Assembly (NCBI GenBank): GCA_016196035.1 | Contig: JACPYM010000074.1 | Span: 1 to 64,000, forward strand | Length of the DNA: 64,000 bases | Origin: Acidobacteriota bacterium | Lineage (GTDB): Bacteria > Acidobacteriota > Blastocatellia > RBC074 | Direction of reading: 5' to 3' | Part shown: positions 1 through 64,000 of the stretch, piece after piece | How positions within the stretch are numbered: the first letter of the stretch is position 1 | How the letters are laid out: the number at the start of each line of letters is the position of its first letter | Program-made: the position numbers and the translations under genes | Notes under the pieces: generated by a model | What the model saw: the letters and a program-made list of their open reading frames with translations, nothing else | What the model was told of the DNA's origin: nothing | The model's database searches: none

Positions 1-66
1 CGGACAGCACAAGCCGTGCGGATGAAGCTGCTGCGCCAACCACAACGTGCAGGCTTCGGCATCTAG
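1..66 (+). CDS. possible 3' end of an upstream gene (partial)
   Basis: Frame 1 is open from the window edge to a TAG at 64-66 and would encode the last 21 residues of a protein (ending AGFGI). The sequence is too short to assign to a family. It is called only because the frame is open up to the edge and the next gene begins 65 bases later on the same strand. It could equally be noncoding. Confidence 0.25.
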   Translation, partial: RTAQAVRMKLLRQPQRAGFGI

Positions 67-131
67 GAGATCGTTAAGGGGAAAGTCAATCATTCCCTAA
101 GCTTACCCCTGGCGATGCAAACTGACTACAC

Positions 132-926
132 ATGAGCCAAGATTCTTTAGGCAGACAAATGCGAATCAATCAAACAAAAGCCAAACTCAAAGCTGGCGCG
201 ACAGTCCACGGCTGTTTCGTGCGTTACCCCGAACCCGCGTTGATCGAGATGCTCGGCTATTACGGCTGGGATTTCATTATGTTCGACGGCGAACACAGCA
301 CCATCACGCCGCGCGATTGCGAACAGTTGACGCGGGCGGCGGAATTGCAAAATGTCACGCCGCTGGTGCGTGTGACGACGAACCAGCAGCCGGTGATCCT
401 GCGGTTTATGGATACGGGCGTGATGGGCGCGATGGTGCCGATGATCAATACCGTCGCCGATGCCGAAGCCGCCGTGCGTTCGCTCAAATATGCCCCGCGC
501 GGTCAACGCGGTCTGGCGGGCGGGCGCGCGGCTGCTTACGGGCAAGTGCCCGGCTTCAATTTCAAACGCTACGTCGAAGAGGCGAACAATGAAACGCTGC
601 TGATCGCGCAGATCGAAACCGCTGCCGCCGTCGCGGCGTTGCCTGACATCGTCCAAATCCCGGACATTGACGTGATCTTCATCGGGCCGACCGACCTGTC
701 GCAATCCCTCGGCGTGCCGGGCGAATTGCAGCATCCGGTGGTGCAGGAAATGTTCGACCGCATCGTTTCGATTGTGACCGCGTCAGACAAAGCCTTGGGC
801 ATCTTGGTGCCGAATGCGGAAGCCGCGCGGCAGTGGCAAGCGCGCGGCGCACGCTTTGTGTTGGTGGTGATGGATGCGCTGTTAGGGCCGGCGTGTCGCG
901 GCTTTTTGCAAATGGTGCGCGAGTAA
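132..926 (+). CDS. HpcH/HpaI-family aldolase/citrate lyase
   Basis: A class II pyruvate aldolase of the HpaI/GarL type, 264 residues, expected in the cytosol. These enzymes split 2-oxo-3-deoxy acids into pyruvate and an aldehyde using a divalent metal. The TIM-barrel landmarks are present: FDGEH near 51-55 (catalytic His55), PLVRV with Arg80, PRGQRG near 122-127, Glu162 in IAQIET and Asp188 in GPTDLS, the last two being the expected metal ligands. Length is normal. The ATG at 132 has no clear ribosome site. An in-frame ATG at 159, which begins with the more typical MRIN..K, is an equally good start. The true substrate cannot be read from the sequence. Neighbouring RraA-like, GMC and KDPG aldolase genes suggest sugar-acid or aromatic-derived keto-acid catabolism. 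Confidence 0.9.
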   Translation: MSQDSLGRQMRINQTKAKLKAGATVHGCFVRYPEPALIEMLGYYGWDFIMFDGEHSTITPRDCEQLTRAAELQNVTPLVRVTTNQQPVILRFMDTGVMGAMVPMINTVADAEAAVRSLKYAPRGQRGLAGGRAAAYGQVPGFNFKRYVEEANNETLLIAQIETAAAVAALPDIVQIPDIDVIFIGPTDLSQSLGVPGELQHPVVQEMFDRIVSIVTASDKALGILVPNAEAARQWQARGARFVLVVMDALLGPACRGFLQMVRE

Positions 927-929
927 AAT

Positions 930-1035
930 CTGGGTACGCATCGCTTCCAGCGTGCAGTCTCGGCGTGAGACCTTTTCCTTCCGGCAGGAAGCTGTCTGCC
1001 GCCGAGACTGCACGCTGGAGGCGATGCGTACCCAG
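930..1035. repeat. inverted repeat family 1, copy A
   Basis: Two arms of about 36 bases (930-965 and 1000-1035) are near-perfect reverse complements; the outer motif is CTGGGTACGC. The arms share sequence with elements at 48031-48126 and 52989-53112. It lies between two convergent genes and could form a long hairpin in either transcript. Confidence 0.9.
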
Positions 1036-1041
1036 GTTTGC

Positions 1042-1806
1042 TCAGATGCGATTGAATTTCTCGATGGCTTTGGTCAGCGATTTGAACTGGCGGATGAAGG
1101 GGAACATGCCGCTTTCGCGTTGATCAATTTCCTGCGCTTTCTTCAGCACCTCTGCGGCGCGTTCCTGCGGCACGACGACGACGCCGTCTTCATCGGCGAC
1201 GATGATGTCGCCGGGGCGCACGGTCACACCGCCGCATTCAACGGGCACGTTGCGCGCGACCGTCGCGTAATGCCCAACCGCCGTGCGCGGCGAAAGCGAA
1301 CGCGCATACACCGTCAAGCCCATCCGCCGGATGTCCCACACGTCACGGATCGCGCCGTCCAGTACCATCCCGGCCATCCCACGCACTTTGGCCGCCGTCG
1401 CCATCAGATTGCCCATCGCCGCGATGTCAAGTGTGCCTTCCATCACGATGACGCCGACTTCGCCGGGCTTGGCGTTGTCAATCATCTCAACCGAATGCTT
1501 GGTCGAAAGCGCGGGAGTCGCCTGTTCGGGCGGCGCGGGCTTGACCAGCGAAGTCACCGCGCGTCCGACAATCGGCACGCCGTTGACCAGTTTCATGTCG
1601 TGCCACATCGTGCCGTTCTTGCCGGTGACGAGTTCGACCGCATCGGAGACGGATGCAGGATAGGATTTCTTGAACGCGGCGATCAGCGGCTCATCCGGCG
1701 GGCCAACAGTTTTCCTTTTCTGTACGGCGGCCAGCACGAAACAGGCCAGCAGCGCAACAATCAGTAAAGCCAGTAAGGAGGTGCGGCGCGTCAGTAATGT
1801 TTTCAT
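1042..1806 (-). CDS. RraA-like aldolase-family protein with membrane or lipoprotein leader
   Basis: 254 residues. The C-terminal two thirds match the RraA/HMG-CHA aldolase fold (4-hydroxy-4-methyl-2-oxoglutarate aldolase-like): MGNLMATAA near 131-139, VLDGAIRD with Arg154 and Asp155 (the conserved RD pair), then ECGGV and PGDII/ADEDGVVVVP. Unlike normal cytosolic family members, residues 1-30 form a basic n-region followed by a long hydrophobic stretch, and LLAC at 19-22 could be a lipobox. The product is therefore probably membrane-attached or exported, which is odd for this enzyme family. It is convergent with the HpcH aldolase gene. RraA-like proteins range from aldolases to RNase E regulators, so the activity is unproven. 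Confidence 0.8.
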   Translation of the reverse strand: MKTLLTRRTSLLALLIVALLACFVLAAVQKRKTVGPPDEPLIAAFKKSYPASVSDAVELVTGKNGTMWHDMKLVNGVPIVGRAVTSLVKPAPPEQATPALSTKHSVEMIDNAKPGEVGVIVMEGTLDIAAMGNLMATAAKVRGMAGMVLDGAIRDVWDIRRMGLTVYARSLSPRTAVGHYATVARNVPVECGGVTVRPGDIIVADEDGVVVVPQERAAEVLKKAQEIDQRESGMFPFIRQFKSLTKAIEKFNRI

Positions 1807-1820
1807 ATTCCCTCACTCTT

Positions 1821-1898
1821 CTTCCCACGAAGGCACACGAAGCAGCACGAAGAAAACCAGTGGCTCCTTCGTGCTGCTTCGTGTGCCTTCGTGGGAAG
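1821..1898. repeat. inverted repeat family 2, copy A
   Basis: A hairpin with arms CTTCCCACGAAGGCACACGA and its complement around a short AT-richer loop. The same element recurs at 7138-7211, 26345-26421, 32613-32689 and 54743-54825. It sits six bases downstream of the GMC oxidoreductase stop, between it and the RraA-like start. Confidence 0.9.
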
Positions 1899-1903
1899 AA
1901 CAT

Positions 1904-3541
1904 TCAACTGCGTCTGAGTTGTTCGTGCAGATGATCGGCGCAGCGCGAGGCCAGCGCCATCACGGTCAAGGTCGGATTCTTTTCCGAAAAATCAATAAAG
2001 CCGCTGCCATCGGCGACGTAAAGATTCTGCACGTCGTGCGACTGCAAATACGGCGTCAGCACCGAAGTCTTCGGGTCATTGCCCATCTTGCAGGTGCCGA
2101 CCCAGTGCACGCTGTCTACGCCCGGATTGGGACTGGTACCCGTCACCACGCCACCCGAGGCCTCGATGATCGAACTGATTTTCTCAATGGCGTCCTTATG
2201 AATCGCGCGGTCTTCGCTGGTCAGGCTGAAATGGATTTTGGGCACGGCCAGCCCGTAGATGTCTTTCACTTCAGGGTCGAGTTCCATGTATTTTTCGGGC
2301 GACGCGATCATGCCGTTTTGCGAATACATGCTCAGCAAGCCCGGATAGCGGTGGCGCGCCTCGCGTTTCAAATCCACGCCAAAGCCGCCGATGTTTTGCA
2401 CAAAGCCCGGATTGCCAATCCCCGCGCGCGAGCCGGAATCCACAATGATGTGATAACCTTTCGGGAAATCGGGATGCGGCTTGTCATAATAAAACGACGC
2501 GATGTAAGCGTGGCTGCTCTCCGTCCCGTCGTCGTTGCCCAGGCGCGCGATGTCGCTGCCATACATGGTTTTCAAATACCCTTGCACGCTGGAGGACGTG
2601 TGCGAGATCAGATTCCTGCCGACCAAGCCGCTCGAATTCGCCAAGCCATTGGGCACGTGCTGCGATTTCGACAGCAGCAACAGCCGCGCCGATTCAATCG
2701 GCCCGCAGGCCAGCACGACGTAACGCGCGCGGACTTCCTGACTCTGGCGCGTGCGCGCATCGAAGTAACGCACGCCCTCCGCTCGGCTGCCGTCCTTACT
2801 CATCATGACCTCGGCGGCGTTGGCATAGAGAATCAACTTGCACTTGCCGGTCTTGAGCGCGGCGGGCAGCGCGGTGTTGGCCGACGTGTATTTCGCGTCT
2901 ACGTCGCAGCCGCGCATGCAATGGCCGCAATAATGACAGGCGGGCCGGTTCGAACCGGTCTTCTCAGTCAGAATCGCCTTGCGCGCCGTGATCATCTTGA
3001 AACGCTTGGCGTCGAGCTTGTTGCAGCCCTTTTGAATTTCATACGCCGCGCAACTCCACTTCAGCGGTTTGAGAAAGATGCCATCGGGCACGTTGGGATG
3101 ATGATCGTAATTGCCGGTCACGCCCATCAGCCGTTCCATGCGGTCGTAATGCGGCGCGAGCTCTTCGTACTTCACAGGCCACGCAGCAAAGTCATAGGTG
3201 CTGTTGCGCCAGCTCAGCCCCGCCCACAGCAGCGTCTTGCCGCCTACGACTTTGGACAGGAAATGATCGAAGCGTTGGTAATCGCCCGCTTTGGTGAACG
3301 GCTCTTTCGTGCGGTCAACAGTAAGATGTGCGCGCGGGTCCCAGCCTCTACCGTTCTTGGGCAATTCGTAAGGCATCGTGTGGCTGAAAAAGTCTTTCGC
3401 CGGATCAACCCACTTGCCCGCTTCGAGCACGACAACCGAAGCGCCTTTTTGGGCCAATTGCATCGCCACGACCCCACCGGCAGCGCCGGAGCCGACGACG
3501 CAGACGTCATAAGTTGCAGTATTTTGATTTTGTGGAGTCAT
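1904..3541 (-). CDS. GMC-family FAD-dependent oxidoreductase
   Basis: About 545 residues from the ATG at 3541; an upstream in-frame ATG at 3571 would run into the preceding gene. The N-terminus carries the FAD-binding Rossmann motif VGSGAAGG. A cysteine-rich CHYCGHCMRGC segment near the middle and a C-terminal HWVGTCKMG motif followed by LYVADGS and NPTLTVMALA are typical of the GMC/BetA branch related to gluconate or sorbose dehydrogenase large subunits. It should oxidise a sugar, polyol or alcohol using FAD; no Tat signal is visible. It follows the small lipoprotein gene by four bases and probably shares a transcript with it and the KDPG aldolase. Confidence 0.9.
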   Translation of the reverse strand: MTPQNQNTATYDVCVVGSGAAGGVVAMQLAQKGASVVVLEAGKWVDPAKDFFSHTMPYELPKNGRGWDPRAHLTVDRTKEPFTKAGDYQRFDHFLSKVVGGKTLLWAGLSWRNSTYDFAAWPVKYEELAPHYDRMERLMGVTGNYDHHPNVPDGIFLKPLKWSCAAYEIQKGCNKLDAKRFKMITARKAILTEKTGSNRPACHYCGHCMRGCDVDAKYTSANTALPAALKTGKCKLILYANAAEVMMSKDGSRAEGVRYFDARTRQSQEVRARYVVLACGPIESARLLLLSKSQHVPNGLANSSGLVGRNLISHTSSSVQGYLKTMYGSDIARLGNDDGTESSHAYIASFYYDKPHPDFPKGYHIIVDSGSRAGIGNPGFVQNIGGFGVDLKREARHRYPGLLSMYSQNGMIASPEKYMELDPEVKDIYGLAVPKIHFSLTSEDRAIHKDAIEKISSIIEASGGVVTGTSPNPGVDSVHWVGTCKMGNDPKTSVLTPYLQSHDVQNLYVADGSGFIDFSEKNPTLTVMALASRCADHLHEQLRRS

Positions 3542-3545
3542 TTGT

Positions 3546-3971
3546 TTAGTGCTTATACGCTCGACGAACATGCGACTCTACCAGCCGATCTTGCTCATCG
3601 AAGAAGAACAAGGCGTGGAGGAGAACGCTATACATGATGGACCAGTCGCTATCCACCACGCCAAAATCAGCCAACACATACCCTTTGATCTTGGGTAGAT
3701 TCTTTTCCGGCTTGTACGGCATCTCGGGGCCTGTGCCCAGTTGGGAAAGATCGTGCTGATACGGATTGCGCGTGGGCTTCTTGCCATCAATGACAAGCCG
3801 GTCAATAAAGGCTTCGACCTCAGCTCCGCTTTCGCCGATAACAACTTCGCGGCTGACGATCGTTTCCAGTTCGGCTTCCATCTTACGAGCACGCTCACCT
3901 TTGGAACAGGCCGAAGCCATCACACTAAAGACCAGCAAACTGATTTGGAGTAGTCTTAACCGCATATTCAT
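3546..3971 (-). CDS. small predicted lipoprotein of unknown function
   Basis: 141 residues with a signal peptide ending in a lipobox-like MASAC at about 18-22, so probably a lipid-anchored envelope protein. The mature part is hydrophilic, starts with a charged helix (GERARKMEAELETIV) and has no motif I recognise. The start overlaps the stop of the KDPG aldolase gene by four bases (ATGA), and its stop is four bases before the GMC oxidoreductase start, so the three genes look like one operon. Nothing in the sequence reveals a role. Confidence 0.75.
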   Translation of the reverse strand: MNMRLRLLQISLLVFSVMASACSKGERARKMEAELETIVSREVVIGESGAEVEAFIDRLVIDGKKPTRNPYQHDLSQLGTGPEMPYKPEKNLPKIKGYVLADFGVVDSDWSIMYSVLLHALFFFDEQDRLVESHVRRAYKH

Positions 3972-4603
3972 TGACGTAATTCGCGCACCAGCGCCACCGC
4001 CTCGCCCGCCAATACCCGCACGCGGTCAAACTCGCCCGCGTTCAGCAACCCCGGCTTCACCATCCAACTACCACCACAGGCCACGATCTGTTTGAGCGCC
4101 AGATACTGGCCGATGTTTTTCGGATCAATGCCACCGGTCGGAATGAATTTGACTTGGGCGTAAGGCGCGCAGACGGCTTGCAAAAACTTGATGCCGCCCG
4201 CCGCTTCCGCCGGAAAGAATTTCAGCACCTCGCAGCCTTTGCTCAGCGCCAATTCGATTTCGGTCGGCGTACACACACCAGGAAAGATCGGCGCGGGTTT
4301 GGTCAGGCAATGCTCGACCACCAGCGGATTGGTGCCGGGCGAGACAATGAATTCGGCCCCTTCGCCCAAGGCCATGTCTACTTGCTCGGCGGTGAGCACG
4401 GTGCCCGCGCCGAGCAGCAATTCGGGAAAGCGTTTTTTGATTTGGCCAATGGCGGCGGCGGCGGCGGCGGTGCGAAACGTGATCTCGGCGCAGGGCAAGC
4501 CACCCGCGAGCAGGGCTTCGGCCAACGGCAGCGCCTGTTCCAGTTTGGGAATGGCGACGACCGGGATGATGCCAAGCTGCTGAATGCGTTCGACAATGTT
4601 CAT
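3968..4603 (-). CDS. eda: KDPG/KHG aldolase (2-dehydro-3-deoxyphosphogluconate aldolase)
   Basis: 211 residues, full length for the class I KDPG/4-hydroxy-2-oxoglutarate aldolase family, cytosolic. The reaction splits KDPG into pyruvate and glyceraldehyde-3-phosphate, the last step of the Entner-Doudoroff and uronate pathways. Visible residues are Glu40 and Arg44 in AEITFRT, the GAGTV motif, and the Schiff-base Lys128 in EVLKFFPAE, followed by the phosphate-binding TGGI loop. A run of six alanines after EITFRT comes from a GGC-rich stretch. It is the first gene of a minus-strand operon with a lipoprotein and a GMC oxidoreductase gene, which fits oxidation of a sugar to its acid followed by aldol cleavage. 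Confidence 0.92.
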   Translation of the reverse strand: MNIVERIQQLGIIPVVAIPKLEQALPLAEALLAGGLPCAEITFRTAAAAAAIGQIKKRFPELLLGAGTVLTAEQVDMALGEGAEFIVSPGTNPLVVEHCLTKPAPIFPGVCTPTEIELALSKGCEVLKFFPAEAAGGIKFLQAVCAPYAQVKFIPTGGIDPKNIGQYLALKQIVACGGSWMVKPGLLNAGEFDRVRVLAGEAVALVRELRQ

Positions 4604-4909
4604 GATTTGCGTTCTCGACGGATAAAACTATTGAACTATCAGGTTGCTTGAAATTGCTCAGCAGAGACGAGCGGATGTATGCAGGCGCTCTTCACTGCTG
4701 GGTCAGCATTGTATGCAAAGAACTTTCATTTGACAGCAGACACGGCAAAGGAAGGTAGAGTTCGTGAAAATATCTGGCCGGGGCAATGGGCGCGGCGCGC
4801 AAATGACAAGGTATTCCCGTCCCAGGCAAGCAAACCCAGCTTTGCACCAGCGGCGCTTGAGGCTAAACTGCGCACGAACAAATTTCTGGCACATCCCAAG
4901 AGGTTATCC
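4604..4909. other. divergent intergenic region
   Basis: 306 bases between the divergent KDPG aldolase and VWA genes. A TTGACA hexamer is at 4730-4735 on the plus strand, but I see no convincing -10 at the right distance. The reading frame of the VWA gene is open upstream to 4679, but that extension lacks coding character. No RNA gene or repeat is seen. Confidence 0.4.
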
Positions 4910-7120
4910 ATGAAAAGATTGATTCTGAGCGCGAGCATCTTTGGCGTAGTGTTGGCGATCGGCTGGCCCGTTTTGCACAGCCGGGCACAACAGAAACCCG
5001 TCCCCAAAGTGCAAGAGGTAATGAACACCACGGCGGTGCTGGTTGACATCGTCGTGAAAGACCGCCGGGGCCGCGTCGTCAAAGACCTCAGCGCCGATGA
5101 CTTTGAAGTTCTCGAAGATGGCGTCAAGCAAACCGTGGACGGCTTTGAACGCATTTCGCGCGAATCCGGCCTAGTCGCCGAAGCCAAAGAAAAAGCCGCC
5201 CCCAAACCGGCCAACACTACGCCGGTCACGGTGCGTGATCCGAATGACAAGCAAATGGGGGCGACGGCCATGGCGCTGGTCTTTGACCGCCTCTCGCCAG
5301 ATGCGCGCAATCGCGCCCGGCAAGCCGCGTTGTCTTACGTCGGCAGTGTCAAAGAGCTTTCCGCTTATACCGGCGTTTACTCGGTCAACCTTTCGCTGTC
5401 GGCGATTCAGAGCTTCACGCGCGATCCGCAATTGGTGAAACTGGGTATCGAAAAGGCCGGTGTGCGCGCCTCAGCGTCATTCACGGGCGGTTCGGCGGGC
5501 AACGCGCAAGCGTCGCTCAATAAGGAAGCGCAAGCGCTCAACGCCGCAACCAGTGCGGCAAACGCAGCCAGTGCCGCGGGCGCAGCCGGTGGCGCGGGCG
5601 CGGGCGCAGCCGGCAGTGCGGCGGGGGCCGCTGGTGTAGACGCGCAGTTCATCGAAATGAATCGCCGCATGACGGAAACTTACGAAGCGCTCGAACGCAA
5701 TCAACAAGGGTTCGCCACGGTCAACAGCTTGATGGCCTTGGTGAATTCGATGGCGACGATGCCCGGACGCAAAGCTGTCGTCTATTTTTCGGAAGGCATC
5801 GCCATTCCGCCTGACGTAGCGCAACAGTTTCGCTCGGTCGTCAACGCCGCCAATCGGGCGAACGTGGCGATTTATGCCGTAGACGCCGCCGGCTTGCGCA
5901 CCGAAAGCACGCTGTCACAAACGCGCGACACGGTGAACGCCATTTCCGCGCGCCGCCAGGGCCAACTTGCCAGCAGCGGCCCCATCGTCGGCGACGCCCT
6001 GACCAAACAGCTCGAACGCAACGAAGACCAATTGCGCGGCGATCCGCAAAGCGGCCTGATGGCGCTGTCGCAGGAAACCGGTGGAACCTTCATCGGCAAC
6101 GGCAACGACATCGGCGAAAAACTCAAAGAGGTAGACGAGGACATGAACACCTATTACTTGGTGAGTTACACGCCGAGCAATGGCAATTTCGACGGCAAGT
6201 TCCGCAAGATCGAAGTCAAACTCAAACGCGGCGGCCTGACGGTGCAGGCGCGCAACGGTTATTACGCGGTGAATACGCCGGGCTATGTGCCGGTGCTTTA
6301 CTACGAAACACCCGCGCTGGCAATTTTGGCGAAGCCCAATCCGCCCATCACGTTTCCCGTCCTAACGCTGGGCACGAATTTCCCCGAAGCGACGCGCCCC
6401 TTGCGCTCGGTCGTCGAAGTGCAAGCGCCCGCGAGTGCTTTCACGTTCGTGCAGGATCATGACAAGAAAACCTTTCAGACTGATTTTTCCATTGTCGTGC
6501 TGATTCGTGACCGCGAGCGGCAAGTCGTCGGCAAGCTCAGCCGCCAATACGTCCTGCGCGGGCCGCTCGACAAACTGGAGAGCGTCAAGGGCAGCGCGAT
6601 TCGCTTTTATAAAGAAACCGAATTGCCGCCGGGCCGCTACGAACTCGAAGCCATCGCTTACGATGCGCCGTCTGAAAAAGCCTCAGTGCGCATCGGCAGT
6701 CTGGATGTCGCCGACCCCACCGAAACCAAACTGCGCATGAGTTCGGTGGCGATCATTCAACGCATCGCCACCACGCAGGAAAAAACCGAGAATCCCTTTC
6801 AGGTCGGCGAATCCCTGCTCATCCCCAGTCTGACGGGCATCACCCACAAAGCCCTGAAGCAAATGCTGTTTTATTTCGTCGTTTACCCGGCCAGGGGCGC
6901 CAAAGCGCCGGCAGAGTTCAGGCTGCAAATCACGCAAAACGGCAAGTCCTTCGCCGACCTGCCGCTCAAACTCGCCGCGCCCGACGACAAAGGCCGCAGC
7001 GCTTTTGCCAGCGGCATTCCGATTGAGAGCCTGAGTCCGGGCGGTTACGCCTTGCGCATCACGGTCAAGGACGAACAAACCACTCTCACACGCTCGACGC
7101 CTTTCATGATCGAACCTTGA
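4910..7120 (+). CDS. secreted VWFA-related protein (acidobacterial VWA family)
   Basis: 736 residues from the ATG at 4910, chosen because AAGAGG lies seven bases upstream and a clear signal peptide follows (MKRLILSASIFG...SRAQQ). After the leader comes the family signature LVDIVVKDRRG..V.DL...DFEVLEDG, then a von Willebrand A-like domain; the usual metal-site motif appears degenerate (LVFDRLSPD). Residues about 193-245 are an insert made almost only of Ala, Gly and Ser. The C-terminal third is rich in beta strands. Such proteins are abundant in Acidobacteriota and are expected outside the cytoplasm, with binding or scaffold roles not established. It is followed directly by a CRTAC1 gene whose most upstream start overlaps its stop. 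Confidence 0.88.
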   Translation: MKRLILSASIFGVVLAIGWPVLHSRAQQKPVPKVQEVMNTTAVLVDIVVKDRRGRVVKDLSADDFEVLEDGVKQTVDGFERISRESGLVAEAKEKAAPKPANTTPVTVRDPNDKQMGATAMALVFDRLSPDARNRARQAALSYVGSVKELSAYTGVYSVNLSLSAIQSFTRDPQLVKLGIEKAGVRASASFTGGSAGNAQASLNKEAQALNAATSAANAASAAGAAGGAGAGAAGSAAGAAGVDAQFIEMNRRMTETYEALERNQQGFATVNSLMALVNSMATMPGRKAVVYFSEGIAIPPDVAQQFRSVVNAANRANVAIYAVDAAGLRTESTLSQTRDTVNAISARRQGQLASSGPIVGDALTKQLERNEDQLRGDPQSGLMALSQETGGTFIGNGNDIGEKLKEVDEDMNTYYLVSYTPSNGNFDGKFRKIEVKLKRGGLTVQARNGYYAVNTPGYVPVLYYETPALAILAKPNPPITFPVLTLGTNFPEATRPLRSVVEVQAPASAFTFVQDHDKKTFQTDFSIVVLIRDRERQVVGKLSRQYVLRGPLDKLESVKGSAIRFYKETELPPGRYELEAIAYDAPSEKASVRIGSLDVADPTETKLRMSSVAIIQRIATTQEKTENPFQVGESLLIPSLTGITHKALKQMLFYFVVYPARGAKAPAEFRLQITQNGKSFADLPLKLAAPDDKGRSAFASGIPIESLSPGGYALRITVKDEQTTLTRSTPFMIEP

Positions 7121-9483
7121 GCAAGCACCAGAGACCCGCCCACGAAGACACACGAAGAAGACACGAAGAAAGAAACTTCTCTTCGTGTCTTCTTCGTGTG
7201 TCTTCGTGGGCGATCTTTTCCGTTTGCTGTTTCAACCTCACCGCCTTGGCCCAAACTGCGCCACGCGAAGCCGCCGATGCAAGCTGGAACCGGCGCGTCG
7301 CGGGCGCGGGTGATTATCAAATTGTGTTGGAAGTCTCAGGCCGCATCGAAATCTCGCGCGCCTTTCAGCCGCCCAATCCGCTCGACCTCACAGACATTTG
7401 CCGCGCCAAACAAACTGCCGAACAGCGCGCGTTTCTATCCGCCGACGGCTATTTGTCGGCGCTTGAAAAATCCGCCGATGCCAATCGCCGTCAAATCGAA
7501 ATCGCGCGTCTGCACATCGAACTCGGCCAAATCTGGTCGTATCGCGGCGACATGACCCAAGCCATCGCGCACTTCGAAGCCGCGCGCGCAGCCCTGCAAA
7601 AAGGCCTGCTCGATCAACCCGCTTACGCCGAAGACCTGGTGCATCTCGATGAAATTCTCGGCATCACGTATTTGCGCAAAGGCGAGCTCGACAATTGCGT
7701 GCATCAGCATCGCGCCGAAAATTGCATCTTCCCCTTGAGCCGCGCTGCTGAACACAAACTCACCGCAGGCTCATCAGCCGCCATCAATTGTTTCAAACGC
7801 CATCTCGCGCGCAATCCCGACAACCTCGAAGTCCGCTGGTTGTTGAATCTGGCCTATATGACGCTGGGGCAACATCGAATCAGCGCAAAGGGCGGCCTCG
7901 CGCCTGAATGGTTGATTCCCGTCACGCCGTCAAAAGACCCGTTGCCGCGCTTCCCCGACGTAGCCGCGCAACTTGGCATTGACCGCGTGAGTGGCGCGGG
8001 CGGAGCGATTCTTGACGATTTCGATAACGACGGATTCCTCGACGTTATCATCTCAAGCGTAGACGCCTGCGAATCCATGCGCTTCTTTCATAACAACGGC
8101 GACGGCACGTTCAGCGACCAAACCGAGAAGGCCGGACTCAGCGGACAACTCGGCGGCATCAATTGCGTGCAGACCGATTACAACAACGACGGCTGGCTGG
8201 ATGTCTTCGTCATGCGCGGCGGGTGGGAGTTCCCGATGCGCAATTCGCTGCTGCGCAATAACGGCGACGGCACTTTCAGCGATGTGACCGGGACGAGCGG
8301 CCTGTTAAGCGGCGCACATCGCACCCACTCGGCGACTTGGGCTGATTACGACAACGACGGCTGGCTCGACGTTTTCATCGGCCACGAAGAAACGCCCAGC
8401 CAACTCTTCCGCAATCGCGGCGACGGCACGTTTGAAGATGTTTCGGCGCGCGCAGGCGTGAACCGCACTGCGTTCACCAAAGGCGCGGCGTGGGGCGATT
8501 ACGACAACGACGGCTGGCCTGATTTGTACGTCTCGAATTACGGCGGCGCGAACTTTCTCTATCACAACGATGGCAAGGGTACATTCACCGAAGTGGCAAA
8601 CAAGCTGAACGTCACGCAACCGCTGATGAGTTTTCCGGTGTGGTGGTTCGATTATGACAACGACGGCTGGCAGGATTTATTCGTCGCCAGTTTCGTGCCC
8701 TCTGTGACCGAAGTCGCGCGCGGCTTTCTGGGCTTGCCCGCGCAAGCTGAAACGATGCGGCTTTATCGCAACGATACCAAAGGCGGCTTTCAGGATGTGA
8801 CAACCGCCGTCGGACTCAATCGCGTCGTGCCGACGATGGGCGCGAACTTCGGCGATTTCGACAACGACGGCTGGCTCGATGTTTACCTCGGCACCGGAGC
8901 GCCTTCTTACACGGCGCTGATGCCCAACTTCGCCTTTCGCAACCACGCGGGCAAAAGCTTCGTTGACGTGACCGCTGCGACCGGAACCGGCCACCTGCAA
9001 AAAGGTCACGGCGTAGCTTTCGGCGACATTGATAACGACGGCGATCAGGATTTTTTTGTGAATGTGGGCGGTTTCATTCCGGGCGATAAATACAACAAGG
9101 CGTTGTTTGCGAACCCGACGGCAAAGAGCCATTGGCTTTCGCTCAAGCTGACGGGCGTGAAAAGCAATCGCGCCGCCCTTGGCGCGCGCATCAAGCTGAC
9201 AGCGGCTGACGCGACAGGCAAGATTTTCACGGTTTATCGCACGGTCTCGAGCGGTGGCTCGTTCGGCGCGTCTTCGCTCACGCAGAACATCGGCTTTGGA
9301 GCCTTCAACAAAATTGAGAGTTTGGAAATCGAATGGCCTACGAGCAAGACGCGGCAGGTCTTTCGCAACGTCGCGGCGAATCAGTTTCTGGCAGTGAAAG
9401 AGTTGGCCGATAAATTCGAGCCGCGCGCCGCGCGCATTTTCCCTCTAACCCAGCCAGGCAAACCAAAGAAGAAACGGCGCTGA
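7117..9483 (+). CDS. CRTAC1-type FG-GAP/VCBS and ASPIC/UnbV protein with TPR region
   Basis: Up to 788 residues. The N-terminal third has TPR-like helices and a HRAENCIFP motif characteristic of this family. Seven calcium-binding-type repeats of the pattern DxDNDGxxD follow between about residues 299 and 640 (for example DDFDNDGFLDV, ADYDNDGWLDV), predicting an integrin-like beta-propeller, and an ASPIC/UnbV domain (IEWPTSKTRQVF) ends the protein. It is expected to be exported. The start is uncertain: the TTG at 7117 overlaps the upstream stop and reads through a family 2 inverted repeat, whereas a GTG at 7198 gives a short signal peptide ending TALAQ. Either way, part of the N-terminus is encoded by the repeat. 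Confidence 0.88.
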   Translation: MSKHQRPAHEDTRRRHEERNFSSCLLRVSSWAIFSVCCFNLTALAQTAPREAADASWNRRVAGAGDYQIVLEVSGRIEISRAFQPPNPLDLTDICRAKQTAEQRAFLSADGYLSALEKSADANRRQIEIARLHIELGQIWSYRGDMTQAIAHFEAARAALQKGLLDQPAYAEDLVHLDEILGITYLRKGELDNCVHQHRAENCIFPLSRAAEHKLTAGSSAAINCFKRHLARNPDNLEVRWLLNLAYMTLGQHRISAKGGLAPEWLIPVTPSKDPLPRFPDVAAQLGIDRVSGAGGAILDDFDNDGFLDVIISSVDACESMRFFHNNGDGTFSDQTEKAGLSGQLGGINCVQTDYNNDGWLDVFVMRGGWEFPMRNSLLRNNGDGTFSDVTGTSGLLSGAHRTHSATWADYDNDGWLDVFIGHEETPSQLFRNRGDGTFEDVSARAGVNRTAFTKGAAWGDYDNDGWPDLYVSNYGGANFLYHNDGKGTFTEVANKLNVTQPLMSFPVWWFDYDNDGWQDLFVASFVPSVTEVARGFLGLPAQAETMRLYRNDTKGGFQDVTTAVGLNRVVPTMGANFGDFDNDGWLDVYLGTGAPSYTALMPNFAFRNHAGKSFVDVTAATGTGHLQKGHGVAFGDIDNDGDQDFFVNVGGFIPGDKYNKALFANPTAKSHWLSLKLTGVKSNRAALGARIKLTAADATGKIFTVYRTVSSGGSFGASSLTQNIGFGAFNKIESLEIEWPTSKTRQVFRNVAANQFLAVKELADKFEPRAARIFPLTQPGKPKKKRR
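7138..7211. repeat. inverted repeat family 2, copy B (inside an ORF N-terminus)
   Basis: Arms GCCCACGAAGACACACGAAG and the complementary CTTCGTGTGTCTTCGTGGGC. Same family as 1821-1898. It lies within the 5' end of the CRTAC1 reading frame, encoding about 24 codons including the VSSWA segment that leads into the signal peptide. Confidence 0.88.
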
Positions 9484-9484
9484 A

Positions 9485-10678
9485 TCACGGTTTCAGTTTT
9501 TCAGGCTCGCGTTCGTCAATCGCCGAATCACTTTGCTCCGCCGCCTTGTTCAAGCGTGCAAAGGTTTCGCGCGCGCGGTCGGCGTCGGCGCGGCGATTGA
9601 CTTTGGTGTAAGCGCGCGCCAGCGAGTAATAGACGCGGGCTTCGTTCGGGGCCAGGCGTTGCGCCATTTCGAGTTCCTGAACGGCGCGCGGCGCGTCACC
9701 GGTTTCGAGCGCCAAGCGGCCTAACAAGTAATGTCCCAGCGGCAAGCGCGCATTCAGCTTGATGGCTTCTTCGGCCAGCGGAATACCGGCTGCCGGATTT
9801 TTGTCCTGCAATTTGAGATAGGCGATTTGCAGCCGCGCCAGTGCATGCGTGGGCGAGTTGGCGATTTCGCGCTCGAAGGCCGCAAGCGCCCCGTCGTTGT
9901 CGCGCACGTCAATCAGAAAGCGGCCATAAGCGTATTGCACATTCGCGGCTTTGGGATAATCGGCGACGAGCCGGTCGTATTCGATGCGGGCGTCGGCGGC
10001 GTTGAGTTGCGCGAACAATGATTGCGCCAGGCCCGCGCGGCGAATCATTTCGCGGTCGCGCGCGCTCACTTCGATTTGCTTGGGCAAAGCAGCCATCCGC
10101 AACACCGCCAAGCCCATTCCCAAAAGCAAATCCTGGCTGTTGAGTCCTTCGCGGTTGAGCACGGTGAAGAGGCGTTGCGCCGTCTCGAAATCGCCGCGCA
10201 AAAGTTGCAGCGTCGCTTCGTGATAGCGCGCCACGCGCAACAGATCGGGATTGCTGTCGAGGCCGAGTTGCTTGCTTTGTTGCAGGTGGATGAACGCTTC
10301 GTCGTATTGCGCCAGGCGATATTCACACAAGCCGAGCAAGGCCAGCGGCGCGCCCGCTTTGGGACGCAGCGCGGCGACTCGTTTGAAGGCGGGGGCGGCT
10401 TCGGCGTAACGGTCGCGCTCATACAGCAACGTCGCCAGATACCACCAGCCCTCGTCCCAGCGCGGGCGCTGTGCGACACCCTGCTGATAAAGCGTGATGG
10501 CTTCGTCGAGATTGCCCGCTTCGCGCGCGGCGTCGGCTTGCGCGGCTACTTGTGGGGCAGCGGACGAAGCGGCTTCAGTTTTTGGGGCAGCAGGTTTAGG
10601 CGTGGTTTTGCGTTGCGCGACAGCGGCGACGTTGAGCGCCAGCAACAAGCAGGCGGCGAATTTGAGATAGCTCTTCAT
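9485..10678 (-). CDS. secreted TPR-repeat protein
   Basis: 397 residues with a signal peptide (MKSYLKFAACLLLALNVAAVAQ) and a Pro/Ala/Lys-rich linker to about residue 45. Several tetratricopeptide repeats follow, seen as recurring WYLATLLYERDRYAEAAPAF-type and GHYLLGRLALETGDAPRAV-type helical pairs. TPR domains bind partner proteins; here probably in the periplasm. The gene is convergent with the CRTAC1 gene (one base between stops) and lies downstream of the cytochrome/TPR pair on the same strand after a 305-base repeat-rich gap, so it may be transcribed separately. Confidence 0.85.
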   Translation of the reverse strand: MKSYLKFAACLLLALNVAAVAQRKTTPKPAAPKTEAASSAAPQVAAQADAAREAGNLDEAITLYQQGVAQRPRWDEGWWYLATLLYERDRYAEAAPAFKRVAALRPKAGAPLALLGLCEYRLAQYDEAFIHLQQSKQLGLDSNPDLLRVARYHEATLQLLRGDFETAQRLFTVLNREGLNSQDLLLGMGLAVLRMAALPKQIEVSARDREMIRRAGLAQSLFAQLNAADARIEYDRLVADYPKAANVQYAYGRFLIDVRDNDGALAAFEREIANSPTHALARLQIAYLKLQDKNPAAGIPLAEEAIKLNARLPLGHYLLGRLALETGDAPRAVQELEMAQRLAPNEARVYYSLARAYTKVNRRADADRARETFARLNKAAEQSDSAIDEREPEKLKP

Positions 10679-10983
10679 ACGATTCTATTTGGCGATTCGG
10701 TAATGATGAAAATGCAAGGCTATAGTTTTGCAGCCGCGTAGCGGCGACCTGAGTTTAGCCCGGCGTTTCAATGCCGGGAAGCGCCGCGCAAAGTATCGCG
10801 CGTCGCGTAGCGACGGTTGAAATTGCAGCCCTTTTCGCAACGTTTCAAGCGTCGCTACGCGACGCGGAACTGTTCCGTCCAGCCACCGTGGTTTGAAAAC
10901 CACGGCTAAATTCAACTGTCGCTACGCGACAAAAACAGATTCGCCTTATTTTTTATCACTACCGGCGATTCTATTCGGCGATT
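10679..10983. repeat. repeat-rich intergenic stretch
   Basis: 305 bases without a credible gene. CGCGTCGCGTAGCGACG at about 10799 pairs with CGTCGCTACGCGACGCG near 10850, and a third GTCGCTACGCGAC lies at about 10918. GGCGATTCTATT occurs twice in direct orientation at about 10973-10990, and close relatives are next to the TPR gene start (10679-10700). A CCGTGGTTTGAAAACCACGG palindrome is at about 10886. These look like degenerated mobile or transcript-hairpin elements. Confidence 0.7.
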
Positions 10984-12132
10984 CTATTTTGGATAAGGCT
11001 CGCCCGCGCGCGCGATGCGAATGCGATGATCGGTAAATTTGAAATGCGCGCCGGTCAATTCGACTTTGGGCATATGGCAACTCACGCAATCGCGCTGGCC
11101 GGTTTTGCAGACGCGCACAGATTCGACAGGCAAAGCTGCGTCAGCCGTTTTCGCCCTTGTTGATTGATGGCAAGCGAGACATTTCGCGTCATAGAACGCC
11201 GGTTCAGGCGTCAGGTTGCCATGCGGGTCGTGACACGCCGTGCAGCCAATGCGTTTGTCAGCCGAATAACAGCGGCTGTTAAAAATGCGGTAGGGCTGAA
11301 AGCGCACGTTGTTTTTGCCCGCATGGTTCGGCATTTCGATGACATCGTCCACGCTGCGATGACATGAGCCGCAAACCGTTTGCGAAAGGTCGTCGCCATC
11401 GAGCGCGTTCAACTGTTTGAGCCAGCGTTTCGCCGGTTGGCCTGACTGGGCGGCGGCGACGTGCTGTTCACCAGCGCCGTGGCACGATTCGCAACTGACG
11501 CCGAGCTGGTGATTGAGTTGAATGACGGGCGGCTGGTTGGGTGCCGCGCCCGGCTCGATTTTCGCATTCGTCGTATGGCAGCCGAAACAACTGCGCGCCT
11601 CATCGAGGCTCATCGCGCGCCCGCCGGCTTCGCTGAGCGAGGCGGGCGGATCGGGCGTGTGGCCGAGCGTGATGTCGAGTGCGTTGGTGTCCAGATAAAA
11701 ACTCACGCGGCTTTCATACAGCACGCCGCCGTATTCATAAACGTAAGTCTGACCGGAAAAACCCTGTCCAAAAGCGTACAGCAACGGCGCGGTGATGGTT
11801 TGCAGGCCGTTGGTAACTTCGTAAACGCTGCGGTTGCCGTCACGCGTCAGGCGATAAGCAAACTTGCCCTGTTGAAATTTCAGCAGCGGATGCGCGCGCA
11901 AAACCTGGCAATCAGCCGCGCTCACCAGCGCCCGCGACATGACGGTTTGTTGTTGTTTGGCCGCGATGCTGCGGTGGCATTCGGCGCAAGCCTGCGGGCC
12001 GACGAAGCGCGGCTTGGTTTGCGTCACAGCTTGGGCGGAAGGGCGCGCGGAAAAAAAGGCCAGGGCCAGCGCCAAAGCCAGCACCAAGCCCAACAAGCCG
12101 AGTTGTGGCCATTTTTTCAGGGGCGTGTTCAT
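10984..12132 (-). CDS. secreted multiheme c-type cytochrome (seven CXXCH)
   Basis: 382 residues with an N-terminal hydrophobic segment (LGLLGLVLALALALAFFSA) acting as signal or anchor. Seven heme-attachment motifs are visible: CAECH at 49-53, then CFGCH, CESCH, CGSCH, CTACH, CLACH and CVSCH. Such proteins carry electrons in the periplasm or at the outer surface, or reduce small substrates; this one resembles the broad cytochrome c554/nitrite-reductase-like group in spacing, but the substrate is unknown. The start overlaps the stop of the upstream TPR gene by four bases (ATGA), indicating translational coupling. Confidence 0.9.
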   Translation of the reverse strand: MNTPLKKWPQLGLLGLVLALALALAFFSARPSAQAVTQTKPRFVGPQACAECHRSIAAKQQQTVMSRALVSAADCQVLRAHPLLKFQQGKFAYRLTRDGNRSVYEVTNGLQTITAPLLYAFGQGFSGQTYVYEYGGVLYESRVSFYLDTNALDITLGHTPDPPASLSEAGGRAMSLDEARSCFGCHTTNAKIEPGAAPNQPPVIQLNHQLGVSCESCHGAGEQHVAAAQSGQPAKRWLKQLNALDGDDLSQTVCGSCHRSVDDVIEMPNHAGKNNVRFQPYRIFNSRCYSADKRIGCTACHDPHGNLTPEPAFYDAKCLACHQSTRAKTADAALPVESVRVCKTGQRDCVSCHMPKVELTGAHFKFTDHRIRIARAGEPYPK

Positions 12133-13304
12133 CGTTGCGGCTTTTCCTTGACGGGCGCGTTGGTCAGCTTGTCGGCGCTGGGCTGGCGTTGTTGTTCTTC
12201 GTCAGTGAGCTTGTCAATGATGGCGCGCAGGCGGTTGGCGTCGGCGGTGCGTTTCTGTTTGAGATAAAGCCGCGCGAGCAAAACGTAGGCTTGCCGAAAA
12301 TCGGACTTGAGCGCCACGGCGCGTTCGAGCAGGGAGACGGCTTCGGCGGTGCGTCCGCGCGCCTGTTGCAATTGGGCCAGTTGAAACAGCGCGGCGATGT
12401 CGTCCGGGTGTAATTCAAGCGCGCGTTTGAGCAACGGCTCGGCTTCATCAAGGTTGCCGTCTTCGCGCAGCAGCCAGCCCAGACGAATGTTCGCGGTGAA
12501 ATCACGCGCGTTGTTGGCGAGTTCGCTGCGAAATTCCTGCATCGCCAAATCGCGGTTGCCGGTGACCAGATAAGACACGCCGAGTTGCGTGTGTAGCGTC
12601 GGCAGCTTGGGGTTGTGCTTGACCGCCTGCTTGAACTCTTCGAGGGCGGCGGCGTGGTTGCGCGTCGCGGCGTTGAAAGCGCCGAGAATCAAGTGGCCTT
12701 CGGCGGCGGGCAAGTACTGAAAGACCTTGTCAATCAGGGCGCGGCCTTCGGCGAGGCGTTCGCTTTGCAAATAAGCCGTCCCCAACACATAAGCGACGGC
12801 GATGTTGTCGGGTTGGGCTTGATAGACGGCGGCGAGTTCCCGGCTGGCTTCGGCGAGTTTGTCACGTTGGAAATAGCAGAGGCCGAGCAATTGGCGCGCC
12901 TGCCAGTTCTCAGGTTGCGCGGCGGCGACTTGTGCGAACTCTTTTTGCGCGGCGTCAATTTCCTGCGTCTCGAAATAGGCGATGCCCAGATTGTAACGCA
13001 CGGCTTGTTCGGACGGTTCGAGCAGCAGCGCGGCTTGATAGTGTTTGATGGCTTCGTCATAACGCCCCAGTTTGGCATAGACGACCCCTAGGTTAGAAAG
13101 CGCATCCATGCGGCGCGGGATCAGTTTGAGCGCGGCTTCGTAGGCCTGGCGCGCCGTTTCCAGTTCGCCTTGCTGTTGCGCCGCGACGCCCCGGTCAAAG
13201 TACGCTTCAGACTGGCGCACCGTCTCGCGGTCTTGCGCGGGCGCGAAGCCCAACAGCATGGATAAAGCTAGTGTGACGAACATAAGCAGTGAATTGAAAA
13301 CCAT
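12129..13304 (-). CDS. secreted TPR-repeat protein
   Basis: 391 residues, signal peptide at 1-23 (ending GFAPAQ) and about eight to ten tetratricopeptide units, for example ALSNLGVVYAKLGRYDEAI and ALFQLAQLQQARGRTAEAV. It is the first gene of a two-gene operon with the seven-heme cytochrome and overlaps it by four bases. The pairing suggests a periplasmic scaffold or assembly factor for the cytochrome or its partners; that role is inferred from context only. Confidence 0.87.
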   Translation of the reverse strand: MVFNSLLMFVTLALSMLLGFAPAQDRETVRQSEAYFDRGVAAQQQGELETARQAYEAALKLIPRRMDALSNLGVVYAKLGRYDEAIKHYQAALLLEPSEQAVRYNLGIAYFETQEIDAAQKEFAQVAAAQPENWQARQLLGLCYFQRDKLAEASRELAAVYQAQPDNIAVAYVLGTAYLQSERLAEGRALIDKVFQYLPAAEGHLILGAFNAATRNHAAALEEFKQAVKHNPKLPTLHTQLGVSYLVTGNRDLAMQEFRSELANNARDFTANIRLGWLLREDGNLDEAEPLLKRALELHPDDIAALFQLAQLQQARGRTAEAVSLLERAVALKSDFRQAYVLLARLYLKQKRTADANRLRAIIDKLTDEEQQRQPSADKLTNAPVKEKPQR

Positions 13305-13375
13305 GAAGGTACCGCCAGTATAACATCTACGCCAGCCACCGTCTCACCTCACCCAGACAAAGACGCGGCCCAATG

Positions 13376-13413
13376 AAAAAGGTGCGAGGAAACGCATTTG
13401 TTTCCTCGCACCT
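13376..13413 (-). terminator. intrinsic terminator of the TonB receptor gene
   Basis: A perfect stem AGGTGCGAGGAAA / TTTCCTCGCACCT with a short loop. Read on the minus strand it is followed by five T residues (13376-13380) and lies 30 bases beyond the receptor stop codon, so it fits a Rho-independent terminator. Confidence 0.88.
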
Positions 13414-13442
13414 GATAAGTGCCGGATTGCTCCGAGCCAGAT

Positions 13443-16400
13443 CTAGAAGGTGAACTTCAACGCCAATTCGACGACGCGTTGGCCGCGCTTGGTCAGAATC
13501 TTGCCGAAGTTATTCTTGGTGGCATCCGTGAAAGTAAACGGTTTGGTCGGATCGCAAATACCGCTGACCGTGCCGCCGACGCCGTTCGGAATCGTGTCTT
13601 TGTAATCATTCACCACCGTGCCATTCGGCAACACCAACACAGGGACGGTCGGCGTGCGCGTACACTTGGTTTCCAACGTCAGGTAAATATCACTGTCGTT
13701 GTTATTGCTCGTGCTAATGCGCTTCGGATAAGCCTGATTGAAGATGTTGAAGAAGCCCGTGCGGAATTGCAGATTTTTCTTCTCAGAAATCTTGAAGTTC
13801 TTGAAGAAGCTGACATCCCAATTCGCCGTGGCCGGCGTGCGATGATAGAAAGGCGGCACCAATGATCCCGATTGTCCGAAACCCGGAATCGTAATGCTCG
13901 CCAGGTCGAAGACCTTATCGCCCACCTTGTCACCGCTGCGCGCGGGGTTGGCCGTGTAAATCGGGGCAATCGAACCTGCGCCATTGCCGTCATTCGGAAA
14001 AGCATTCGTACCGAAAGAAGCAATCGCCAGGCCGTCGCCTGTGATGTCGCCGGTAAAGCGCAACCGCAACGGCGTGCCACTCGCAAAGGTCGTGATGCCC
14101 GACAATTGCCAGCCATTCAAGACGCCTTTGGCAAAGGCGTTGTTGACCGGCGACAAGTTGGGGATGTTGTAGTTGTAGGACAGATTGAACACGTGCGTGC
14201 GGTCGAAATTCAAAACACCATACGAACGCCCGCGCGCATCAATCGGGTCCAAATCGGCAAATTCGCCTGTCGTCAGACCCAACACTTTCGAGAAAGTGTA
14301 AGTGCCAAAGAATTGCAGATTCTTGCCAGTCTGACGGCTCAACGTCACTTGCAACGAGTGATAGTTCGACGTGGCGTTATATTCGTTGTAACGCACGTTG
14401 CCCAGATCAGAGAATGGGCGGAACTTGTTGATCGCGGCTGCATCCAACGCGGCTCGATTCAACGGATTCGCCAAGTTGGACGAAACCGTGGAAGTTACGA
14501 TTTCGCAATTGCCGCGCCGTGTCACCACGCCGTTCGCGTCAACCGCACCCGGATCGCAACCGGGATTGCGCAAGGTCGTAATTTCGACGGGTTTGTCACC
14601 CGGCACCGTGCCTTTTAATAACGCTCCAACCGGAACGAAATTGATTTGGCGGCGGCTGGGCAAGTGACGCCCAAAGGTGCCAACATAAGACGTTTCCAGC
14701 ACTGCCGAAAGCGGCAACCGCGTCGCAATGCTCAAGCTGGTCGTGTAAGTTTGCGGGATACGATTGGACTCAAGGTTGGGCGAAATGATTTGTCCGCCGC
14801 CCTTCGCCAGTTTCAACGGATCAACCGGGATTAGTTTGCCATCAACGTTGACGATGCCCATATTGCTGATGGTCAAGCCACCCAAATCATTGAAGTTCTT
14901 GGTCGTGCCCGGAATGGTGTCAAACAGGCCAATCGAAGCGCCGACGTTGCCGTTCGGCGCTGAACGCAAGGACGGATCGTATTGGAAGTTGCCTTGTACG
15001 CGATTGTAGAAAACGCCTGCGCCACCGCGTACCACCAGGCGCTGGTTTTTCTTCACGTCCCACGCAAAGTTCAAACGCGGGCCCCACAGAACCGGCTGGG
15101 CATCAATCGCGCCTTTTGGAATTTGTCCGCGGGCTGCCGACAGCAAACCATTCGGACTAAAGGGATCGCCGTTGACGTAATAACCCGCGCCGGGTTTGTA
15201 AGCCTGCGGGCTGAACAATACGTCAAAGCCTTTGCGCTCTTTGTTGACGGTCATATGCGCCGCACGCAAGCCGAATTCGAGCGTGAAGTTGGGCCGCAGC
15301 TTCCACGAATCCTGCGCAAAGAATTCGTAGTTGTAGAAGCGATAGTTACCAATCGGCGGCTGCGTGCCGTGCGAAACGCCCGTCAATTGACCGACCAGCA
15401 AATCGCCCCAGTCATTGCCCGTGCCGTTCGGGTTCCAGTTGTTGAATTCGAGCTGGCCCTGCGAATCGGGGTCGCCCTGGAAGTTCTGGCGCTTGTTGCC
15501 CTGCTCAATCAACGCGCCGAATTTCATCGTGTGCGTGCCTTTCACTTTCGACAGGTTGTCGTTCAGCGAAAAGCTGTCATTGTAAGCAAAGATCGGGTTG
15601 GTGCCCGGCGACCACAGTTGACCTTGCGCCCAGCTAATCAAAGACAACGGCGCATACTGGCTTTGGCGGCCAAAGCGCGTGTTGTCGAAAGGCAAGCGGA
15701 TGTTTTCGATACCCAGCGTTTTCAGCGAAACCTTCTCAGGGTCAACGTAGTTGTTGTCGAGTTTCAGTTTGCTGCCGCTGAACACGATTTCATTGGTCAT
15801 CGTCGGGTTGATGATTCTGGTCATGCCGACTGCCGCCGAACGCCCTAAATTCGTGGACAAGTTGTGAGTCGGCAATTCAAAGGTCGAAGGCCCCCACCAA
15901 ATGCCGTAAGGCCCATCGGCAAACTCGCGCTCGCGCGTGATGCGCACGTAAAGATTCGTTTTGTCTGAAACCCGGTAATCGAATTTCATCTTCAAATCTT
16001 TGCGGTTTTGGAAAGAAATCGGAACTGCTACGTAGTTGTTGCTCGCACTGTTCAGATTGGGCAGTGGATAAAGGTTTAAGAGCACCTTTCCGATCGGATT
16101 GATGTAGGGAGCCAAGTTGCCGCCGGGTGCCACCTGGCCGGCATTGGCGTAACCGCCAGGAATTTTAACCCCGGAGTTCGCCCCGAAATTCCCGGTGCGT
16201 TGCGCGGCGGTCGGCACGTTGGAAAGCTTGGGTTGCGCCGAAAAATCCTGCTTCTGGTATTCAAACCCAACGAAGAAAAAGAGTTTGTTACGATCTTTGT
16301 TGATCTTGGGAATAAGCAGCGGGCCGCTAATCGTGCCGCCTGGATAATAGAAACGCCCCAGTGGTTTTTGCGCTGCTAATGAAGTCGGGTCAGTAGCTTT

Positions 16401-17237
16401 GAGGTAGTTCCTAAACCGGTCATTCGCTGACAAGGCATCGTGGCGGTTATAGGTGTAAACCGAGCCGTGATATTCGCTGCCGCCCGATTTGGTCGTCGCG
16501 ATAATGCCAACGCCGCTCGCGCCTGAATCGGCGGAATAGTTGCTGGTCTTGATCGAAACTTCCTGGACGAAGTCGTTGTTCAGGCTGACGATCGAACCGC
16601 AGTTGCAACCGATGTCAATCACGCGCGAACCGTCAACACTGACGTTGTTATTCGTGCCGCGCTGTCCATTGACGTTATAAGCCGAAGCATCGCCGAAGCT
16701 GACGACAGCGTAACTGGACGAGTCCGGCGCGACGACGCCGGGCAGGATGCGCAACAGTTCGAGACTGCTGCGGCTAAGAATCGAAAGGTTTTCGATTTGC
16801 TTGGCGGTGATGGTGTTCGACTTTTCACCCGTGTCGGTTTTGATTTCTTCGGTCGTACCCGAAACGGTTACGGTTTCAGTCGTCTGACCGACTTCGAGCG
16901 CGATGTCGAGCGCACGAATGTCGCTAGGGCTTAACGATACGCCGGTTTGCGTCAACGCCTTGAATCCGCCCGCTTCCACCTTGACGGTGTAAAGGCCGGG
17001 TTCAACTGCGCTGAAAGTGTAAGCACCATCGCTGCTGCTGCTGGTTTCGCGTTCGGCCTGGGTGCGCTCGCTGATGAGCGTGACCTTGGCTTTCGACACC
17101 ACTGCGCCGCGCGGGTCTTTCACTGTACCGCGTAAAGTCGCGCTGGTCGTTTGCGCTGTTGCCGACGCAGCCATTGCGGCCACCGCTAACAACAACGCAA
17201 GCCAAGCCTTGATATTCCACTGGGGTCTTTTCTGCAT
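13443..17237 (-). CDS. Oar-like TonB-dependent receptor with carboxypeptidase-regulatory domain
   Basis: 1264 residues, signal peptide ending SATAQ near 29. A carboxypeptidase-regulatory-like beta sandwich ([16 protein letters not shown]...[15 protein letters not shown]) is followed by a plug region ([12 protein letters not shown]...[21 protein letters not shown]) and a long outer-membrane beta barrel ending in an aromatic-terminated strand (ELALKFTF). This is the OmpA/Oar-type receptor family expanded in Acidobacteriota, assumed to import glycans, peptides or other large ligands. A strong promoter-like sequence and operator-like repeats lie about 290 bases upstream, and a terminator lies immediately downstream, so the gene is probably a single-gene unit. 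A CadC-like regulator gene is transcribed divergently. Confidence 0.93.
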
Positions 17238-17497
17238 GTTAGTAGGTTATCCTCCAAAAGTTAATGTAAGCAGATGGGCATAAATTGTGCGGTAACCAAA
17301 AAAACTTACTGCCTAGTGGCTTTTGCCAAAATAGCCGTCAATAGGCGTGCTACAAGCCACGCCGAACGCCCCTCCTTGTAAGGAGGTCTTAACGCAGCCT
17401 TCAGTGATGAACTGATATCGTTCTGGTATCGTTCGCGATCAAATCCCAGCAAAGCTTTTGGAATGTATGTCGGTTGCTTATAATGTGTAAGGTGAAA

Positions 17498-17535
17498 TCA
17501 ACCAAAAATACGTAGGTGGAGTCAACCAAAAGTAT
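17498..17535. promoter_or_regulatory. operator-like direct repeats
   Basis: TCAACCAAAAATAC (17498-17511) and TCAACCAAAAGTAT (17522-17535) are 24 bases apart, about two helical turns. They overlap the predicted start site and touch the -10 of the minus-strand promoter. An imperfect dyad GGTGGA...TCCACC surrounds the second repeat. The positions suit a regulator-binding site, possibly for the divergent regulator. Confidence 0.5.
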
Positions 17536-17561
17536 TATATGGTTCCACCCAATAGCGTCAA
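17534..17561 (-). promoter_or_regulatory. sigma70-type promoter for the TonB receptor gene
   Basis: On the minus strand, TTGACG (17561-17556), a 16-base spacer and TATAAT (17539-17534) closely match the consensus. Transcription would start near 17527 and give a leader of about 290 bases before the receptor start at 17237. Confidence 0.6.
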
Positions 17562-17615
17562 TTGACTTACTGCTAGCTAACGGTTAAGCGTCTCGCCTAA
17601 CCGTGCCTAACATGC

Positions 17616-17738
17616 AGGACTTAGGCAAAGATTTGCCACAGAGGCACGGAGACACAGAGGAGGACCGCGATCTCCGGCAGAGCTGTAGCAAAGCTCTGTG
17701 TCTCTGTGGCTATCGCACGCGCGTTTTGCGTAAGTCCT
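17616..17738. repeat. inverted repeat family 3, copy A
   Basis: Ends AGGACTTA.GCAAA / TTTGCGTAAGTCCT enclose a second dyad (CACAGAGGCACGGAGACACAG / CTGTGTCTCTGTGGC). A copy of nearly identical sequence occupies 29401-29531, internal part included, so this is a dispersed element rather than a chance hairpin. Confidence 0.9.
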
Positions 17739-17833
17739 GACATGATTACAGACTGGTTAGCTGGCGCATTAAGGGGTGCGAGCGTCAGTTCGCATGGTCT
17801 GACCCGTTTTTTAGTCTTCATCGAGGTAGTTTT

Positions 17834-19279
17834 ATGGTTGCCAAATCAAGTACGGTATCGTCCTCCATCCCTACTGTGTCCGAGACAGAAGTCCGAGAAG
17901 TGTTGGCGCGCATTCTGCAGAGCAAGCATTTTTCCCATGCACCGAAGAAGCAGAAGTTTCTGCTGCTGATCTGCGACTATTACGTGTTGGGGCGAGCGGG
18001 TGAGTTGAATGAGTACCTCATCGGCCGGGAAGTCTTTGATCGAACAGAGAGCTACAATCCTGCCGCCGACCCGATTGTGCGTGTTGGTGCGCATGACATA
18101 CGGAAAAAACTCGACCTTTATTACCAAGAAGACGGGATCAGCGATGCCGTGCGGTTGATCGTCCCCATCGGCAGTTATGAACCCGCATTCGTGCGAAATT
18201 TTCCCCAGCCCGTCGCGCAAACAGTTGTGGTGGAGTCGTTAGACAGTTCGCCAACTGACTCAGCCTCCAAAATAACGCAGCTAGCAGAAGCCGCAGAGTC
18301 GCCGAAGACGGAGCCTGCCTTATCGAATGTCACACCGGAGGGCAGTTCACCACGCCGGTGGAGCCTGTCACTTGCTGTGCTGAGTACTCTCTCAGTTGTG
18401 GTGATTGCTGGACTGTTGTGGGTGAATTGGAAGTTGCAACAACAACTCGAAAAAGCGGCCCATTTTCAGCAAGCGCAAAGCAATGGCGGTCTGGTCTGGG
18501 TGCCGTTTCTAAAAAATGGCACCACTCCGACGTTGCTCATCCTGAGCAACCCTTCGGTTTACCGCTCCGCGCACGCAGCCGACCCGTCCGTCATCGCCGA
18601 CAAGGGAGTGACCCTGACCCCGGCGCAGGCCCGCGAATTGACAGATGTCACCGGCAGCCGGTTGCCATTGCTGGCAGATCAGGTGGTGCGGCTGATTCCG
18701 GCCCCTAACATGTATACCGGCATTGGCGAAGCTATTGGTGCCTATCGGCTGACCGGCTTCTTGCAGGGGATGAATGAGAAGACCTTGCTCAAACAGAGCC
18801 GCAACATCGGTCCCGAAGATTTGAAGCAATACGATACGATCCTGCTGGGTAGCGTCTATGCCAATCAATGGTCTAAGCCGCTTTCCATCAAAGAGAATTT
18901 TGTTTTCACCGCCCGCGCCACGATCCAGAATTTGGCGCCGCGTCCTGGGGAAGAGCGCGAATATAGGGCCGCCTTTGACCAGCGCAATGGCATCCTGTTG
19001 GAAGATTATGCCCTGATTTCGGTGACGCCAGGCGTCTCGGATGAGCGCACGATTATGGTGCTGGCCGGAATGTATAGCGAAGGCACCCAAGCCGCCTGCG
19101 AATTCGTGACCACCGCCGGGACGCTCGCCGAGCTCAATCGGCAGTTGCAGCAAGCCAGAGAAAAAGACGGAGAGCCGCCGCACTATTATCAAGCTTTGCT
19201 CAAAGTCAGCGTTGAAAACGCGTTTCCCACCAAAGCCACGTTGGTCGCCATTCGTGAATTGCAAGTCATCAACCAATAA
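17834..19279 (+). CDS. CadC-like membrane-anchored transcriptional regulator
   Basis: 481 residues. Residues about 17-122 form the acidobacterial domain recognised by YLIGREVFDR, DPIVRVGAHDIRKKL and VPIGSYEPAF, which resembles an OmpR-type winged helix in its last part. A single transmembrane segment is at about 178-196 (LSLAVLSTLSVVVIAGLLWV), and the remaining 280 residues would lie outside the membrane as a sensor or ligand-binding domain of unknown type. The layout is like CadC/ToxR. It is divergent from the TonB receptor gene, making that gene the likely target, but DNA binding is an inference. Confidence 0.75.
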   Translation: MVAKSSTVSSSIPTVSETEVREVLARILQSKHFSHAPKKQKFLLLICDYYVLGRAGELNEYLIGREVFDRTESYNPAADPIVRVGAHDIRKKLDLYYQEDGISDAVRLIVPIGSYEPAFVRNFPQPVAQTVVVESLDSSPTDSASKITQLAEAAESPKTEPALSNVTPEGSSPRRWSLSLAVLSTLSVVVIAGLLWVNWKLQQQLEKAAHFQQAQSNGGLVWVPFLKNGTTPTLLILSNPSVYRSAHAADPSVIADKGVTLTPAQARELTDVTGSRLPLLADQVVRLIPAPNMYTGIGEAIGAYRLTGFLQGMNEKTLLKQSRNIGPEDLKQYDTILLGSVYANQWSKPLSIKENFVFTARATIQNLAPRPGEEREYRAAFDQRNGILLEDYALISVTPGVSDERTIMVLAGMYSEGTQAACEFVTTAGTLAELNRQLQQAREKDGEPPHYYQALLKVSVENAFPTKATLVAIRELQVINQ

Positions 19280-19557
19280 CCTGCGTTACCGCCGCGCAGG
19301 CAATTATTCAGCGAAACAGCCGCAGTCTGTCATTAGACAGCTTTCAAACCACGCCTGTTCGCATACAATGGCGGAGCGGTTCCCGCACTCCTCGAATTCA
19401 AAAAGGCAGACGAATTATGATCATGGTTGGCTTGCCAGCGGGCCAAGGGCGCCGCACCGGTATGAAATTCCAGGCTCGCATTTCAAATTCACCGATCACT
19501 TTTATGCGCATCGTCGAACCCGGCGCGGCTTATCCGAATTGATATGGAGTCATCGCA

Positions 19558-21270
19558 ATGAAGTACGCGGCTTTTCTTGGTTTCGCCCTCATCGGCATTA
19601 GCCTGGGCAGTTCTTGGTGCCCCCGCCCAGCCACCGCCCAGGCGGAGAAACCCAGCTTTGAGGCAGTGCCTGCCAGCAAAAGCGGCCTAACTTGGGCGCA
19701 CGACAACGCGCGTTCGGCGAATCGGTACCTGCCCGAAACCTGCAATGGCGGCGGCCTCTTTTTCGATTTTGACAACGATGGTTGGCAGGACATTTTCTTC
19801 GTCAACAGCGGCCCGTCGGATTTCTTTACGCCGGCGCAACCGCTCAAACACGCGCTCTATCGCAACAACCACGACGGCACATTCACTGATGTAGCCGAAA
19901 AAGCGGGCGTCGCTTCGACTGCGCATGGTTTCGGCATGGGTGCGGCGGCGGGGGATTACGACGGTGATGGCTGGCAGGATTTGTACATCACCAGCTATGG
20001 CAAAAATATTTTGTACCGCAACAACGGCAACGGCACCTTCAGCGACGTGAGCGACAAGGCCGGTGTGAGTGCGCCGGGCTGGTCTACGCATGCGACGTGG
20101 TGGGATTACGACAACGACGGCAAGCTCGATCTGTTTGTGTCGAGCTTCGTCTATTACAAAAAAGATTTGAACGTGGTGTGCGGCGACAACCGGCTGGGGC
20201 GCAAATACTACTGCATCCCGCGCGTCTTCAAACCGCAAGCGAGCCGCCTCTTTCACAACAACGGCAATGGCACGTTCAGCGATGTCAGCAAGGAATCGGG
20301 CATCGCGAACGCGCTGGGCAAGGGCTTCGCGTCGGTGGCGACTGACATCAACAACGATGGCCTGCAGGATTTGTTTGTCGCTAACGACACCGTCGCCAAC
20401 TTTCTGTTTCTGAACAAAGGCGGCGGCAAGTTTGAAGAGATCGGCTTGGCGTCAGGCGTCGGTTACAGCGATGCGGGCAGCCCGCGTTCGGGCATGGGCG
20501 TGGACGCGGCGGATGTTGACGGCGACGGCTGGCAGGATTTGTTCGTGGCCAACATTGATCAGGAGTTGTTCAGCCTCTATCACAACGAAAAGGATTTGAG
20601 CTTCACCGATCAGGCGGGCGAGATTGGACAGGCCACGCGCTTGCTGTCGGGCTGGGGCTTGAAGTTTTTCGATTACGACAACGATGGCGACCCCGACCTG
20701 TTTTTAGCGAACGGCCACCCCGACGACATGGTCGAAATGCAGGCGTCGAAGGTGAAATACAAAGAGCCGCTGATGCTGTTCGAGAACGTCAACGGCAAAT
20801 TCAGAAACGTCAGCGCGCTTTCCGGCGAAGTTTTTAAGCAAGATTTTCCCGCGCGTGGGTTGGCGGTTGGCGATTATGACAATGACGGCGACCTGGATTT
20901 GCTGATCATCAATAACGGCGCAGCGCCGGTACTGTTGCGCAATGAGGGCGGCAATCAAAACAACTGGCTCGGCCTGCAATTGGTCGCCAAGCAGAGCAAT
21001 CCGCTCGGTGTCGGCGCGGTCATCACTTGGACGGCGGGCGGCGTCAAGCGTTCGCGCTACAAAACCAGCGGCGGCAGCTATCTCGCTTCGCACGACCCGC
21101 GCGAGATTCTGGGCCTGGGCAAAGCGGCCAAGGTGGACAGCGTGGAAATTAAATGGCCCAGCGGCAAAGTTGATAAGCTGTCCGGCCTGGCGATCAATGG
21201 CTACGTCAAAGTTGTCGAAGGCGAAGGCGCAATGAAGGCCGCGCCAACCGCTGGTTCGCCAAAGAACTAA
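19558..21270 (+). CDS. CRTAC1-type FG-GAP/VCBS and ASPIC/UnbV protein
   Basis: 570 residues with a signal peptide ending about residue 28 (PATAQA). Seven DxDxDGxxD calcium-type repeats lie between about 70 and 440 ([77 protein letters not shown]), predicting a seven-bladed integrin-like propeller, and an ASPIC/UnbV domain lies at about 475-550 ([22 protein letters not shown]). It lacks the TPR part found in the first CRTAC1 protein. Exported; likely binds ligands at the cell surface, function unproven. It follows the regulator gene by 278 bases. Confidence 0.9.
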
Positions 21271-21297
21271 CGGCGCAGCGCCCTCAGGTTTCATGCT

Positions 21298-22251
21298 ATG
21301 CCCGAAACTCCCGCACTCATTAAACCGCCCGCGCTGCGGCCCGGCGATACCGTCGCCATCGTCGCGCCCGCCAGCAATCTCAAACCCGACTATCTGCAAC
21401 GCGGCGTGGCCGAACTCGAACGGCTCGGCTTCCGCATCAAATACGCACCGGACATTTTGGATAAGGCGCGGTACACCGCAGGCAGCGACGAACGCCGCGC
21501 GCGCGAATTGCATGCGGCCTTTGCCGATCCTGACGTCAAAGCTGTTTGGGCGGCGCGCGGCGGTTATGGCGCAATGCGTTTATTCAAACTGCTGGACGAT
21601 GCATCGCTGGTTCAGCAGCCGAAAATCTTTATCGGCTACAGCGACATGACAGCGTTGCATCTGCGGTTTTATCGGCGCTTCGGCTGGGTGACCTTTCACG
21701 GGCCGATGGCGGCGAAGGATTTGGCGGGCGGCGTTGAACATTATGACCAGCGCACGCTGCTCGACGCGCTGACTCGCACCGAACCGTTGGGGCTGATCCA
21801 AAGCGCTCAAACAGAATGGCTGCATCACGGCGCGCCAGTCAGCGGACGCTTGCTGGGTGGCTGCCTCTCGCTCATCGCCGCCTTGCAGGGCACGCCGGAC
21901 GAATTGGACACGCGCGGCTCAATCCTGTTTTTGGAAGACACGAGTGTGAAGCCTTACGCGCTGGATCGCATGTTTCAGCAACTCAAGCTGGCGGGAAAAT
22001 TCGACGAGGTGCGCGGCCTCGTGTTTGGCGAGATGCTGGATTGCGTGCAGCACGCCGCGCAGGGCTACACGATTCAAGCAGTGCTGGCAGAATTGACGGC
22101 AGAGTTGAAAATTCCAGTGCTCTTCGGTCTGCCCAGCGGCCACAGCCCGCGTGGCAATCTGACCTTGCCATTGGGCGTGCAAGCAACTTTAACCGCTGAG
22201 GGGACTGCTGATGGATTGCGAATTGAGGAAGCGGCAGTGGTCAGTGGCTAG
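21298..22251 (+). CDS. ldcA: LD-carboxypeptidase, peptidase family S66
   Basis: 317 residues, full length for muramoyltetrapeptide carboxypeptidase, which removes the terminal D-Ala from murein tetrapeptides during peptidoglycan recycling in the cytosol. The nucleophile Ser115 lies in [10 protein letters not shown], exactly where family members have it; a Glu in LFLEDTS and a His in GLPSGHSP complete the expected Ser-Glu-His set. The ATG at 21298 is preferred over an out-of-frame ATG five bases before. The last codons and the TAG stop lie inside an inverted repeat (22236-22293), so the C-terminal VVSG is probably repeat-derived. The gene begins 27 bases after the CRTAC1 stop and may be co-transcribed. 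Confidence 0.9.
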
Positions 22252-22293
22252 TGGTCGGCTTCAAATTCGCTGGCCACTAACCACTGACCACTA
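22236..22293. repeat. inverted repeat at the ldcA 3' end
   Basis: AGTGGTCAGTGGCTAGTGG pairs with CCACTAACCACTGACCACT across a short loop. It contains the ldcA stop codon and ends just before the stop of the convergent lectin-domain gene, so it could terminate either transcript, though no T-tract is present. Confidence 0.8.
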
Positions 22294-22297
22294 TTCT

Positions 22298-23422
22298 TCA
22301 ATAACGCACACGCACGGTGAACGACCCGCTATTGTCGCGCAGATAATCGTCATTGATGCCGAGCAGCAAGCGTCCGTATTCGCCTTGATCAACGGTGCCG
22401 CCGCCCTGGCGACCGACGACAATGATGTTGGAATCGCCGCCATTGCGATAACGAATCTTCGTGAGCAACGCACCCACACCGGCGTCTTGCACCGGGTAAC
22501 GCGACGTGCTGACTTGGGCGCGGCGTTCGCCCTCCGGCCCCACGCTGCGATAGCCGCCGCCGATGTCAATCGTGCCTTCCGCCGTAATCTCGAATTGCAT
22601 GCCGGGCGTGACTTCGATACCCGTATCCAGCCAATCCTGGTTGGCGCGCACGGTAAAGGTGCGCTCCTGGCCCTGTTGCCCTGTGTTACCGCCCGTGTTG
22701 CCGCCGGTGTTCCCTGTGGATGAACTGTAGCTTTGATCCACCTGCACGGTCACGCGGAACGTGCCCGTCGCATTGCGTGTCTCGCCGTGATTGACGGTGA
22801 AATACAGCATACCATCGCGGTCGGCCACGAATTCGCGCGATTTGCCAACGACGATGGAAGGCGAATTGGCATCCTGGCCGATGCCCGCCAACAACACGCC
22901 ATCGGCTTCGTTCGGTTCCGGCGCGTATTGATCGGCGCGCGTGCGCAAGCCTTCCGGCCCAGTCGGCGTGCGGCCATCCAGCCGGATGCTGCCGGTGGCA
23001 TCCACACGAATGCGCTGCCCGTTGCGCACCTCGATGCCGGAGCGAATCCACTGCTCATCCAGCCGCACGTCCACCGCCGGATAAGAACGCCAGCCACCGG
23101 TCGAAGTGCTGCCACCCGTGTTCGGATTGCGTGTCGGGTAGCCATCATTACGCGGATCGCGGTTGGTCGTGGTGGTATCAAGGCCGTCATTGTCGAGCGT
23201 CAGTTTGACCACGTCGCGTGCCGCGATACGGATGGTGCGGCCCTGGTTGCGATTGTCGCCCGTCGTGATCTTGAAGATGAATTCGCCGTTCTCAAAGCCG
23301 ACGAAGGTGCCTTTCAGAATGCTGCCATTGCGATGCACGAGCGTGTCAGCCCAGGCCGCGCTTGTCAGCAAGATTGCTGCAAGGATTGCCAAAAAAATTT
23401 GTGTAGTGCTTTTCAGGCGCAT
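22298..23422 (-). CDS. secreted protein with two PA-IL/LecA-like lectin domains
   Basis: About 374 residues from the ATG at 23422, which has GAGGG upstream and starts a signal peptide ending AAWAD; an upstream in-frame ATG at 23479 would add 19 unlikely residues. After a small N-terminal beta domain (HRNGSILKGTFVGFENGEF) there are two tandem domains of the PA-IL-like galactose-binding type: QWIRSGIEV..GQRIRV and QWLDTGIEVTPGMQFEI starts, each ending with a G..Y..VN or LLLGINDD strand. The segment between them is Gly/Asn-rich (NTGGNTGG). Probably an exported carbohydrate-binding protein; sugar specificity cannot be stated. Confidence 0.75.
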   Translation of the reverse strand: MRLKSTTQIFLAILAAILLTSAAWADTLVHRNGSILKGTFVGFENGEFIFKITTGDNRNQGRTIRIAARDVVKLTLDNDGLDTTTTNRDPRNDGYPTRNPNTGGSTSTGGWRSYPAVDVRLDEQWIRSGIEVRNGQRIRVDATGSIRLDGRTPTGPEGLRTRADQYAPEPNEADGVLLAGIGQDANSPSIVVGKSREFVADRDGMLYFTVNHGETRNATGTFRVTVQVDQSYSSSTGNTGGNTGGNTGQQGQERTFTVRANQDWLDTGIEVTPGMQFEITAEGTIDIGGGYRSVGPEGERRAQVSTSRYPVQDAGVGALLTKIRYRNGGDSNIIVVGRQGGGTVDQGEYGRLLLGINDDYLRDNSGSFTVRVRY

Positions 23423-23544
23423 AGTTCTTTGCCCTCGGTGTTGATGGGCGCAATGGATTTCGACTGGGGAACCGCACAAACCAGCGCGCCACGTTTGGTG
23501 ATTTGCTTGCCAATGTGGGGGAACGGCGGGAAGTATAACTTGAA

Positions 23545-23579
23545 CAGTAGTCAGTAGTCAGTAGTCAGTAGTCAGTAGT
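23545..23579. repeat. CAGTAGT tandem repeat
   Basis: Five copies of the heptamer CAGTAGT in direct array, followed after some 20 bases by partly complementary CTACTGACTGCCCGCTACTG. It lies between two minus-strand genes. Confidence 0.95.
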
Positions 23580-23616
23580 TTGATCCGACTATGGACTACC
23601 GGCTACTGACTGCCCG

Positions 23617-24639
23617 CTACTGTTTCTTACCGCTAAACGTGCCTTCGCCCAAACCGGCGAGGCTGACTTTGCCTTTCATCGTCTTGCCATCGGTGGTGCC
23701 GGTGTAAACGACGGTGCCTTCGACCTGGCCCGTGAGTTTGTACGAAAACTCAAGCTGGCCCCCTTTGACTGTGCCGGCTAAATCAGCTTCGCCGAGCTGA
23801 CCTTTGTAATGACCCGTCAGCTTCTCGCCTTCCTGCTTGAACGTAAACGAAGGGCTGCCGCTGCCCGCCGACGTTTCGACTTCGACAGCCCAGGCGCCGG
23901 TCAGATTGATCGCGCCACTGGCCGCTGGGGTTGCTGCCGTGGAAGCCGCTGCGCCACCAGCCAGTTTCTTCCCCGTCCAGTCACCTTGCGCCAGGCCGCC
24001 GAAATCGGCGTCGCCTTTCATCGTATCCCCAGTCACTTTGCCGGTCAGCGTGATAGCCAGATCATTGTCTTGGAACTTAACCGTGTATTTGATGGTGATG
24101 TCGCTGCCCTTGAGCGTGCCTTGCGCTGGCAGACTGCCGAGTTGGCCCTTGAGGTTCTCGCCTTCCAACGTATAAACCAGCGTCGAGGTGCGCGGCCCTT
24201 GCGGCGAAGTGACCGTCAATTCCCATTTATTGCCATTGGCCGCCGACGCCTGTGCCGTTGGGGACGTCGCTGCTGCACCCATGCGCTTCGCCATCCAGGC
24301 GCCTTCAAAAGCGCCGCTGGCGATGCTGGCCGTGCCCTTGATCGTGTCGCCGTCGAGCAGACCCGCAATGGTAATCGGCACGGCATTGCCGTTGTAGTTA
24401 ATCGAATAGCCGAACTTGACTTCTTTGCCTTTGAGCGTGCCCTGCACCTGGGCTTCGCCGCGCTGCCCCTTGAGCGTGCCCGCGAGTTTCTCGCCGTCTT
24501 GCGTCAGCGTCAGCTTGCTTACCGAAGGCTCGCCCGGCGTTTCCATCGTGGCCTGCCATTCACCGGCAACCGATTGCGCCGAGACCAGACTGGCAAACAC
24601 GAAAAGACTGATGACAGCCGATAAACACAACTTTTTCAT
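23617..24639 (-). CDS. secreted protein with three tandem beta-domain repeats
   Basis: About 340 residues from the ATG at 24639, which has an AGGAG site ten bases upstream; signal peptide ends near 24 (LVSAQ). The mature protein is three copies of a roughly 100-residue unit. Each has G.W....., TLTQDGEKLAGTLKGQ or similar, then .GTLKG..V.F/I.Y, GDT.KG and a closing G.W.GKK or GTFSGKK. Copies are joined by Ala/Thr-rich linkers (SPTAQASAA, STAATPAA). The pattern suggests small beta barrels binding a hydrophobic or polymeric ligand, but I do not recognise a named family with certainty. Function unknown. Confidence 0.75.
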   Translation of the reverse strand: MKKLCLSAVISLFVFASLVSAQSVAGEWQATMETPGEPSVSKLTLTQDGEKLAGTLKGQRGEAQVQGTLKGKEVKFGYSINYNGNAVPITIAGLLDGDTIKGTASIASGAFEGAWMAKRMGAAATSPTAQASAANGNKWELTVTSPQGPRTSTLVYTLEGENLKGQLGSLPAQGTLKGSDITIKYTVKFQDNDLAITLTGKVTGDTMKGDADFGGLAQGDWTGKKLAGGAAASTAATPAASGAINLTGAWAVEVETSAGSGSPSFTFKQEGEKLTGHYKGQLGEADLAGTVKGGQLEFSYKLTGQVEGTVVYTGTTDGKTMKGKVSLAGLGEGTFSGKKQ

Positions 24640-24960
24640 AGGTGGATGCTCCTTTTTTTGCAGGCCCGCCGACGTGCGCCAAACCCGCGTGAACAATGTC
24701 TTGAACGTAGTTTCGAACGATTAATGATTGCAGTGCGCGAAGCCTACTCTTGCGCCGCTAAGAGTGTCAAACGCCAGTTTGCCGCCTGCGGCATGGGTAC
24801 GGTACCGCGCGCGTCAGCAAGCGGCGCGCGGCAACTTACACCCAATAATCGCAAGGTAACGACCCCGCTTGCTGACGCGCGCGGTACTGTACCAATCTAA
24901 CGCCGTCTGATTTAGAATCGCGCACCGTTTTCCAATTCATCCACCTTGAAGGAGTCACAA
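24640..24960. other. intergenic stretch holding a family 4 element
   Basis: 321 bases between divergent genes. Apart from the inverted repeat at 24796-24893 and the ribosome site GGAG at 24951-24954 I see no gene or further structure. Confidence 0.6.
24796..24893. repeat. inverted repeat family 4, copy A
   Basis: GGTACGGTACCGCGCGCGTC... pairs with ...GACGCGCGCGGTACTGTACC over about 29 bases. Related copies are at 29704-29799 and 60631-60724. Confidence 0.9.
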
Positions 24961-25425
24961 ATGCCCATTCGAGAATTTCAAAGCATTGACGAAGCCCGCG
25001 CGCTGCTAGGACAGGAAGTCTCGGTCAGCGACTGGCTCGACGTTTCGCAGGAACGCATCAACCAATTTGCCGAAGCCACCGGCGACCATCAATGGATTCA
25101 TCTGGACGTCGAGCGCGCCAAAACCGAATCGCCTTACGGCACGACCATCGCGCACGGCTTTTTAACGCTGTCGCTGTTGAGCTGCCTGATGCAATCCGCC
25201 GTCAAATTCAACGTGGCGGCCAAGCTGGCGCTCAACTACGGTTTGAACCGCGTGCGTTTTGTTTCCGCCGTGCCCGCGGGCAGCCGCATACGCGCGCGCG
25301 TGGCGTTGCAAAACCTGGAAGATTTCGCGGGTGGCTATCAATTCACCTGGCAAATTACGGTCGAGATTGACGGCACGGCAAAACCGGCCTGCGTGGCCGA
25401 ATGGCTGACGCGTATGTACACATAA
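24961..25425 (+). CDS. MaoC-family dehydratase ((R)-enoyl-CoA hydratase-like)
   Basis: 154 residues from the ATG at 24961 with AAGGAG upstream. The family signature is clear: FAEATGDHQWIHLDVERA (catalytic Asp and His of the hydratase-2 motif) followed by PYGTTIAHGFLTLSLL. It should hydrate trans-2-enoyl-CoA to (R)-3-hydroxyacyl-CoA, as in polyester or fatty-acid pathways, in the cytosol as a hot-dog-fold dimer. Length is typical of single-domain members. It is followed after six bases by a DUF2889-like gene, so the two form an operon. Confidence 0.92.
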   Translation: MPIREFQSIDEARALLGQEVSVSDWLDVSQERINQFAEATGDHQWIHLDVERAKTESPYGTTIAHGFLTLSLLSCLMQSAVKFNVAAKLALNYGLNRVRFVSAVPAGSRIRARVALQNLEDFAGGYQFTWQITVEIDGTAKPACVAEWLTRMYT

Positions 25426-25431
25426 CCGCTT

Positions 25432-26343
25432 ATGACAATTTCCACCGCCTTCCCTCTTCCGCCATCTGGATACCAGCGCACATTTGAAGCCGAGATCGAC
25501 GTGCTGGCCGAAAACGAATTGCTCGTGCGCGGCACAATGCGCGATCACCGCTTTGCGTTTGCGCATGACTGGCGGTTGCACACGCCGGATTACGCAGTGC
25601 TGGAAGCCAGCGCGCGCCAATTGGCTGGCGACGCGGCGCAGTTTCAGCCAGAGCTTTGCACGCGCTACGCCAACATACGCGGCGTCAAAATCGGGCGCGG
25701 CTTTTCCAAACACCTCCTGATGGCCCTGGGCGATCTGCCCGGTCAGCAAGAACATTTGTTACTCGCCATTGAAATGGCGCGCGTCGGGCAACAGGTTTAT
25801 CAGTACACACCCGAATTTGAAGCGCAGTTTCCGCAGCGGGATAACAGCGCGAATGAAACGGCGCGCGCGGCCTGGCTGAAAGACCGCGCGTATATGAACC
25901 TGGCGGACACCTGTTATACCTATCGCGGCGAATCGCTGGCGCTGTTTGATGAGCGCCCGGTGCGCTGCGGCTTCGGCGCGGAATTGACGCGGCCCAAACC
26001 GGGCGACCGGCGCGTATTCTGGCGCAACAAGCGGGTTGTGATTCAGCAAACTGCGATTGGCTTTGCGTGCGAGAGTATGATGGATGATCGCATCCACGAC
26101 ATCAGGATTGAGTTTGAATTGTCATCTGCGGGATTGATCAGCAACGCCCGGAGTCGCGGCTTACGTTTGCCTTACCACGGCATTTGCGAAGAACCACAGC
26201 AACGCACGGCAGGCTTGAACGGCTTGCGGGTGACGGCGGCGTTTGTGCAGCAATTTGCCGAACAGGTTGGGGGCGCGAGCGGTTGCACGCACTTGTTCGA
26301 TCTTTCGATTGATGTGCTGCGGCTGTTCCAATTCAACCCATAA
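25432..26343 (+). CDS. DUF2889-like protein
   Basis: 303 residues. Two segments resemble the DUF2889 pattern: TMRDHRFAFAHDW...ANIRGVKIGRGFSKHLL near 35-100, and a C-terminal GLNGLRV...FAEQVGGASGCTHLFDL near 262-290. No signal peptide or transmembrane segment. The start is six bases after the MaoC hydratase stop, so co-translation is likely; the context points to acyl-CoA or aromatic metabolism, where DUF2889 genes often occur. Biochemical role unknown. Confidence 0.6.
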   Translation: MTISTAFPLPPSGYQRTFEAEIDVLAENELLVRGTMRDHRFAFAHDWRLHTPDYAVLEASARQLAGDAAQFQPELCTRYANIRGVKIGRGFSKHLLMALGDLPGQQEHLLLAIEMARVGQQVYQYTPEFEAQFPQRDNSANETARAAWLKDRAYMNLADTCYTYRGESLALFDERPVRCGFGAELTRPKPGDRRVFWRNKRVVIQQTAIGFACESMMDDRIHDIRIEFELSSAGLISNARSRGLRLPYHGICEEPQQRTAGLNGLRVTAAFVQQFAEQVGGASGCTHLFDLSIDVLRLFQFNP

Positions 26344-26344
26344 C

Positions 26345-26421
26345 TTTCCCACGAAAACACACGAAGGGGCACGAAGAAAACTCAATTCTCTTCGTGCCCC
26401 TTCGTGTGTTTTCGTGGGAAA
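26345..26421. repeat. inverted repeat family 2, copy C
   Basis: TTTCCCACGAAAACACACGA pairs with TCGTGTGTTTTCGTGGGAAA around a short loop. It fills the whole gap between the convergent DUF2889-like and MacB-type permease genes and may end both transcripts. Confidence 0.9.
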
Positions 26422-26424
26422 ATC

Positions 26425-27663
26425 CTACTCGTAACGCAACGCTTCAATCGGATCGAGCTTCGCCGCCTTGATCGCCGGGTATAGCCCCGCCACCAAGCCG
26501 ATGGCCACTGACGCCGAGAACCCGATTGCCACCCAAACTAGCGGCACTTGCGACGGCACATCGGGCAAGAGCACATGCAACAACAAGCTAATGACAATGC
26601 CGAAACCGATGCCGAGCAAGCCGCCGATGCCGGTGAGCGTGGCGGCTTCAAACAGGAATTGCGTGATGATGTCTTTGCGCGTCGCGCCGATGGCGCGGCG
26701 CACGCCGATCTCTTTGGTGCGTTCGGTGACGCTGACCAGCATGATGTTCATCACGCCGATGCCGCCGACCAGCAGGGCCACGCTGACAATCGGGATGACG
26801 ATCATCGAAACCATCGCCAGCATTTGATTGAAGCTGTCCACGATGCTGCTGGGCGTGCGCACGTCAAAGCTGTCCGGTTTATCAAACGGCACGTGACGGC
26901 GGCGGCGCATTAGTTCGCGCGCTTCGTCCACCAGTTTATCGAGGTCGCCCGATTTGGCGCCGATGGCGATCCAATGGTCATCCTGCATCGGAAACATCGC
27001 GTGCATCACGCTGTAGGGCACAAAGACAAAGGCGTCGGCTTGCGGCCCGCCGCCGAAAAGCGATTTGGCTTTTTCGAGCACGCCGATGACTTTGAACTGC
27101 TTGTTGCCAACCATGATTTCTTTTTCCAACGGCTCAAAACCGCTGAAGAGCTTTTCGGCGATGTCATAACCGATGATGCAGACTTCGCTACGATTCTCGT
27201 CTTCGCTGTCGTTGAAAAAGCGCCCACGCGCAATCGCCACTTCGCGCGTGTTGGCATAATCGGAAGAAACGCCGCGCACCTGGGGCGTGCGCACTTCGTT
27301 GTTGCGGAACTTGACCACGGGCGGCAAACCGGGCGGACGCAGGATCGGCGAGGCGGCGATAGCGTGCGGCAATTGTTTCAAGGCGAGCGCGTCTTCATAG
27401 GTGATCGGCTTGCGCTGGCGTTCCTCTTCGGTCAAATCGCCGTGGCGCATGGCCGGCCAGCGGCTGACGAAAACGACGTTGGTGCCGAACTGTTCGATCT
27501 GTTCTTTGAAGCCCGACTCCATCCCCTTCGCCAGCGAGGCGACGCCGATGACGGTGGCCGTGCCAATGACGACGCCGAGCACGGTCAGGAACGAGCGGAA
27601 TTTGTGCGACCACAAGGTGGTCATCGCCTGGGTGAATAATTCTTTGAGTGCATTTGTAAACAT
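26425..27663 (-). CDS. MacB/FtsX-type ABC transporter permease
   Basis: 412 residues with the MacB topology: a first membrane helix after SHKFRSFLTVLGVVIG, a large periplasmic MacB_PCD domain (about 45-270), then three membrane helices from about 285. The hallmark GGIGVMNIMLVSVTERTKEIG and RRAIGATRKDII is intact, and the C-terminus ends with YPAIKAAKLDPIEALRYE. Such permeases use a separate MacB-like ATPase for mechanotransmission, exporting peptides, lipoproteins or macrolides. No ATPase or MacA-like gene is in the window. It is third in a minus-strand operon, five bases after the zinc-ribbon gene. Confidence 0.92.
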   Translation of the reverse strand: MFTNALKELFTQAMTTLWSHKFRSFLTVLGVVIGTATVIGVASLAKGMESGFKEQIEQFGTNVVFVSRWPAMRHGDLTEEERQRKPITYEDALALKQLPHAIAASPILRPPGLPPVVKFRNNEVRTPQVRGVSSDYANTREVAIARGRFFNDSEDENRSEVCIIGYDIAEKLFSGFEPLEKEIMVGNKQFKVIGVLEKAKSLFGGGPQADAFVFVPYSVMHAMFPMQDDHWIAIGAKSGDLDKLVDEARELMRRRRHVPFDKPDSFDVRTPSSIVDSFNQMLAMVSMIVIPIVSVALLVGGIGVMNIMLVSVTERTKEIGVRRAIGATRKDIITQFLFEAATLTGIGGLLGIGFGIVISLLLHVLLPDVPSQVPLVWVAIGFSASVAIGLVAGLYPAIKAAKLDPIEALRYE

Positions 27664-27668
27664 AACTC

Positions 27669-28124
27669 TTACCTGCCAACGGGTTCCTTCACGGTTGCCA
27701 ATGTTCGCGTGGTTTCTTCGATTATGCTGCCGCCGGATTCCAATGCTTTGGGTTCATGCGGCTGTTTCAGCTTGTTGGTGTCATTCGGATCAAGCGCTGC
27801 CACAGGCGTAAATACGGTCCCGCCGACCACGCCGCGCAAGCGCAGAATCTCCCACAAGTGCAAGCCGAACTGAATCAGAAAGACCGCTGTGCTCAGCAGC
27901 AAATAACCGATGACGACGCCACGCCCCAGTTTCAACAATGCGCCCAGCAACACCGCGCCACCGACAATCGCGCCCAACCCCATCAGCGACACCCAAAAGA
28001 TGTCGGTCAGGTAATCATCAAACCGTTTGTCCGCCGCGGCGTCATTCATCACCAGCGGCGCACCGCATTGGCGGCAGAACTTGGTTTGTTGGGAGATTGC
28101 AGTTCCGCAGCTTGAGCAAAACAT
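27669..28124 (-). CDS. zinc-ribbon membrane protein
   Basis: 151 residues. The N-terminus is a zinc ribbon with CSSC at 3-6 and CRQC at about 17-20 (MFCSSCGT...KFCRQCGAPL). Two hydrophobic segments follow at about 45-68 and 72-90, then a hydrophilic tail. The ribbon would face the cytosol. It lies between two MacB-type permease genes with gaps of 18 and 5 bases, so it is co-expressed with them; a regulatory or assembly role is possible but not shown. Confidence 0.8.
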   Translation of the reverse strand: MFCSSCGTAISQQTKFCRQCGAPLVMNDAAADKRFDDYLTDIFWVSLMGLGAIVGGAVLLGALLKLGRGVVIGYLLLSTAVFLIQFGLHLWEILRLRGVVGGTVFTPVAALDPNDTNKLKQPHEPKALESGGSIIEETTRTLATVKEPVGR

Positions 28125-28142
28125 ACGAATTGCCTTTCGTCC

Positions 28143-29372
28143 TCATTCGGCGCGCAACGCCACAATCGGATCAAGCTTCGCCGCCTTCCACGCGGGATAG
28201 CTGCCAAAGATCAAGCCCACGCCGCTCGATACGCCAATCGCCAGAAAGGCCGCCCAAACCGGCAATTCTGCCGGCACAGGGGTAAAGCGCCGCAGGATTT
28301 GCGAGATGCCATAAGCGATCAGCAAGCCAATCAACCCGCCCACCATTGAAAGCACGGTGGATTCGACCAGAAATTGCGTCAGGATGTCTTTGCGGCGCGC
28401 GCCCAGGCTTTTGCGAATGCCGATCTCGCGCGTGCGTTCGGTCACGGTCACCAGCATGATGTTCATAATAACGATACCGCCCACCACCAGCGAAATCGAA
28501 GTCACGCCCAACGCCACCGCCGCCACCAAGCCGAAAATCGCCTGGATGAAGACGTTGATGGCCTCCGCCGTCACCAATCCGAACGTGTCTTTGTCGCTGT
28601 AATTCAACCGGTGCCGCGCGCGCATCAACAGGCGCACTTGGTCTTCGACCTCTTTCAGATTCGCCCCGTCGGGCGCTTTGACCGAAATGCTGACGCTGCC
28701 GCGCGCGCCCCACATCTTTTGATAGGTCGAGAGCGGAATGATGACGAAATCGTCGCGCGACTGACCGAAAAACGAGCCTTGTTCTTTGGCGACACCGATG
28801 ATCTCAAAGGGCAAGCCATCAATCTTGATTTCGCGCCCGACTACATCGCGTTTGTTGAAGAGTTTGTCGGCCACTTCGACGCCGACGAAGGCGGCATAGC
28901 GGCGGTTGCTGTCGTCGGTATCGCCGATGTAACGGCCATATTCCGGCTGGATGGTGTCAATGTTGATCATGCTGGCCGAATTGCCGCGCACGGTGATGTT
29001 GGTCAGCTTTTCGGTTTCGGAACGGATTTCGGCGTTGGCGTTGTCTTGCGCGCCGATGGCTTCGGCCTGCGACTTCGGCATGCGCTCGCGCAGGTATTCG
29101 ACATCTTCGACGGTCAGATTCTTGTTACGTTTGTTGGCGCTGATGAATTCCTCGAAACTGGTAATCATCCCGTATTTGTCCACGATGATCGTGTTGCTGC
29201 CTAAATCCGCTGTCACCGTGCGGTCAACGTAGCGGAAAAAGCCCTCAATCACCGCCGCCACCGCGACCACCGTCATCACGCCGAAGATGACCCCCAGCAG
29301 CGTCAGAAACGAGCGCAGTTTGTGCGCCCGTAACGAACTAAGCGCGAGTAAAAATGATTCCCAGAAACGCAT
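28143..29372 (-). CDS. MacB/FtsX-type ABC transporter permease
   Basis: 409 residues, same family as the gene at 26425-27663. First helix within AHKLRSFLTLLGVIFGVMTVVAVAA, periplasmic MacB_PCD domain to about 270, then helices with VVGGIVIMNIMLVTVTERT and REIGIRKSLGARRKDIL and a C-terminal YPAWKAAKLDPIVALRAE. Pairs of such permeases may form heterodimers. It is the first gene of a three-gene minus-strand operon. The ATPase must be encoded elsewhere or upstream genes have been lost; its substrate is not readable. Confidence 0.92.
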   Translation of the reverse strand: MRFWESFLLALSSLRAHKLRSFLTLLGVIFGVMTVVAVAAVIEGFFRYVDRTVTADLGSNTIIVDKYGMITSFEEFISANKRNKNLTVEDVEYLRERMPKSQAEAIGAQDNANAEIRSETEKLTNITVRGNSASMINIDTIQPEYGRYIGDTDDSNRRYAAFVGVEVADKLFNKRDVVGREIKIDGLPFEIIGVAKEQGSFFGQSRDDFVIIPLSTYQKMWGARGSVSISVKAPDGANLKEVEDQVRLLMRARHRLNYSDKDTFGLVTAEAINVFIQAIFGLVAAVALGVTSISLVVGGIVIMNIMLVTVTERTREIGIRKSLGARRKDILTQFLVESTVLSMVGGLIGLLIAYGISQILRRFTPVPAELPVWAAFLAIGVSSGVGLIFGSYPAWKAAKLDPIVALRAE

Positions 29373-29400
29373 TGTTATTTTCCTGTCTCAAGTTCTGATC

Positions 29401-29531
29401 AGGACTTACGCAAAGATTTGCCACACAGGCACGGAGACACAGAGGAAGACCGCGATCTCCGGCAGAACTGTAACAAAGCTCTGTGTCTCTGTGCCTCTGT
29501 GGCTATCGCACGCGCGTTTTGCGTAAGTCCT
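29401..29531. repeat. inverted repeat family 3, copy B
   Basis: AGGACTTACGCAAAGATTTG at the left end and GCGTTTTGCGTAAGTCCT at the right. Internal sequence (CCGCGATCTCCGGCAG) is the same as in the copy at 17616-17738. Confidence 0.92.
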
Positions 29532-29703
29532 GCTGATGTCGTCAGGTTGTTGGCAGTCCCGGCAGATTGCCTGCGAACCAAAACAACGAAACGCCAGTTT
29601 CAACCTATTGGTTGCAACAATTCGTCTAAGTGTAGACGTTCATCCGTCAGTTTCCTTAACAAACCACCCAGCTTTTCTTCAAGAATGGGAAAAGCCACGC
29701 AGA

Positions 29704-29799
29704 GGAACGGTACCGCGCGCGTGAGCAAGCGGAGCCTGGGCGGTTCGGCCAACGGCATAAGCTTGACGCGCCGCTTGCTCATGCGCGCGGTACCGTTCC
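29704..29799. repeat. inverted repeat family 4, copy B
   Basis: GGAACGGTACCGCGCGCGTG pairs with the terminal CGCGCGGTACCGTTCC. The loop and the outer flanks (GGGAAAA..C.CGCAG on the left, CGTAA.CGC.ATTGCAAACC on the right) also match copy C at 60631-60724, so the full element is about 155 bases and reaches the stop codon of the next gene. Confidence 0.9.
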
Positions 29800-29837
29800 G
29801 ACACAACGCGCGTCCGTAACCGCAATTGCAAACCAGT

Positions 29838-30809
29838 CTAAAAGCTCAAATTGATCGCGGCGCGCTGTGAATGCAGCTTGATCTGGCTGAGCACTTCTTC
29901 AGCCAACACCAACGCGCGCCGCCCCTCGGCCCCACTCACCACCGGCGCACTGCCGTTACGCACTGCTTCCACAAAAGCTTCGATTTCACCCAGCAAGGGT
30001 TCTTTTTTGGCGACGGCCAGCGGATGCGCGACGATTTCGGGCAAGGTGCCGGGCGCGCGCGGCGGCACCAGTTTGCACATCGCCACCTGCTGTTCTGCGT
30101 AATCCAGCGAGTAATACTCGTGCGGTTGAAAGACGCGCAGCTTGCGCAGGCGTTCGCCCGCCACGCGGCTGGCCGTGATGTTGGCGATGCAGCCGCCCTC
30201 GAATTCCAGCCGCGCGTTGGCCAGATCAATCTTCGGCGTCAGAATCGGGATGCCGACGGCTTCCAGTTTGACGACTGCGCGGTTGACCAGCGTGGCGATG
30301 ATGTCCAGTTCGTGCACCATCAAATCCATCACGACATCAATGTCCAGCGAGCGCGGCGTGAAGATGCCCATGCGGTGCGCTTCAAAAAACAGCGGGCGCG
30401 TGAGTTCCTGTTGCAACGCGACAAAGGCCGGATTGAAGCGTTCGATGTGGCCGATCTGCAAGACCACGCCTTTGGCCGCCGCCAGCGCGATCATCTCGTC
30501 GGCTTCGGCCACCGTGCGCGCGATGGGCTTTTCGACCAGCACGCCGACGCCTGCCGCGAGAAACGCGCAGGTCACTTCGTGATGATTGACGGTGGGTGTC
30601 GCGACATTGACGGCTTCAACTTCATCAAGCAGTTCACGGTAATCGGCGACAAAACGGGTGTCGTATTGTTCGGCAATGGCGCGGCCCTGGGCTTCGTGGG
30701 TATCGCACACGGCCACGAGTTCCGCCGTTTCCAAGCCGGCCAGCACGCGCGCGTGGGCACGTCCGAGATGGCCCACGCCAATGACGGCAGTCTTCAGTTT
30801 GGTATTCAT
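29838..30809 (-). CDS. Gfo/Idh/MocA-family oxidoreductase
   Basis: About 323 residues from the ATG at 30809 (an upstream in-frame start at 30842 is less likely). The NAD(P)-binding Rossmann motif AVIGVGHLGRAHARVLAG opens the protein, followed by VEKPIARTVAEADEMI with the catalytic-site Lys of the EKP motif and a C-terminal substrate domain with GHIERFNPAF. It should oxidise or reduce a sugar, amino sugar or inositol in the cytosol. GHIERFNP-type members are often found beside lipid A and surface-sugar genes. The stop lies at the end of a family 4 repeat. It is divergent from a GT39 glycosyltransferase gene, which supports a cell-surface sugar role. Confidence 0.9.
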   Translation of the reverse strand: MNTKLKTAVIGVGHLGRAHARVLAGLETAELVAVCDTHEAQGRAIAEQYDTRFVADYRELLDEVEAVNVATPTVNHHEVTCAFLAAGVGVLVEKPIARTVAEADEMIALAAAKGVVLQIGHIERFNPAFVALQQELTRPLFFEAHRMGIFTPRSLDIDVVMDLMVHELDIIATLVNRAVVKLEAVGIPILTPKIDLANARLEFEGGCIANITASRVAGERLRKLRVFQPHEYYSLDYAEQQVAMCKLVPPRAPGTLPEIVAHPLAVAKKEPLLGEIEAFVEAVRNGSAPVVSGAEGRRALVLAEEVLSQIKLHSQRAAINLSF

Positions 30810-30924
30810 AAAGTCCGTTGCAGTAAGCAGAGTCGGTTTCAAGTTTCCGCAAGTGAATGTTACTCTAGCGCGTCATTCAAGCAAAATTGGCACGCAAAAT
30901 TCGACACAAGATCAAATAAACATA

Positions 30925-32607
30925 GTGCAAATCGCAGAGCGCACCAGCATTGCGCTAACCAATTCACCCACCCGTTTTTATTTGCCCGCCTTGGCTGTGC
31001 TGTGCGCGCTGGCGTACTTTTACGGCCTCGGCAGCCTGCCTTTCTTAGGCCCGGATGAACCCCGCTACGCCCAGGTCGCCCGCGAGATGTACGCCTCTGG
31101 CGATTGGATCACGCCGCGCCTGGCGGGCATTCACTGGTTTGAAAAACCGGCGCTGACTTATTGGCTGGCGGCCTTGGGGTACACGCTGTTCGGCGTGTCG
31201 GAATTTGCCGCCCGCGCGGGCGTGGCCTTATTGGCCAGTGCGGGCGCGTTCCTGTTGTACTGGTTTGGGCGGCGCGTGCATTCGGCGCAGTTCGGGTATC
31301 TGAGCGCGGCGGCGTTGGCGACCTGCGGTTTGTGGATTGGATTTGCGCGCGGCGCGACGTTTGATTTGCCGCTCTCAGTCTGTTTGGAGGCGGCGTTGCT
31401 CTGCTTCTTTTTGTGGGAACGGCAAGCCGATCAAGCGGCGCGCACGGATAGACTGTGGTGGCTCTTCTGCTTGGCGCTGGGCGGCGCGGTGCTGGCTAAA
31501 GGCTTGGTGGGGATCGTGCTGCCCGCCGCCATTATCGGGGTGTATCTGCTGTTGACGCGCCGTTTGCTGATCGTGTTGCAGCCGCGTTTGCTCTTTTTCG
31601 GGGCGCTGCTTTTTCTGGCGACAGCGGCGCTCTGGTATGGGCCGATGTTTTGGCGGCACGGGCAGGAATTCATCAACGAATTTTTCATCGCGCACCACTT
31701 CCAACGTTACACCAGCAACAAATTCAAACATCCGCAACCGTTCTATTTTTTCTTTGCGGTCGTGCTGGCGGGCAGTTTTCCGTGGACGCCGTTTTGGCTG
31801 CTGAATCTGGGACAGACCTGGCGCGCGCGCGCTGGCTTGTTGAATGATGAAACGCAGCGGCTGCGGTTGTTCTTATGGCTGTGGGTGCTGGCGCCGCTGG
31901 CCTTCTTCTCGTTTTCAGGCTCGAAGCTGCCGGGCTACATTCTGCCGGTCTTCCCCGCCCTCGCCTTGCTGGTAGGCCAGCAATTGTTGCCGCTGTTTAT
32001 GCCCCAGGCGCGGTCAAAAACGCTGGCGCTGTTACCCGTACTCTTCGCGTTGATCGCCGTGGCCGCGTATGTGACCGGGTGGCGCGAATTAGGTCTCAGC
32101 CTATTCTCCATTCGGCTCATCGCCGGGCTGGCTGTCTTGCTGGCCCTGGTGCTCTCGGTGTTGTTGTGGCGCGGACGGACGGCGGCTGCCGTTTTATGCG
32201 TGCCTGTGGCGCTTGTCAGTTTGAGCGCGGTGATTACGCACGAAATCGCGCCGGCCCTGGGCCGCGTCGAATCGCTGGCGGCGCTGGCGCAACAAGCCAA
32301 TCAATCCGCCCAACCTGGCGAGCGCTTGCTCTTTTATATCAACTCTCATCACAGCGTAGATTTTTATGCGCCGCAGTTGCCCTTGCGGGATGAGCATGCC
32401 GAGTTGACGGCGGCGCTGAGCCTGCGCGAAATTGAAGAGCAAGTGCGCCAACACGGCAGCTTGTTGGTGCTGACGCCGCAACGCTGGTCGGCGGATGTGC
32501 TGGAAGCCGCCGCGCTGACGGTCGAACGGCTCGGGCAAAGCGCTGGCGAACCGCGTTGCACGCCAGGTTGCGATTGGCTGTTGTTGCGCGCGCGGCCAAA
32601 ACATTGA
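30925..32607 (+). CDS. GT39-type membrane glycosyltransferase (ArnT/PMT-like)
   Basis: About 560 residues from a GTG at 30925; the frame is open further upstream, but that part overlaps the divergent oxidoreductase and is not coding-like. Residues near 45-55 carry FLGPDEPRYAQVAREM, the acidic motif of ArnT/PMT-family enzymes that use polyprenyl-phosphate sugars, then WFEKPALTYW. About ten to twelve membrane helices follow, with a soluble C-terminal domain of some 100 residues. It should transfer a sugar from a lipid carrier to lipid A, protein or another acceptor on the periplasmic side. The start codon is uncertain. Confidence 0.85.
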   Translation: MQIAERTSIALTNSPTRFYLPALAVLCALAYFYGLGSLPFLGPDEPRYAQVAREMYASGDWITPRLAGIHWFEKPALTYWLAALGYTLFGVSEFAARAGVALLASAGAFLLYWFGRRVHSAQFGYLSAAALATCGLWIGFARGATFDLPLSVCLEAALLCFFLWERQADQAARTDRLWWLFCLALGGAVLAKGLVGIVLPAAIIGVYLLLTRRLLIVLQPRLLFFGALLFLATAALWYGPMFWRHGQEFINEFFIAHHFQRYTSNKFKHPQPFYFFFAVVLAGSFPWTPFWLLNLGQTWRARAGLLNDETQRLRLFLWLWVLAPLAFFSFSGSKLPGYILPVFPALALLVGQQLLPLFMPQARSKTLALLPVLFALIAVAAYVTGWRELGLSLFSIRLIAGLAVLLALVLSVLLWRGRTAAAVLCVPVALVSLSAVITHEIAPALGRVESLAALAQQANQSAQPGERLLFYINSHHSVDFYAPQLPLRDEHAELTAALSLREIEEQVRQHGSLLVLTPQRWSADVLEAAALTVERLGQSAGEPRCTPGCDWLLLRARPKH

Positions 32608-32612
32608 TCTCT

Positions 32613-32689
32613 CTCCCACGAAGGCACACGAAGCAGCACGAAGAAAACATCGGTTCACCTTCGTGCTGCTTCGTGCGCCTTCGTGGGAG
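32613..32689. repeat. inverted repeat family 2, copy D
   Basis: CTCCCACGAAGGCACACGAA pairs with TTCGTGCGCCTTCGTGGGAG. It lies between the GT39 stop and the Hsp33 start and supplies an alternative GTG codon (32683) in the Hsp33 frame. Confidence 0.9.
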
Positions 32690-32712
32690 CGTTCCCCAGG
32701 AGTGATGAAGTT

Positions 32713-33627
32713 TTGCAATTCTCTGACGACCATCTGATTCAGGCGACGGCGGCAGACGCGACGATACGCCTGCTGGCCGCCGTCACCACCAACCTGGTCA
32801 GCGAAGCCTGCCATAAACACCGCACCTCGCCGACAGCTTCGGCAGCCTTGGGCCGCACGTTGACGGGCGCATTGTTGCTGGGCCGTACACTCAAAGACCT
32901 CGAACGGCTGACACTGCGTTTCGATTGCTACGGCCCCATCGGCAGCATCACTGCCGAAGCCAGCGCCCACGGCACTGTGCGCGGTTATGTGCGCAATCCG
33001 CTGGCCGAGGCCGAAGCGGTCGTGCCGGGCAAGCTCAACGTCAAAGGCATCGTCGGCGCGGGCACGCTGCACGTCATCCGCGAGGCCGGGATCGAGATCG
33101 GCTTGTCAAAAGAACCTTACTACGGCTCGGTGCCCATCATCTCCGGCGAGATTGCCGAAGACCTGACGCATTATCTGGCCGTCTCTGAACAAATCAGTTC
33201 GGCGCTCTCGCTGGGCGTCTTTGTCGAACCCGAACAGGAGCGCGTCACGGCGGCGGGCGGTTATTTGTTGCAGGTGATGCCCGGCGCGGACGAAGAGACC
33301 ATTGCCACCTTTGAACAAGCCATCCTGGCCGCGCCCCATCCCACCGAAATGATCCGCAATGGCGCCGACGCGCGCGCCTTGCTGGAAACCGTCTTCGGCA
33401 ACCTGCCCATTGACGTGCTCGAACGCAGTCCGCTGGAATTCCGCTGCAACTGTTCTTATGAACGCGCCGTGCGCATCATCTCCAGCCTGGAACGCGCCGA
33501 GATCGAAGACATGCTGGAGCAAGACAACGGCGCCGAACTGACCTGCCATTTTTGCAGCTCGGTCTATTACCTGGACGAAGCGGCCCTGCGCCTGATCCTG
33601 CATCCACCTGAGCCGTTGGTGATGTGA
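32713..33627 (+). CDS. hslO: Hsp33 redox-regulated chaperone
   Basis: About 304 residues. The C-terminus has the zinc redox switch CNC and CHFC (FRCNCSYERAVRII, LTCHFCSSVYYL), so the protein should be a holdase activated when these four cysteines are oxidised, in the cytosol. The N-terminal domain starts LIQATAADATIRLLAAVTT and contains ALGRTLTGALLLGRTLK, typical of the family. Start chosen at TTG 32713, ten bases after AGGAG (32698-32702); the only other in-frame start, GTG at 32683, lies within an inverted repeat. An ATG at 32705 is out of frame. Confidence 0.92.
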   Translation: MQFSDDHLIQATAADATIRLLAAVTTNLVSEACHKHRTSPTASAALGRTLTGALLLGRTLKDLERLTLRFDCYGPIGSITAEASAHGTVRGYVRNPLAEAEAVVPGKLNVKGIVGAGTLHVIREAGIEIGLSKEPYYGSVPIISGEIAEDLTHYLAVSEQISSALSLGVFVEPEQERVTAAGGYLLQVMPGADEETIATFEQAILAAPHPTEMIRNGADARALLETVFGNLPIDVLERSPLEFRCNCSYERAVRIISSLERAEIEDMLEQDNGAELTCHFCSSVYYLDEAALRLILHPPEPLVM

Positions 33628-33657
33628 GTTGGCTGGCAGATTGTTCTCAAACACCCC

Positions 33658-33690
33658 AAGCGGCCCGTCTATCTTTTAGACGGGCCGCTT
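33658..33690. terminator. bidirectional terminator-like hairpin
   Basis: AAGCGGCCCGTCTA / TAGACGGGCCGCTT with a CTTT loop, between the convergent hslO and acyl carrier protein genes. It is GC-rich and followed by GTTTATG, so termination is likely for hslO and possible for the other direction. Confidence 0.8.
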
Positions 33691-33700
33691 GTTTATGAGG

Positions 33701-33946
33701 CTAATGCGCGGTCTGGGCACGGCTCACAAAGGCTTCGACCTTAGCCAGCGTATCGAAATTTTCCGGGCGCAATTCGGCGTCAGCGACCCGGATGCCGCAC
33801 TCGGTTTCGAGCAGCGCGACAAAATCCACCAGCGCGAATGAGTCGAGCACGCCCGCCGAAAAGAGCGAGGCGTTGTAAGCAGGCAATTCGGTGCGCGCTT
33901 GCTGCGCCGATTGATGCAGATAGTTCATGACGTTGGTTGGTAACAT
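33701..33946 (-). CDS. acyl carrier protein-like protein
   Basis: 81 residues from the ATG at 33946, which has AAGGAG ten bases upstream. The 4'-phosphopantetheine attachment serine lies in GVLDSFALVDF (the DS[LF] motif), followed by a four-helix ACP-like pattern (ALLETECGIRVADAEL...DTLAKVEAFV). DltC and other stand-alone carrier proteins have this size. It is the last gene of a six-gene minus-strand operon with two SGNH hydrolase genes and an MBOAT acyltransferase gene, so it probably carries the acyl group that is passed across the membrane. Confidence 0.85.
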   Translation of the reverse strand: MLPTNVMNYLHQSAQQARTELPAYNASLFSAGVLDSFALVDFVALLETECGIRVADAELRPENFDTLAKVEAFVSRAQTAH

Positions 33947-34001
33947 GGTTGGTTCTCCTTCAGATGATTTTCGAGTGGTTTTCGCAAAGGCATTCGCGGG
34001 T

Positions 34002-34535
34002 TCAGTAATCGGGCGGTGTGTGCAGGCGTTTGAGCAACCGAAACCGGTTGTTTTTCCAAACAAAGTAAAAGGTATCCGGCACGTTTCTGTTCAGCCGCAA
34101 GATAAAGTTCAGACCGCAGCGCACGATCATCAGACGGCTATTCGCGCGCTGCTCGACCTCACTTGGGTAATAGGCGCTCTGGCAAATGCTGAAGCTTCCG
34201 GCCATTTTGTGCGCATCCGCCGTCGGCGGCTTGAAGACTTGCCCGGTGCGCAGGTCTACCAACGCGCCCACCATGCATTCAGCGCCGCAGCCCCAGCGAA
34301 CCAGTCGGTAATGCCCGGCGAAGTTGGGCGGCAGCTTGGCCCCCTCGCGCAATCTGGTCCGAAACATAAACTCCTCGGGTCGCCGTAACTTCACCGATGC
34401 GGCCTTGCCACGCCAAACTTCGGCCACCGGATAATCGCTGAAGCGCGGCAGCATCTGTCTGCGCTGCGTTTTTGACGGATTGGCCTGCGTCAACAGCGCG
34501 CTGAGCAGGACAAAGGTGATGACTGGCGAACTCAT
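34002..34535 (-). CDS. conserved secreted protein of unknown function
   Basis: 177 residues with a short signal peptide (MSSPVITFVLLSALLTQA). Recognisable conserved blocks are FSDYPVAEVWRGK, FRTRLREGAKLPPNFAGHY, VRWGCGAECM and VDLRTGQV, a pattern I associate with conserved hypothetical exported proteins in proteobacteria, with two cysteines in WGCGAEC. Predicted beta-rich. It is fifth in the acylation operon, 25 bases after the SGNH hydrolase gene. Role unknown. Confidence 0.75.
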   Translation of the reverse strand: MSSPVITFVLLSALLTQANPSKTQRRQMLPRFSDYPVAEVWRGKAASVKLRRPEEFMFRTRLREGAKLPPNFAGHYRLVRWGCGAECMVGALVDLRTGQVFKPPTADAHKMAGSFSICQSAYYPSEVEQRANSRLMIVRCGLNFILRLNRNVPDTFYFVWKNNRFRLLKRLHTPPDY

Positions 34536-34560
34536 CTGCGTCTCCCTCCACTACGGTGAA

Positions 34561-36021
34561 TCAGCGCGTGACGGTTGCCAAGGGCGCGCTGGTGGAAGCG
34601 TTTTTGTGCGTTTCGTAAGCCTTCAGCAGCGCGTCAGACAGCAGCGCTCCGACGATCTCAGCGCCCTCTGCCGTTGGATGCAGATAATCACCGCCCATCA
34701 AACGTGGACGCGCCTCGCGCCAGCGCGCCACCGTGCCGTCGCCGCCCATCGCCGTGAAGGTATCGAAAAACGCGCAGCCGGTTTCTGCCGCCAACCGGCG
34801 TTGCGCGGCGACCAGTTTGGGAATCATCGGGCGCGTGATGATCGTGCCGCCTGGCCCGCGCTGGCCGCGATCCATCGGCGCAACGAACAGGAGCGAAGCC
34901 TTGGGCAGGGCCGCGCGAATGCGGCGCACGACTTCGCGCGTGTCCTTTTCGTACTGCTCCATCGGCCAGTTTTCGTACTCGCTCTCATTCGCGCCGTAAG
35001 CCAGGATGACTAGGTCGGGACGGCGCTGGCGCAGTTGTTCCGCCCAATGCGCTTCGTCCTGGTAATGCGCGAGCAAGCCGACGAACGCGCCGTTGACGCC
35101 CAGCGAGTCGTATTGCACGCCGCGCATGCCAGAATCGAGCGCGACACCGAACACGCGCACCGTGCCATTGCCTGCCGGACGCAGCGTCAACTTGTGTTCG
35201 CCGGGTTTGACGCTGATGTTCTGAAAGCCGGAATGCGTGGTCGCGTCCGCCGTCACAATGCGGCCAGCAGATGCGCCATCCACTTCGACTTCCAGCGCGC
35301 CGCCGCCGGGTTGCGCCAGGTAATACACATCGAACCCGGCGACGCTGTGCCCAAGTTCGACGGTGCTGAAACTGGCGTAAGCATTGGGCGCGCTGGCCGT
35401 GAAGCTCGCGCCGCCAAACCCGAACAGATGATCGCCGCGCGAAATCCACATCGGGTTGCTCTGCCAGCCGCGCGCGTCCTGCACTACGCCATCGTGCTGA
35501 TACCAGCCCCACGGTTTGGCCGCCAAGACAAAGCCGTGCCCGGCGTCGCCAAACCGCTGTTGCAGCTTGCGCCGCGCCGTCGCCGTGATGCCGTCGTTGG
35601 TGATCGGCGAATCGCCGTAATGGCTGATGCGCGCCTGGCCGCCATCCGTCTCGACGTTTTGCAACGCGGTGAATAGGTGTGCGAGGGCTTGGCCGGAAGG
35701 GTCTTCGATCTCGCCGGGTTTGGCGGTGGATGGCGGTTGCGTTGAGGCTGCCACCCGCGTCGGTTGCGGCGTAGATGCGGGCGCAGCGTTGACCGTCGCA
35801 GGCGTGGTTGTGGATTGATGAAAGAGGCTGAGGACACCCGTGGGTAGAGGCAAGCGATAGCTGCTGAGCGTGGGGATGCAATACGGCAGCACGGCAAACG
35901 CGATGAAACAGATGAGCGTTTGCGCGGTTTTGCCGAACAATGTGTGCGGCATGTTTTGTGCGCTTGCCGCGCGCAGTCTGAAAGTGAGTGCTTGTGTAAA
36001 AATCATAAACAGCCTTTTCAA
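34561..36021 (-). CDS. membrane-anchored SGNH/GDSL hydrolase-like acyltransferase, DltD/PatB-like
   Basis: 486 residues. A hydrophobic segment at about 33-50 is followed by a Pro/Thr/Ala-rich linker to about 105. The SGNH core begins with SHYGDSPIT (GDS at 136-138), has the Asn block GANESEYEN and ends with the DYLHPTAEG block containing the Asp-x-x-His pair. A beta domain is inserted between blocks I and III (about 165-300). It is homologous in layout to the gene at 38062-39342. SGNH proteins next to MBOAT genes transfer acetyl, D-alanyl or other acyl groups to surface glycans. Fourth in the operon, 8 bases after its upstream neighbour. Confidence 0.85.
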   Translation of the reverse strand: MKRLFMIFTQALTFRLRAASAQNMPHTLFGKTAQTLICFIAFAVLPYCIPTLSSYRLPLPTGVLSLFHQSTTTPATVNAAPASTPQPTRVAASTQPPSTAKPGEIEDPSGQALAHLFTALQNVETDGGQARISHYGDSPITNDGITATARRKLQQRFGDAGHGFVLAAKPWGWYQHDGVVQDARGWQSNPMWISRGDHLFGFGGASFTASAPNAYASFSTVELGHSVAGFDVYYLAQPGGGALEVEVDGASAGRIVTADATTHSGFQNISVKPGEHKLTLRPAGNGTVRVFGVALDSGMRGVQYDSLGVNGAFVGLLAHYQDEAHWAEQLRQRRPDLVILAYGANESEYENWPMEQYEKDTREVVRRIRAALPKASLLFVAPMDRGQRGPGGTIITRPMIPKLVAAQRRLAAETGCAFFDTFTAMGGDGTVARWREARPRLMGGDYLHPTAEGAEIVGALLSDALLKAYETHKNASTSAPLATVTR

Positions 36022-36029
36022 TCAAATTT

Positions 36030-36593
36030 CTAACGGCAGTTACCGCGCGTGTTGAAGATGTACCTTGGTAGGTTGTCCTCATCATTCTCGATAGCTTTAA
36101 GCTTGGTACAGGCCCGATAGCTACCTCGTTTGAAACAGTAATCCTGAAAATCAAAGTAGCTTGCGCTTGCGTGAACCAGACTGTGAATCCTTGTGTAACC
36201 GTTTCTAGGCTTCTTTAAGTACAAGGTATCCCCCGAAAGAATTCCGATTAGGCGCACCGGTTTACTCGTGAAGATGCCCCAGTCGTAAATCGTAAAAGCG
36301 CTCCCATAGCCAAGCACAACGAGGTATTCGGGACTGCCATCTCCATTCAAATCGAACTTGTAGGCTCTATCAGCGAGTGTGCCCGGCTTGTGTCTAACTG
36401 GCTGAATGGTCTTCGCAACCATTCGCCTAAGCTGCTTGTTTCGCGGGAGCGGCAGCAGATCGCATTCCGCACTGATCGCTAAATCAAAGCGTCTCTGTTT
36501 AGGTTTCCAGCGTGGCTTAGCTTGCCCCGCAGCGAAACAATAGCCACCGAACGATAAAACAAGCGTTATGCACAGGAACACTTTGCCAATCAT
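36030..36593 (-). CDS. secreted protein of unknown function
   Basis: 187 residues, signal peptide ending FAAGQ near 23. One motif, KFDLNGDGSPEYLVVLG, resembles a single FG-GAP-type calcium loop; the remaining sequence has paired cysteines (AECDLL, DYCFKRGSYRAC). The coding sequence is visibly more AT-rich than its neighbours, which suggests a later arrival. It lies between the MBOAT and SGNH genes with gaps of 9 and 8 bases, so it is part of the operon. No function can be assigned. Confidence 0.7.
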   Translation of the reverse strand: MIGKVFLCITLVLSFGGYCFAAGQAKPRWKPKQRRFDLAISAECDLLPLPRNKQLRRMVAKTIQPVRHKPGTLADRAYKFDLNGDGSPEYLVVLGYGSAFTIYDWGIFTSKPVRLIGILSGDTLYLKKPRNGYTRIHSLVHASASYFDFQDYCFKRGSYRACTKLKAIENDEDNLPRYIFNTRGNCR

Positions 36594-36602
36594 TGCGCCC
36601 TC

Positions 36603-38042
36603 TCAAAACCTCGTGTAAATGAACGGCACCACATCGCTGCTCGCCACGAAATACAACCCCGCGCTCAGCCCGAACAGCAACAACGCCTGCGCAGGCGCGG
36701 GCAGCCGCGTGAAGCCCGCGCGCGTCATTTCCCACACACGCTCCGGCAGCCAGTGCGCAGCAAATCCGAGCGCGATCAACAGCACGACCGGCCAGTTCAA
36801 GTTGGTCGCGTCCGCGCTCAACCGGCCCAACTGCCGCAACACGCCACCCGCCTGCGCCAGCGTTTCGGCGCGAAAGAAAATCCAGGTCAGGCAGACGAAG
36901 TGAAACGTGACGAAGACGCTCAAACCCCGCGCCCACGCGGTGTGCCGCCCGCTCAGCCAATAAGCCGTCTTGAACTGGCTGTGCGTGCTCTGCCACCAGC
37001 GCACGACGATCAGCCCCAGGCCGTGCAGCAAGCCCCAGATGACGAACGTCCATTGCGCGCCGTGCCACAAGCCGCCCAGCAACATCGTCACCAGCGTTGC
37101 GGCATAGAGCACTGCTACGCGCCGCGCCCGCGTACCGGCAATCGCAAAGAAAACGTAATCGCGCAGCCAAGTCGAAAGCGAGATGTGCCAGCGCCGCCAG
37201 AAATCGGGCAAATCCATTGCGCGATAGGGCGCGTTGAAATTCTGCGGCAGCGTGAAGCCGAGCAGCAGCGCCGAACCAAGCGCCACATCGGTATAGCCCG
37301 AAAAGTCGCAATAGATTTGCAGCGTGTAGCCATATACCGCCGCCAACACTTCGAGCGACGAGAAACGTTCGGGAAAGTCGAAGACGCGCTCGACCAGATT
37401 GGCGCTCAGGTAATCGGCGATGGCGATCTTTTTGATCAGGCCCAACGCGATCAGAAAGAGCGCCTGCCCGCCCGTCTCGGCATCCAGCGTCAAGCGTCCG
37501 CGCAACTGCGGCAGCATCTGTTTCGCGCGCAAAATCGGCCCGGCAATCAGCGTGGGAAAGAAGGCGATGAACGTCAGATGCTCGACGTAACTTTCCGCCG
37601 CTTCGACATCGCGGCGGTAAACGTCAACGACGAAGGCCACCGATTGAAAGATGAAAAACGAGAGGCCCAGCGGCACGAGCAAATTCAGATGCGGCGCGTT
37701 GACGTGCCAGCCCAACAGCGTCGCGCCTTGCGCCGCTGAAGCCAGAAAGAAGTTGGCGTACTTAAACACGCACAACACGCCGAGGTCGGCGCTGAGCGAA
37801 AGCGCCAGCAATAGCTTGCGGCGGCGTGGCGCGGCACTGCGTTGCAGCCAGCGCGTGGTGGTGTAATCCAGCGTCGAGACAGCCAGCAGCAGGGCCATCG
37901 CCTGCCAGCCCGCCTGCGCGTAGAAAAAATAGCTGGCCGCCAGCAGGAACAGCTTGCGCCATTCGACGCGCGCGGCGACCAGCCAATACGCGAAGAAGAC
38001 CAGCAGCAGAAAAACGAAGTAATTGCCTTGGGTGAACAGCAT
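36603..38042 (-). CDS. MBOAT-family O-acyltransferase (AlgI/DltB-like)
   Basis: About 479 residues from the ATG at 38042, starting MLFTQGNYFVFLLL. Polytopic with about ten to twelve helices. Family hallmarks are PDFWRRWHISLSTWLRDYVFF and LLGGLWHGAQWTFVIWGLLHG, the latter holding the catalytic histidine. Members pass an acyl group through the membrane to a periplasmic transferase: AlgI with AlgJ/AlgX for alginate acetylation, DltB with DltD for D-alanylation. Here both an acyl carrier protein gene and two SGNH hydrolase genes are in the same operon, which supports such a relay. Confidence 0.92.
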   Translation of the reverse strand: MLFTQGNYFVFLLLVFFAYWLVAARVEWRKLFLLAASYFFYAQAGWQAMALLLAVSTLDYTTTRWLQRSAAPRRRKLLLALSLSADLGVLCVFKYANFFLASAAQGATLLGWHVNAPHLNLLVPLGLSFFIFQSVAFVVDVYRRDVEAAESYVEHLTFIAFFPTLIAGPILRAKQMLPQLRGRLTLDAETGGQALFLIALGLIKKIAIADYLSANLVERVFDFPERFSSLEVLAAVYGYTLQIYCDFSGYTDVALGSALLLGFTLPQNFNAPYRAMDLPDFWRRWHISLSTWLRDYVFFAIAGTRARRVAVLYAATLVTMLLGGLWHGAQWTFVIWGLLHGLGLIVVRWWQSTHSQFKTAYWLSGRHTAWARGLSVFVTFHFVCLTWIFFRAETLAQAGGVLRQLGRLSADATNLNWPVVLLIALGFAAHWLPERVWEMTRAGFTRLPAPAQALLLFGLSAGLYFVASSDVVPFIYTRF

Positions 38043-38061
38043 AGTGGTTCGTGGTTCGTGG

Positions 38062-39342
38062 TTAATTGCCGGGCGTCCGGCGGTTTTGTTGCTTGACATA
38101 TTCGGCGTAACCGTCACGCAGTTCTTCATACAAAGCGTCCGCTACCAACCGGTAACCAGTCGCGGTCAGATGCACGCGATCCGCTTGGGCCAGCAACGGA
38201 CGTTGCGTCGCCCAACGATTGATCGAACCCGCGCCGCCCATTGCGCGATCCAGATTCCAAAACGCTGCGCCGTTGTCCCGCGCGGCTTGGCGTTGCGCTT
38301 CGATCACGCCGGCAAGTCGGGGCAAGCTTTGCCAGTGCCCGTTCATCCATTGCGCGCGGTCGGGTGGCGCAATGACCAGCAATGCAGCTTCCGGCGCGGC
38401 GTGCTCAAACCGTTGCAGCAATTCAGTAAAACTCTGGCGATAGGCGACGAGATTCAAATCAGCATCGCCCGCTTCGTTCGAGCCGTAAGCGATGACGATC
38501 AAAGCGGGCGCACGCCAAGTCAGTTGTTCGCCCAACAGTTGCCAGTCCCACAACAAGGGCCGCGTCGCCCGCGCGCCGTTGCTGCCGAGGGCGTCGTAAA
38601 TCACGCCGGATTGCGCGCGTTCGGCGATCAGGCCGAAAACACGTACCGGGCCAGCCGCCACGGTGCGCAATTCCACGGTGTGCGTGTCTGCGCTTGCGGC
38701 TTCGACCGGCACGAAAAGCGTGGCAACTTCGGGCGCGGCCAACGAGAGGGTCGGGTGGTAAAGCTCTCCGTCCAACCAAATTTCGATGGCCCCGGCATCA
38801 GGTTGCTGCAACAGCGCGAATTCAAACCGCGCGCCCGGCGCGCTGATTTGCAGGCGCTCCCCGGCGCGCGTGGCCGTGCAGCTCAAGCCCGCCAGACCCA
38901 GTTGATTGTCAAATGGCAGCGCGGCCAGTTTCAGCCCATCCACCCGCCAACCCGCGCTGGCGGTTTGCGTAACGCCCGCGCGCACGTACCAATCCCAGGG
39001 GCGCGCGGCATACACAAACCCGGTGCCTGCATTGCCGAAATCGCGTTGGAAATGTTGGCGCAACGCGCCGGTCAACCCATCCGCCGCAACGTGCGAATCG
39101 CCGTAATGCACGATGCGCGTGAGCGCGACTTCGGCGTTGCTGGCGCGCTGCGTGCGGGCTAGTGCTTGATAAAAGCTATCCAGCGCGGCGGCGTTTTCCA
39201 GCGGCTGTTTTGCCAACAAACCTGTCGGCAACGGCCAAGCGCAAACCTGTATGTTGCCAAGCAAGGTCAGCAACACAAGGCTGGCCGCCATGCGCAAGCG
39301 CGGGTTCGTCTGTTCAGCGTTCAAACTCAGCAGCTTCATCAT
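38062..39342 (-). CDS. SGNH/GDSL hydrolase-like acyltransferase (second copy)
   Basis: About 426 residues from the ATG at 39342 (the frame is open to a TTG at 39396). A hydrophobic leader is at about 18-34. Blocks are VHYGDSHVA (GDS at about 81-83), YGSNEAGDAD and DRVHLTATGYRLV. The spacing, with a beta domain between the first and third blocks, matches the SGNH protein at 34561-36021, and sequences such as GNAGTGFVYAARPWDWY and GDAGHGFVLAAKPWGWY show that the two are paralogues. It is the first gene of the six-gene operon, 19 bases before the MBOAT start. Confidence 0.85.
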   Translation of the reverse strand: MMKLLSLNAEQTNPRLRMAASLVLLTLLGNIQVCAWPLPTGLLAKQPLENAAALDSFYQALARTQRASNAEVALTRIVHYGDSHVAADGLTGALRQHFQRDFGNAGTGFVYAARPWDWYVRAGVTQTASAGWRVDGLKLAALPFDNQLGLAGLSCTATRAGERLQISAPGARFEFALLQQPDAGAIEIWLDGELYHPTLSLAAPEVATLFVPVEAASADTHTVELRTVAAGPVRVFGLIAERAQSGVIYDALGSNGARATRPLLWDWQLLGEQLTWRAPALIVIAYGSNEAGDADLNLVAYRQSFTELLQRFEHAAPEAALLVIAPPDRAQWMNGHWQSLPRLAGVIEAQRQAARDNGAAFWNLDRAMGGAGSINRWATQRPLLAQADRVHLTATGYRLVADALYEELRDGYAEYVKQQNRRTPGN

Positions 39343-39439
39343 CGCGGGCAGTATCTTCAGAATGCGGCCCGGTAAGTACGCGCGCCGCACCAGCAACGTG
39401 GCAGGGGATCGCTGTCGGTTGGCGCGTCTGCCCGCGCCT

Positions 39440-39491
39440 GTTGCCTGTGGTAAGCCACAGCCGGTGAAGGCTACGGCTTACCACAGGCAAC
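39440..39491. repeat. inverted repeat
   Basis: GTTGCCTGTGGTAAGCC and GGCTTACCACAGGCAAC are perfect reverse complements around an 18-base loop. It lies upstream of the acylation operon and the small plus-strand gene at 39583; no second copy was noticed. Confidence 0.9.
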
Positions 39492-39582
39492 GGCTTCAAA
39501 TTGGCTGAAGAGCAGGGCTTGCTTAAAATCAATCTCAAGTCAGCGCCCGTCATAGCCGATAAGCCTGAAAAGGAGAAAGCTC

Positions 39583-39813
39583 ATGAATGTAAGCGCGATT
39601 GCGACAACAGCGATTTCCCAGGCGTTTGACCGGTTCAACACCGCAGCCGCCAAGGTTGCGGGAGCCGCCGATCCCGAAAATCCCGCTGACACGGTTGACC
39701 TCGCCGATGCGGTGATCGAACTCAGTTCGGCCAAGCTTGCTGCGGCAGCCGGGGTGCGTGTGTTTCGGGCTGAACAAGAGTTGGTAAAAAACACGCTGGA
39801 CATTTTGGCGTAA
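39583..39813 (+). CDS. small protein resembling a flagellar rod/hook C-terminal helix
   Basis: 76 residues, ATG preceded by AAAGGAG. After a short N-terminal region (ISQAFDRFNTAAAKVAG) the last 40 residues (VDLADAVIELSSAKLAAAAG, VRVFRAEQELVKNTLDILA) look like the C-terminal helix of FlgC/FlgG-type axial proteins. No flagellar gene is nearby, so it could be a stand-alone structural or regulatory helix, or merely convergent in pattern. An intrinsic terminator follows, supporting a real single-gene unit. Confidence 0.7.
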   Translation: MNVSAIATTAISQAFDRFNTAAAKVAGAADPENPADTVDLADAVIELSSAKLAAAAGVRVFRAEQELVKNTLDILA

Positions 39814-39870
39814 AGAGCGCGCGCGCGTGGGGCGCGGATTTCGCCGATCAGCATGTTTGGTGCTGAAAAA

Positions 39871-39907
39871 CAGAACCGGGGCCATGCAATGCATGGCCCC
39901 GGTTCTG
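39871..39907. terminator. bidirectional intrinsic terminator
   Basis: CAGAACCGGGGCCATGC / GCATGGCCCCGGTTCTG, preceded by AAAAA and followed by TTTTCG, so it has a T-tract on both strands. It serves the convergent genes at 39583-39813 and 39955-40392. Confidence 0.9.
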
Positions 39908-39954
39908 TTTTCGTCATGAAAAGGCGGCGTTGTCTTGCGCGCCACGATGATCGC

Positions 39955-40392
39955 TTAGCGCGCCTCGCTCAACACTGCGCCGTTCACGCTGCGGGTTTGC
40001 GCGGTGTATTGCCGGGCGAGTTTCCGTTCGGTGCCGCTCTTGATTGCCAGATAGGTATAGTCGCCGAGCGAAATCTGGGTGAGGTAATGCTGTTCGCCAT
40101 ACTTGCTGAAGGTGAGCGGCGCGCTATCGCGGTCAGCACGCGTGATCGGAATGGTCGCCAGCAGCGCCTGCGCGTCAGTCTGTTTGCCGCGCACAAGCAC
40201 AAACCGATGTTGGTTCTCGCCTTGAAACGCTTGAACGGTGTATTCGCCCGCAGGCATGAGTTGGTCACCGACCTTGAAGTCAAAGTCTAGCTTTAGCGTG
40301 CGTTTCTCAAAATCCTGCGCGTTGGCCGTCACCGCTAACGCCCAGGTGGCCAGCACCAACAGGAACGTCATTTTCACAAACTGTCTTTTCAT
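39955..40392 (-). CDS. small secreted beta-rich protein
   Basis: 145 residues, signal peptide ending TANAQ near 26. The mature part has KLDFDFKVGDQLMPAGEYTVQAF and a series of short strands (RFVLVRGK, LTFSKYGEQHYL, YTYLAIKSG). Proteins of this build (F.VG..LPAGEY.V) are common and numerous in Acidobacteriota, but their function is not known. A terminator lies beyond its stop. No link with neighbours is visible. Confidence 0.8.
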   Translation of the reverse strand: MKRQFVKMTFLLVLATWALAVTANAQDFEKRTLKLDFDFKVGDQLMPAGEYTVQAFQGENQHRFVLVRGKQTDAQALLATIPITRADRDSAPLTFSKYGEQHYLTQISLGDYTYLAIKSGTERKLARQYTAQTRSVNGAVLSEAR

Positions 40393-40757
40393 TTTTCTCC
40401 ACTCCTTCTAGATGAACTGGTTGTACACAAGGCGCACTCAACGCCGCATTGCGCGAGCACGCTCTCGTCACTTGCTTGCAGGCAAACAAACGTGACCGTG
40501 GTAACTGCGGTTCTGAAAACTTAGGGTTTTGTGGGAGCCGTGCGCGCAAAAACTGCGCGGGGTTTCTTGCGCCTACAAAGCACTGAGAGCGTTCCAAGAA
40601 CTTGAATACCAGGCTCGCTCGGAATCCAAGGCAGCAGTCGGCGCGGTATTCAATGCTTGAAGACCCCGGAGAAAATATGGCGCGCGTGCCTCGCAACCTG
40701 ATTCAACCGCGAAATTGAGATTGCTTAGCTGGCTTGCTGATGAATGAAGGGAATGGA
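40393..40757. other. intergenic stretch with no recognised feature
   Basis: 365 bases upstream of the small secreted protein gene and downstream of tRNA-Pro. I see no repeat, RNA or ORF with coding character; the overlapping frames here are short and include the mistranslated tRNA. Confidence 0.5.
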
Positions 40758-40800
40758 AAAGCAAAACGGGCATCATAGAATGATGCCCGTTTTGCTTTTG
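40758..40800 (-). terminator. terminator after tRNA-Pro
   Basis: AAAAGCAAAACGGGCATCAT / ATGATGCCCGTTTTGCTTTT with a 3-base loop, eight bases beyond the tRNA 3' end on the minus strand. The A/T flanks give a T-tract on either strand. Confidence 0.85.
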
Positions 40801-40807
40801 TCTAAAG

Positions 40808-40883
<76 letters not shown>

Positions 40884-40958
40884 TGTTTGTTTCTCAAAGA
40901 CTGTTTGAAAACGAGCCGCATCTTAGCGGCTGGGTATAGGGATGTCAACCAAGGCTTT

Positions 40959-42149
40959 TTAGCGCGCGTGCGCCATTGGGCCTTCGTAGCTTTTCGGTCT
41001 GCCCGAGCCACCGCGCCGCACCAAAACAATCTCAGCCAGGATCGCCAGCGCGATCTCTTCGGGTGTCAGCGCGCCGATGTCCAGGCCGATGGGCGCGTGC
41101 ACGCAGCGCAACAATTCGGGCGCGACACCGGCGCGTTTGAGCCGTTCGCGAATGGTCGTGGTGCGGCGGCGGCTGCCGATCATGCCGATGTAGCGGGCCG
41201 GTTTCTCAATGACTTCTTCCAAACAGATTTCGTCGTGGCGATGGCCGCGCGTGACGATCACGATATGCGTGGCGGGCGTGATGTGAATGGAACGCAGGGC
41301 TTCGACAAAATCCTGCGCGCGCAATTGCACGGCAGGGTCGGGGAATTTGTCGCGCGCGGCAAACTCAGCGCGGTCGTCAATCACCGTGACATTGAAATCA
41401 AGCAGCCGTCCCACCTTGGCAATCGCTTGGCCGACGTGGCCGCCGCCACAAATCAGCAACTCCAGCGGGGGCCGCGCCAGTTCGAACAGCAGGCGAACCT
41501 CACCGTTGCGCTGGCGGATGGCGTTGAGGTCGAGTTCGAGTGAAGGTAACTCTTCCAATTGTTTGACGATAATCTCAGCACGTTCATCAGCGAGCAAGGC
41601 GACGGCCTGGCGCGCGGCCAGTTCGTTGAGATCGGCATCGCCCAGCGTTCCGCCCAACAGTTTGCCTTGCTCATCAATGACCAGATGCGGCGTCTGGCGC
41701 GCGCCTGTTGCGCCCTGGACAAGCAATGACACCAACGCCAGTGAATGCCCGGCCTGGCGCGCTTCATTCAACAATTCGGCAATCTGTTCAGCGGTCAGGA
41801 ATGGTTGAAACGGTTGCGGCCAGACTTCGATGAAGACTTCCATATCGCCGCCGCAAACCATGCCTTCTTCGTCGGGCGGCACGTCGGGGTTGTCGCGCAG
41901 CGTGAATTGGCAGAGCCGGGCGGCGTTTTCCTGCAAGGCCTCGCGCGCTTCGGCCCAGACATCGGCTTCGACACAACCGCCGCCGACGGTGCCGAGCATA
42001 CGCCCGTCTTCATAGACCAGCAGCTTCGCGCCTGTGCGTTGCGGGGTCGAGCCAGAGGTGGTCACAATCGCGGCGACGGCCAGTTTCTTGGCCGTGGCAT
42101 TTGCCTTGGCGACTTCGTTATAAACTTCATTGAGCGTGAGCAATCCCAT
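40959..42149 (-). CDS. XdhC/CoxI-family protein
   Basis: 396 residues. The N-terminal XdhC/CoxI domain has TTSGSTPQRTGAKLLV and GTVGGGCVEADVW; the C-terminal domain is a Rossmann fold with LLICGGGHVGQAIAKVG, YIGMIGSRRRTT and HAPIGLDIGALTPEEIALAI. XdhC proteins bind the molybdenum cofactor and insert the terminal sulfur ligand into xanthine dehydrogenase-type enzymes. No molybdenum hydroxylase gene is in the window, so its client is elsewhere. It lies nine bases downstream of the metallophosphoesterase gene on the same strand. Confidence 0.92.
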   Translation of the reverse strand: MGLLTLNEVYNEVAKANATAKKLAVAAIVTTSGSTPQRTGAKLLVYEDGRMLGTVGGGCVEADVWAEAREALQENAARLCQFTLRDNPDVPPDEEGMVCGGDMEVFIEVWPQPFQPFLTAEQIAELLNEARQAGHSLALVSLLVQGATGARQTPHLVIDEQGKLLGGTLGDADLNELAARQAVALLADERAEIIVKQLEELPSLELDLNAIRQRNGEVRLLFELARPPLELLICGGGHVGQAIAKVGRLLDFNVTVIDDRAEFAARDKFPDPAVQLRAQDFVEALRSIHITPATHIVIVTRGHRHDEICLEEVIEKPARYIGMIGSRRRTTTIRERLKRAGVAPELLRCVHAPIGLDIGALTPEEIALAILAEIVLVRRGGSGRPKSYEGPMAHAR

Positions 42150-42158
42150 AGTTCTCTT

Positions 42159-43013
42159 TCAAGCTTGCCGGAGCGTGTAAAGCACGACTTCGGGCGGACA
42201 GGCCAAGCGCACTGGCAAACCGACCATGCCGATGCCGCGTGTGGTGTAAATCTGAATCTGCCGGTTGCGATTCAAGCCGCGCGCGTAACGTTGACCATAG
42301 CGCGAATCAATGTGCGGCGCGCCCACGAGCGGCAAACGAATCTGGCCGCCGTGCGTGTGGCCGCACATCATCAGGTCTACGTGCAGGTTTTTTTCAATAA
42401 AACGCCCGATGAAATCGGGGTTGTGCGCCAACAGCAAACGCGGTTCATCGGGCGGCACCTCGCGCAACAGGCGCGCTTCGTTGGTGTCGCCATAATAAAG
42501 ATCATCCACGCCAAAAAGCGAGAGCCGGTCGCCGCGCCATTCCAGCCGCTCGCGTGCATCCAGCAACAGATTGAGCCGCACGCGCCGGAACGCACGCGCC
42601 AGTTGCCCGGCCCCCTGGTAGTAATCGTGATTGCCCAGGACGGCGTATGTGCCGATGCGCGGACGCAATTCGCTGAGCACGTCAGCGACGGGTTCGATGT
42701 ACTTGCGTTGCAGGTAAGTGTAATCGCCGGTCAGTGCGACCAGATCGGGCTGTTGCGCGTTGGCGAGTGCGACACAGCGGCGCAGGTAAGCGGCGCTGGT
42801 ATAAAGCCCCAGATGCAAATCGCTGAGATGGGCGATGGTGAGGCCAGCAAAGGCGGCGGGCAGATGCGCGAGTTTAACCTCGACGCGCGACAATTCGACG
42901 TGCTCGTTCACGGCGAAGCCATAGCCTAAACAACCCGCGCCCAGCGTAGCTGCCGAAGCGGCGGAGAGTTTGAGAAAGCGGCGACGGGCGGGGTTGAGCA
43001 GTTGGGGCGACAA
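42159..43013 (-). CDS. Tat-exported metallophosphoesterase
   Basis: 284 residues. A twin-arginine leader RRRFLKLSAASAAT opens the protein. The calcineurin-like motifs are complete: AHLSDLHLG, LTGDYTY, VLGNHDYY, LLAHNPD and CGHTHGGQ, binding two metals. The closest layout is the YaeI/UDP-2,3-diacylglucosamine-like or phospholipid-acting phosphodiesterase group. It should act in the periplasm after folding with its metals in the cytosol. Co-directional with xdhC-like (9 bases) and the TonB-domain gene (15 bases), so probably one operon, although no functional link is evident. Confidence 0.9.
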   Translation of the reverse strand: MSPQLLNPARRRFLKLSAASAATLGAGCLGYGFAVNEHVELSRVEVKLAHLPAAFAGLTIAHLSDLHLGLYTSAAYLRRCVALANAQQPDLVALTGDYTYLQRKYIEPVADVLSELRPRIGTYAVLGNHDYYQGAGQLARAFRRVRLNLLLDARERLEWRGDRLSLFGVDDLYYGDTNEARLLREVPPDEPRLLLAHNPDFIGRFIEKNLHVDLMMCGHTHGGQIRLPLVGAPHIDSRYGQRYARGLNRNRQIQIYTTRGIGMVGLPVRLACPPEVVLYTLRQA

Positions 43014-43028
43014 ACCGTGGCTCCTTCT

Positions 43029-43961
43029 TTACGGCTGAAGCGCCGTGGCGTTGCGCAAGCGAGCGCTGACCTTGCTGAGCTTGAAGCTGAAGACGACCTC
43101 GGCACGCGCATCTAGACTGCGTTCGCCCATCCGCGCCGGTTCAAAGCTGGCCCGTTTGAGCGCTTCAACCGCGCGTTCATCCAGGCCGAAACCGAGGCTC
43201 TTTTCAACGACGGTATCCTTGATCTGTCCATCGCGGCGGAAGGTGGCGCTGACGATCACTTCACCTTCAAGGGCTTTTTCGCGCGCGCGCTCGGTGAATT
43301 CGGGCAAAAAGAAATGCAGCATGCGCGGGGCGACCAATTGTTGTGGCGATGCCAGCGCGGCGGCTGGCTCTGCCGTTTCATCGAGTGGCGGCGTGACATT
43401 GCGCGGACGTGAGGCCATCGGCTGGAAAGATGGCGGATCAGGCACCACGATGGTTTCGATCACCTCGCTGGGGTTGAATTGGCGCTGCACGTGCCGTTCC
43501 CGCATGGCCTCGGGCGCGGCAACAGGCGTGAGCGGGACTTTCTCGAAAATATAAAACGGCGGCTTGGTCGGCTCGATGCTCAGCAAGCGCCAACTGTCGT
43601 CAAAAACATTGCCCGGTTTCAGCCGCTCCGGTTCGGGCGGCTGGCTCAAGCCGACCATGCCGAATTCCTCGAGTTGCAAGACCTGCAATTCGGGCAGGAC
43701 ATCCGCCCGGCTTTGCTTGGCGCGTTCCTGCACCAGACGGCGCAAGATCAACAGGCGTTGGCGCGTGCGCTCATAATCGGCGCGGCTGATCTCTTGCTGC
43801 CGCAACTGGAAATCCAGTTCATTCAATTCCTCGCGCAATCCGGTCAAATAGGCACTGATGACCGGGCCATAGACCGGTTTTTGCGCTGACACGGAGCTTG
43901 CTAAAACAAAGAGAGTGGTCAGGAGCAGGACTGTGACGACTTGAGTTCTAAACATTGCCAT
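43029..43961 (-). CDS. secreted protein with C-terminal TonB domain
   Basis: 310 residues. Signal peptide ends SVSAQ near 27 (two adjacent ATG starts at 43961 and 43955 are equally possible). Residues about 35-85 form a charged helical region, followed by a Pro-rich stretch, and the last 100 residues match the TonB C-terminal fold: ALEGEVIVSATFRRDGQIKD, LDERAVEALKRASFEPA, ARAEVVFSFKL. The N-terminal membrane anchor of true TonB is replaced by a cleavable-looking leader, so it may be periplasmic rather than an energy transducer. First gene of a minus-strand operon. Confidence 0.82.
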   Translation of the reverse strand: MAMFRTQVVTVLLLTTLFVLASSVSAQKPVYGPVISAYLTGLREELNELDFQLRQQEISRADYERTRQRLLILRRLVQERAKQSRADVLPELQVLQLEEFGMVGLSQPPEPERLKPGNVFDDSWRLLSIEPTKPPFYIFEKVPLTPVAAPEAMRERHVQRQFNPSEVIETIVVPDPPSFQPMASRPRNVTPPLDETAEPAAALASPQQLVAPRMLHFFLPEFTERAREKALEGEVIVSATFRRDGQIKDTVVEKSLGFGLDERAVEALKRASFEPARMGERSLDARAEVVFSFKLSKVSARLRNATALQP

Positions 43962-44056
43962 TTACTACGGTGAAAGCGGCGGGGACATTCAACTCGCGGC
44001 GATTATGTCGTATGCTTTCGCAGCCGGTCAAGCAACTGTTTTCCCCGCATTGCACC

Positions 44057-44650
44057 ATGCCAAACGCCGTACAAAATACAGCAAACCGTTTGCCAACCGT
44101 GCGGGCCGCGCGGCTCACCGATGCCGCCGCGCTCGCCCAGCTTGCGCAAGCATTGCTGGCGCACGAACGGCAACTCAATGCCCAAATGGGCGCGTTGACG
44201 CCCTGGGCGGCCAGCCCGGCGGAGTTGCATAAACAATTGCGGTTGCCAAACACGCAGTTCTTCGTGGCTGAAAGCGCGGGCGAGGTGGTGGGGTATCTTA
44301 AAGTCGTGGCGCTGGGTTTAACGCCCGACCGTCAGGTGTTGGGCTGGCGCGGCTGGTTGAAAGAAAACTGCATCAAACTGGCCCGCCGCGCGTTCGATCT
44401 GGTGTTGCGCCGTCCGCGCCCCAATCTCGAACAAACTGGCGGATATATCGCGGGGATTTTCGTCAATCCTGCCGCGCGGCGTGACCATGCTGGCCGCGCG
44501 CTGGTCGCTGCCGCCGAAGCCTGGTTGCGCGCTCAGGGCCTGGGCACCGGCGAATTGCAGGTGCTTTGCGCCAACACCATTGCCTTACAGTTTTGGGAAA
44601 GCTTGGGGTACGAACCCATTGCGCTCAGCATGCGCAAACCGCTGTTGTGA
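44057..44650 (+). CDS. GNAT-family N-acetyltransferase
   Basis: About 197 residues from the ATG at 44057; the frame is open upstream, but that part overlaps the divergent gene. The acetyl-CoA-binding core is seen as YIAGIFVNPAARRDHAGRAL, followed by ELQVLCANTIALQFWESLGY. The usual R/Q-x-x-G-x-G/A is RRDHAG. A long loop is present before it (about 95-125). The acceptor is unknown. It stands alone between a divergent operon and a coiled-coil gene 46 bases downstream. Confidence 0.85.
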   Translation: MPNAVQNTANRLPTVRAARLTDAAALAQLAQALLAHERQLNAQMGALTPWAASPAELHKQLRLPNTQFFVAESAGEVVGYLKVVALGLTPDRQVLGWRGWLKENCIKLARRAFDLVLRRPRPNLEQTGGYIAGIFVNPAARRDHAGRALVAAAEAWLRAQGLGTGELQVLCANTIALQFWESLGYEPIALSMRKPLL

Positions 44651-44696
44651 GACTGCCTGTTCACCTGTGTTAAGTTTGAAAAAATAAGGAGGCCGC

Positions 44697-45314
44697 ATGA
44701 CCCAATTCAACGCGACTTTGTTCCGCAGCCTGCTCACGGCTGGCTTGTTGCTCACCACTTTCAGCCACGCCGCCGCGCAAGAAACCCCGCCCGTCACCGA
44801 GCCACGCACCGCCGCGCCGCTCTCTTCCACCGAGACAGGCGCGTTGAATGCCTTGCTCAACGAAGTGCATCTGTTACGCCTCGCGCTGCAAACCACCAAC
44901 ACGGGCGCCAAACGGATTCAACTGGCTGCCGAGCGCATCCGGTTGCAACAGGAGCGTGTGGACAAGGTCAGCCGCGAACTGGAAGAGACGCGCAATCAAA
45001 TCACCCTCATCAACGCCGATCAGAAACGCTTGGACGAAGCCAGCAAAGAACTGGAAAAACAGGCGCGGCAGGAGAGTTTTCCCGCGCGCCGCGCCGAAAT
45101 CGAAAAGCAGATGCGGATTTTGCGCGTTGACCTGGAACCGCTTTCGATTCGCGAGACGCGGCTCAAAGACCGCGAGAGCCAGCTCATGGCCCAGCTTTCG
45201 TTTGAGCAAGCCAAGCTGAATGAGTTGAATGGGAAGTTGGATGAATTGGAACGGGAGTTTGATGCAGCGGCGGCGCTGGAACGGCCCGTGCCGGTGGAGC
45301 GGAAGAAACGTTAA
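44697..45314 (+). CDS. secreted coiled-coil protein
   Basis: 205 residues, preceded by AAGGAGG five bases before the ATG. Signal peptide ends SHAAAQ near 28, followed by a Pro/Thr-rich linker and then a nearly continuous heptad-type coiled coil from about 50 to 195 (LAAERIRLQQERVDKVSREL, ETRNQITLINADQKRLDEAS). Probably a periplasmic rod, spacer or scaffold. No enzyme motif. Confidence 0.8.
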   Translation: MTQFNATLFRSLLTAGLLLTTFSHAAAQETPPVTEPRTAAPLSSTETGALNALLNEVHLLRLALQTTNTGAKRIQLAAERIRLQQERVDKVSRELEETRNQITLINADQKRLDEASKELEKQARQESFPARRAEIEKQMRILRVDLEPLSIRETRLKDRESQLMAQLSFEQAKLNELNGKLDELEREFDAAAALERPVPVERKKR

Positions 45315-45375
45315 ACCAGCACTGTGCCGGTAGCCCGATCAACATCTGTTTGGCAATTTCAAAACGTTACGGCAC

Positions 45376-45553
45376 AGCCCTGAAAGGGCGAAATTCAATA
45401 GCCGTGGGCAACGCCCACGGGAAGGGCGGATTAAAACATAAGCCCTGAAAGGGCGAAATTCATCATTCAATTTCGCCCTTTCAGGGCTTGCCTATCTTCG
45501 TGCTTGTTCCGTGGGCGTTGCCCACGGCTATTGAATTTCGCCCTTTCAGGGCT
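45376..45553. repeat. large nested palindrome
   Basis: The outer arms 45376-45420 and 45509-45553 are perfect reverse complements over 45 bases, including AGCCCTGAAAGGGCGAAATT and CCGTGGGCAACGCCCACGG. A second internal pair, 45441-45460 and 45469-45488, repeats AGCCCTGAAAGGGCGAAATT. The motif CCCTGAAAGGGCGAAA is itself palindromic in part. The region separates two convergent genes. Confidence 0.95.
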
Positions 45554-45568
45554 TTCAACTGACACGTC

Positions 45569-46534
45569 TCAAGCCGCCGCCTGCTGCACCACCGTCGCGC
45601 CGCGATACCACTCGACCGTGCGCCGCAACCCTTCGGCCAGGCCCACCAGCGGTTCATACCCCAACAAAGTCTGCGCCTGGGTAATGTCGGCCAGGCTGTG
45701 CCGGACATCGCCCGCGCGCATCGGCTCATAACGCGGCGTCAAATGCGTGCCGAGCACCTTCTGCAATTCGGCCAACAAGGCATTCAGCGTGATGCGCTCG
45801 CCAATGCCCAGATTCATCACCTTGCCAGCGGCGGCGGGCGCTTCGGCAGCGCGCAAGTTGGCATCCACAACGTTGTCAATGTAAGTGAAATCGCGTGACT
45901 GTTCGCCATCACCAAAAATCACTGGCGTTTGCCCCTGCAACAACGCGGTCACGAACTTGGAGATCACGCCCGAATAAGGCGACGAAGGATCCTGGCGCGG
46001 GCCGAACACGTTGAAGTAGCGCAGGCAGGCCGTTTCCAAACCGTAAACCTGCGTAAAGACCTGGCAATAGTATTCGCCAAAAAGCTTGGCGGCGGCGTAG
46101 GGCGAGAGCGGCGTCGGGGCCATCGCTTCCTGCTTCGGCAGGACTTCGGTTTCGCCATAAGCTGAACTGGAAGCGGCATAAACCACGCGTTTGACACCCG
46201 CATCGCGCGCGGCCAGCAGCACGTTGAACGTGCCGTTCACATTGCAATCGTGATTGAGCAGCGGGTCGGCCACGGAACGCGGCACCGACGGGATGGCGGC
46301 TTCATGAAAGACGACGTGAACGCCTGTGACGGCCTGGCGGGTCTGTTCGTAATTGCGGATGTCGCCTTCGATGAATTCGAGCTTGCCGCGCAGATGGGCG
46401 AGGTTTTCGCGGTTGCCGGTGATCAGATTGTCGAGCACGCGCACACGCTCGCCGCGTTTGACCAGGGCTTCCGCAATATGCGAGCCGATGAAACCCGCGC
46501 CCCCTGTCACTAAATACAACTTCTGCTCTGCCAC
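45569..46534 (-). CDS. NAD-dependent sugar epimerase/dehydratase (GalE-like)
   Basis: 321 residues, extended SDR family. N-terminal GGAGFIGSHIAEAL binds NAD; the catalytic YxxxK is in LSPYAAAKLFGEYY, and RYFNVFGPRQDPSSPY is typical of UDP-glucose or UDP-GlcNAc 4-epimerases. Cytosolic production of a nucleotide sugar, here for surface polysaccharide, as a glycosyltransferase gene lies 15 bases upstream on the same strand. The exact nucleotide sugar cannot be inferred. Confidence 0.9.
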   Translation of the reverse strand: MAEQKLYLVTGGAGFIGSHIAEALVKRGERVRVLDNLITGNRENLAHLRGKLEFIEGDIRNYEQTRQAVTGVHVVFHEAAIPSVPRSVADPLLNHDCNVNGTFNVLLAARDAGVKRVVYAASSSAYGETEVLPKQEAMAPTPLSPYAAAKLFGEYYCQVFTQVYGLETACLRYFNVFGPRQDPSSPYSGVISKFVTALLQGQTPVIFGDGEQSRDFTYIDNVVDANLRAAEAPAAAGKVMNLGIGERITLNALLAELQKVLGTHLTPRYEPMRAGDVRHSLADITQAQTLLGYEPLVGLAEGLRRTVEWYRGATVVQQAAA

Positions 46535-46549
46535 AATGACACTCCTTTG

Positions 46550-47881
46550 TTATTCAACTTCCATTTCAACGGCTTCGATTGTGGAGGGCGTTTGGCCCCG
46601 CGTGCCGGCAGCCCGCGTTTCCAAACCGATACGCTCCGGCAGGCGCGCGCGGTGCGGTTCGACCAACTCTTCCAGCGCCTGGCGGTAACGTTGCGTGACC
46701 ACTTCGCGCGCAAACTGCACCTCAACAAAAGCGCGTCCGTTCACTCCCATTAACTGGCGGCGTTTGCGGTCGGCTTTCAGTTCCAACACGGCCTGAGCCA
46801 GTGCCCGCGCGTTTTCTGGCGGGATGCACACACCACAACCGGCATGTTCGGTCAGTTTCCAAACATTGCTGCCCTCATCCACGCTGGCGATATAAGGACG
46901 CGCGCTGGACATAATGCTGTAGGTCTTGCAGGGCACCGAATTCTGGGCCAGCCCGCGCCGCAACGGAATCAACGCCACGTCACACGCAGCGTATAGTTCC
47001 GGCACATCAGTTTCGGCCTGCAACGGCAGAAACCGCACGTTGGGCAATTGCCGCCGTTCGGCCTCGGCCATCAATTCGGCTTTGCTGCTACCCGCGCCCA
47101 CGATCTGAAAAAGAACTTCTGGTTGGCCGCGCAACAACTCCGCCGCTTCGAGCACGACTTCCAGCCCTTGCGACAATCCGACGTTGCCGGCGTATAGCAC
47201 AACGAACCCGTCATTCAACCCATGCCGCGCCGCAAAGGCATTTTGGCGCGGCAACGGGCGAATGAAATCGGTATCAACGAAATTGGGAATGACCTCAATC
47301 TTGGCCGCCGCGATGCCTTTGCCTTGCAAGTTCTCGCTAAACTCTTCGGAAATGGCGAAGATGCGCCGCGCTTGACCATAGATGAATTTTTCGATCCGCT
47401 CCCAAAAGCGAATGGTGTATTCGCCGCGCAACATCCCCAAGCGCACCGCCGCTTCCGGCCAAATGTCCTGCACGTTGTAACAATACGGAATGCCCTTGAG
47501 TTTGCCCACCAGATAAGCCGTCAATCCAATGGTCAGTGGCGGCGACAGCACAAAGATTACATCCGGCTTGCTGACGGACAGCCCCGCCAGCGTCGAAGAG
47601 ACGTTGAAAGAAAGATAATTCAGCAACCGCGCCAGGCCCGATTTGCGCGCGGAAACGTGGATGTAGGAACGCAGCACGTTCACCAATCCGACCCGGTCGC
47701 GTTGCCACAACTTGCCGCGAAACTCAGGCCAAACGGCGTCACAATTGTAGTGCGGAAACGAAGTCACCACCGACACCTCGTGCCCAGCGGCGGCCCAGTC
47801 ATCGCATAAAGCACGGACAAGCGGGCCGTTCCCCTGGCATTGGTCGGGTTCGTAATAGAGGCTAATGACGAGAATTTTCAT
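46550..47881 (-). CDS. GT4-family glycosyltransferase (WbuB-like)
   Basis: 443 residues, GT-B fold. N-terminal LVISLYYEPDQCQGNGPLV and VVTSFPHYN are seen in the WbuB/WcaI-like subgroup that attach amino sugars to polysaccharide repeat units. The C-terminal half has VVLYAGNVGLSQGLEVVLEA, QIVGAGSSKAELM and the E(x)7E-like ALIPLRRGL...VPCKTYSIMSS segment. A C-terminal extension of some 30 residues follows the catalytic fold. Together with the downstream epimerase gene it points to exopolysaccharide or O-antigen synthesis. Confidence 0.9.
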   Translation of the reverse strand: MKILVISLYYEPDQCQGNGPLVRALCDDWAAAGHEVSVVTSFPHYNCDAVWPEFRGKLWQRDRVGLVNVLRSYIHVSARKSGLARLLNYLSFNVSSTLAGLSVSKPDVIFVLSPPLTIGLTAYLVGKLKGIPYCYNVQDIWPEAAVRLGMLRGEYTIRFWERIEKFIYGQARRIFAISEEFSENLQGKGIAAAKIEVIPNFVDTDFIRPLPRQNAFAARHGLNDGFVVLYAGNVGLSQGLEVVLEAAELLRGQPEVLFQIVGAGSSKAELMAEAERRQLPNVRFLPLQAETDVPELYAACDVALIPLRRGLAQNSVPCKTYSIMSSARPYIASVDEGSNVWKLTEHAGCGVCIPPENARALAQAVLELKADRKRRQLMGVNGRAFVEVQFAREVVTQRYRQALEELVEPHRARLPERIGLETRAAGTRGQTPSTIEAVEMEVE

Positions 47882-48030
47882 GCGCTTCGCTCGCGCGTTC
47901 CACTGACCGGTGTCTCAAAAGGGGCGGATTAAGTGCTGGGCGCGACGGGCGAACGATAGCGTATGCGATGGGCAGAGGCAAGAACCGCAAGCCCTGTTCT
48001 TGCGTTGAGTTGCGCCTTTTGAGTTCGTCC
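47882..48030. other. intergenic region
   Basis: About 150 bases before the family 1 element, with no visible gene. Overlapping short frames have no coding character. Confidence 0.4.
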
Positions 48031-48126
48031 CTGGTACGCAGCGTTTCCAGCGTGCTCCCGGCCAAAGTGCCAACAAAAACCAATGCGCCACTTGCCAACA
48101 GCACACTGGAAGCGGTGCGTACCCAG
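48031..48126. repeat. inverted repeat family 1, copy B
   Basis: CTGGTACGCAGCGTTTCCAG at the left and CTGGAAGCGGTGCGTACCCAG at the right; more diverged than the other two copies (930-1035, 52989-53112). It ends eight bases before the scpB stop codon. Confidence 0.85.
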
Positions 48127-48134
48127 ATTCGCGG

Positions 48135-48881
48135 CTACTGCGCCAAGTCTTCAAAGTCTTCGATGCTCGGCAACTCGGTCAAATCTTTGAGCCCAAACTG
48201 CAAGAGGAAGTCCTTCGACGTGCCGTACATCATCGGACGACCCACGGTTTCTTTGCGGCCTTTGGTCACGATCAACCGTTTTTCCAGCAACGTCTTGATC
48301 GCCGAGGACGAACTGACGCCACGGATTTCGAGGATTTCGGGAATCGTGATCGGCTGTTTATACGAAATCACCGCCAGCGTTTCGAGCGCGGGCAGCGAGA
48401 GCTTCGCCGTCGGGCGCGACTTGAGATATTTGCGGATGAAGTCGTGGTGCTGCGGGCGCGTCGAGATGCGCCAGCCACCGGCGACTTCGCGGATTTCCAG
48501 CCCGCCTTGCCGGTCGTCGTAATCCTTGACCAGTTCTTCGAGTGCCGCCTGGACATCAGCTTCGGGCACTTCGCCCAGCACCTTGCCGAGTTGTTTGAGC
48601 GGCAACGGCTCTTCGCTGACAAAGAGCAGAGCCTCGATCACCGGCTTCAACTCTTCGTGCGTAGCCGTGATCTCTTCGGACGGCTCGCTGACTTCGATCA
48701 GCGAAGCCTCATCGGCTGCGAGTTCGTCGTGCACGCCGAGGATCAATTCAGCGGCTTCCGCGTGTTCAGCTTGTGCTTCGGTTTCGTCAATCATCAGCAA
48801 TTCGTCTTCCAATGCGGCCAAATCTAATTCAGCCGCAGGCTCCTCGTAGTTTTCAATGGATCCGTTGATCTCTTCGTTCAT
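48135..48881 (-). CDS. scpB: segregation and condensation protein B
   Basis: 248 residues. The ScpB core from about 78 starts LKPVIEALLFVSEEPLPLKQL and includes ISTRPQHHDFIRKYL, LSLPALETLAVISYKQPIT, EIRGVSSSSAIKTLLEKRLI and GRKETVGRPMMYGTSKDFL, two winged-helix domains. It partners ScpA and SMC in chromosome condensation. An acidic N-terminal extension of about 75 residues (EEPAAELDLAALEDELL and following) is not part of the usual fold. The start overlaps the scpA stop by four bases. Confidence 0.95.
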   Translation of the reverse strand: MNEEINGSIENYEEPAAELDLAALEDELLMIDETEAQAEHAEAAELILGVHDELAADEASLIEVSEPSEEITATHEELKPVIEALLFVSEEPLPLKQLGKVLGEVPEADVQAALEELVKDYDDRQGGLEIREVAGGWRISTRPQHHDFIRKYLKSRPTAKLSLPALETLAVISYKQPITIPEILEIRGVSSSSAIKTLLEKRLIVTKGRKETVGRPMMYGTSKDFLLQFGLKDLTELPSIEDFEDLAQ

Positions 48882-49840
48882 AGTTCTTCGGGTTCGACCT
48901 CGCCTGCCGCAACAACAGATGCAACAGTCAAATCAGGCGTCTCTTCAATCACCAACTCCTCAAACGGCAACGCGGGCGCATCGTCCGTGCTTTCCAGCGG
49001 CAGTTCTGACGGAAATTCATTGGCCGCGTGCGCCAACTCCGCAGGCGACATCAGCGCGCCCTCATGCTGACGTTTGCGGGCGAAGATTTCGCCGAACAGT
49101 TCGCTTTGCACCAGGTGAACCTCGGCGTACTTGACCATTTCCAGCAACGCCAAAAAGGTCACGATCAATTCGCGCTTGGAACGGGACAGCATAAAGATGT
49201 CGCGTACATTGATCTCTTCCCCGCTTTCCAACGCGGCGCGAATCTGCGCGACCTTTTCGGCCATCGTGACCTCGTCGCGCTGAATCTCCATCTCAGCCTG
49301 CGATTCGGCGCGCTTGAGGATTTCGCGGAAGACGCGCAACAGGTCGAACATCGTCGCCACGACTTCGGGGTTGTGCTTGTCGGTCTCGAGCTGGCCGCGC
49401 GTGTAACAGGCCCCTTCGATCTCGCCGCGCGTGTAAAGCATGTTGGCCGCCGCTTTGAACTTCTGATATTCCAGCAAGCGCTCAACCAGTTCGGCGCGCG
49501 GGTCTTCATTCAGGTCTTCCTGCCCCGCCAGCGTGGGATCAGGCGGCAGCAGCGTCTTCGATTTGATGTAAATCAGCGTCGCAGCCAGCACCAGAAAATC
49601 GCCCGCCACCGCGATGTCGAGTTCCTTCATCAGCGCCAGATAAACCAGGTACTGTTCGGTGATGTGCGCGACCGGGATGTCGTAAATGTCTATCTCGTCT
49701 TTTTTGATAAGGTAGAGCAACAGGTCGAGCGGCCCCTCGAAGTTTTCCAGCTTGACGCGATAGTTGTCGCGGCGGGCATCTTCATTGTCGGGGGCCTCGG
49801 TGAGTGCGGTTGAGGCTTTTGCCTTTTTCTCTTTTGCCAT
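48878..49840 (-). CDS. scpA: segregation and condensation protein A
   Basis: About 320 residues from the ATG at 49840; an earlier ATG at 49888 is less likely. The N-terminus has the ScpA signature LENFEGPLDLLLYLIKKDEIDIYDIPVAHI, followed by LDIAVAGDFLVLAATLIYIKSKTLLP. The C-terminal winged helix (SKRELIVTFLALLEMVKYAEV...LFGEIF) binds SMC heads. A Glu/Pro-rich tail of about 45 residues extends beyond it. Forms the kleisin of the SMC-ScpAB condensin. Translationally coupled to scpB. Confidence 0.95.
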   Translation of the reverse strand: MAKEKKAKASTALTEAPDNEDARRDNYRVKLENFEGPLDLLLYLIKKDEIDIYDIPVAHITEQYLVYLALMKELDIAVAGDFLVLAATLIYIKSKTLLPPDPTLAGQEDLNEDPRAELVERLLEYQKFKAAANMLYTRGEIEGACYTRGQLETDKHNPEVVATMFDLLRVFREILKRAESQAEMEIQRDEVTMAEKVAQIRAALESGEEINVRDIFMLSRSKRELIVTFLALLEMVKYAEVHLVQSELFGEIFARKRQHEGALMSPAELAHAANEFPSELPLESTDDAPALPFEELVIEETPDLTVASVVAAGEVEPEEL

Positions 49841-49894
49841 TCGGTGAATCAGTACGGTTTGGTGAAGGAGAGAATTGTCACTGCGCAAACAAGG

Positions 49895-50494
49895 TTAGGT
49901 TTTGTTGACCTCGAAAATCAGTTTGAGCAATTGATCTTCCAACTCGCGCCAGGTTTTTTGCGCATCGGTGCGGTATTTCGGATTGCTCAGGTCAACGGCC
50001 AGGCCATGTCCTGTGACGCTTGCTTTGAACCCGTAGTAAGTATCCTGAAGACTGTTCCATTGGCGTAGGAGAGGCGGCTGATCGCCAAAATATTCAATTG
50101 CCTTCCTGGAAACTGCAAGCAGGTTGGATAACTCGCGCATCAGGCGGTTCAGTTTGCGGCGCTGCTCATCATCAAGCTTTCCGGTGTCGCAACAAACCGA
50201 AAACTCGCTGAAAATTTCCTTGCCTTTGCTTTGGAAGTCGCGCAATTGCTCAATGACAAACCCTTTCTCGGCCCGTTGTTCGTCGGCGCGCTGCCGCGCG
50301 TAATGCGTAATCAGCAACGCGACGATCAAAGTCACCCCAAGCTGAAGCAAGGGGAGCAGGTCAAGCTCTTCTTTGAATTTTACCGGGATCCGCTGGCGCA
50401 CCAGCAGGGCGGCTAAGAATCCAGCCACAAACCAAGCCAGATAAAATGGCCGCTTACCGCCGAGCAACGTCCCGGATATATTTTTTAATTTCAT
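49895..50494 (-). CDS. two-TM protein with cytoplasmic helical domain (third gene of GHKL/STAS-like module)
   Basis: 199 residues. Two membrane segments, about 16-33 (FYLAWFVAGFLAALLV) and 47-64 (LLPLLQLGVTLIVALLIT), are followed by about 130 hydrophilic, mostly helical residues (ARQRADEQRAEKGFVIEQL, RRKLNRLMRELSNLLAVSR). No known domain recognised. Its start lies 41 bases inside the DUF4325 gene, so the two are translated together. The composition, like the two genes upstream, is more AT-rich than scpA or trpS. A membrane-bound output or sensor of the module is possible. Confidence 0.7.
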   Translation of the reverse strand: MKLKNISGTLLGGKRPFYLAWFVAGFLAALLVRQRIPVKFKEELDLLPLLQLGVTLIVALLITHYARQRADEQRAEKGFVIEQLRDFQSKGKEIFSEFSVCCDTGKLDDEQRRKLNRLMRELSNLLAVSRKAIEYFGDQPPLLRQWNSLQDTYYGFKASVTGHGLAVDLSNPKYRTDAQKTWRELEDQLLKLIFEVNKT

Positions 50495-50843
50495 CCACTA
50501 GCAAAGGTTCGTCAAAGCATTGTAATTCCAGTTGCGACAGCACGCGCGGCACGCCGTATTCCCGCGCCAAGCCACCAAAAGCTTCTTCCAGGAAGGAGGT
50601 AGCATAACCCTCCGCGCCATCCAAATTCACAAAGAGCTTTCGCCCTTGTTCCAGTGCTTCTTTGAATCGTGGCTTCAGGAGTTTTTCTCTAAATTCCTCG
50701 CCAGAGTGCGGGCCATCTTTTTTATAGCGCGCTCCCGGGAAACGCGAGAATTCCTCCGAAATGTTAATGATGATCAGAGGGGATGCCTCAACATGTGGCA
50801 TTGAAACCGCTAATTGGTTGTCCGTATTCATGTTTATGTTCAT
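50454..50843 (-). CDS. STAS-like DUF4325 protein
   Basis: 129 residues. Family blocks are ISEEFSRFPGARYKKDGPHS with GEEFREKLLKPRF, and LFVNLDGAEGYATSFLEEAF followed by GGLAREYG. The fold resembles STAS domains of anti-anti-sigma factors; Ser83 in YATSFLEE is where a phosphorylated serine sits in SpoIIAA-type proteins, although this equivalence is inferred. The start overlaps the stop of the GHKL ATPase gene by four bases (ATGA) and its end overlaps the next gene by 41 bases. The natural reading is kinase plus STAS substrate, as in partner switching. Confidence 0.85.
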   Translation of the reverse strand: MNINMNTDNQLAVSMPHVEASPLIIINISEEFSRFPGARYKKDGPHSGEEFREKLLKPRFKEALEQGRKLFVNLDGAEGYATSFLEEAFGGLAREYGVPRVLSQLELQCFDEPLLVDEIKKYIRDVARR

Positions 50844-51886
50844 GTGGCTACCTCAATCAATTTTCCTGCTGGTGAGGCTATTTCCCAGTACCACAAAGTG
50901 CCAACGAACTCAGTTTTTAATGACCTAAGATCGTTCGTACCAACCTTGGCAAATACATCGTTCGTAATCACAGTGAGGTTTTCGACTTTCTCTTTCATCG
51001 ACAGTTCATAAATCATCGGAATGCCCTTCCCGCGATTTTCCAGACCGGTGCTCGATCTAAGCTGCCCCCTGAGAAGATTGCTAAGAAAATCAAGGTTGTC
51101 TTTAATGCCCAAGCGCTGGGCAAATTTCTTCAATCCGGTCATGGTCTCCCCAACACTACGGAATATTCCTACGCCGTTATCAACGAAGGTAAAGCACGTG
51201 CGGTTCCGGTTTGGACAATAGGCCGATGTCCACCACTGTTCGGCATGCTCCCTTTGCCCTTTGGCGTGATTGTGAGTATTAGCCATCAACTCAATCAGTA
51301 TGCGATAGAGGTCTTGATGCTGTTGATCCTGCCCATAAAGCTTCTCCATTGCAAAACTCTTCAATGAAGCGGCAATTTTTGGCTCTACACGGTAGTTTTG
51401 TTTACGAAAGATATTGCCAGCGTCATTTGACCGATAGACTGGCACATTTAACTTCAAGTACTCGCAAATCCCCGAATCCAAAAACATTTGCCTTTGCTTC
51501 GGGTCCTTTGGGAGCCAGCCGGAACTTGCGGTCTTACGATAGCGCGGATCTGCCAATACGCTTATGAATAAAGTGAGCGCTTCAGGTGTTTGCGCAACAA
51601 CACTTTCGTGATTTACCTCAATCTTCCCGTGCTCGTGCAATTCACGTCTGACTTCAGCAATAAACTTGCAGAAGCCTTCAGGGTTATCCAACAACGAAAA
51701 GTTTTCTGGGGCCTGTAAGTAGTGCGGCTTGAGACGCGCAAAACGCCTCAGTGTTTTAACTCGGCCTCCTTGCTTTGGTGAATGCCCTGGGACACGCGCA
51801 CCCCATTCGCCTCGGCGTTTCAAATACCGCTTCTGCCTAATTCTCATTCCCTCTACCCACTGTGAGGAAGTGTAGAGCTTTTTCAA
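50840..51886 (-). CDS. GHKL-type ATPase/kinase-like protein
   Basis: 348 residues from a TTG at 51886, supported by AGGAGGT about ten bases upstream. The N-terminal 55 residues are very basic (RIRQKRYLKRRGEW), possibly nucleic-acid binding. The C-terminal half is a GHKL nucleotide-binding domain: N-box ELMANTHNHA (Glu199, Asn203, His207), G1 box FVDNGVGI (Asp236), G2 box GLENRGKGIP (286-288). No dimerisation or phosphoacceptor histidine region is seen, so it is not a standard sensor kinase; it resembles RsbW/SpoIIAB-type or other stand-alone GHKL proteins. First gene of a coupled three-gene unit with DUF4325 and a two-TM protein. Confidence 0.85.
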   Translation of the reverse strand: MKKLYTSSQWVEGMRIRQKRYLKRRGEWGARVPGHSPKQGGRVKTLRRFARLKPHYLQAPENFSLLDNPEGFCKFIAEVRRELHEHGKIEVNHESVVAQTPEALTLFISVLADPRYRKTASSGWLPKDPKQRQMFLDSGICEYLKLNVPVYRSNDAGNIFRKQNYRVEPKIAASLKSFAMEKLYGQDQQHQDLYRILIELMANTHNHAKGQREHAEQWWTSAYCPNRNRTCFTFVDNGVGIFRSVGETMTGLKKFAQRLGIKDNLDFLSNLLRGQLRSSTGLENRGKGIPMIYELSMKEKVENLTVITNDVFAKVGTNDLRSLKTEFVGTLWYWEIASPAGKLIEVAT

Positions 51887-51962
51887 TTATCTAAGTACCT
51901 CCTATCTGCTGATTCAAAGACGGTGCCGCGCATTATAGTCCTCAAGCTCAGTAAATACCCAA

Positions 51963-52946
51963 TTACCACTTGATCTGCATTGCGTCGCGCACCTCGCCCA
52001 TCACCTGTTGGGCTTCTTCCCGTGCCTTGCGCGAGCCAGTCAAAATGATGTCCCGCACCTCGTCCTGATGCGCGCGGTAATACGCCAGCCACTTCGTAAT
52101 CGGCGCCAGGTGTTCGATCAACGCCTCGGCCAGCGCCCGCTTGCGATCCACACAGCCGATGCTGGCGGCGCGGCAATCCGTGTCGAACTTATCCGCCACT
52201 TCGGCGGGCACGAACATGCGGTGCATCTGGCACACGTCGCAGGCTTCGGGATGGCCGGGGTCAACGCGTTTGACGCGCGTGCGGTCGGTAATCATCTGGC
52301 GCGTCTTCGCGCGAATCGTATCGGGCGCGTCGCCCAGTTCGATTGTGTTGTTGTAGCTCTTCGACATCTTGCGCCCGTCGGTGCCGGTCAGCTTTGGCGT
52401 CGCGGTCAGCAAGGCTTCCGGTTCGGGGAAGACCGCGCCGTAAAAGTTGTTGAAGCGGCGCACGATCTCGCGCGTCAATTCGACGTGCGCGACTTGGTCA
52501 ATGCCGACGGGCACGTAATGCGCTTTGTACATGCAAATGTCGGCGGCTTGCAGCACTGGGTAGCCCAAAAACGCGTAGTTGCCCAAATCCTTGTCGGTGA
52601 TGTTTTCGCGCTGCTCTTTGTAGGTCGGCACGCGCTCCAGCCAACCCAGTGGCGTGACCGCCGAAAAGTAGAGGTGCAACTCGGCGTGCTCCGGCACCAG
52701 CGATTGAACGAAGATGGTTGAGGTGTTCGGATCAAGCCCCGCCGCCAGCCAATCGGTCACCATTGCCAGCGTATTGGCCTTGATCTGCGACGTGTCGGCG
52801 TAATCCGAGGTCAGCGCGTGCCAGTCCGCGACAAAATAAAAGCATTCGTATTGAGCTTGGAGTTTGACCCAATTCTTGAGCGCGCCCTCGTAGTTGCCCA
52901 GGTGAAGCTTGCCGGTCGGGCGCATACCGCTAACGATTCGTTTCAT
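51963..52946 (-). CDS. trpS: tryptophanyl-tRNA synthetase
   Basis: About 327 residues from the ATG at 52946; the frame is open for 66 more codons, but these are derived from an inverted repeat. Class I signatures are HLGN (15-18, in TGKLHLGNYEGAL) and the KMSKS loop (GRKMSKSYNNTIELG). It charges tRNA-Trp. Length is standard for bacterial TrpRS. The element of family 1 directly upstream separates it from holA. Confidence 0.96.
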   Translation of the reverse strand: MKRIVSGMRPTGKLHLGNYEGALKNWVKLQAQYECFYFVADWHALTSDYADTSQIKANTLAMVTDWLAAGLDPNTSTIFVQSLVPEHAELHLYFSAVTPLGWLERVPTYKEQRENITDKDLGNYAFLGYPVLQAADICMYKAHYVPVGIDQVAHVELTREIVRRFNNFYGAVFPEPEALLTATPKLTGTDGRKMSKSYNNTIELGDAPDTIRAKTRQMITDRTRVKRVDPGHPEACDVCQMHRMFVPAEVADKFDTDCRAASIGCVDRKRALAEALIEHLAPITKWLAYYRAHQDEVRDIILTGSRKAREEAQQVMGEVRDAMQIKW

Positions 52947-52988
52947 TGGCTCATTCTTGCCGAGATGCCTTTTGTGTGCAACCCGCAA

Positions 52989-53112
52989 CCTGGGTACGCA
53001 CCGCTTCCAGCGTGCGGTCTCGGCGGCGAACGAACTGATGCCGAAGGAAAACCCTCCGGTATCAAGCGGGCTGACGCCGAGTCCGCACGCTGGAAGCGGT
53101 GCGTACCCAGGT
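52989..53112. repeat. inverted repeat family 1, copy C
   Basis: CCTGGGTACGCACCGCTTCC at the left and GGAAGCGGTGCGTACCCAGG at the right, with a loop of some 50 bases. Homologous to 930-1035. Translations of all copies share an artefactual ARWKRCVP-like string, a trap for gene callers. Confidence 0.92.
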
Positions 53113-53119
53113 CGTGCAA

Positions 53120-54166
53120 TCAGCCTGACGGGCACAACTCGCAAATCAACAACTCCATCTGCAACTGCGGCGTCGCCAGCGAAGATTTCAATGCCACGTC
53201 CGTCGCGGCAATCCGCGCGATGGCTTTCAATAATGTATTGATGTCGGCCTTGCGCGCCCGCTCGTTCAGATACCGCACCGCGTAAGGCGACATGCCGACG
53301 GCCTTGGCGATTTCCTCCTGCGCGGCGTTCTGGCGCATCAGTTCTTTGGCGAGCAGCAGATTGCGGTAGCCGCGCGCCAGTGCGCCCAGCATCATAATCG
53401 CCAGTGTTTGCGGCGCTTCCGGCGGATTGTCGAAGATGTGACCCAACAGCCGCAAGGCCCGCTCGCGCCGCCCATCCAGCAGCGCATCGGTCAATTCAAA
53501 GTTGCTGTGTTCGCGCGTGTGCACCACCAGCGCGTCAATTTCCGCCTTGCCGATCCGGCCTTTGCCACCCACAAAACAGATCAGCTTTTCCAACTCGTTC
53601 GTCAGCCGCTGCAACTCGACGCCGACCGTGCCGATCAAGTAGGACGCATCGCTCATCTCCATCGCACAGCCGTTGCGTTTGACGTAGTCGAGCACCCAGC
53701 GCGGCGCACTTTCCTTTTCATCCAGCGGATCGAAGTTGACGACTGTCGCCGTCTTGCGCAGCGCCGTCGCAATCGCGCGCCGGTTGTCCAGCCCCGCGCT
53801 GACAAAGGCCAGCACTGTCGTTTCGCCCGGCGCGCGCAAGTAATCTTTGAGCAGTTCCAACTGCCGGTCGTCGTTGACGGCTTCAAAGTCGGTCACCACC
53901 ACCATGCGCCGCGCTGAGATCATCGGGTACTGGCGCGCCAACGCCAGCGCCTTGCCCAAATCGCCATCGCTGACCGAGATGCGCGCAAAATTGAAAGCGC
54001 GCATCCCTTCGTCCACTGCCGCTTCCAGCAAGCGATTCACCGCCTGTTCGCGCAAGTAAGCCTCTTTGCCTTCGAGCACGTAGACGGGGGACAGCTTGCC
54101 CGCGTTCAGATTGCGGTCGAATTCGGCTTGGGCTTTGAGCGGATCAACTCCGGCTTGTCTTTTCAT
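53120..54166 (-). CDS. holA: DNA polymerase III delta subunit
   Basis: 348 residues. Conserved pieces are PVYVLEGKEAYLREQAVNRL near 27-46, the delta-fold AAA-like N-domain, ISARRMVVVTDFEAV, and the C-terminal AMEMSDASYLIGTVGVELQR followed by LTNELEKLICFV, typical of HolA. It opens the beta sliding clamp within the clamp loader. Clustered with lptE (four bases) as often seen in bacteria. Confidence 0.92.
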   Translation of the reverse strand: MKRQAGVDPLKAQAEFDRNLNAGKLSPVYVLEGKEAYLREQAVNRLLEAAVDEGMRAFNFARISVSDGDLGKALALARQYPMISARRMVVVTDFEAVNDDRQLELLKDYLRAPGETTVLAFVSAGLDNRRAIATALRKTATVVNFDPLDEKESAPRWVLDYVKRNGCAMEMSDASYLIGTVGVELQRLTNELEKLICFVGGKGRIGKAEIDALVVHTREHSNFELTDALLDGRRERALRLLGHIFDNPPEAPQTLAIMMLGALARGYRNLLLAKELMRQNAAQEEIAKAVGMSPYAVRYLNERARKADINTLLKAIARIAATDVALKSSLATPQLQMELLICELCPSG

Positions 54167-54170
54167 AACC

Positions 54171-54701
54171 TCAAAACCCTTCCAAGATCGTCGTCAGCAC
54201 ACTCTTCGCAAAATCCCTTGCCACGCGATCCACCGCTGGGCCTTCTTCGCTGAAGAACTGTTTCGGGTCAATCGAGATGTCGTACTGATCGCGGAAGATG
54301 AAATTCTGATTGTCGTAAAGAATCTTGTTTTTGGTCTGATCGCGCACGGTCAGCGCCACCGTGATGATGACTTCAAACACGCGCGCGCGCCCCAGATCAT
54401 CCAGCACCACCGGGCGAATGAAGAATTGCTTGATCGTCCCCTGCATCACCGCATCGGCGCCTTTTGGGTCTGAAACTATTTCCAGGGCACGCGCCCGCCG
54501 CAAGGCTTCATCCACCATCGCGGCGGTAAAACGCTGTTCGACCTTGAAGCGCAAGGCCTGATTCTGAAAGGCCGGAATCGCCAGCGTCTTGATGTGTTTC
54601 GGCAAAGCGTCACCGCGCCCGGCGGGTTTGTAACATTCGGTAAAACTGCTGGTCGTCAGCAGCAATAAACAAAGACAAAACAACTTTGAAAATCGTGTCA
54701 T
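54171..54701 (-). CDS. lptE: LPS assembly lipoprotein LptE-like
   Basis: About 176 residues from the ATG at 54701. A lipoprotein signal (FCLCLLLLTTSSFTEC) ends at Cys23, followed by YKPAGRGDALPKHIKTLAIP, the LptE-like pattern after the acylated cysteine; the body (AAMVDEALRRARALEIVSD, GADAVMQGTIKQFFI, ILYDNQNFIFRDQYDI) is typical of the family. It would plug the LptD translocon for lipopolysaccharide in the outer membrane. Precedes holA. Confidence 0.88.
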   Translation of the reverse strand: MTRFSKLFCLCLLLLTTSSFTECYKPAGRGDALPKHIKTLAIPAFQNQALRFKVEQRFTAAMVDEALRRARALEIVSDPKGADAVMQGTIKQFFIRPVVLDDLGRARVFEVIITVALTVRDQTKNKILYDNQNFIFRDQYDISIDPKQFFSEEGPAVDRVARDFAKSVLTTILEGF

Positions 54702-54742
54702 ACAGCTTTCCAGGAAACTACCGTCAAGCATTGCGAAGAACG

Positions 54743-54825
54743 TCTTCCACCAAGCCACACGAAGAGCGCACGAAGACTTGCAGGTTCAACGTTCTTCGTG
54801 CGTCTTCGTGTGGCTTAGTGGAAGG
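54743..54825. repeat. inverted repeat family 2, copy E
   Basis: CTTCCACCAAGCCACACGAA pairs with TTCGTGTGGCTTAGTGGAAG; the most diverged copy of the family. It lies between the serine hydrolase stop and the lptE start. Confidence 0.88.
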
Positions 54826-54830
54826 GCCGC

Positions 54831-56003
54831 TCACTCTGCCAGCCCATTCTGCTTCAACAACTCCAGCGCCCTATCCGCCAGCTTGATCAAATGCGGATGC
54901 GCGCGATTGCCGTTGGTCAGGATCGCAAAGCCCAGCCGCCGCGTGCGGTTGCCCTGCAAAAATGCGGTGTAGCCGGGCACGCTGCCGCTATGCGCGAAAA
55001 TCTTGTCGCCGCCGCGCTCCTCGACCCACCACGTCAAACCGAAACCCGCCTCTTTGCCGCCCCATAGATTTTCAACCGGGCCGGGGAATTGCGCGAATTG
55101 TTTGGTCAGCATCTGCGCGTGGGTCTGCTCGCCGATGACGCGGCGGCCTTTGAACACGCCGCCGTTCAGATTCGCAATCAGCCAATTGGCCTGATTGGCA
55201 ATCGTGCCGTAAACGAGGCCCGCCGGCCAAACGCTCGCACGCAAGCGCGGCGTGGCTTTCAATTCGCTGGTTTTTTCATCAGGCACATACGGCACTGTCA
55301 GCCGCTCGTCCATATCCGGGCGCGGATTGAAGGCCGTGCTCTCCATTTCAAGCGGCTCAAAGACGTGCGTTTGCACGTAATCTTTGAACGGCGCGCCCGA
55401 CAGCCGCTCGACCAGATAGCCGATCAGCGAAAAGGCCAGGTTCGAATACTCTTCTTTTTCGAGCGGCGGACGCTGCACGCGCAACGACGCGCGCAGGTAT
55501 TCTTCCAACGCCGGCGGCGCTTTGTCGGCCCACAGCGGAAACGGCCCGAAATCGGCGGGCAGGCCCGAAACATGCGTCAACAAGTGACGAAAGGTGACGG
55601 GCTTGGCGGGGTCTTCGTTTTTGATTTTGAGGTCGCCGAGATATTGGTTGACCGGGTCGTCGAGTTTGAATTTGCCCTGCTCTTGCAATTGCAACAGCGC
55701 GACGGTTGACATGGCCTTAAACGTCGAACCGATCAGATAGACCGAATCGAGCCGCGCGGGCGTTTTCGCCCAGAGATTGCTGTAGCCGTATGCCTGTTGC
55801 CAGACGATTTTGTCGCCGACGACCAGCGCGACCGTGCACGACGGAATCTTGCCGGCCTCCATCGCGGCCTTGATTTCCGGTTCAAGCGCGGCGACGACCC
55901 GTTCAAGGCTCAGTTTGGGCGCGGGGGCCTGGGCAAAAACTGTAACTGTGACTGAAAGGGCGACAAGGGTAAGGCAGCTTAACACTCTGGCGCGTTGCAA
56001 CAT
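54831..56003 (-). CDS. secreted serine hydrolase, class C beta-lactamase family
   Basis: About 390 residues from the ATG at 56003, preceded by AGGAGGATCA; signal peptide ends TVFAQ. The beta-lactamase/DD-peptidase fold is marked by the SxxK nucleophile in IGSTFKAMS, the YxN-type EYSNLAFSLIGYLVE and the third-motif HSG in FAHSGSVPGYTAFLQGN. Members include esterases, DD-carboxypeptidases and D-aminopeptidases; a role against antibiotics is not implied. Probably monocistronic. Confidence 0.9.
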   Translation of the reverse strand: MLQRARVLSCLTLVALSVTVTVFAQAPAPKLSLERVVAALEPEIKAAMEAGKIPSCTVALVVGDKIVWQQAYGYSNLWAKTPARLDSVYLIGSTFKAMSTVALLQLQEQGKFKLDDPVNQYLGDLKIKNEDPAKPVTFRHLLTHVSGLPADFGPFPLWADKAPPALEEYLRASLRVQRPPLEKEEYSNLAFSLIGYLVERLSGAPFKDYVQTHVFEPLEMESTAFNPRPDMDERLTVPYVPDEKTSELKATPRLRASVWPAGLVYGTIANQANWLIANLNGGVFKGRRVIGEQTHAQMLTKQFAQFPGPVENLWGGKEAGFGLTWWVEERGGDKIFAHSGSVPGYTAFLQGNRTRRLGFAILTNGNRAHPHLIKLADRALELLKQNGLAE

Positions 56004-56160
56004 TGATCCTCCTGACGAATTGAAATTCAGGGTCAGGAGTCTAGCATTAGTCCCTGGCAGAAGCAGCAGGCAACAAACCAATCTTCCCACGCGGCGCGGT
56101 ATGGTTTGTGGACAGCCGGGTTGGCAGGCGGCACGTGAGGAACTGACGCGTAAACTCTCT

Positions 56161-56994
56161 TCAAGCCTCGAACAGCGCGCTGAGTTCCTGATAACTCACG
56201 GCTTCTTTGGCAAACGTGAAGGTTCCGTGCTGCTGCATCTCGCGGGCCGCGCGCAAAAAAGCGCCGTAAGCCGCGCGGGTCAGCGCACTGCCGACGCTAA
56301 TGCGCTTGACGCCAAGGGCGGACAATTCGGCCAAGCCCAGTTGCACGCCTTGCAAACCCATCACGACATTCACCGGACGATCTACTGAACTCACCACGGC
56401 CGCAATATCTTCTTTCTTCGTCAGGCCAGGTGCGAACAGCACATCCGCGCCGGCTGCTTGATACGCCTGCAAACGATTGATCGTGTCTTTTAGATCAGGC
56501 GGTAAATCAGGTTGTCCGAACAGGAAATTCTCTGCGCGCCCGGTCAGCGTGAACGGGAACGGCAACGCGCGGGCCGCCTCTGCTGCCGCGCGCAGGCGCT
56601 CCGCCGCATGTTCCAATTCGTAAAGCGTCTCGCCGGGACGATTGCTGGAGTCTTCGATAGAGCAGCCGACCAGCCCCGCCGCCGCTGCCAGCTTGACGGT
56701 TTCCGCCACCGTCGCGGGGTCATCGCCGTAACCGTTTTCGAGATCACCGCTGACAGGCAAATCGGTGGCCGCCGCAATGGCCGCCACGTGCGCCAACATC
56801 CGGTCGCGGCCCACCCGGTTGTCGCATTGCCCGACAGAAAAAGCGTACCCGGCGCTCGTCGTGGCCAGCGCTTCAAAGCCCAACTGCGCCAGCAACCGCG
56901 CGGTGCCAACGTCCCAGGGGTTGGGAATGATAAACGCGTGATCGCGTTGGTGGAGCGCCCGCAAGGCCGCTCCTTTTTCAGCTTGTGTCAACAT
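56161..56994 (-). CDS. isocitrate lyase/PEP mutase superfamily protein
   Basis: About 277 residues from the ATG at 56994, which has AGAGG upstream; two earlier ATGs are possible (57009 and 57045). Family motifs are IPNPWDVGTARLLAQLGFEA, TTSAGYAFS, VSGDLENGYG, GCSIEDSS and LTGRAENFL, with the metal-binding Asp and Glu residues of the ICL/PEPM barrel. Known members act on PEP/phosphonopyruvate, oxaloacetate or 2-methylisocitrate. Without the isocitrate-lyase KKCGH motif it belongs to the PEPM-like side; substrate unknown. Confidence 0.88.
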   Translation of the reverse strand: MLTQAEKGAALRALHQRDHAFIIPNPWDVGTARLLAQLGFEALATTSAGYAFSVGQCDNRVGRDRMLAHVAAIAAATDLPVSGDLENGYGDDPATVAETVKLAAAAGLVGCSIEDSSNRPGETLYELEHAAERLRAAAEAARALPFPFTLTGRAENFLFGQPDLPPDLKDTINRLQAYQAAGADVLFAPGLTKKEDIAAVVSSVDRPVNVVMGLQGVQLGLAELSALGVKRISVGSALTRAAYGAFLRAAREMQQHGTFTFAKEAVSYQELSALFEA

Positions 56995-57121
56995 CGTGCG
57001 CCTCTGCATCAGCAGAAATGGTTCAACGGGATTGACAGAATTCATCCAGCAAGACGAAATGATACCTCTCCGGCATTCCTGAAAACCCTGTCAATCCTAT
57101 GCCCATCTTCGCTGCGCTGTT

Positions 57122-57640
57122 TTAAGCCGCCGCCGCCAGATAGCGCGTCTTCAAAATATCCACGTGATACAACTCGTGCCCGGCGATGATGTGCGCCAAC
57201 GCGCGGGCCGTGATTTCGTGTTCGCTGGCTGTGCCGCGCCGCAGCCATTCGGCCTCGGTGAAAGGCTGGCAAAGCTGGAGCGTGGCTTGGCGCACGGCGG
57301 CGAATTCGTCAAGCAGGCTGGCCAGCGTGCGCGCATTGAAATCAGTGCTGGCGACGTAATCGTCCTGCTCAAAGCCGGCCAGCGGCGTTTGGTCATTGCG
57401 CCCGATGCGCAACAGGCGATAGGCGAAGATGCGCTCGGTGTCGTTCACGTGGCCGATTAATTCCTTGATCGTCCATTTGCCCGGCGCGTAAGCGTGCCCG
57501 CCTTGCGCCTCGCTCAACGTGTGCAACAGCGTCAGCGTTTGCTCGCCCTGTGCTTGCAAGGTCACGGCGATGTCGCCCGCCGGGACGAGTTCGACATATT
57601 TGCCGTAATAAGGTGCGTATTCGTTTGCTTCAGGTTTCAC
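57122..57640 (-). CDS. DinB-family putative metal-dependent protein
   Basis: About 172 residues from a GTG at 57640 that follows AAGGAG; the frame extends upstream without a better start. Four-helix DinB-like fold with the usual histidine triad: His in WTIKELIGHVNDTERIFAYR and two in AHIIAGHELYHVDIL. Cytosolic; related proteins are thiol transferases or stress proteins of unsettled function. Lies 127 bases from the PEP-mutase-like gene on the same strand. Confidence 0.85.
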   Translation of the reverse strand: MKPEANEYAPYYGKYVELVPAGDIAVTLQAQGEQTLTLLHTLSEAQGGHAYAPGKWTIKELIGHVNDTERIFAYRLLRIGRNDQTPLAGFEQDDYVASTDFNARTLASLLDEFAAVRQATLQLCQPFTEAEWLRRGTASEHEITARALAHIIAGHELYHVDILKTRYLAAAA

Positions 57641-58009
57641 TGTGTTTCTCCTTCTTCGAGTTTCATGGTGAAGTGGTAAGCGGCAATCCACCTCCGCTGG
57701 GTAAAATAAAACGGTGCGCGTCCTCTTTCAGCCATTCAATGAGCGCCTCACCATTGCCGCGCGACCGTTGTGTAGACGATCTGCCAAATCGTCCCGCCCG
57801 TTTCTGGAACGCCACATTGAAATCCGATCTAATTGAAGAATGCGCGTAATGCGGCTGGCCCGTAGGCTTGGAAGCAAAGCATTCTCCATTCTTCATTTTC
57901 AATTCTTCATTCTGCGGCAGAGACAATACTGGCACTGGACCTTTTTGCCTAAGAATGAAGAATGACGAATTGAGAATGACCGTGGCCCAAGGCTGACAGG
58001 GCTGCTACA
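57641..58009. other. intergenic stretch with a long imperfect hairpin
   Basis: 369 bases between the DinB-like and GNAT genes. The inverted repeat at 57881-57980 is its only clear structure; no ORF has coding character. Confidence 0.5.
57881..57980. repeat. inverted repeat
   Basis: ATTCTCCATTCTTCATTTTC and following pairs imperfectly with AGAATGAAGAATGACGAATT and following around a loop of about 35 bases. It is AT-rich in an otherwise GC-rich region; no second copy is in the window. Confidence 0.8.
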
Positions 58010-58516
58010 TTACGCACACTCTTCATCTAATTCGAGCAACTTCTCCATCGTGAAAAGCGGCGTGCCGCATAATTCAAGCAGATCATCACTCGTCCGCACG
58101 AAGCCGAAGCGTTCATACAACCAGATGGCGTTCGTGAGAAAAGGCGTCGTGCTCAGATGCATTCGTCTGAACCCGTGGTCTCTGGCATAGGCTTCGACAT
58201 TTGCGAGCAAGGCGTTCCCGAGGCCTTGCCCGCGCGCCTGCGGGTGAACGGCCATGCTGCGCAGATACAAGCCATGCGTTTGCGGCACGGCGGCAATTGT
58301 CCCCGCCAACTCGTGCGCCAGCAGCGCCACCCACACCGGGCCTTCGTGCCAACGTTGCCGAAGCTGCTCCGCGGTGGGCGTGGTGGCCGCAAAGGCTGCC
58401 GGCGTGTAATGCGGTTCGTAGACAAGAAACGCCTGCCGCAAGAGCGCCGCCACCGCTACGGCTTCGGCCAGTGTAGCGGCGCGCACCAAAAGCTTTGACG
58501 GTTCGGAGAAAGTCAT
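58010..58516 (-). CDS. GNAT-family N-acetyltransferase
   Basis: About 168 residues from the ATG at 58516. The acetyl-CoA motif SMAVHPQARGQGLGNALL is canonical, followed by LSTTPFLTNAIWLYERFGF. The upstream part of the open frame, from 58606, overlaps a cupin gene remnant and is not coding here. The substrate is unknown. Its gene appears to have come to lie immediately downstream of the truncated cupin sequence. Confidence 0.88.
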   Translation of the reverse strand: MTFSEPSKLLVRAATLAEAVAVAALLRQAFLVYEPHYTPAAFAATTPTAEQLRQRWHEGPVWVALLAHELAGTIAAVPQTHGLYLRSMAVHPQARGQGLGNALLANVEAYARDHGFRRMHLSTTPFLTNAIWLYERFGFVRTSDDLLELCGTPLFTMEKLLELDEECA

Positions 58517-58574
58517 CCCGCTCTTGTTTATGACAAGGCCGCGCGCAACTGCCGTATCTGCTAGGCGTGCCCGC

Positions 58575-58703
58575 GCGCCACCCGGGTTCATAAGACGCGC
58601 GGCCAATCGTCATGCCGCCGATAGGCGCCAGGTCAAAGCGGCCTTTCGCAAACACACGGCTCTTGTCCGGCCCTTCAAAGCGTTTCAAAATCACTTCCAG
58701 CAT
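58575..58703 (-). pseudogene. truncated cupin-domain gene (N-terminal fragment)
   Basis: 43 codons from an ATG at 58703 encode the conserved start of a cupin protein: LKRFEGPDKSRVFAKGRFDL and GGMTIGRASYEPGWR. In intact homologues this region leads into the cupin barrel, but here it breaks off right after GWR, and the frame continues through unrelated sequence that belongs to the GNAT gene in another frame. The fragment is thus a remnant left by a deletion. An upstream GGAAG could have been its ribosome site. Confidence 0.65.
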
Positions 58704-58720
58704 GTGCTTAGCTTCCCTTG

Positions 58721-58795
58721 AGCTGCTCCTGCCTCAAGCTGCTCCTGCCTCAAGCTGCTCCTGCCTCAAGCTGCTCCTGCCTCAAGCTGTTCCTG
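58721..58795. repeat. 16-base tandem repeat
   Basis: Four identical copies of AGCTGCTCCTGCCTCA and a partial fifth (AGCTGTTCCTG). It extends into the 3' end of the DUF1272 gene, encoding QEQLEAGAA, and supplies its stop. Confidence 0.95.
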
Positions 58796-58987
58796 ATTGA
58801 CCACGAACACGGCGACTTTGCGGCGCGGACGGCGCACCAATTCGCCGCCGCAATTTGGACAGATCGCCTGCATAACCTCTGTGCAAGCCGGGCAGAAGGT
58901 GCATTCATAGGTGCAAATAAACGCCTCGGCGCGCAAACCTAAAAAACCTTCGCAACGCTCGCATTTTGTTTTCATTTCCAAAGCCAT
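58766..58987 (-). CDS. DUF1272-family zinc-binding protein
   Basis: 73 residues. The family pattern MALEMKTKCERCEG...YECTFCPACTEVM..ICPNCGGELVRRPRR is clear, with four CxxC pairs arranged for zinc binding. Small cytosolic protein of unknown function. The C-terminal QEQLEAGAA lies in a 16-base tandem repeat; related proteins end soon after VRRPRR, so the tail is probably dispensable or repeat-derived. On the same strand as the neighbouring EthD-like gene, 12 bases away. Confidence 0.9.
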   Translation of the reverse strand: MALEMKTKCERCEGFLGLRAEAFICTYECTFCPACTEVMQAICPNCGGELVRRPRRKVAVFVVNQEQLEAGAA

Positions 58988-58999
58988 CGTCTTGCTCTC

Positions 59000-59320
59000 T
59001 CAACGCACCGCAATCTCTTCGACTACCGACCAGGTCGTGCGCCCCAAGTCGGCGAAGTTTTCCAAGTCGCGCGTCGCCGCCTCACCTGCTGGCGTGGCCC
59101 ACGCGGCTTCCATTGCCGCACGGCTCTCGAAATATAACTCGCTGACCACATCCCAGCCGGGAGGCTTTCGAGTGGGATCGTCGTCAACGAAGTTCTGCAC
59201 ATATTTACGCAACCCCGGCAACTGTTCCGCCAGCGGGCCGTGCACTTCACGAAAATAACGCGCAAATTCGGCGTGGCTGAAATCGGCGCGCCGATACACC
59301 ACCACGATGAATTTGATCAT
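59000..59320 (-). CDS. EthD-domain protein
   Basis: 106 residues from the ATG at 59320, which overlaps the MOSC gene stop by four bases. MIKFIVVVYRR, the FARYFREVHGPLAEQLPGL block and YFESRAAMEAAWATPAG identify the EthD/dimeric alpha-beta barrel family. Members assist cytochrome P450 systems or act as small monooxygenases or lyases. Cytosolic; partner unknown. Translationally coupled to the MOSC gene. Confidence 0.88.
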   Translation of the reverse strand: MIKFIVVVYRRADFSHAEFARYFREVHGPLAEQLPGLRKYVQNFVDDDPTRKPPGWDVVSELYFESRAAMEAAWATPAGEAATRDLENFADLGRTTWSVVEEIAVR

Positions 59321-59988
59321 CCGCTGCTCCTGCTCAATTCCGCCAGACGTTTTTGCAACTCGTCGCGCCAGGCCGCCGACAGCGCCGGGCACGCAGCCAA
59401 CACCTGCATCGCCGCTGCATCCTGCCTGCCGCGATAGATCACGTCGTTGGCTGCCGCAATCGTCCATTCGGGATGCGGGCGTTCGACCAGTTCAATCGAC
59501 ATACCCGCCTCGACCGCGCCTTCCTGGATGACGCGCAAGTACCAGCCGGTTTTGCCGGCGGCGATAACTTGGGCGGCGAAATCTTTCAGCCGCCAACGCC
59601 GCGCCAATTTCGCGCAGGGCTGGCGTGGTTGCGAAACCTGCAAGACCGCGTCGCCGATGCGATAGACATCGCTGATGCAAACTTCGCTTTCATCCAAGCC
59701 CGCGGTCGAGAAATTTTCGCCGAATGCGCCGAACTGCATATCCAGTTGCAAGGCCACGCGCCAGTGCGCCAGATGTTCTGATGGATACACATTGACGGCC
59801 TTGTCAGGGCCGCCGTGAAAGCGGCGATTGGCGACCTGATCGCCGACGAGCGTCGTGCGGCTCAACCAGACAGAACCGGCGACCGGCGCGCGGAAGATCG
59901 CCGTGCGCCACTTTTTTTCGTAATAGTCCGCCGCGTCTTTGTCGCCGTAAGTGCGCGGCTTGCCGAGCTGGAGCGAAAGCAATTTCAT
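59317..59988 (-). CDS. MOSC-domain protein (YiiM-like)
   Basis: About 223 residues from the ATG at 59988, beginning MKLLSLQLGKPRTYG; the frame upstream is the translation of a tandem repeat. MOSC motifs are present: VGDQVANRRFHGGPDKAVNVY, FGENFSTAGLDESEVCISDV, YRIGDAVLQVSQPRQPCAKL. The conserved Cys in RQPCAKL is expected to bind a sulfur/molybdopterin ligand. YiiM-type proteins reduce N-hydroxylated compounds. Coupled to the EthD gene. Confidence 0.92.
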   Translation of the reverse strand: MKLLSLQLGKPRTYGDKDAADYYEKKWRTAIFRAPVAGSVWLSRTTLVGDQVANRRFHGGPDKAVNVYPSEHLAHWRVALQLDMQFGAFGENFSTAGLDESEVCISDVYRIGDAVLQVSQPRQPCAKLARRWRLKDFAAQVIAAGKTGWYLRVIQEGAVEAGMSIELVERPHPEWTIAAANDVIYRGRQDAAAMQVLAACPALSAAWRDELQKRLAELSRSSG

Positions 59989-60007
59989 AATCCGTCGAAC
60001 CTTGCCG

Positions 60008-60052
60008 TTGCGAGCCAGGCTGTTGCGAGCCAGGCTGTTGCGAGCCAGGCTG
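60008..60052. repeat. 15-base tandem repeat
   Basis: Three exact copies of TTGCGAGCCAGGCTG between the MOSC and DUF1579-like genes. As the unit length is a multiple of three it keeps a frame open (NSLAR repeated) upstream of the MOSC start, but no start codon or ribosome site supports translation. Confidence 0.95.
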
Positions 60053-60064
60053 TTCGCGTGACAC

Positions 60065-60553
60065 TTATGAGGCACGCGTGAAATCCATAATCCAGTTGGT
60101 CTCCCAACTTTTGCCGCCGTCCGGCGAGAACGCCTGCTCCCAACGAGGCGCCTCCGCGTTTGAAGCGTCCCATAGAAACCTTACGCGAATGGGCTGTCCG
60201 GCGAGGATGTCTTCCGCATAGAAAGTCCCGATGCCTGCTTTGAATGACCCGACGACGGGAACATCGAGTTTGCCAGGGCTTCTACTGTCAAGCCACCAGA
60301 TTGACCAGGTCTGAAGGCCGGCATCGTAGGAGCGCAACGTAACGGCGCGATAGGTGCCAGCGGGCAACTCAAGCACGTTGTCATCCATGTTCCCGAAGCC
60401 GCCCAAAATCTTTTGTGCGACACAGCTTCCTGGAAAGGTCGTCCATTCGGTACACCCCGTCAGCCGCTCGTTTAACCGCCGGTGTGTGACGTTCCAACTT
60501 CCGATGTAAAAGTCGAAATCGGTTGGGATCATTGGGTCGTCTTTTTTTGTCAT
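60065..60553 (-). CDS. conserved protein, DUF1579-like
   Basis: 162 residues, no signal peptide. FDFYIGSWNVTHRRLNERLT followed by GCTEWTTFPGSC and KILGGFGNMDDN is characteristic of a conserved family of about 160-residue beta-barrel proteins (DUF1579-like), with WSIWWLDSR and VGSFKAGIGTFY in the middle. Possibly a lipocalin-like ligand binder; function unknown. The start at 60553 is followed by a second ATG seven codons later. Confidence 0.75.
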   Translation of the reverse strand: MTKKDDPMIPTDFDFYIGSWNVTHRRLNERLTGCTEWTTFPGSCVAQKILGGFGNMDDNVLELPAGTYRAVTLRSYDAGLQTWSIWWLDSRSPGKLDVPVVGSFKAGIGTFYAEDILAGQPIRVRFLWDASNAEAPRWEQAFSPDGGKSWETNWIMDFTRAS

Positions 60554-60630
60554 CGGAGCGCCTCTCGCGGAATAGAAAATTCGTTTTTAGATCGGTTTTC
60601 ACTACGATGTACGGGAAAACCGCGCAGCGA

Positions 60631-60724
60631 GACAGTACCGCGCGCGTCAGCAAGCGGAGCTTTGGTAATTTAGCCAATGGTGCCAGCTTGACACACGCCG
60701 CTTGCTCACGCGCGCGGTACTGTC
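60631..60724. repeat. inverted repeat family 4, copy C
   Basis: GACAGTACCGCGCGCGTCAG at the left, CGCGCGCGGTACTGTC at the right, with an internal CAAGCGG/CCGCTTG stem. Homologous to 29704-29799 also in loop and flanks. Both copies end close to the stop codon of a minus-strand gene. Confidence 0.92.
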
Positions 60725-60765
60725 CCAGCGTCAACTGACTCCCGTAAACGCCATTGCAAACCGCT

Positions 60766-61419
60766 CTAAGACCTGCCGTAACTCGCCACGTGCGCGGGCA
60801 CGGGCGTGCCGGGCGCGAGTTGCGGGTCGGCCAGGGGCGTGCCCGTCACCATCTGCAACGGCAAGACGCCCGCCCACACGGGCAGCGCCAAATCTTCTTC
60901 GTCATCCACGGGCGGGCCGGTGCGGATTTTGGCCGAAGCCTCGGTCAACGGCAACACAAGCACCGTCGTGCCTTTCAATTCCTGTTCATTCGGTTCGCGC
61001 ACTTCGGCCCAACGGCCCTGGATGACGTGTTCGGTGAAGGCCTTGAGCGCGGCCATTTTCTCTGCCGCATCTTCGACCACGCGCGCTGTGCCGAAAATCA
61101 CGACCGAACGATAGTTGATCGAATGATGAAAGGCCGAACGCGCCAGCACCAGGCCATCGGTCAGCGTCACTGTCACGCACACCGGAATGCCTTGCGCCAG
61201 TTGGCGCTGCATCCGGCTGGCCGCCGAGCCGTGGATGAAAAGCTGATCGCCCACGCGCCCGAAACTGGTCGGGATCACGAAGGGCAGACCGTCAACCACG
61301 AAACCGACGTGACAGACGAAGGCTTCGTCGAGAATGCTGTAAACGGTGGCGCGGTCAAACACGCCGCGCTGTGGTAAGCGTTTAAGGGTGGTGTTGGGTG
61401 TCGGATGAAAAGTGCTCAT
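60766..61419 (-). CDS. pyridoxamine 5'-phosphate oxidase-family flavoprotein
   Basis: 217 residues. FMN-binding split barrel with FVCHVGFVVDGLPFVIPTSF, LFIHGSAASRMQRQL and YRSVVIFGTARVVED, matching the Pyridox_ox_2 group rather than PdxH itself. Such proteins bind FMN, F420 or heme and reduce diverse substrates. It follows the cupin gene by 18 bases and lies in a minus-strand set (OsmC, ACT, cupin, this gene) divergent from a MocR regulator, whose family often controls PLP-related genes. Confidence 0.88.
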   Translation of the reverse strand: MSTFHPTPNTTLKRLPQRGVFDRATVYSILDEAFVCHVGFVVDGLPFVIPTSFGRVGDQLFIHGSAASRMQRQLAQGIPVCVTVTLTDGLVLARSAFHHSINYRSVVIFGTARVVEDAAEKMAALKAFTEHVIQGRWAEVREPNEQELKGTTVLVLPLTEASAKIRTGPPVDDEEDLALPVWAGVLPLQMVTGTPLADPQLAPGTPVPAHVASYGRS

Positions 61420-61437
61420 TCTTGCTGTCTCTTTCGG

Positions 61438-61818
61438 TTACGAATTTCGTGGTTTGAGAATCTCGACTTGCTGCGGAACCTTGAGCAACGCGACACAGCC
61501 GTGCTGCGACCAGACCGCGTGTACGCCGTTGGGCACGGTGTAAAGATAATCGCCCGCGTGCAAATGATCTTTGCCCAGTTTCAAATCGCCTTCGAGCACG
61601 AAGACCTCTTCGCCGCCGGGATGATTGTGGGCGGGATAGGTCGCGCCCGCCTCGAATTTCAGCAGGATCGTTGGCGCGCGTTGCGTCTCGTGATCAAAGA
61701 GCAATTCCTTGATGTAAACGCCTCTCACGCCGGGTTCGCCCAAAGGCCGCCATTCCACTTGCTGACTGCGGACGAGGCTGGTCGGGTTGACGGGTTGTGT
61801 TGCGGTAGCTTCAGTCAT
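61438..61818 (-). CDS. cupin-domain protein, ChrR-like
   Basis: 126 residues, ATG preceded by GCAGGAGAA. Single cupin with YPAHNHPGGEEVFVLEGDLK (metal-binding His, His, Glu) and a second motif YTVPNGVHAVWSQHG (His). This is the anti-sigma ChrR-type cupin fold without a zinc-binding N-domain. Could be an enzyme or sensor; 18 bases before the PNPOx-like gene, so co-transcribed. Confidence 0.88.
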   Translation of the reverse strand: MTEATATQPVNPTSLVRSQQVEWRPLGEPGVRGVYIKELLFDHETQRAPTILLKFEAGATYPAHNHPGGEEVFVLEGDLKLGKDHLHAGDYLYTVPNGVHAVWSQHGCVALLKVPQQVEILKPRNS

Positions 61819-61875
61819 GGTTCTTCTCCTGCGTTGATTCCGTTTGTATGATGCTGGTGCAACACACCGTAAAGC

Positions 61876-62274
61876 TCATCGAATTGACGCCGTGCCTTGC
61901 CAGGCCGCAGAGACAGCGCGCCCCTTCGCCAGATCATCAACCACCAAAATCAATTGGTTTTGATGATCGCTGTAAACAACTTCGATATTGACGCCGGCCT
62001 CAGCCATGCGGCACGCGAGTTGACCTAACTGACCGGGTTGTTCCTGGTTCAAGTGTTGCACCAGAACTTCACGATCCGCCAGCACCGTGATACCTGCGGC
62101 TTCAAGCGCGTGGCGGGCGGCGCTTGCGTCTGCAACCAAAAAGTGAACGATGCCTTGCCCCGCGAACACAAATCCGCCGCCGCCTTCAAGACTGACCCCC
62201 GCACGGCCCAACGCTTCGCCCATCTCCGCCAACGCGCCAGGGCGGTGCGCCAATCGAATTGCCAAATCTTTCAT
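61876..62274 (-). CDS. ACT-domain protein
   Basis: 132 residues, ATG preceded by GGGAG. Two ACT-like modules: RLAHRPGALAEMGEALGRAG at the N-terminus and EQPGQLGQLACRMAEAGVNI near 78-97. ACT domains bind amino acids and control enzymes; no enzyme domain is fused, so it is a stand-alone sensor. Co-directional with the OsmC gene 33 bases upstream. Confidence 0.85.
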   Translation of the reverse strand: MKDLAIRLAHRPGALAEMGEALGRAGVSLEGGGGFVFAGQGIVHFLVADASAARHALEAAGITVLADREVLVQHLNQEQPGQLGQLACRMAEAGVNIEVVYSDHQNQLILVVDDLAKGRAVSAAWQGTASIR

Positions 62275-62307
62275 GTGAATTCGCTCCCTTGCATGCCAGG
62301 TCGCAGA

Positions 62308-62778
62308 TTAAGCGGGCCAGACCGGCTCGCAGCGCATCTCCGTTTTCACGGAGTTTGCGAGGTAACATTCCGCGTGCGCCTGCTCGTGCAAGGCTTGAAT
62401 GTCGGCATGTGTGGGGAGACGGTCGCCTACGAAAGCCACGCGGGGCCGCAGCGTCACACACGTCATTACCAGCCGGCCCATTTGATCTTTGCCCATCACG
62501 CCCATTGCGGCATCAGTGTAATGGTCAACGCAAAATCCCCGCTGGGCCGCCAGTGAAAGGAACCACAGCATATGACAACTCGACAGCGCGGCCACAAAAG
62601 CTTCTTCCGGATCAACCGCGCCCGCGTCGGCGTAAGGCAGCGGCACCACATGCGGCGAGGCCGAAGCCGGCACTTGAACACCGCCGTCAAACGTCCAGAT
62701 GTGCCTGCGACTGTAGCGATTGTCCGTAAAGAGTTGGGCGCCACGTTCCCACTGAACCGTGGCTGTATATTCACTCAT
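62308..62778 (-). CDS. OsmC-family peroxiredoxin-like protein
   Basis: 156 residues, ATG preceded by GGGAGG. The two catalytic cysteines of the family are visible: Cys68 in AALSSCHMLWFLSLAA and Cys138 in HAECYLANSV. Strong ARYxxRHxW/FDGG start. It should reduce organic hydroperoxides in the cytosol using thiols. First in a minus-strand group (OsmC, ACT, cupin, PNPOx-like) and divergent from the MocR-type regulator gene 136 bases away. Confidence 0.9.
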   Translation of the reverse strand: MSEYTATVQWERGAQLFTDNRYSRRHIWTFDGGVQVPASASPHVVPLPYADAGAVDPEEAFVAALSSCHMLWFLSLAAQRGFCVDHYTDAAMGVMGKDQMGRLVMTCVTLRPRVAFVGDRLPTHADIQALHEQAHAECYLANSVKTEMRCEPVWPA

Positions 62779-62914
62779 GGGTTCTGCCTCCCGTCAGGCT
62801 GCGGCGCGCTGACCGTTGCTTGAGCTTTCCGAACAAAAAAGCTACCATTCAAAGTGGCCTGCCGAAAGGGCCAATTTTGCATTTTTTGACCAGTCCACTT
62901 GAAAGGCCGTCTGC

Positions 62915-64000
62915 ATGGAACTTGCCGTCAATCTCAACACCAGCGCGCCGCAACCATTGCATCAGCAGCTTTACCAGGAATTGCGCCGCTCGATTTTGAG
63001 TGGGCGCTTGAGCGCCGGGCAGCGCATTCCTTCAACCCGCGCGCTGGCGAAATCACTGGGCCTGTCGCGCGCGACCGTAACCCAGAGTTATGAACAACTC
63101 GCCAGCGAAGGTTATCTGCAAACCGCTATCGGTTCGGGCACAACCGTCAGCGCACAATTGCCGGATGAGCTGTTGCAGGCTGCGCCAGTCAAACCAACCA
63201 CGACCAAAGCGGCGCGGCAGGCCAAACCGAAAGCCCCTCCGCAGATCAAACTGTCGAGCTATGGCACCAGCGTGCTTGCCTTCGCCCCTGAGCCTGCGGA
63301 ACCCGATCTACTGTTCAATTTCCGCTACTGCCGCCCCGCCGTAGATCATTTTCCCATCGAAGCATGGCGGCGGTTGCTGTTGCGGCATTGCCGCGCCGGT
63401 CAACACGAGTTGCTCGATTACGCGGCGGGTGGCCAAGGCGATCCCGCCTTGCGCGCGGCCATCGCGGCCTATTTGGCGCGCGCGCGGGCGGTCAATTGCA
63501 CGCCTGATCAAGTCATCATCGTCAACGGTTCGCAACAGGCGTTGCATCTGTGCGCGCAGGTTTTGGTGGAGCGTGGCGAAACGGTCGCCATCGAAGAGCC
63601 GGGCTATTTGGGCGCGCGCCACGCCTTCTTGACGCACGGCGCGCAGTTGCATCCGGTGCCAGTGGACGAAGCCGGATTGCAATTGGAAAGCCTGCCGCAA
63701 ACAAATGCAAAACCGGCAGCGAAACCGGCGGCGAAACTGCTTTACGTCACACCTTCGCACCAATTCCCCACGGGCGCGGTGCTGTCATTGCCGCGCCGGT
63801 TGGAATTGCTGGCCTGGGCCGAACAAACGGGCACGCTGATTTTGGAAGACGATTACGACAGCGAGTTTCGTTATGGCGGGCGGCCCATTCCGGCGTTACA
63901 GGGCTTGGCGCAAAACGCCAACGTCATTTACATCGGCACGTTTTCCAAAGTGCTCTTCCCCGCCCTGCGCATCGGCTATCTCGTCGTGCCGCCCGCGTTG
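62915..64000 (+). CDS. MocR/PdxR-type GntR regulator with aminotransferase domain (truncated by window end)
   Basis: 362 residues visible, no stop before the edge. N-terminal winged helix of GntR type: PLHQQLYQELRRSILSGRL, IPSTRALAKSLGLSRATVTQ and SYEQLASEGYL. After a Lys/Pro-rich linker comes a fold-type I aminotransferase domain (YAAGGQGDPALRAAIAAYLA, NGSQQALHLCAQVLV, EDDYDSEFRYGG) with the PLP-binding lysine in IGTFSKVLFPALRIGY. Such regulators sense PLP or amino acids. The divergent OsmC/ACT/cupin/PNPOx-like genes are the natural targets; that is inferred. Confidence 0.93.
   Translation, partial: MELAVNLNTSAPQPLHQQLYQELRRSILSGRLSAGQRIPSTRALAKSLGLSRATVTQSYEQLASEGYLQTAIGSGTTVSAQLPDELLQAAPVKPTTTKAARQAKPKAPPQIKLSSYGTSVLAFAPEPAEPDLLFNFRYCRPAVDHFPIEAWRRLLLRHCRAGQHELLDYAAGGQGDPALRAAIAAYLARARAVNCTPDQVIIVNGSQQALHLCAQVLVERGETVAIEEPGYLGARHAFLTHGAQLHPVPVDEAGLQLESLPQTNAKPAAKPAAKLLYVTPSHQFPTGAVLSLPRRLELLAWAEQTGTLILEDDYDSEFRYGGRPIPALQGLAQNANVIYIGTFSKVLFPALRIGYLVVPPAL

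Follow-up and report, generated by a model that had tools for sequence, protein, structure and literature searches.

A widespread, mobile cassette of a kinase, a DUF4325 protein and a membrane protein, related by sequence to VapKSC

Introduction

The 64,000-nucleotide stretch of an Acidobacteriota genome analysed here (contig JACPYM010000074.1, positions 1 to 64,000; hereafter the window) raises the question of what three overlapping genes lying between trpS and scpA do together. In order along the minus strand, these genes encode a kinase (K), a DUF4325 STAS-like protein (S) and a membrane protein (M). An initial annotation, made from the sequence of the window, took them for a partner-switching module with a membrane-bound third component. 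A close point of comparison is VapKSC, composed of the STAS-GHKL kinase VapK, the STAS antitoxin VapS, which is phosphorylated at Ser48, and the PIN toxin VapC (Chambers et al., EMBO J 2026, PMC13373217). VapS inhibits VapC, an S48E phosphomimic abolishes this inhibition, and the vapKSC operon protects against phage Bas42 (PMC13373217). ssDNA activates CapK, a related kinase that carries an N-terminal HTH; its partner CapS represses the operon that follows and has a wHTH at its C-terminus, such that CapK and CapS form a DNA-damage-controlled transcriptional regulator (PMC13373217).

Results

Gene layout and insertion between trpS and scpA

The three genes are arranged as first annotated (Table 1), on one strand and with overlaps of 4 nt between K and S and 41 nt between S and M. 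The TTG start assigned to K has a counterpart in a related cassette from a genome of the same family, where the kinase begins with GTG and has the same opening residues, (V)KKLYTSSQ, as the window kinase. The GC contents of K, S and M are 0.474, 0.485 and 0.513, compared with 0.57-0.61 for scpA, scpB, trpS and the next gene, and the cassette forms the most AT-rich 2-kb stretches of the entire window (GC 0.49 vs a mean of 0.581, SD 0.023). The comparison of codon usage with the neighbouring genes gives the same picture, with GC3 values of 0.52-0.62 in the cassette and 0.69-0.79 around it. Searches of the cassette for a sigma-70-like promoter and for Rfam RNAs returned none.

Table 1. Positions in the window of the cassette, its domains and the candidate phospho-acceptor codons
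Feature	Position	Strand	Basis or remark
Inserted block, trpS/scpA spacer	49889..51962	-	Cassette absent from spacer in 8 relatives
Gene K, kinase, 348 aa	50840..51886	-	ORF call; TTG start preceded by AGGAGG
K basic N-terminal extension, helical, residues 1-54	51725..51886	-	Net charge +15 in first 54 residues
K STAS-like domain, residues ~55-145	51452..51724	-	AF2 secondary structure; Foldseek STAS matches
K GHKL ATP-binding domain, residues ~158-339	50870..51415	-	E199/N203/H207, DNGVGI 236-241, RGKGIP 285-290
Gene S, DUF4325 STAS-like protein, 129 aa	50454..50843	-	PF14213 E 4.1e-11; AF2 pLDDT 92.7
Thr82 codon of S	50598..50600	-	Aligns with phosphorylated Ser48 of VapS
Ser83 codon of S (site initially annotated)	50595..50597	-	Pro or Ala in VapS proteins
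Gene M, 199-aa membrane protein	49895..50494	-	Two N-terminal TM segments

Horizontal acquisition, initially raised as a possibility, is demonstrated by the relatives that lack the cassette at this site. In all eight relatives where trpS and scpA lie side by side (G002-G009), K-S-M is absent from the spacer, which is nearly empty in G005, G004 and G002 and holds other short inserts in G006, G008, G009 and G007; in G003, trpS is interrupted by Ns and the length of the spacer is not cleanly measurable. G007 does possess a K-S-M cassette (kinase 55% identical), located on a different contig and not at trpS-scpA, and thus the cassette moves as a block. The window cassette is a horizontally acquired, AT-rich insert between trpS and scpA.

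A three-gene unit that is inherited together

Since a plasmid search with K (P0001) gave a single match, on Leptospira p4, and one with M (P0003) gave no match, S was chosen as bait. We collected 80 loci from viral contigs and 80 from bacterial genomes in this way, supplemented by a few loci found through the K sequence or profile and by further plasmid and phage records; a collection of E. coli genomes gave no DNA match to a Pseudomonas cassette. A kinase lies directly upstream of S on the same strand at 152 of the 163 loci with sufficient flank, and a small protein directly downstream at 157 of 166, with overlapping borders in 76% (kinase/S) and 68% (S/downstream gene) of cases. The pairwise-distance matrices of the three proteins are correlated (K-S 0.66, K-M 0.79, S-M 0.59), where none of 2000 permutations reached such values and none exceeded 0.1. 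K-S-M is therefore a real and widespread three-gene unit that keeps the same order across phyla, plasmids and prophages, and the joint travel of the three families, on which the initial reading had been staked, is borne out by both the ordered block and the correlated distances. As the bait DNA patterns contained SFLEE/SFLEEAFG or SGEEFRE, conservation within these motifs of S is partly a matter of ascertainment; residues R39, G44, D75, G79 and R94, which lie outside the motifs, are conserved at 97-99%.

Domain architecture of the kinase

K was originally described as a GHKL protein with three conserved boxes and a very basic N-terminus. Both features hold, but the description is amended by an additional STAS-like domain N-terminal to the GHKL domain. 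The AF2 model of K (96 sequences, pLDDT 88.9) is made up of the basic helical extension followed by these two domains, and Foldseek matches the N-terminal domain to the STAS proteins 4xs5 (probability 0.80), 2ka5 and 6jhk, with a weak Pfam STAS match in a kinase homologue (P0007, E 0.069). The boxes of the GHKL domain are near-invariant in 131 homologues (E199 99%, N203 99%, H207 98%, D236 99%, G238 99%, G288 100%), as is Trp218, which is invariant, and judging from these residues the ATP-binding site is intact, while the Pfam HATPase_c match on K is sub-threshold (14.2 of 26.4 bits). The nearest structure to the GHKL domain is SpoIIAB (1tid; VIA Z 12.9, 2.7 Å over 128 residues), and SpoIIAB and RsbW (Z 10.7) both rank above gyrase, CheA and sensor kinases, in keeping with the RsbW/SpoIIAB-type kinase first proposed.

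The extension is itself a property of the family, with a median net charge of +14 over ~51 residues among the 131 homologues and a charge of +8 or more in 98% of them. In the AF2 model it forms long helices at residues 8-30 and 41-50, the stretch that connects them being modelled at low confidence, and no HTH was recognised in it.

The DUF4325 protein and its predicted phospho-acceptor

The assignment of the second gene to DUF4325 is confirmed by Pfam (Table 1), and the model of S consists of a single STAS-like domain whose last helix spans residues 113-128. Foldseek with S gave no significant match; in VIA, the best match was RsfB with a middling Z of 6.6, and the absence of VapS (9z7o) from the VIA matches carries no weight on relatedness. 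The link to VapS comes instead from the family assignment, as the VapS sequence of PDB 9z7o belongs to PF14213 at 4.8e-15, so that both proteins stand above the cut-off of the same Pfam family. An independent vapKSC-like operon (L251:859-2637) extends this comparison. It comes from a genome in the same class as a Pseudomonas reference and not from the phylum of the window, and it encodes homologues of VapS (E 2e-13) and VapC (E 0.001) together with a kinase that matches the K profile at 5.7e-15 across the STAS and GHKL domains and in which the basic extension was not seen. A search of plasmids with VapS found nothing.

The serine initially taken for the phosphorylated position, Ser83, appears to be one residue off. 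The S profile aligns with VapS without gaps over 55 residues, placing Thr82 on Ser48 and Ser83 on a proline, and the VapS-like protein of L251 has Ser in column 82 and Ala in column 83. Column 82 holds Ser or Thr in 136 of 148 homologues (12 have neither), and Ser occupies column 83 in 147 of the 148 members of the clade. For these reasons (the alignment to Ser48, the serine of L251 and the 136 of 148 homologues), Thr82 is the better-supported predicted acceptor, with Ser83 possibly serving instead.

The membrane protein

The two-TM character first noted for M is upheld, with segments at ~16-34 and ~44-62 preceding a cytosolic region that is helical and charged. Among the third proteins, 146 of 156 show a clear hydrophobic segment at the N-terminus, and the remaining ten a weaker one. 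These proteins fall into a two-TM group, to which the window protein belongs, and a larger, mostly phage-borne group that usually has one N-terminal TM segment. Compared with Pfam, 116 M homologues gave no family, single odd matches aside, and none matched a PIN family. When the PDB was searched with the M profile, only coiled-coil and influenza stalk proteins came up, and we rejected these matches as compositional.

Where the copies reside

In non-redundant viral loci, 51 genes were examined as the nearest upstream neighbours on the same strand; they encode Peptidase_S24 (15), HTH_3 (12) and CI repressor (7) domains, these being overlapping counts with which the PHROG counts agree. In the isolated Marinobacter phage AS1, the operon lies beside the repressor region, and the annotated Cro/CI gene is on the other strand. 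Four P2-like prophages (L067, L071, L072, L079) carry the cassette between a large protein at the gpA position and the portal gene Q, where the gpA assignment is based on Pfam Phage_GPA in one upstream neighbour and, for the 765-aa protein of L071, on size and place. The interval between gpA and gpQ of P2 is a hotspot with validated antiviral cargo (Rousset et al., PMC9122126). The copies at the prophage hotspot and beside repressors mostly encode the one-TM form of M. Plasmid copies are found near MazEF, RelE or MNT-HepT pairs and an antirestriction gene. The flanks of chromosomal copies vary widely; some of the genes there encode defence proteins or recombinases, and we claim no enrichment for them. 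Positions linked to phage defence are common overall, and the chromosomal neighbours are just sparsely defensive.

K-S-M is recognised neither by PADLOC-DB 2.0, where no model matches the cassette beyond marginal, partial hits, nor, for the third gene, by Pfam. The best PADLOC hit (PDC-M65A, E 0.001) was dropped as a lead given that it spans just 49 residues, and no mention of PDC-M65 was found in the open-access literature searched.

Discussion

By the sequences of K and S, K-S-M is a sister of VapKSC, while the criterion of a PIN nuclease as third gene sets it apart from VapKSC itself. Both are three-gene operons with homologous STAS-GHKL kinases and DUF4325/STAS proteins bearing Ser or Thr at the phospho position, and M sits at the gene position of VapC. 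They differ in that the third gene of K-S-M encodes a membrane protein with one or two TM segments, K has the long basic extension, and S forms a distinct clade (R39, SGEEFRE and SFLEEAFGGL motifs). The partner-switching module with a membrane third part that was originally suggested is supported, at this level, by the co-travel of the genes, the SpoIIAB/RsbW-like kinase and the membership of S in the Pfam family of VapS. CapK and CapS likewise pair a STAS-GHKL kinase with an adjoining STAS substrate in an immune or mobile setting; unlike them, S is a single STAS-like domain with no wHTH, and K-S-M is not placed as a regulator upstream of another immune operon. No HTH was recognised on K, where part of the N-terminal extension is modelled at low confidence. 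The likeness to lambda RexAB and P2 old/tin is one of genomic position only, behind a CI repressor or between gpA and gpQ, and the components are different. RexB is also a membrane protein.

We consider it probable that K-S-M is a mobile, toxin-antitoxin-like phospho-switch, the sister of VapKSC in which a membrane protein replaces the PIN nuclease. In the resting state, S would bind the cytosolic part of M and hold it inactive. Following VapKSC, DNA damage or phage infection would activate K, probably through nucleic acid bound at the groove between the STAS and GHKL domains and/or at the basic extension. With ATP, K would then phosphorylate S at the start of the second STAS helix (Thr82, possibly Ser83), and phosphorylated S would release M, both steps being modelled on VapKSC. 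The freed M would act on the inner membrane and bring about growth arrest or death of the infected cell. The direction of the kinase reaction, its activator and the release step are thus inferred by analogy, and the topology of M and its position in phages are what suggest an effector that damages the membrane. Weighing against this reading are the 12 S proteins with neither Ser nor Thr in column 82, the middling structural match of S to STAS proteins, the lack of a matching PADLOC model, the sparsely defensive chromosomal neighbours, and the fact that the hotspot and repressor settings are those of prophage copies, mostly with one-TM M proteins.

The main alternative, which we regard as unlikely, is that M is the input. 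As a sensor or anchor in the membrane, it would bind S and/or K and pass on a signal from the envelope (e.g., phage adsorption or depolarisation), with S, phosphorylated or free, acting on another target in the cell. In partner-switching and stressosome systems the third component is often a sensor, and the cytosolic part of M resembles a coiled coil, in which no toxin fold was recognised. Against this, M sits exactly where vapKSC operons have vapC, the gene of the toxin that VapS releases, and the flanks, which vary from locus to locus, revealed no additional conserved gene downstream as a target. Less likely again is a regulator of prophage or plasmid lysogeny or of stress, one that tunes a CI-type repressor or a host stress response upon DNA damage and has no part in defence. 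The many copies directly behind CI/S24 repressors would fit such a role, as would the DNA-damage-controlled regulation of transcription by the related CapK and CapS (PMC13373217), but the 129-aa S consists of a STAS-like fold only, without a wHTH or another part for binding DNA, and the copies in the P2 hotspot, on plasmids and on chromosomes, including that of the window, mostly have no adjoining repressor. A classical anti-sigma/anti-anti-sigma module with an unlinked sigma factor as its target is very improbable. In its favour, the GHKL fold of K is closest to those of SpoIIAB and RsbW, with an intact ATP site. Against it, the window copy is flanked by trpS and scpA and has no sigma factor gene beside it, the neighbour families listed for the homologues include no recurrent sigma family, and a cassette carried by phages and plasmids is more readily seen as self-contained. 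Compared with the SpoIIAB-SpoIIAA and RsbW-RsbV switches, K-S-M shares the kinase fold and a STAS substrate whose predicted phospho-acceptor lies at helix 2, and differs in having no sigma factor, a kinase fused to a STAS-like domain, a membrane partner, and in S a DUF4325 and not a classical STAS protein by Pfam.

Returning to the phospho-switch, we are a little more inclined than not to see in K-S-M a system of defence or exclusion, mostly carried by phages and not described so far in the open-access literature searched, in which phosphorylation by K frees a membrane effector from its STAS antitoxin; if true, the third component would be a new family of small membrane effectors. DUF4325, a widespread and uncharacterised Pfam family, and a set of unnamed small membrane proteins would then be linked to a switch with the chemistry of VapKSC. 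This suggests that one kinase-antitoxin front end can drive a nuclease in some operons and a membrane protein in others, with temperate phages carrying the latter version as cargo.

Additional observations

The idea that every DUF4325 protein is part of a K-S-M unit was rejected, given that about half of the hits in an even phylum sample lie in single open frames of ~340-370 aa, and the membrane partner is therefore a feature of this DUF4325 clade and not of the whole family. In these longer frames (L199-L207, L233, L239, L250 and similar), the N-terminus looks HTH-like; the frames sometimes give a weak match to the kinase profile, and they could be single-chain kinase-substrate regulators. 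A further variant is found in Vibrio vulnificus FORC_036 (L175, 5956-6678), where a DUF4325 protein with Gly in place of Ser at column 83 and no annotated adjoining kinase precedes a two-TM protein of 126 aa, possibly a degenerate or alternative branch.

The trpS-scpA spacer is insertion-prone in this family (L178-L187), being either nearly empty or occupied by other short inserts or, in the genome of the window only, by K-S-M. In and around the region upstream of trpS lies a hairpin with 60-nt arms (window positions 52988-53112; 48026-48129 in a related copy). The genome contains 268 copies of its 22-nt arm end, GCTGGAAGCGGTGCGTACCCAG (136 forward, 132 reverse; 0 for the reversed control), often as pairs 80-100 bp apart, which points to a high-copy REP- or MITE-like element.
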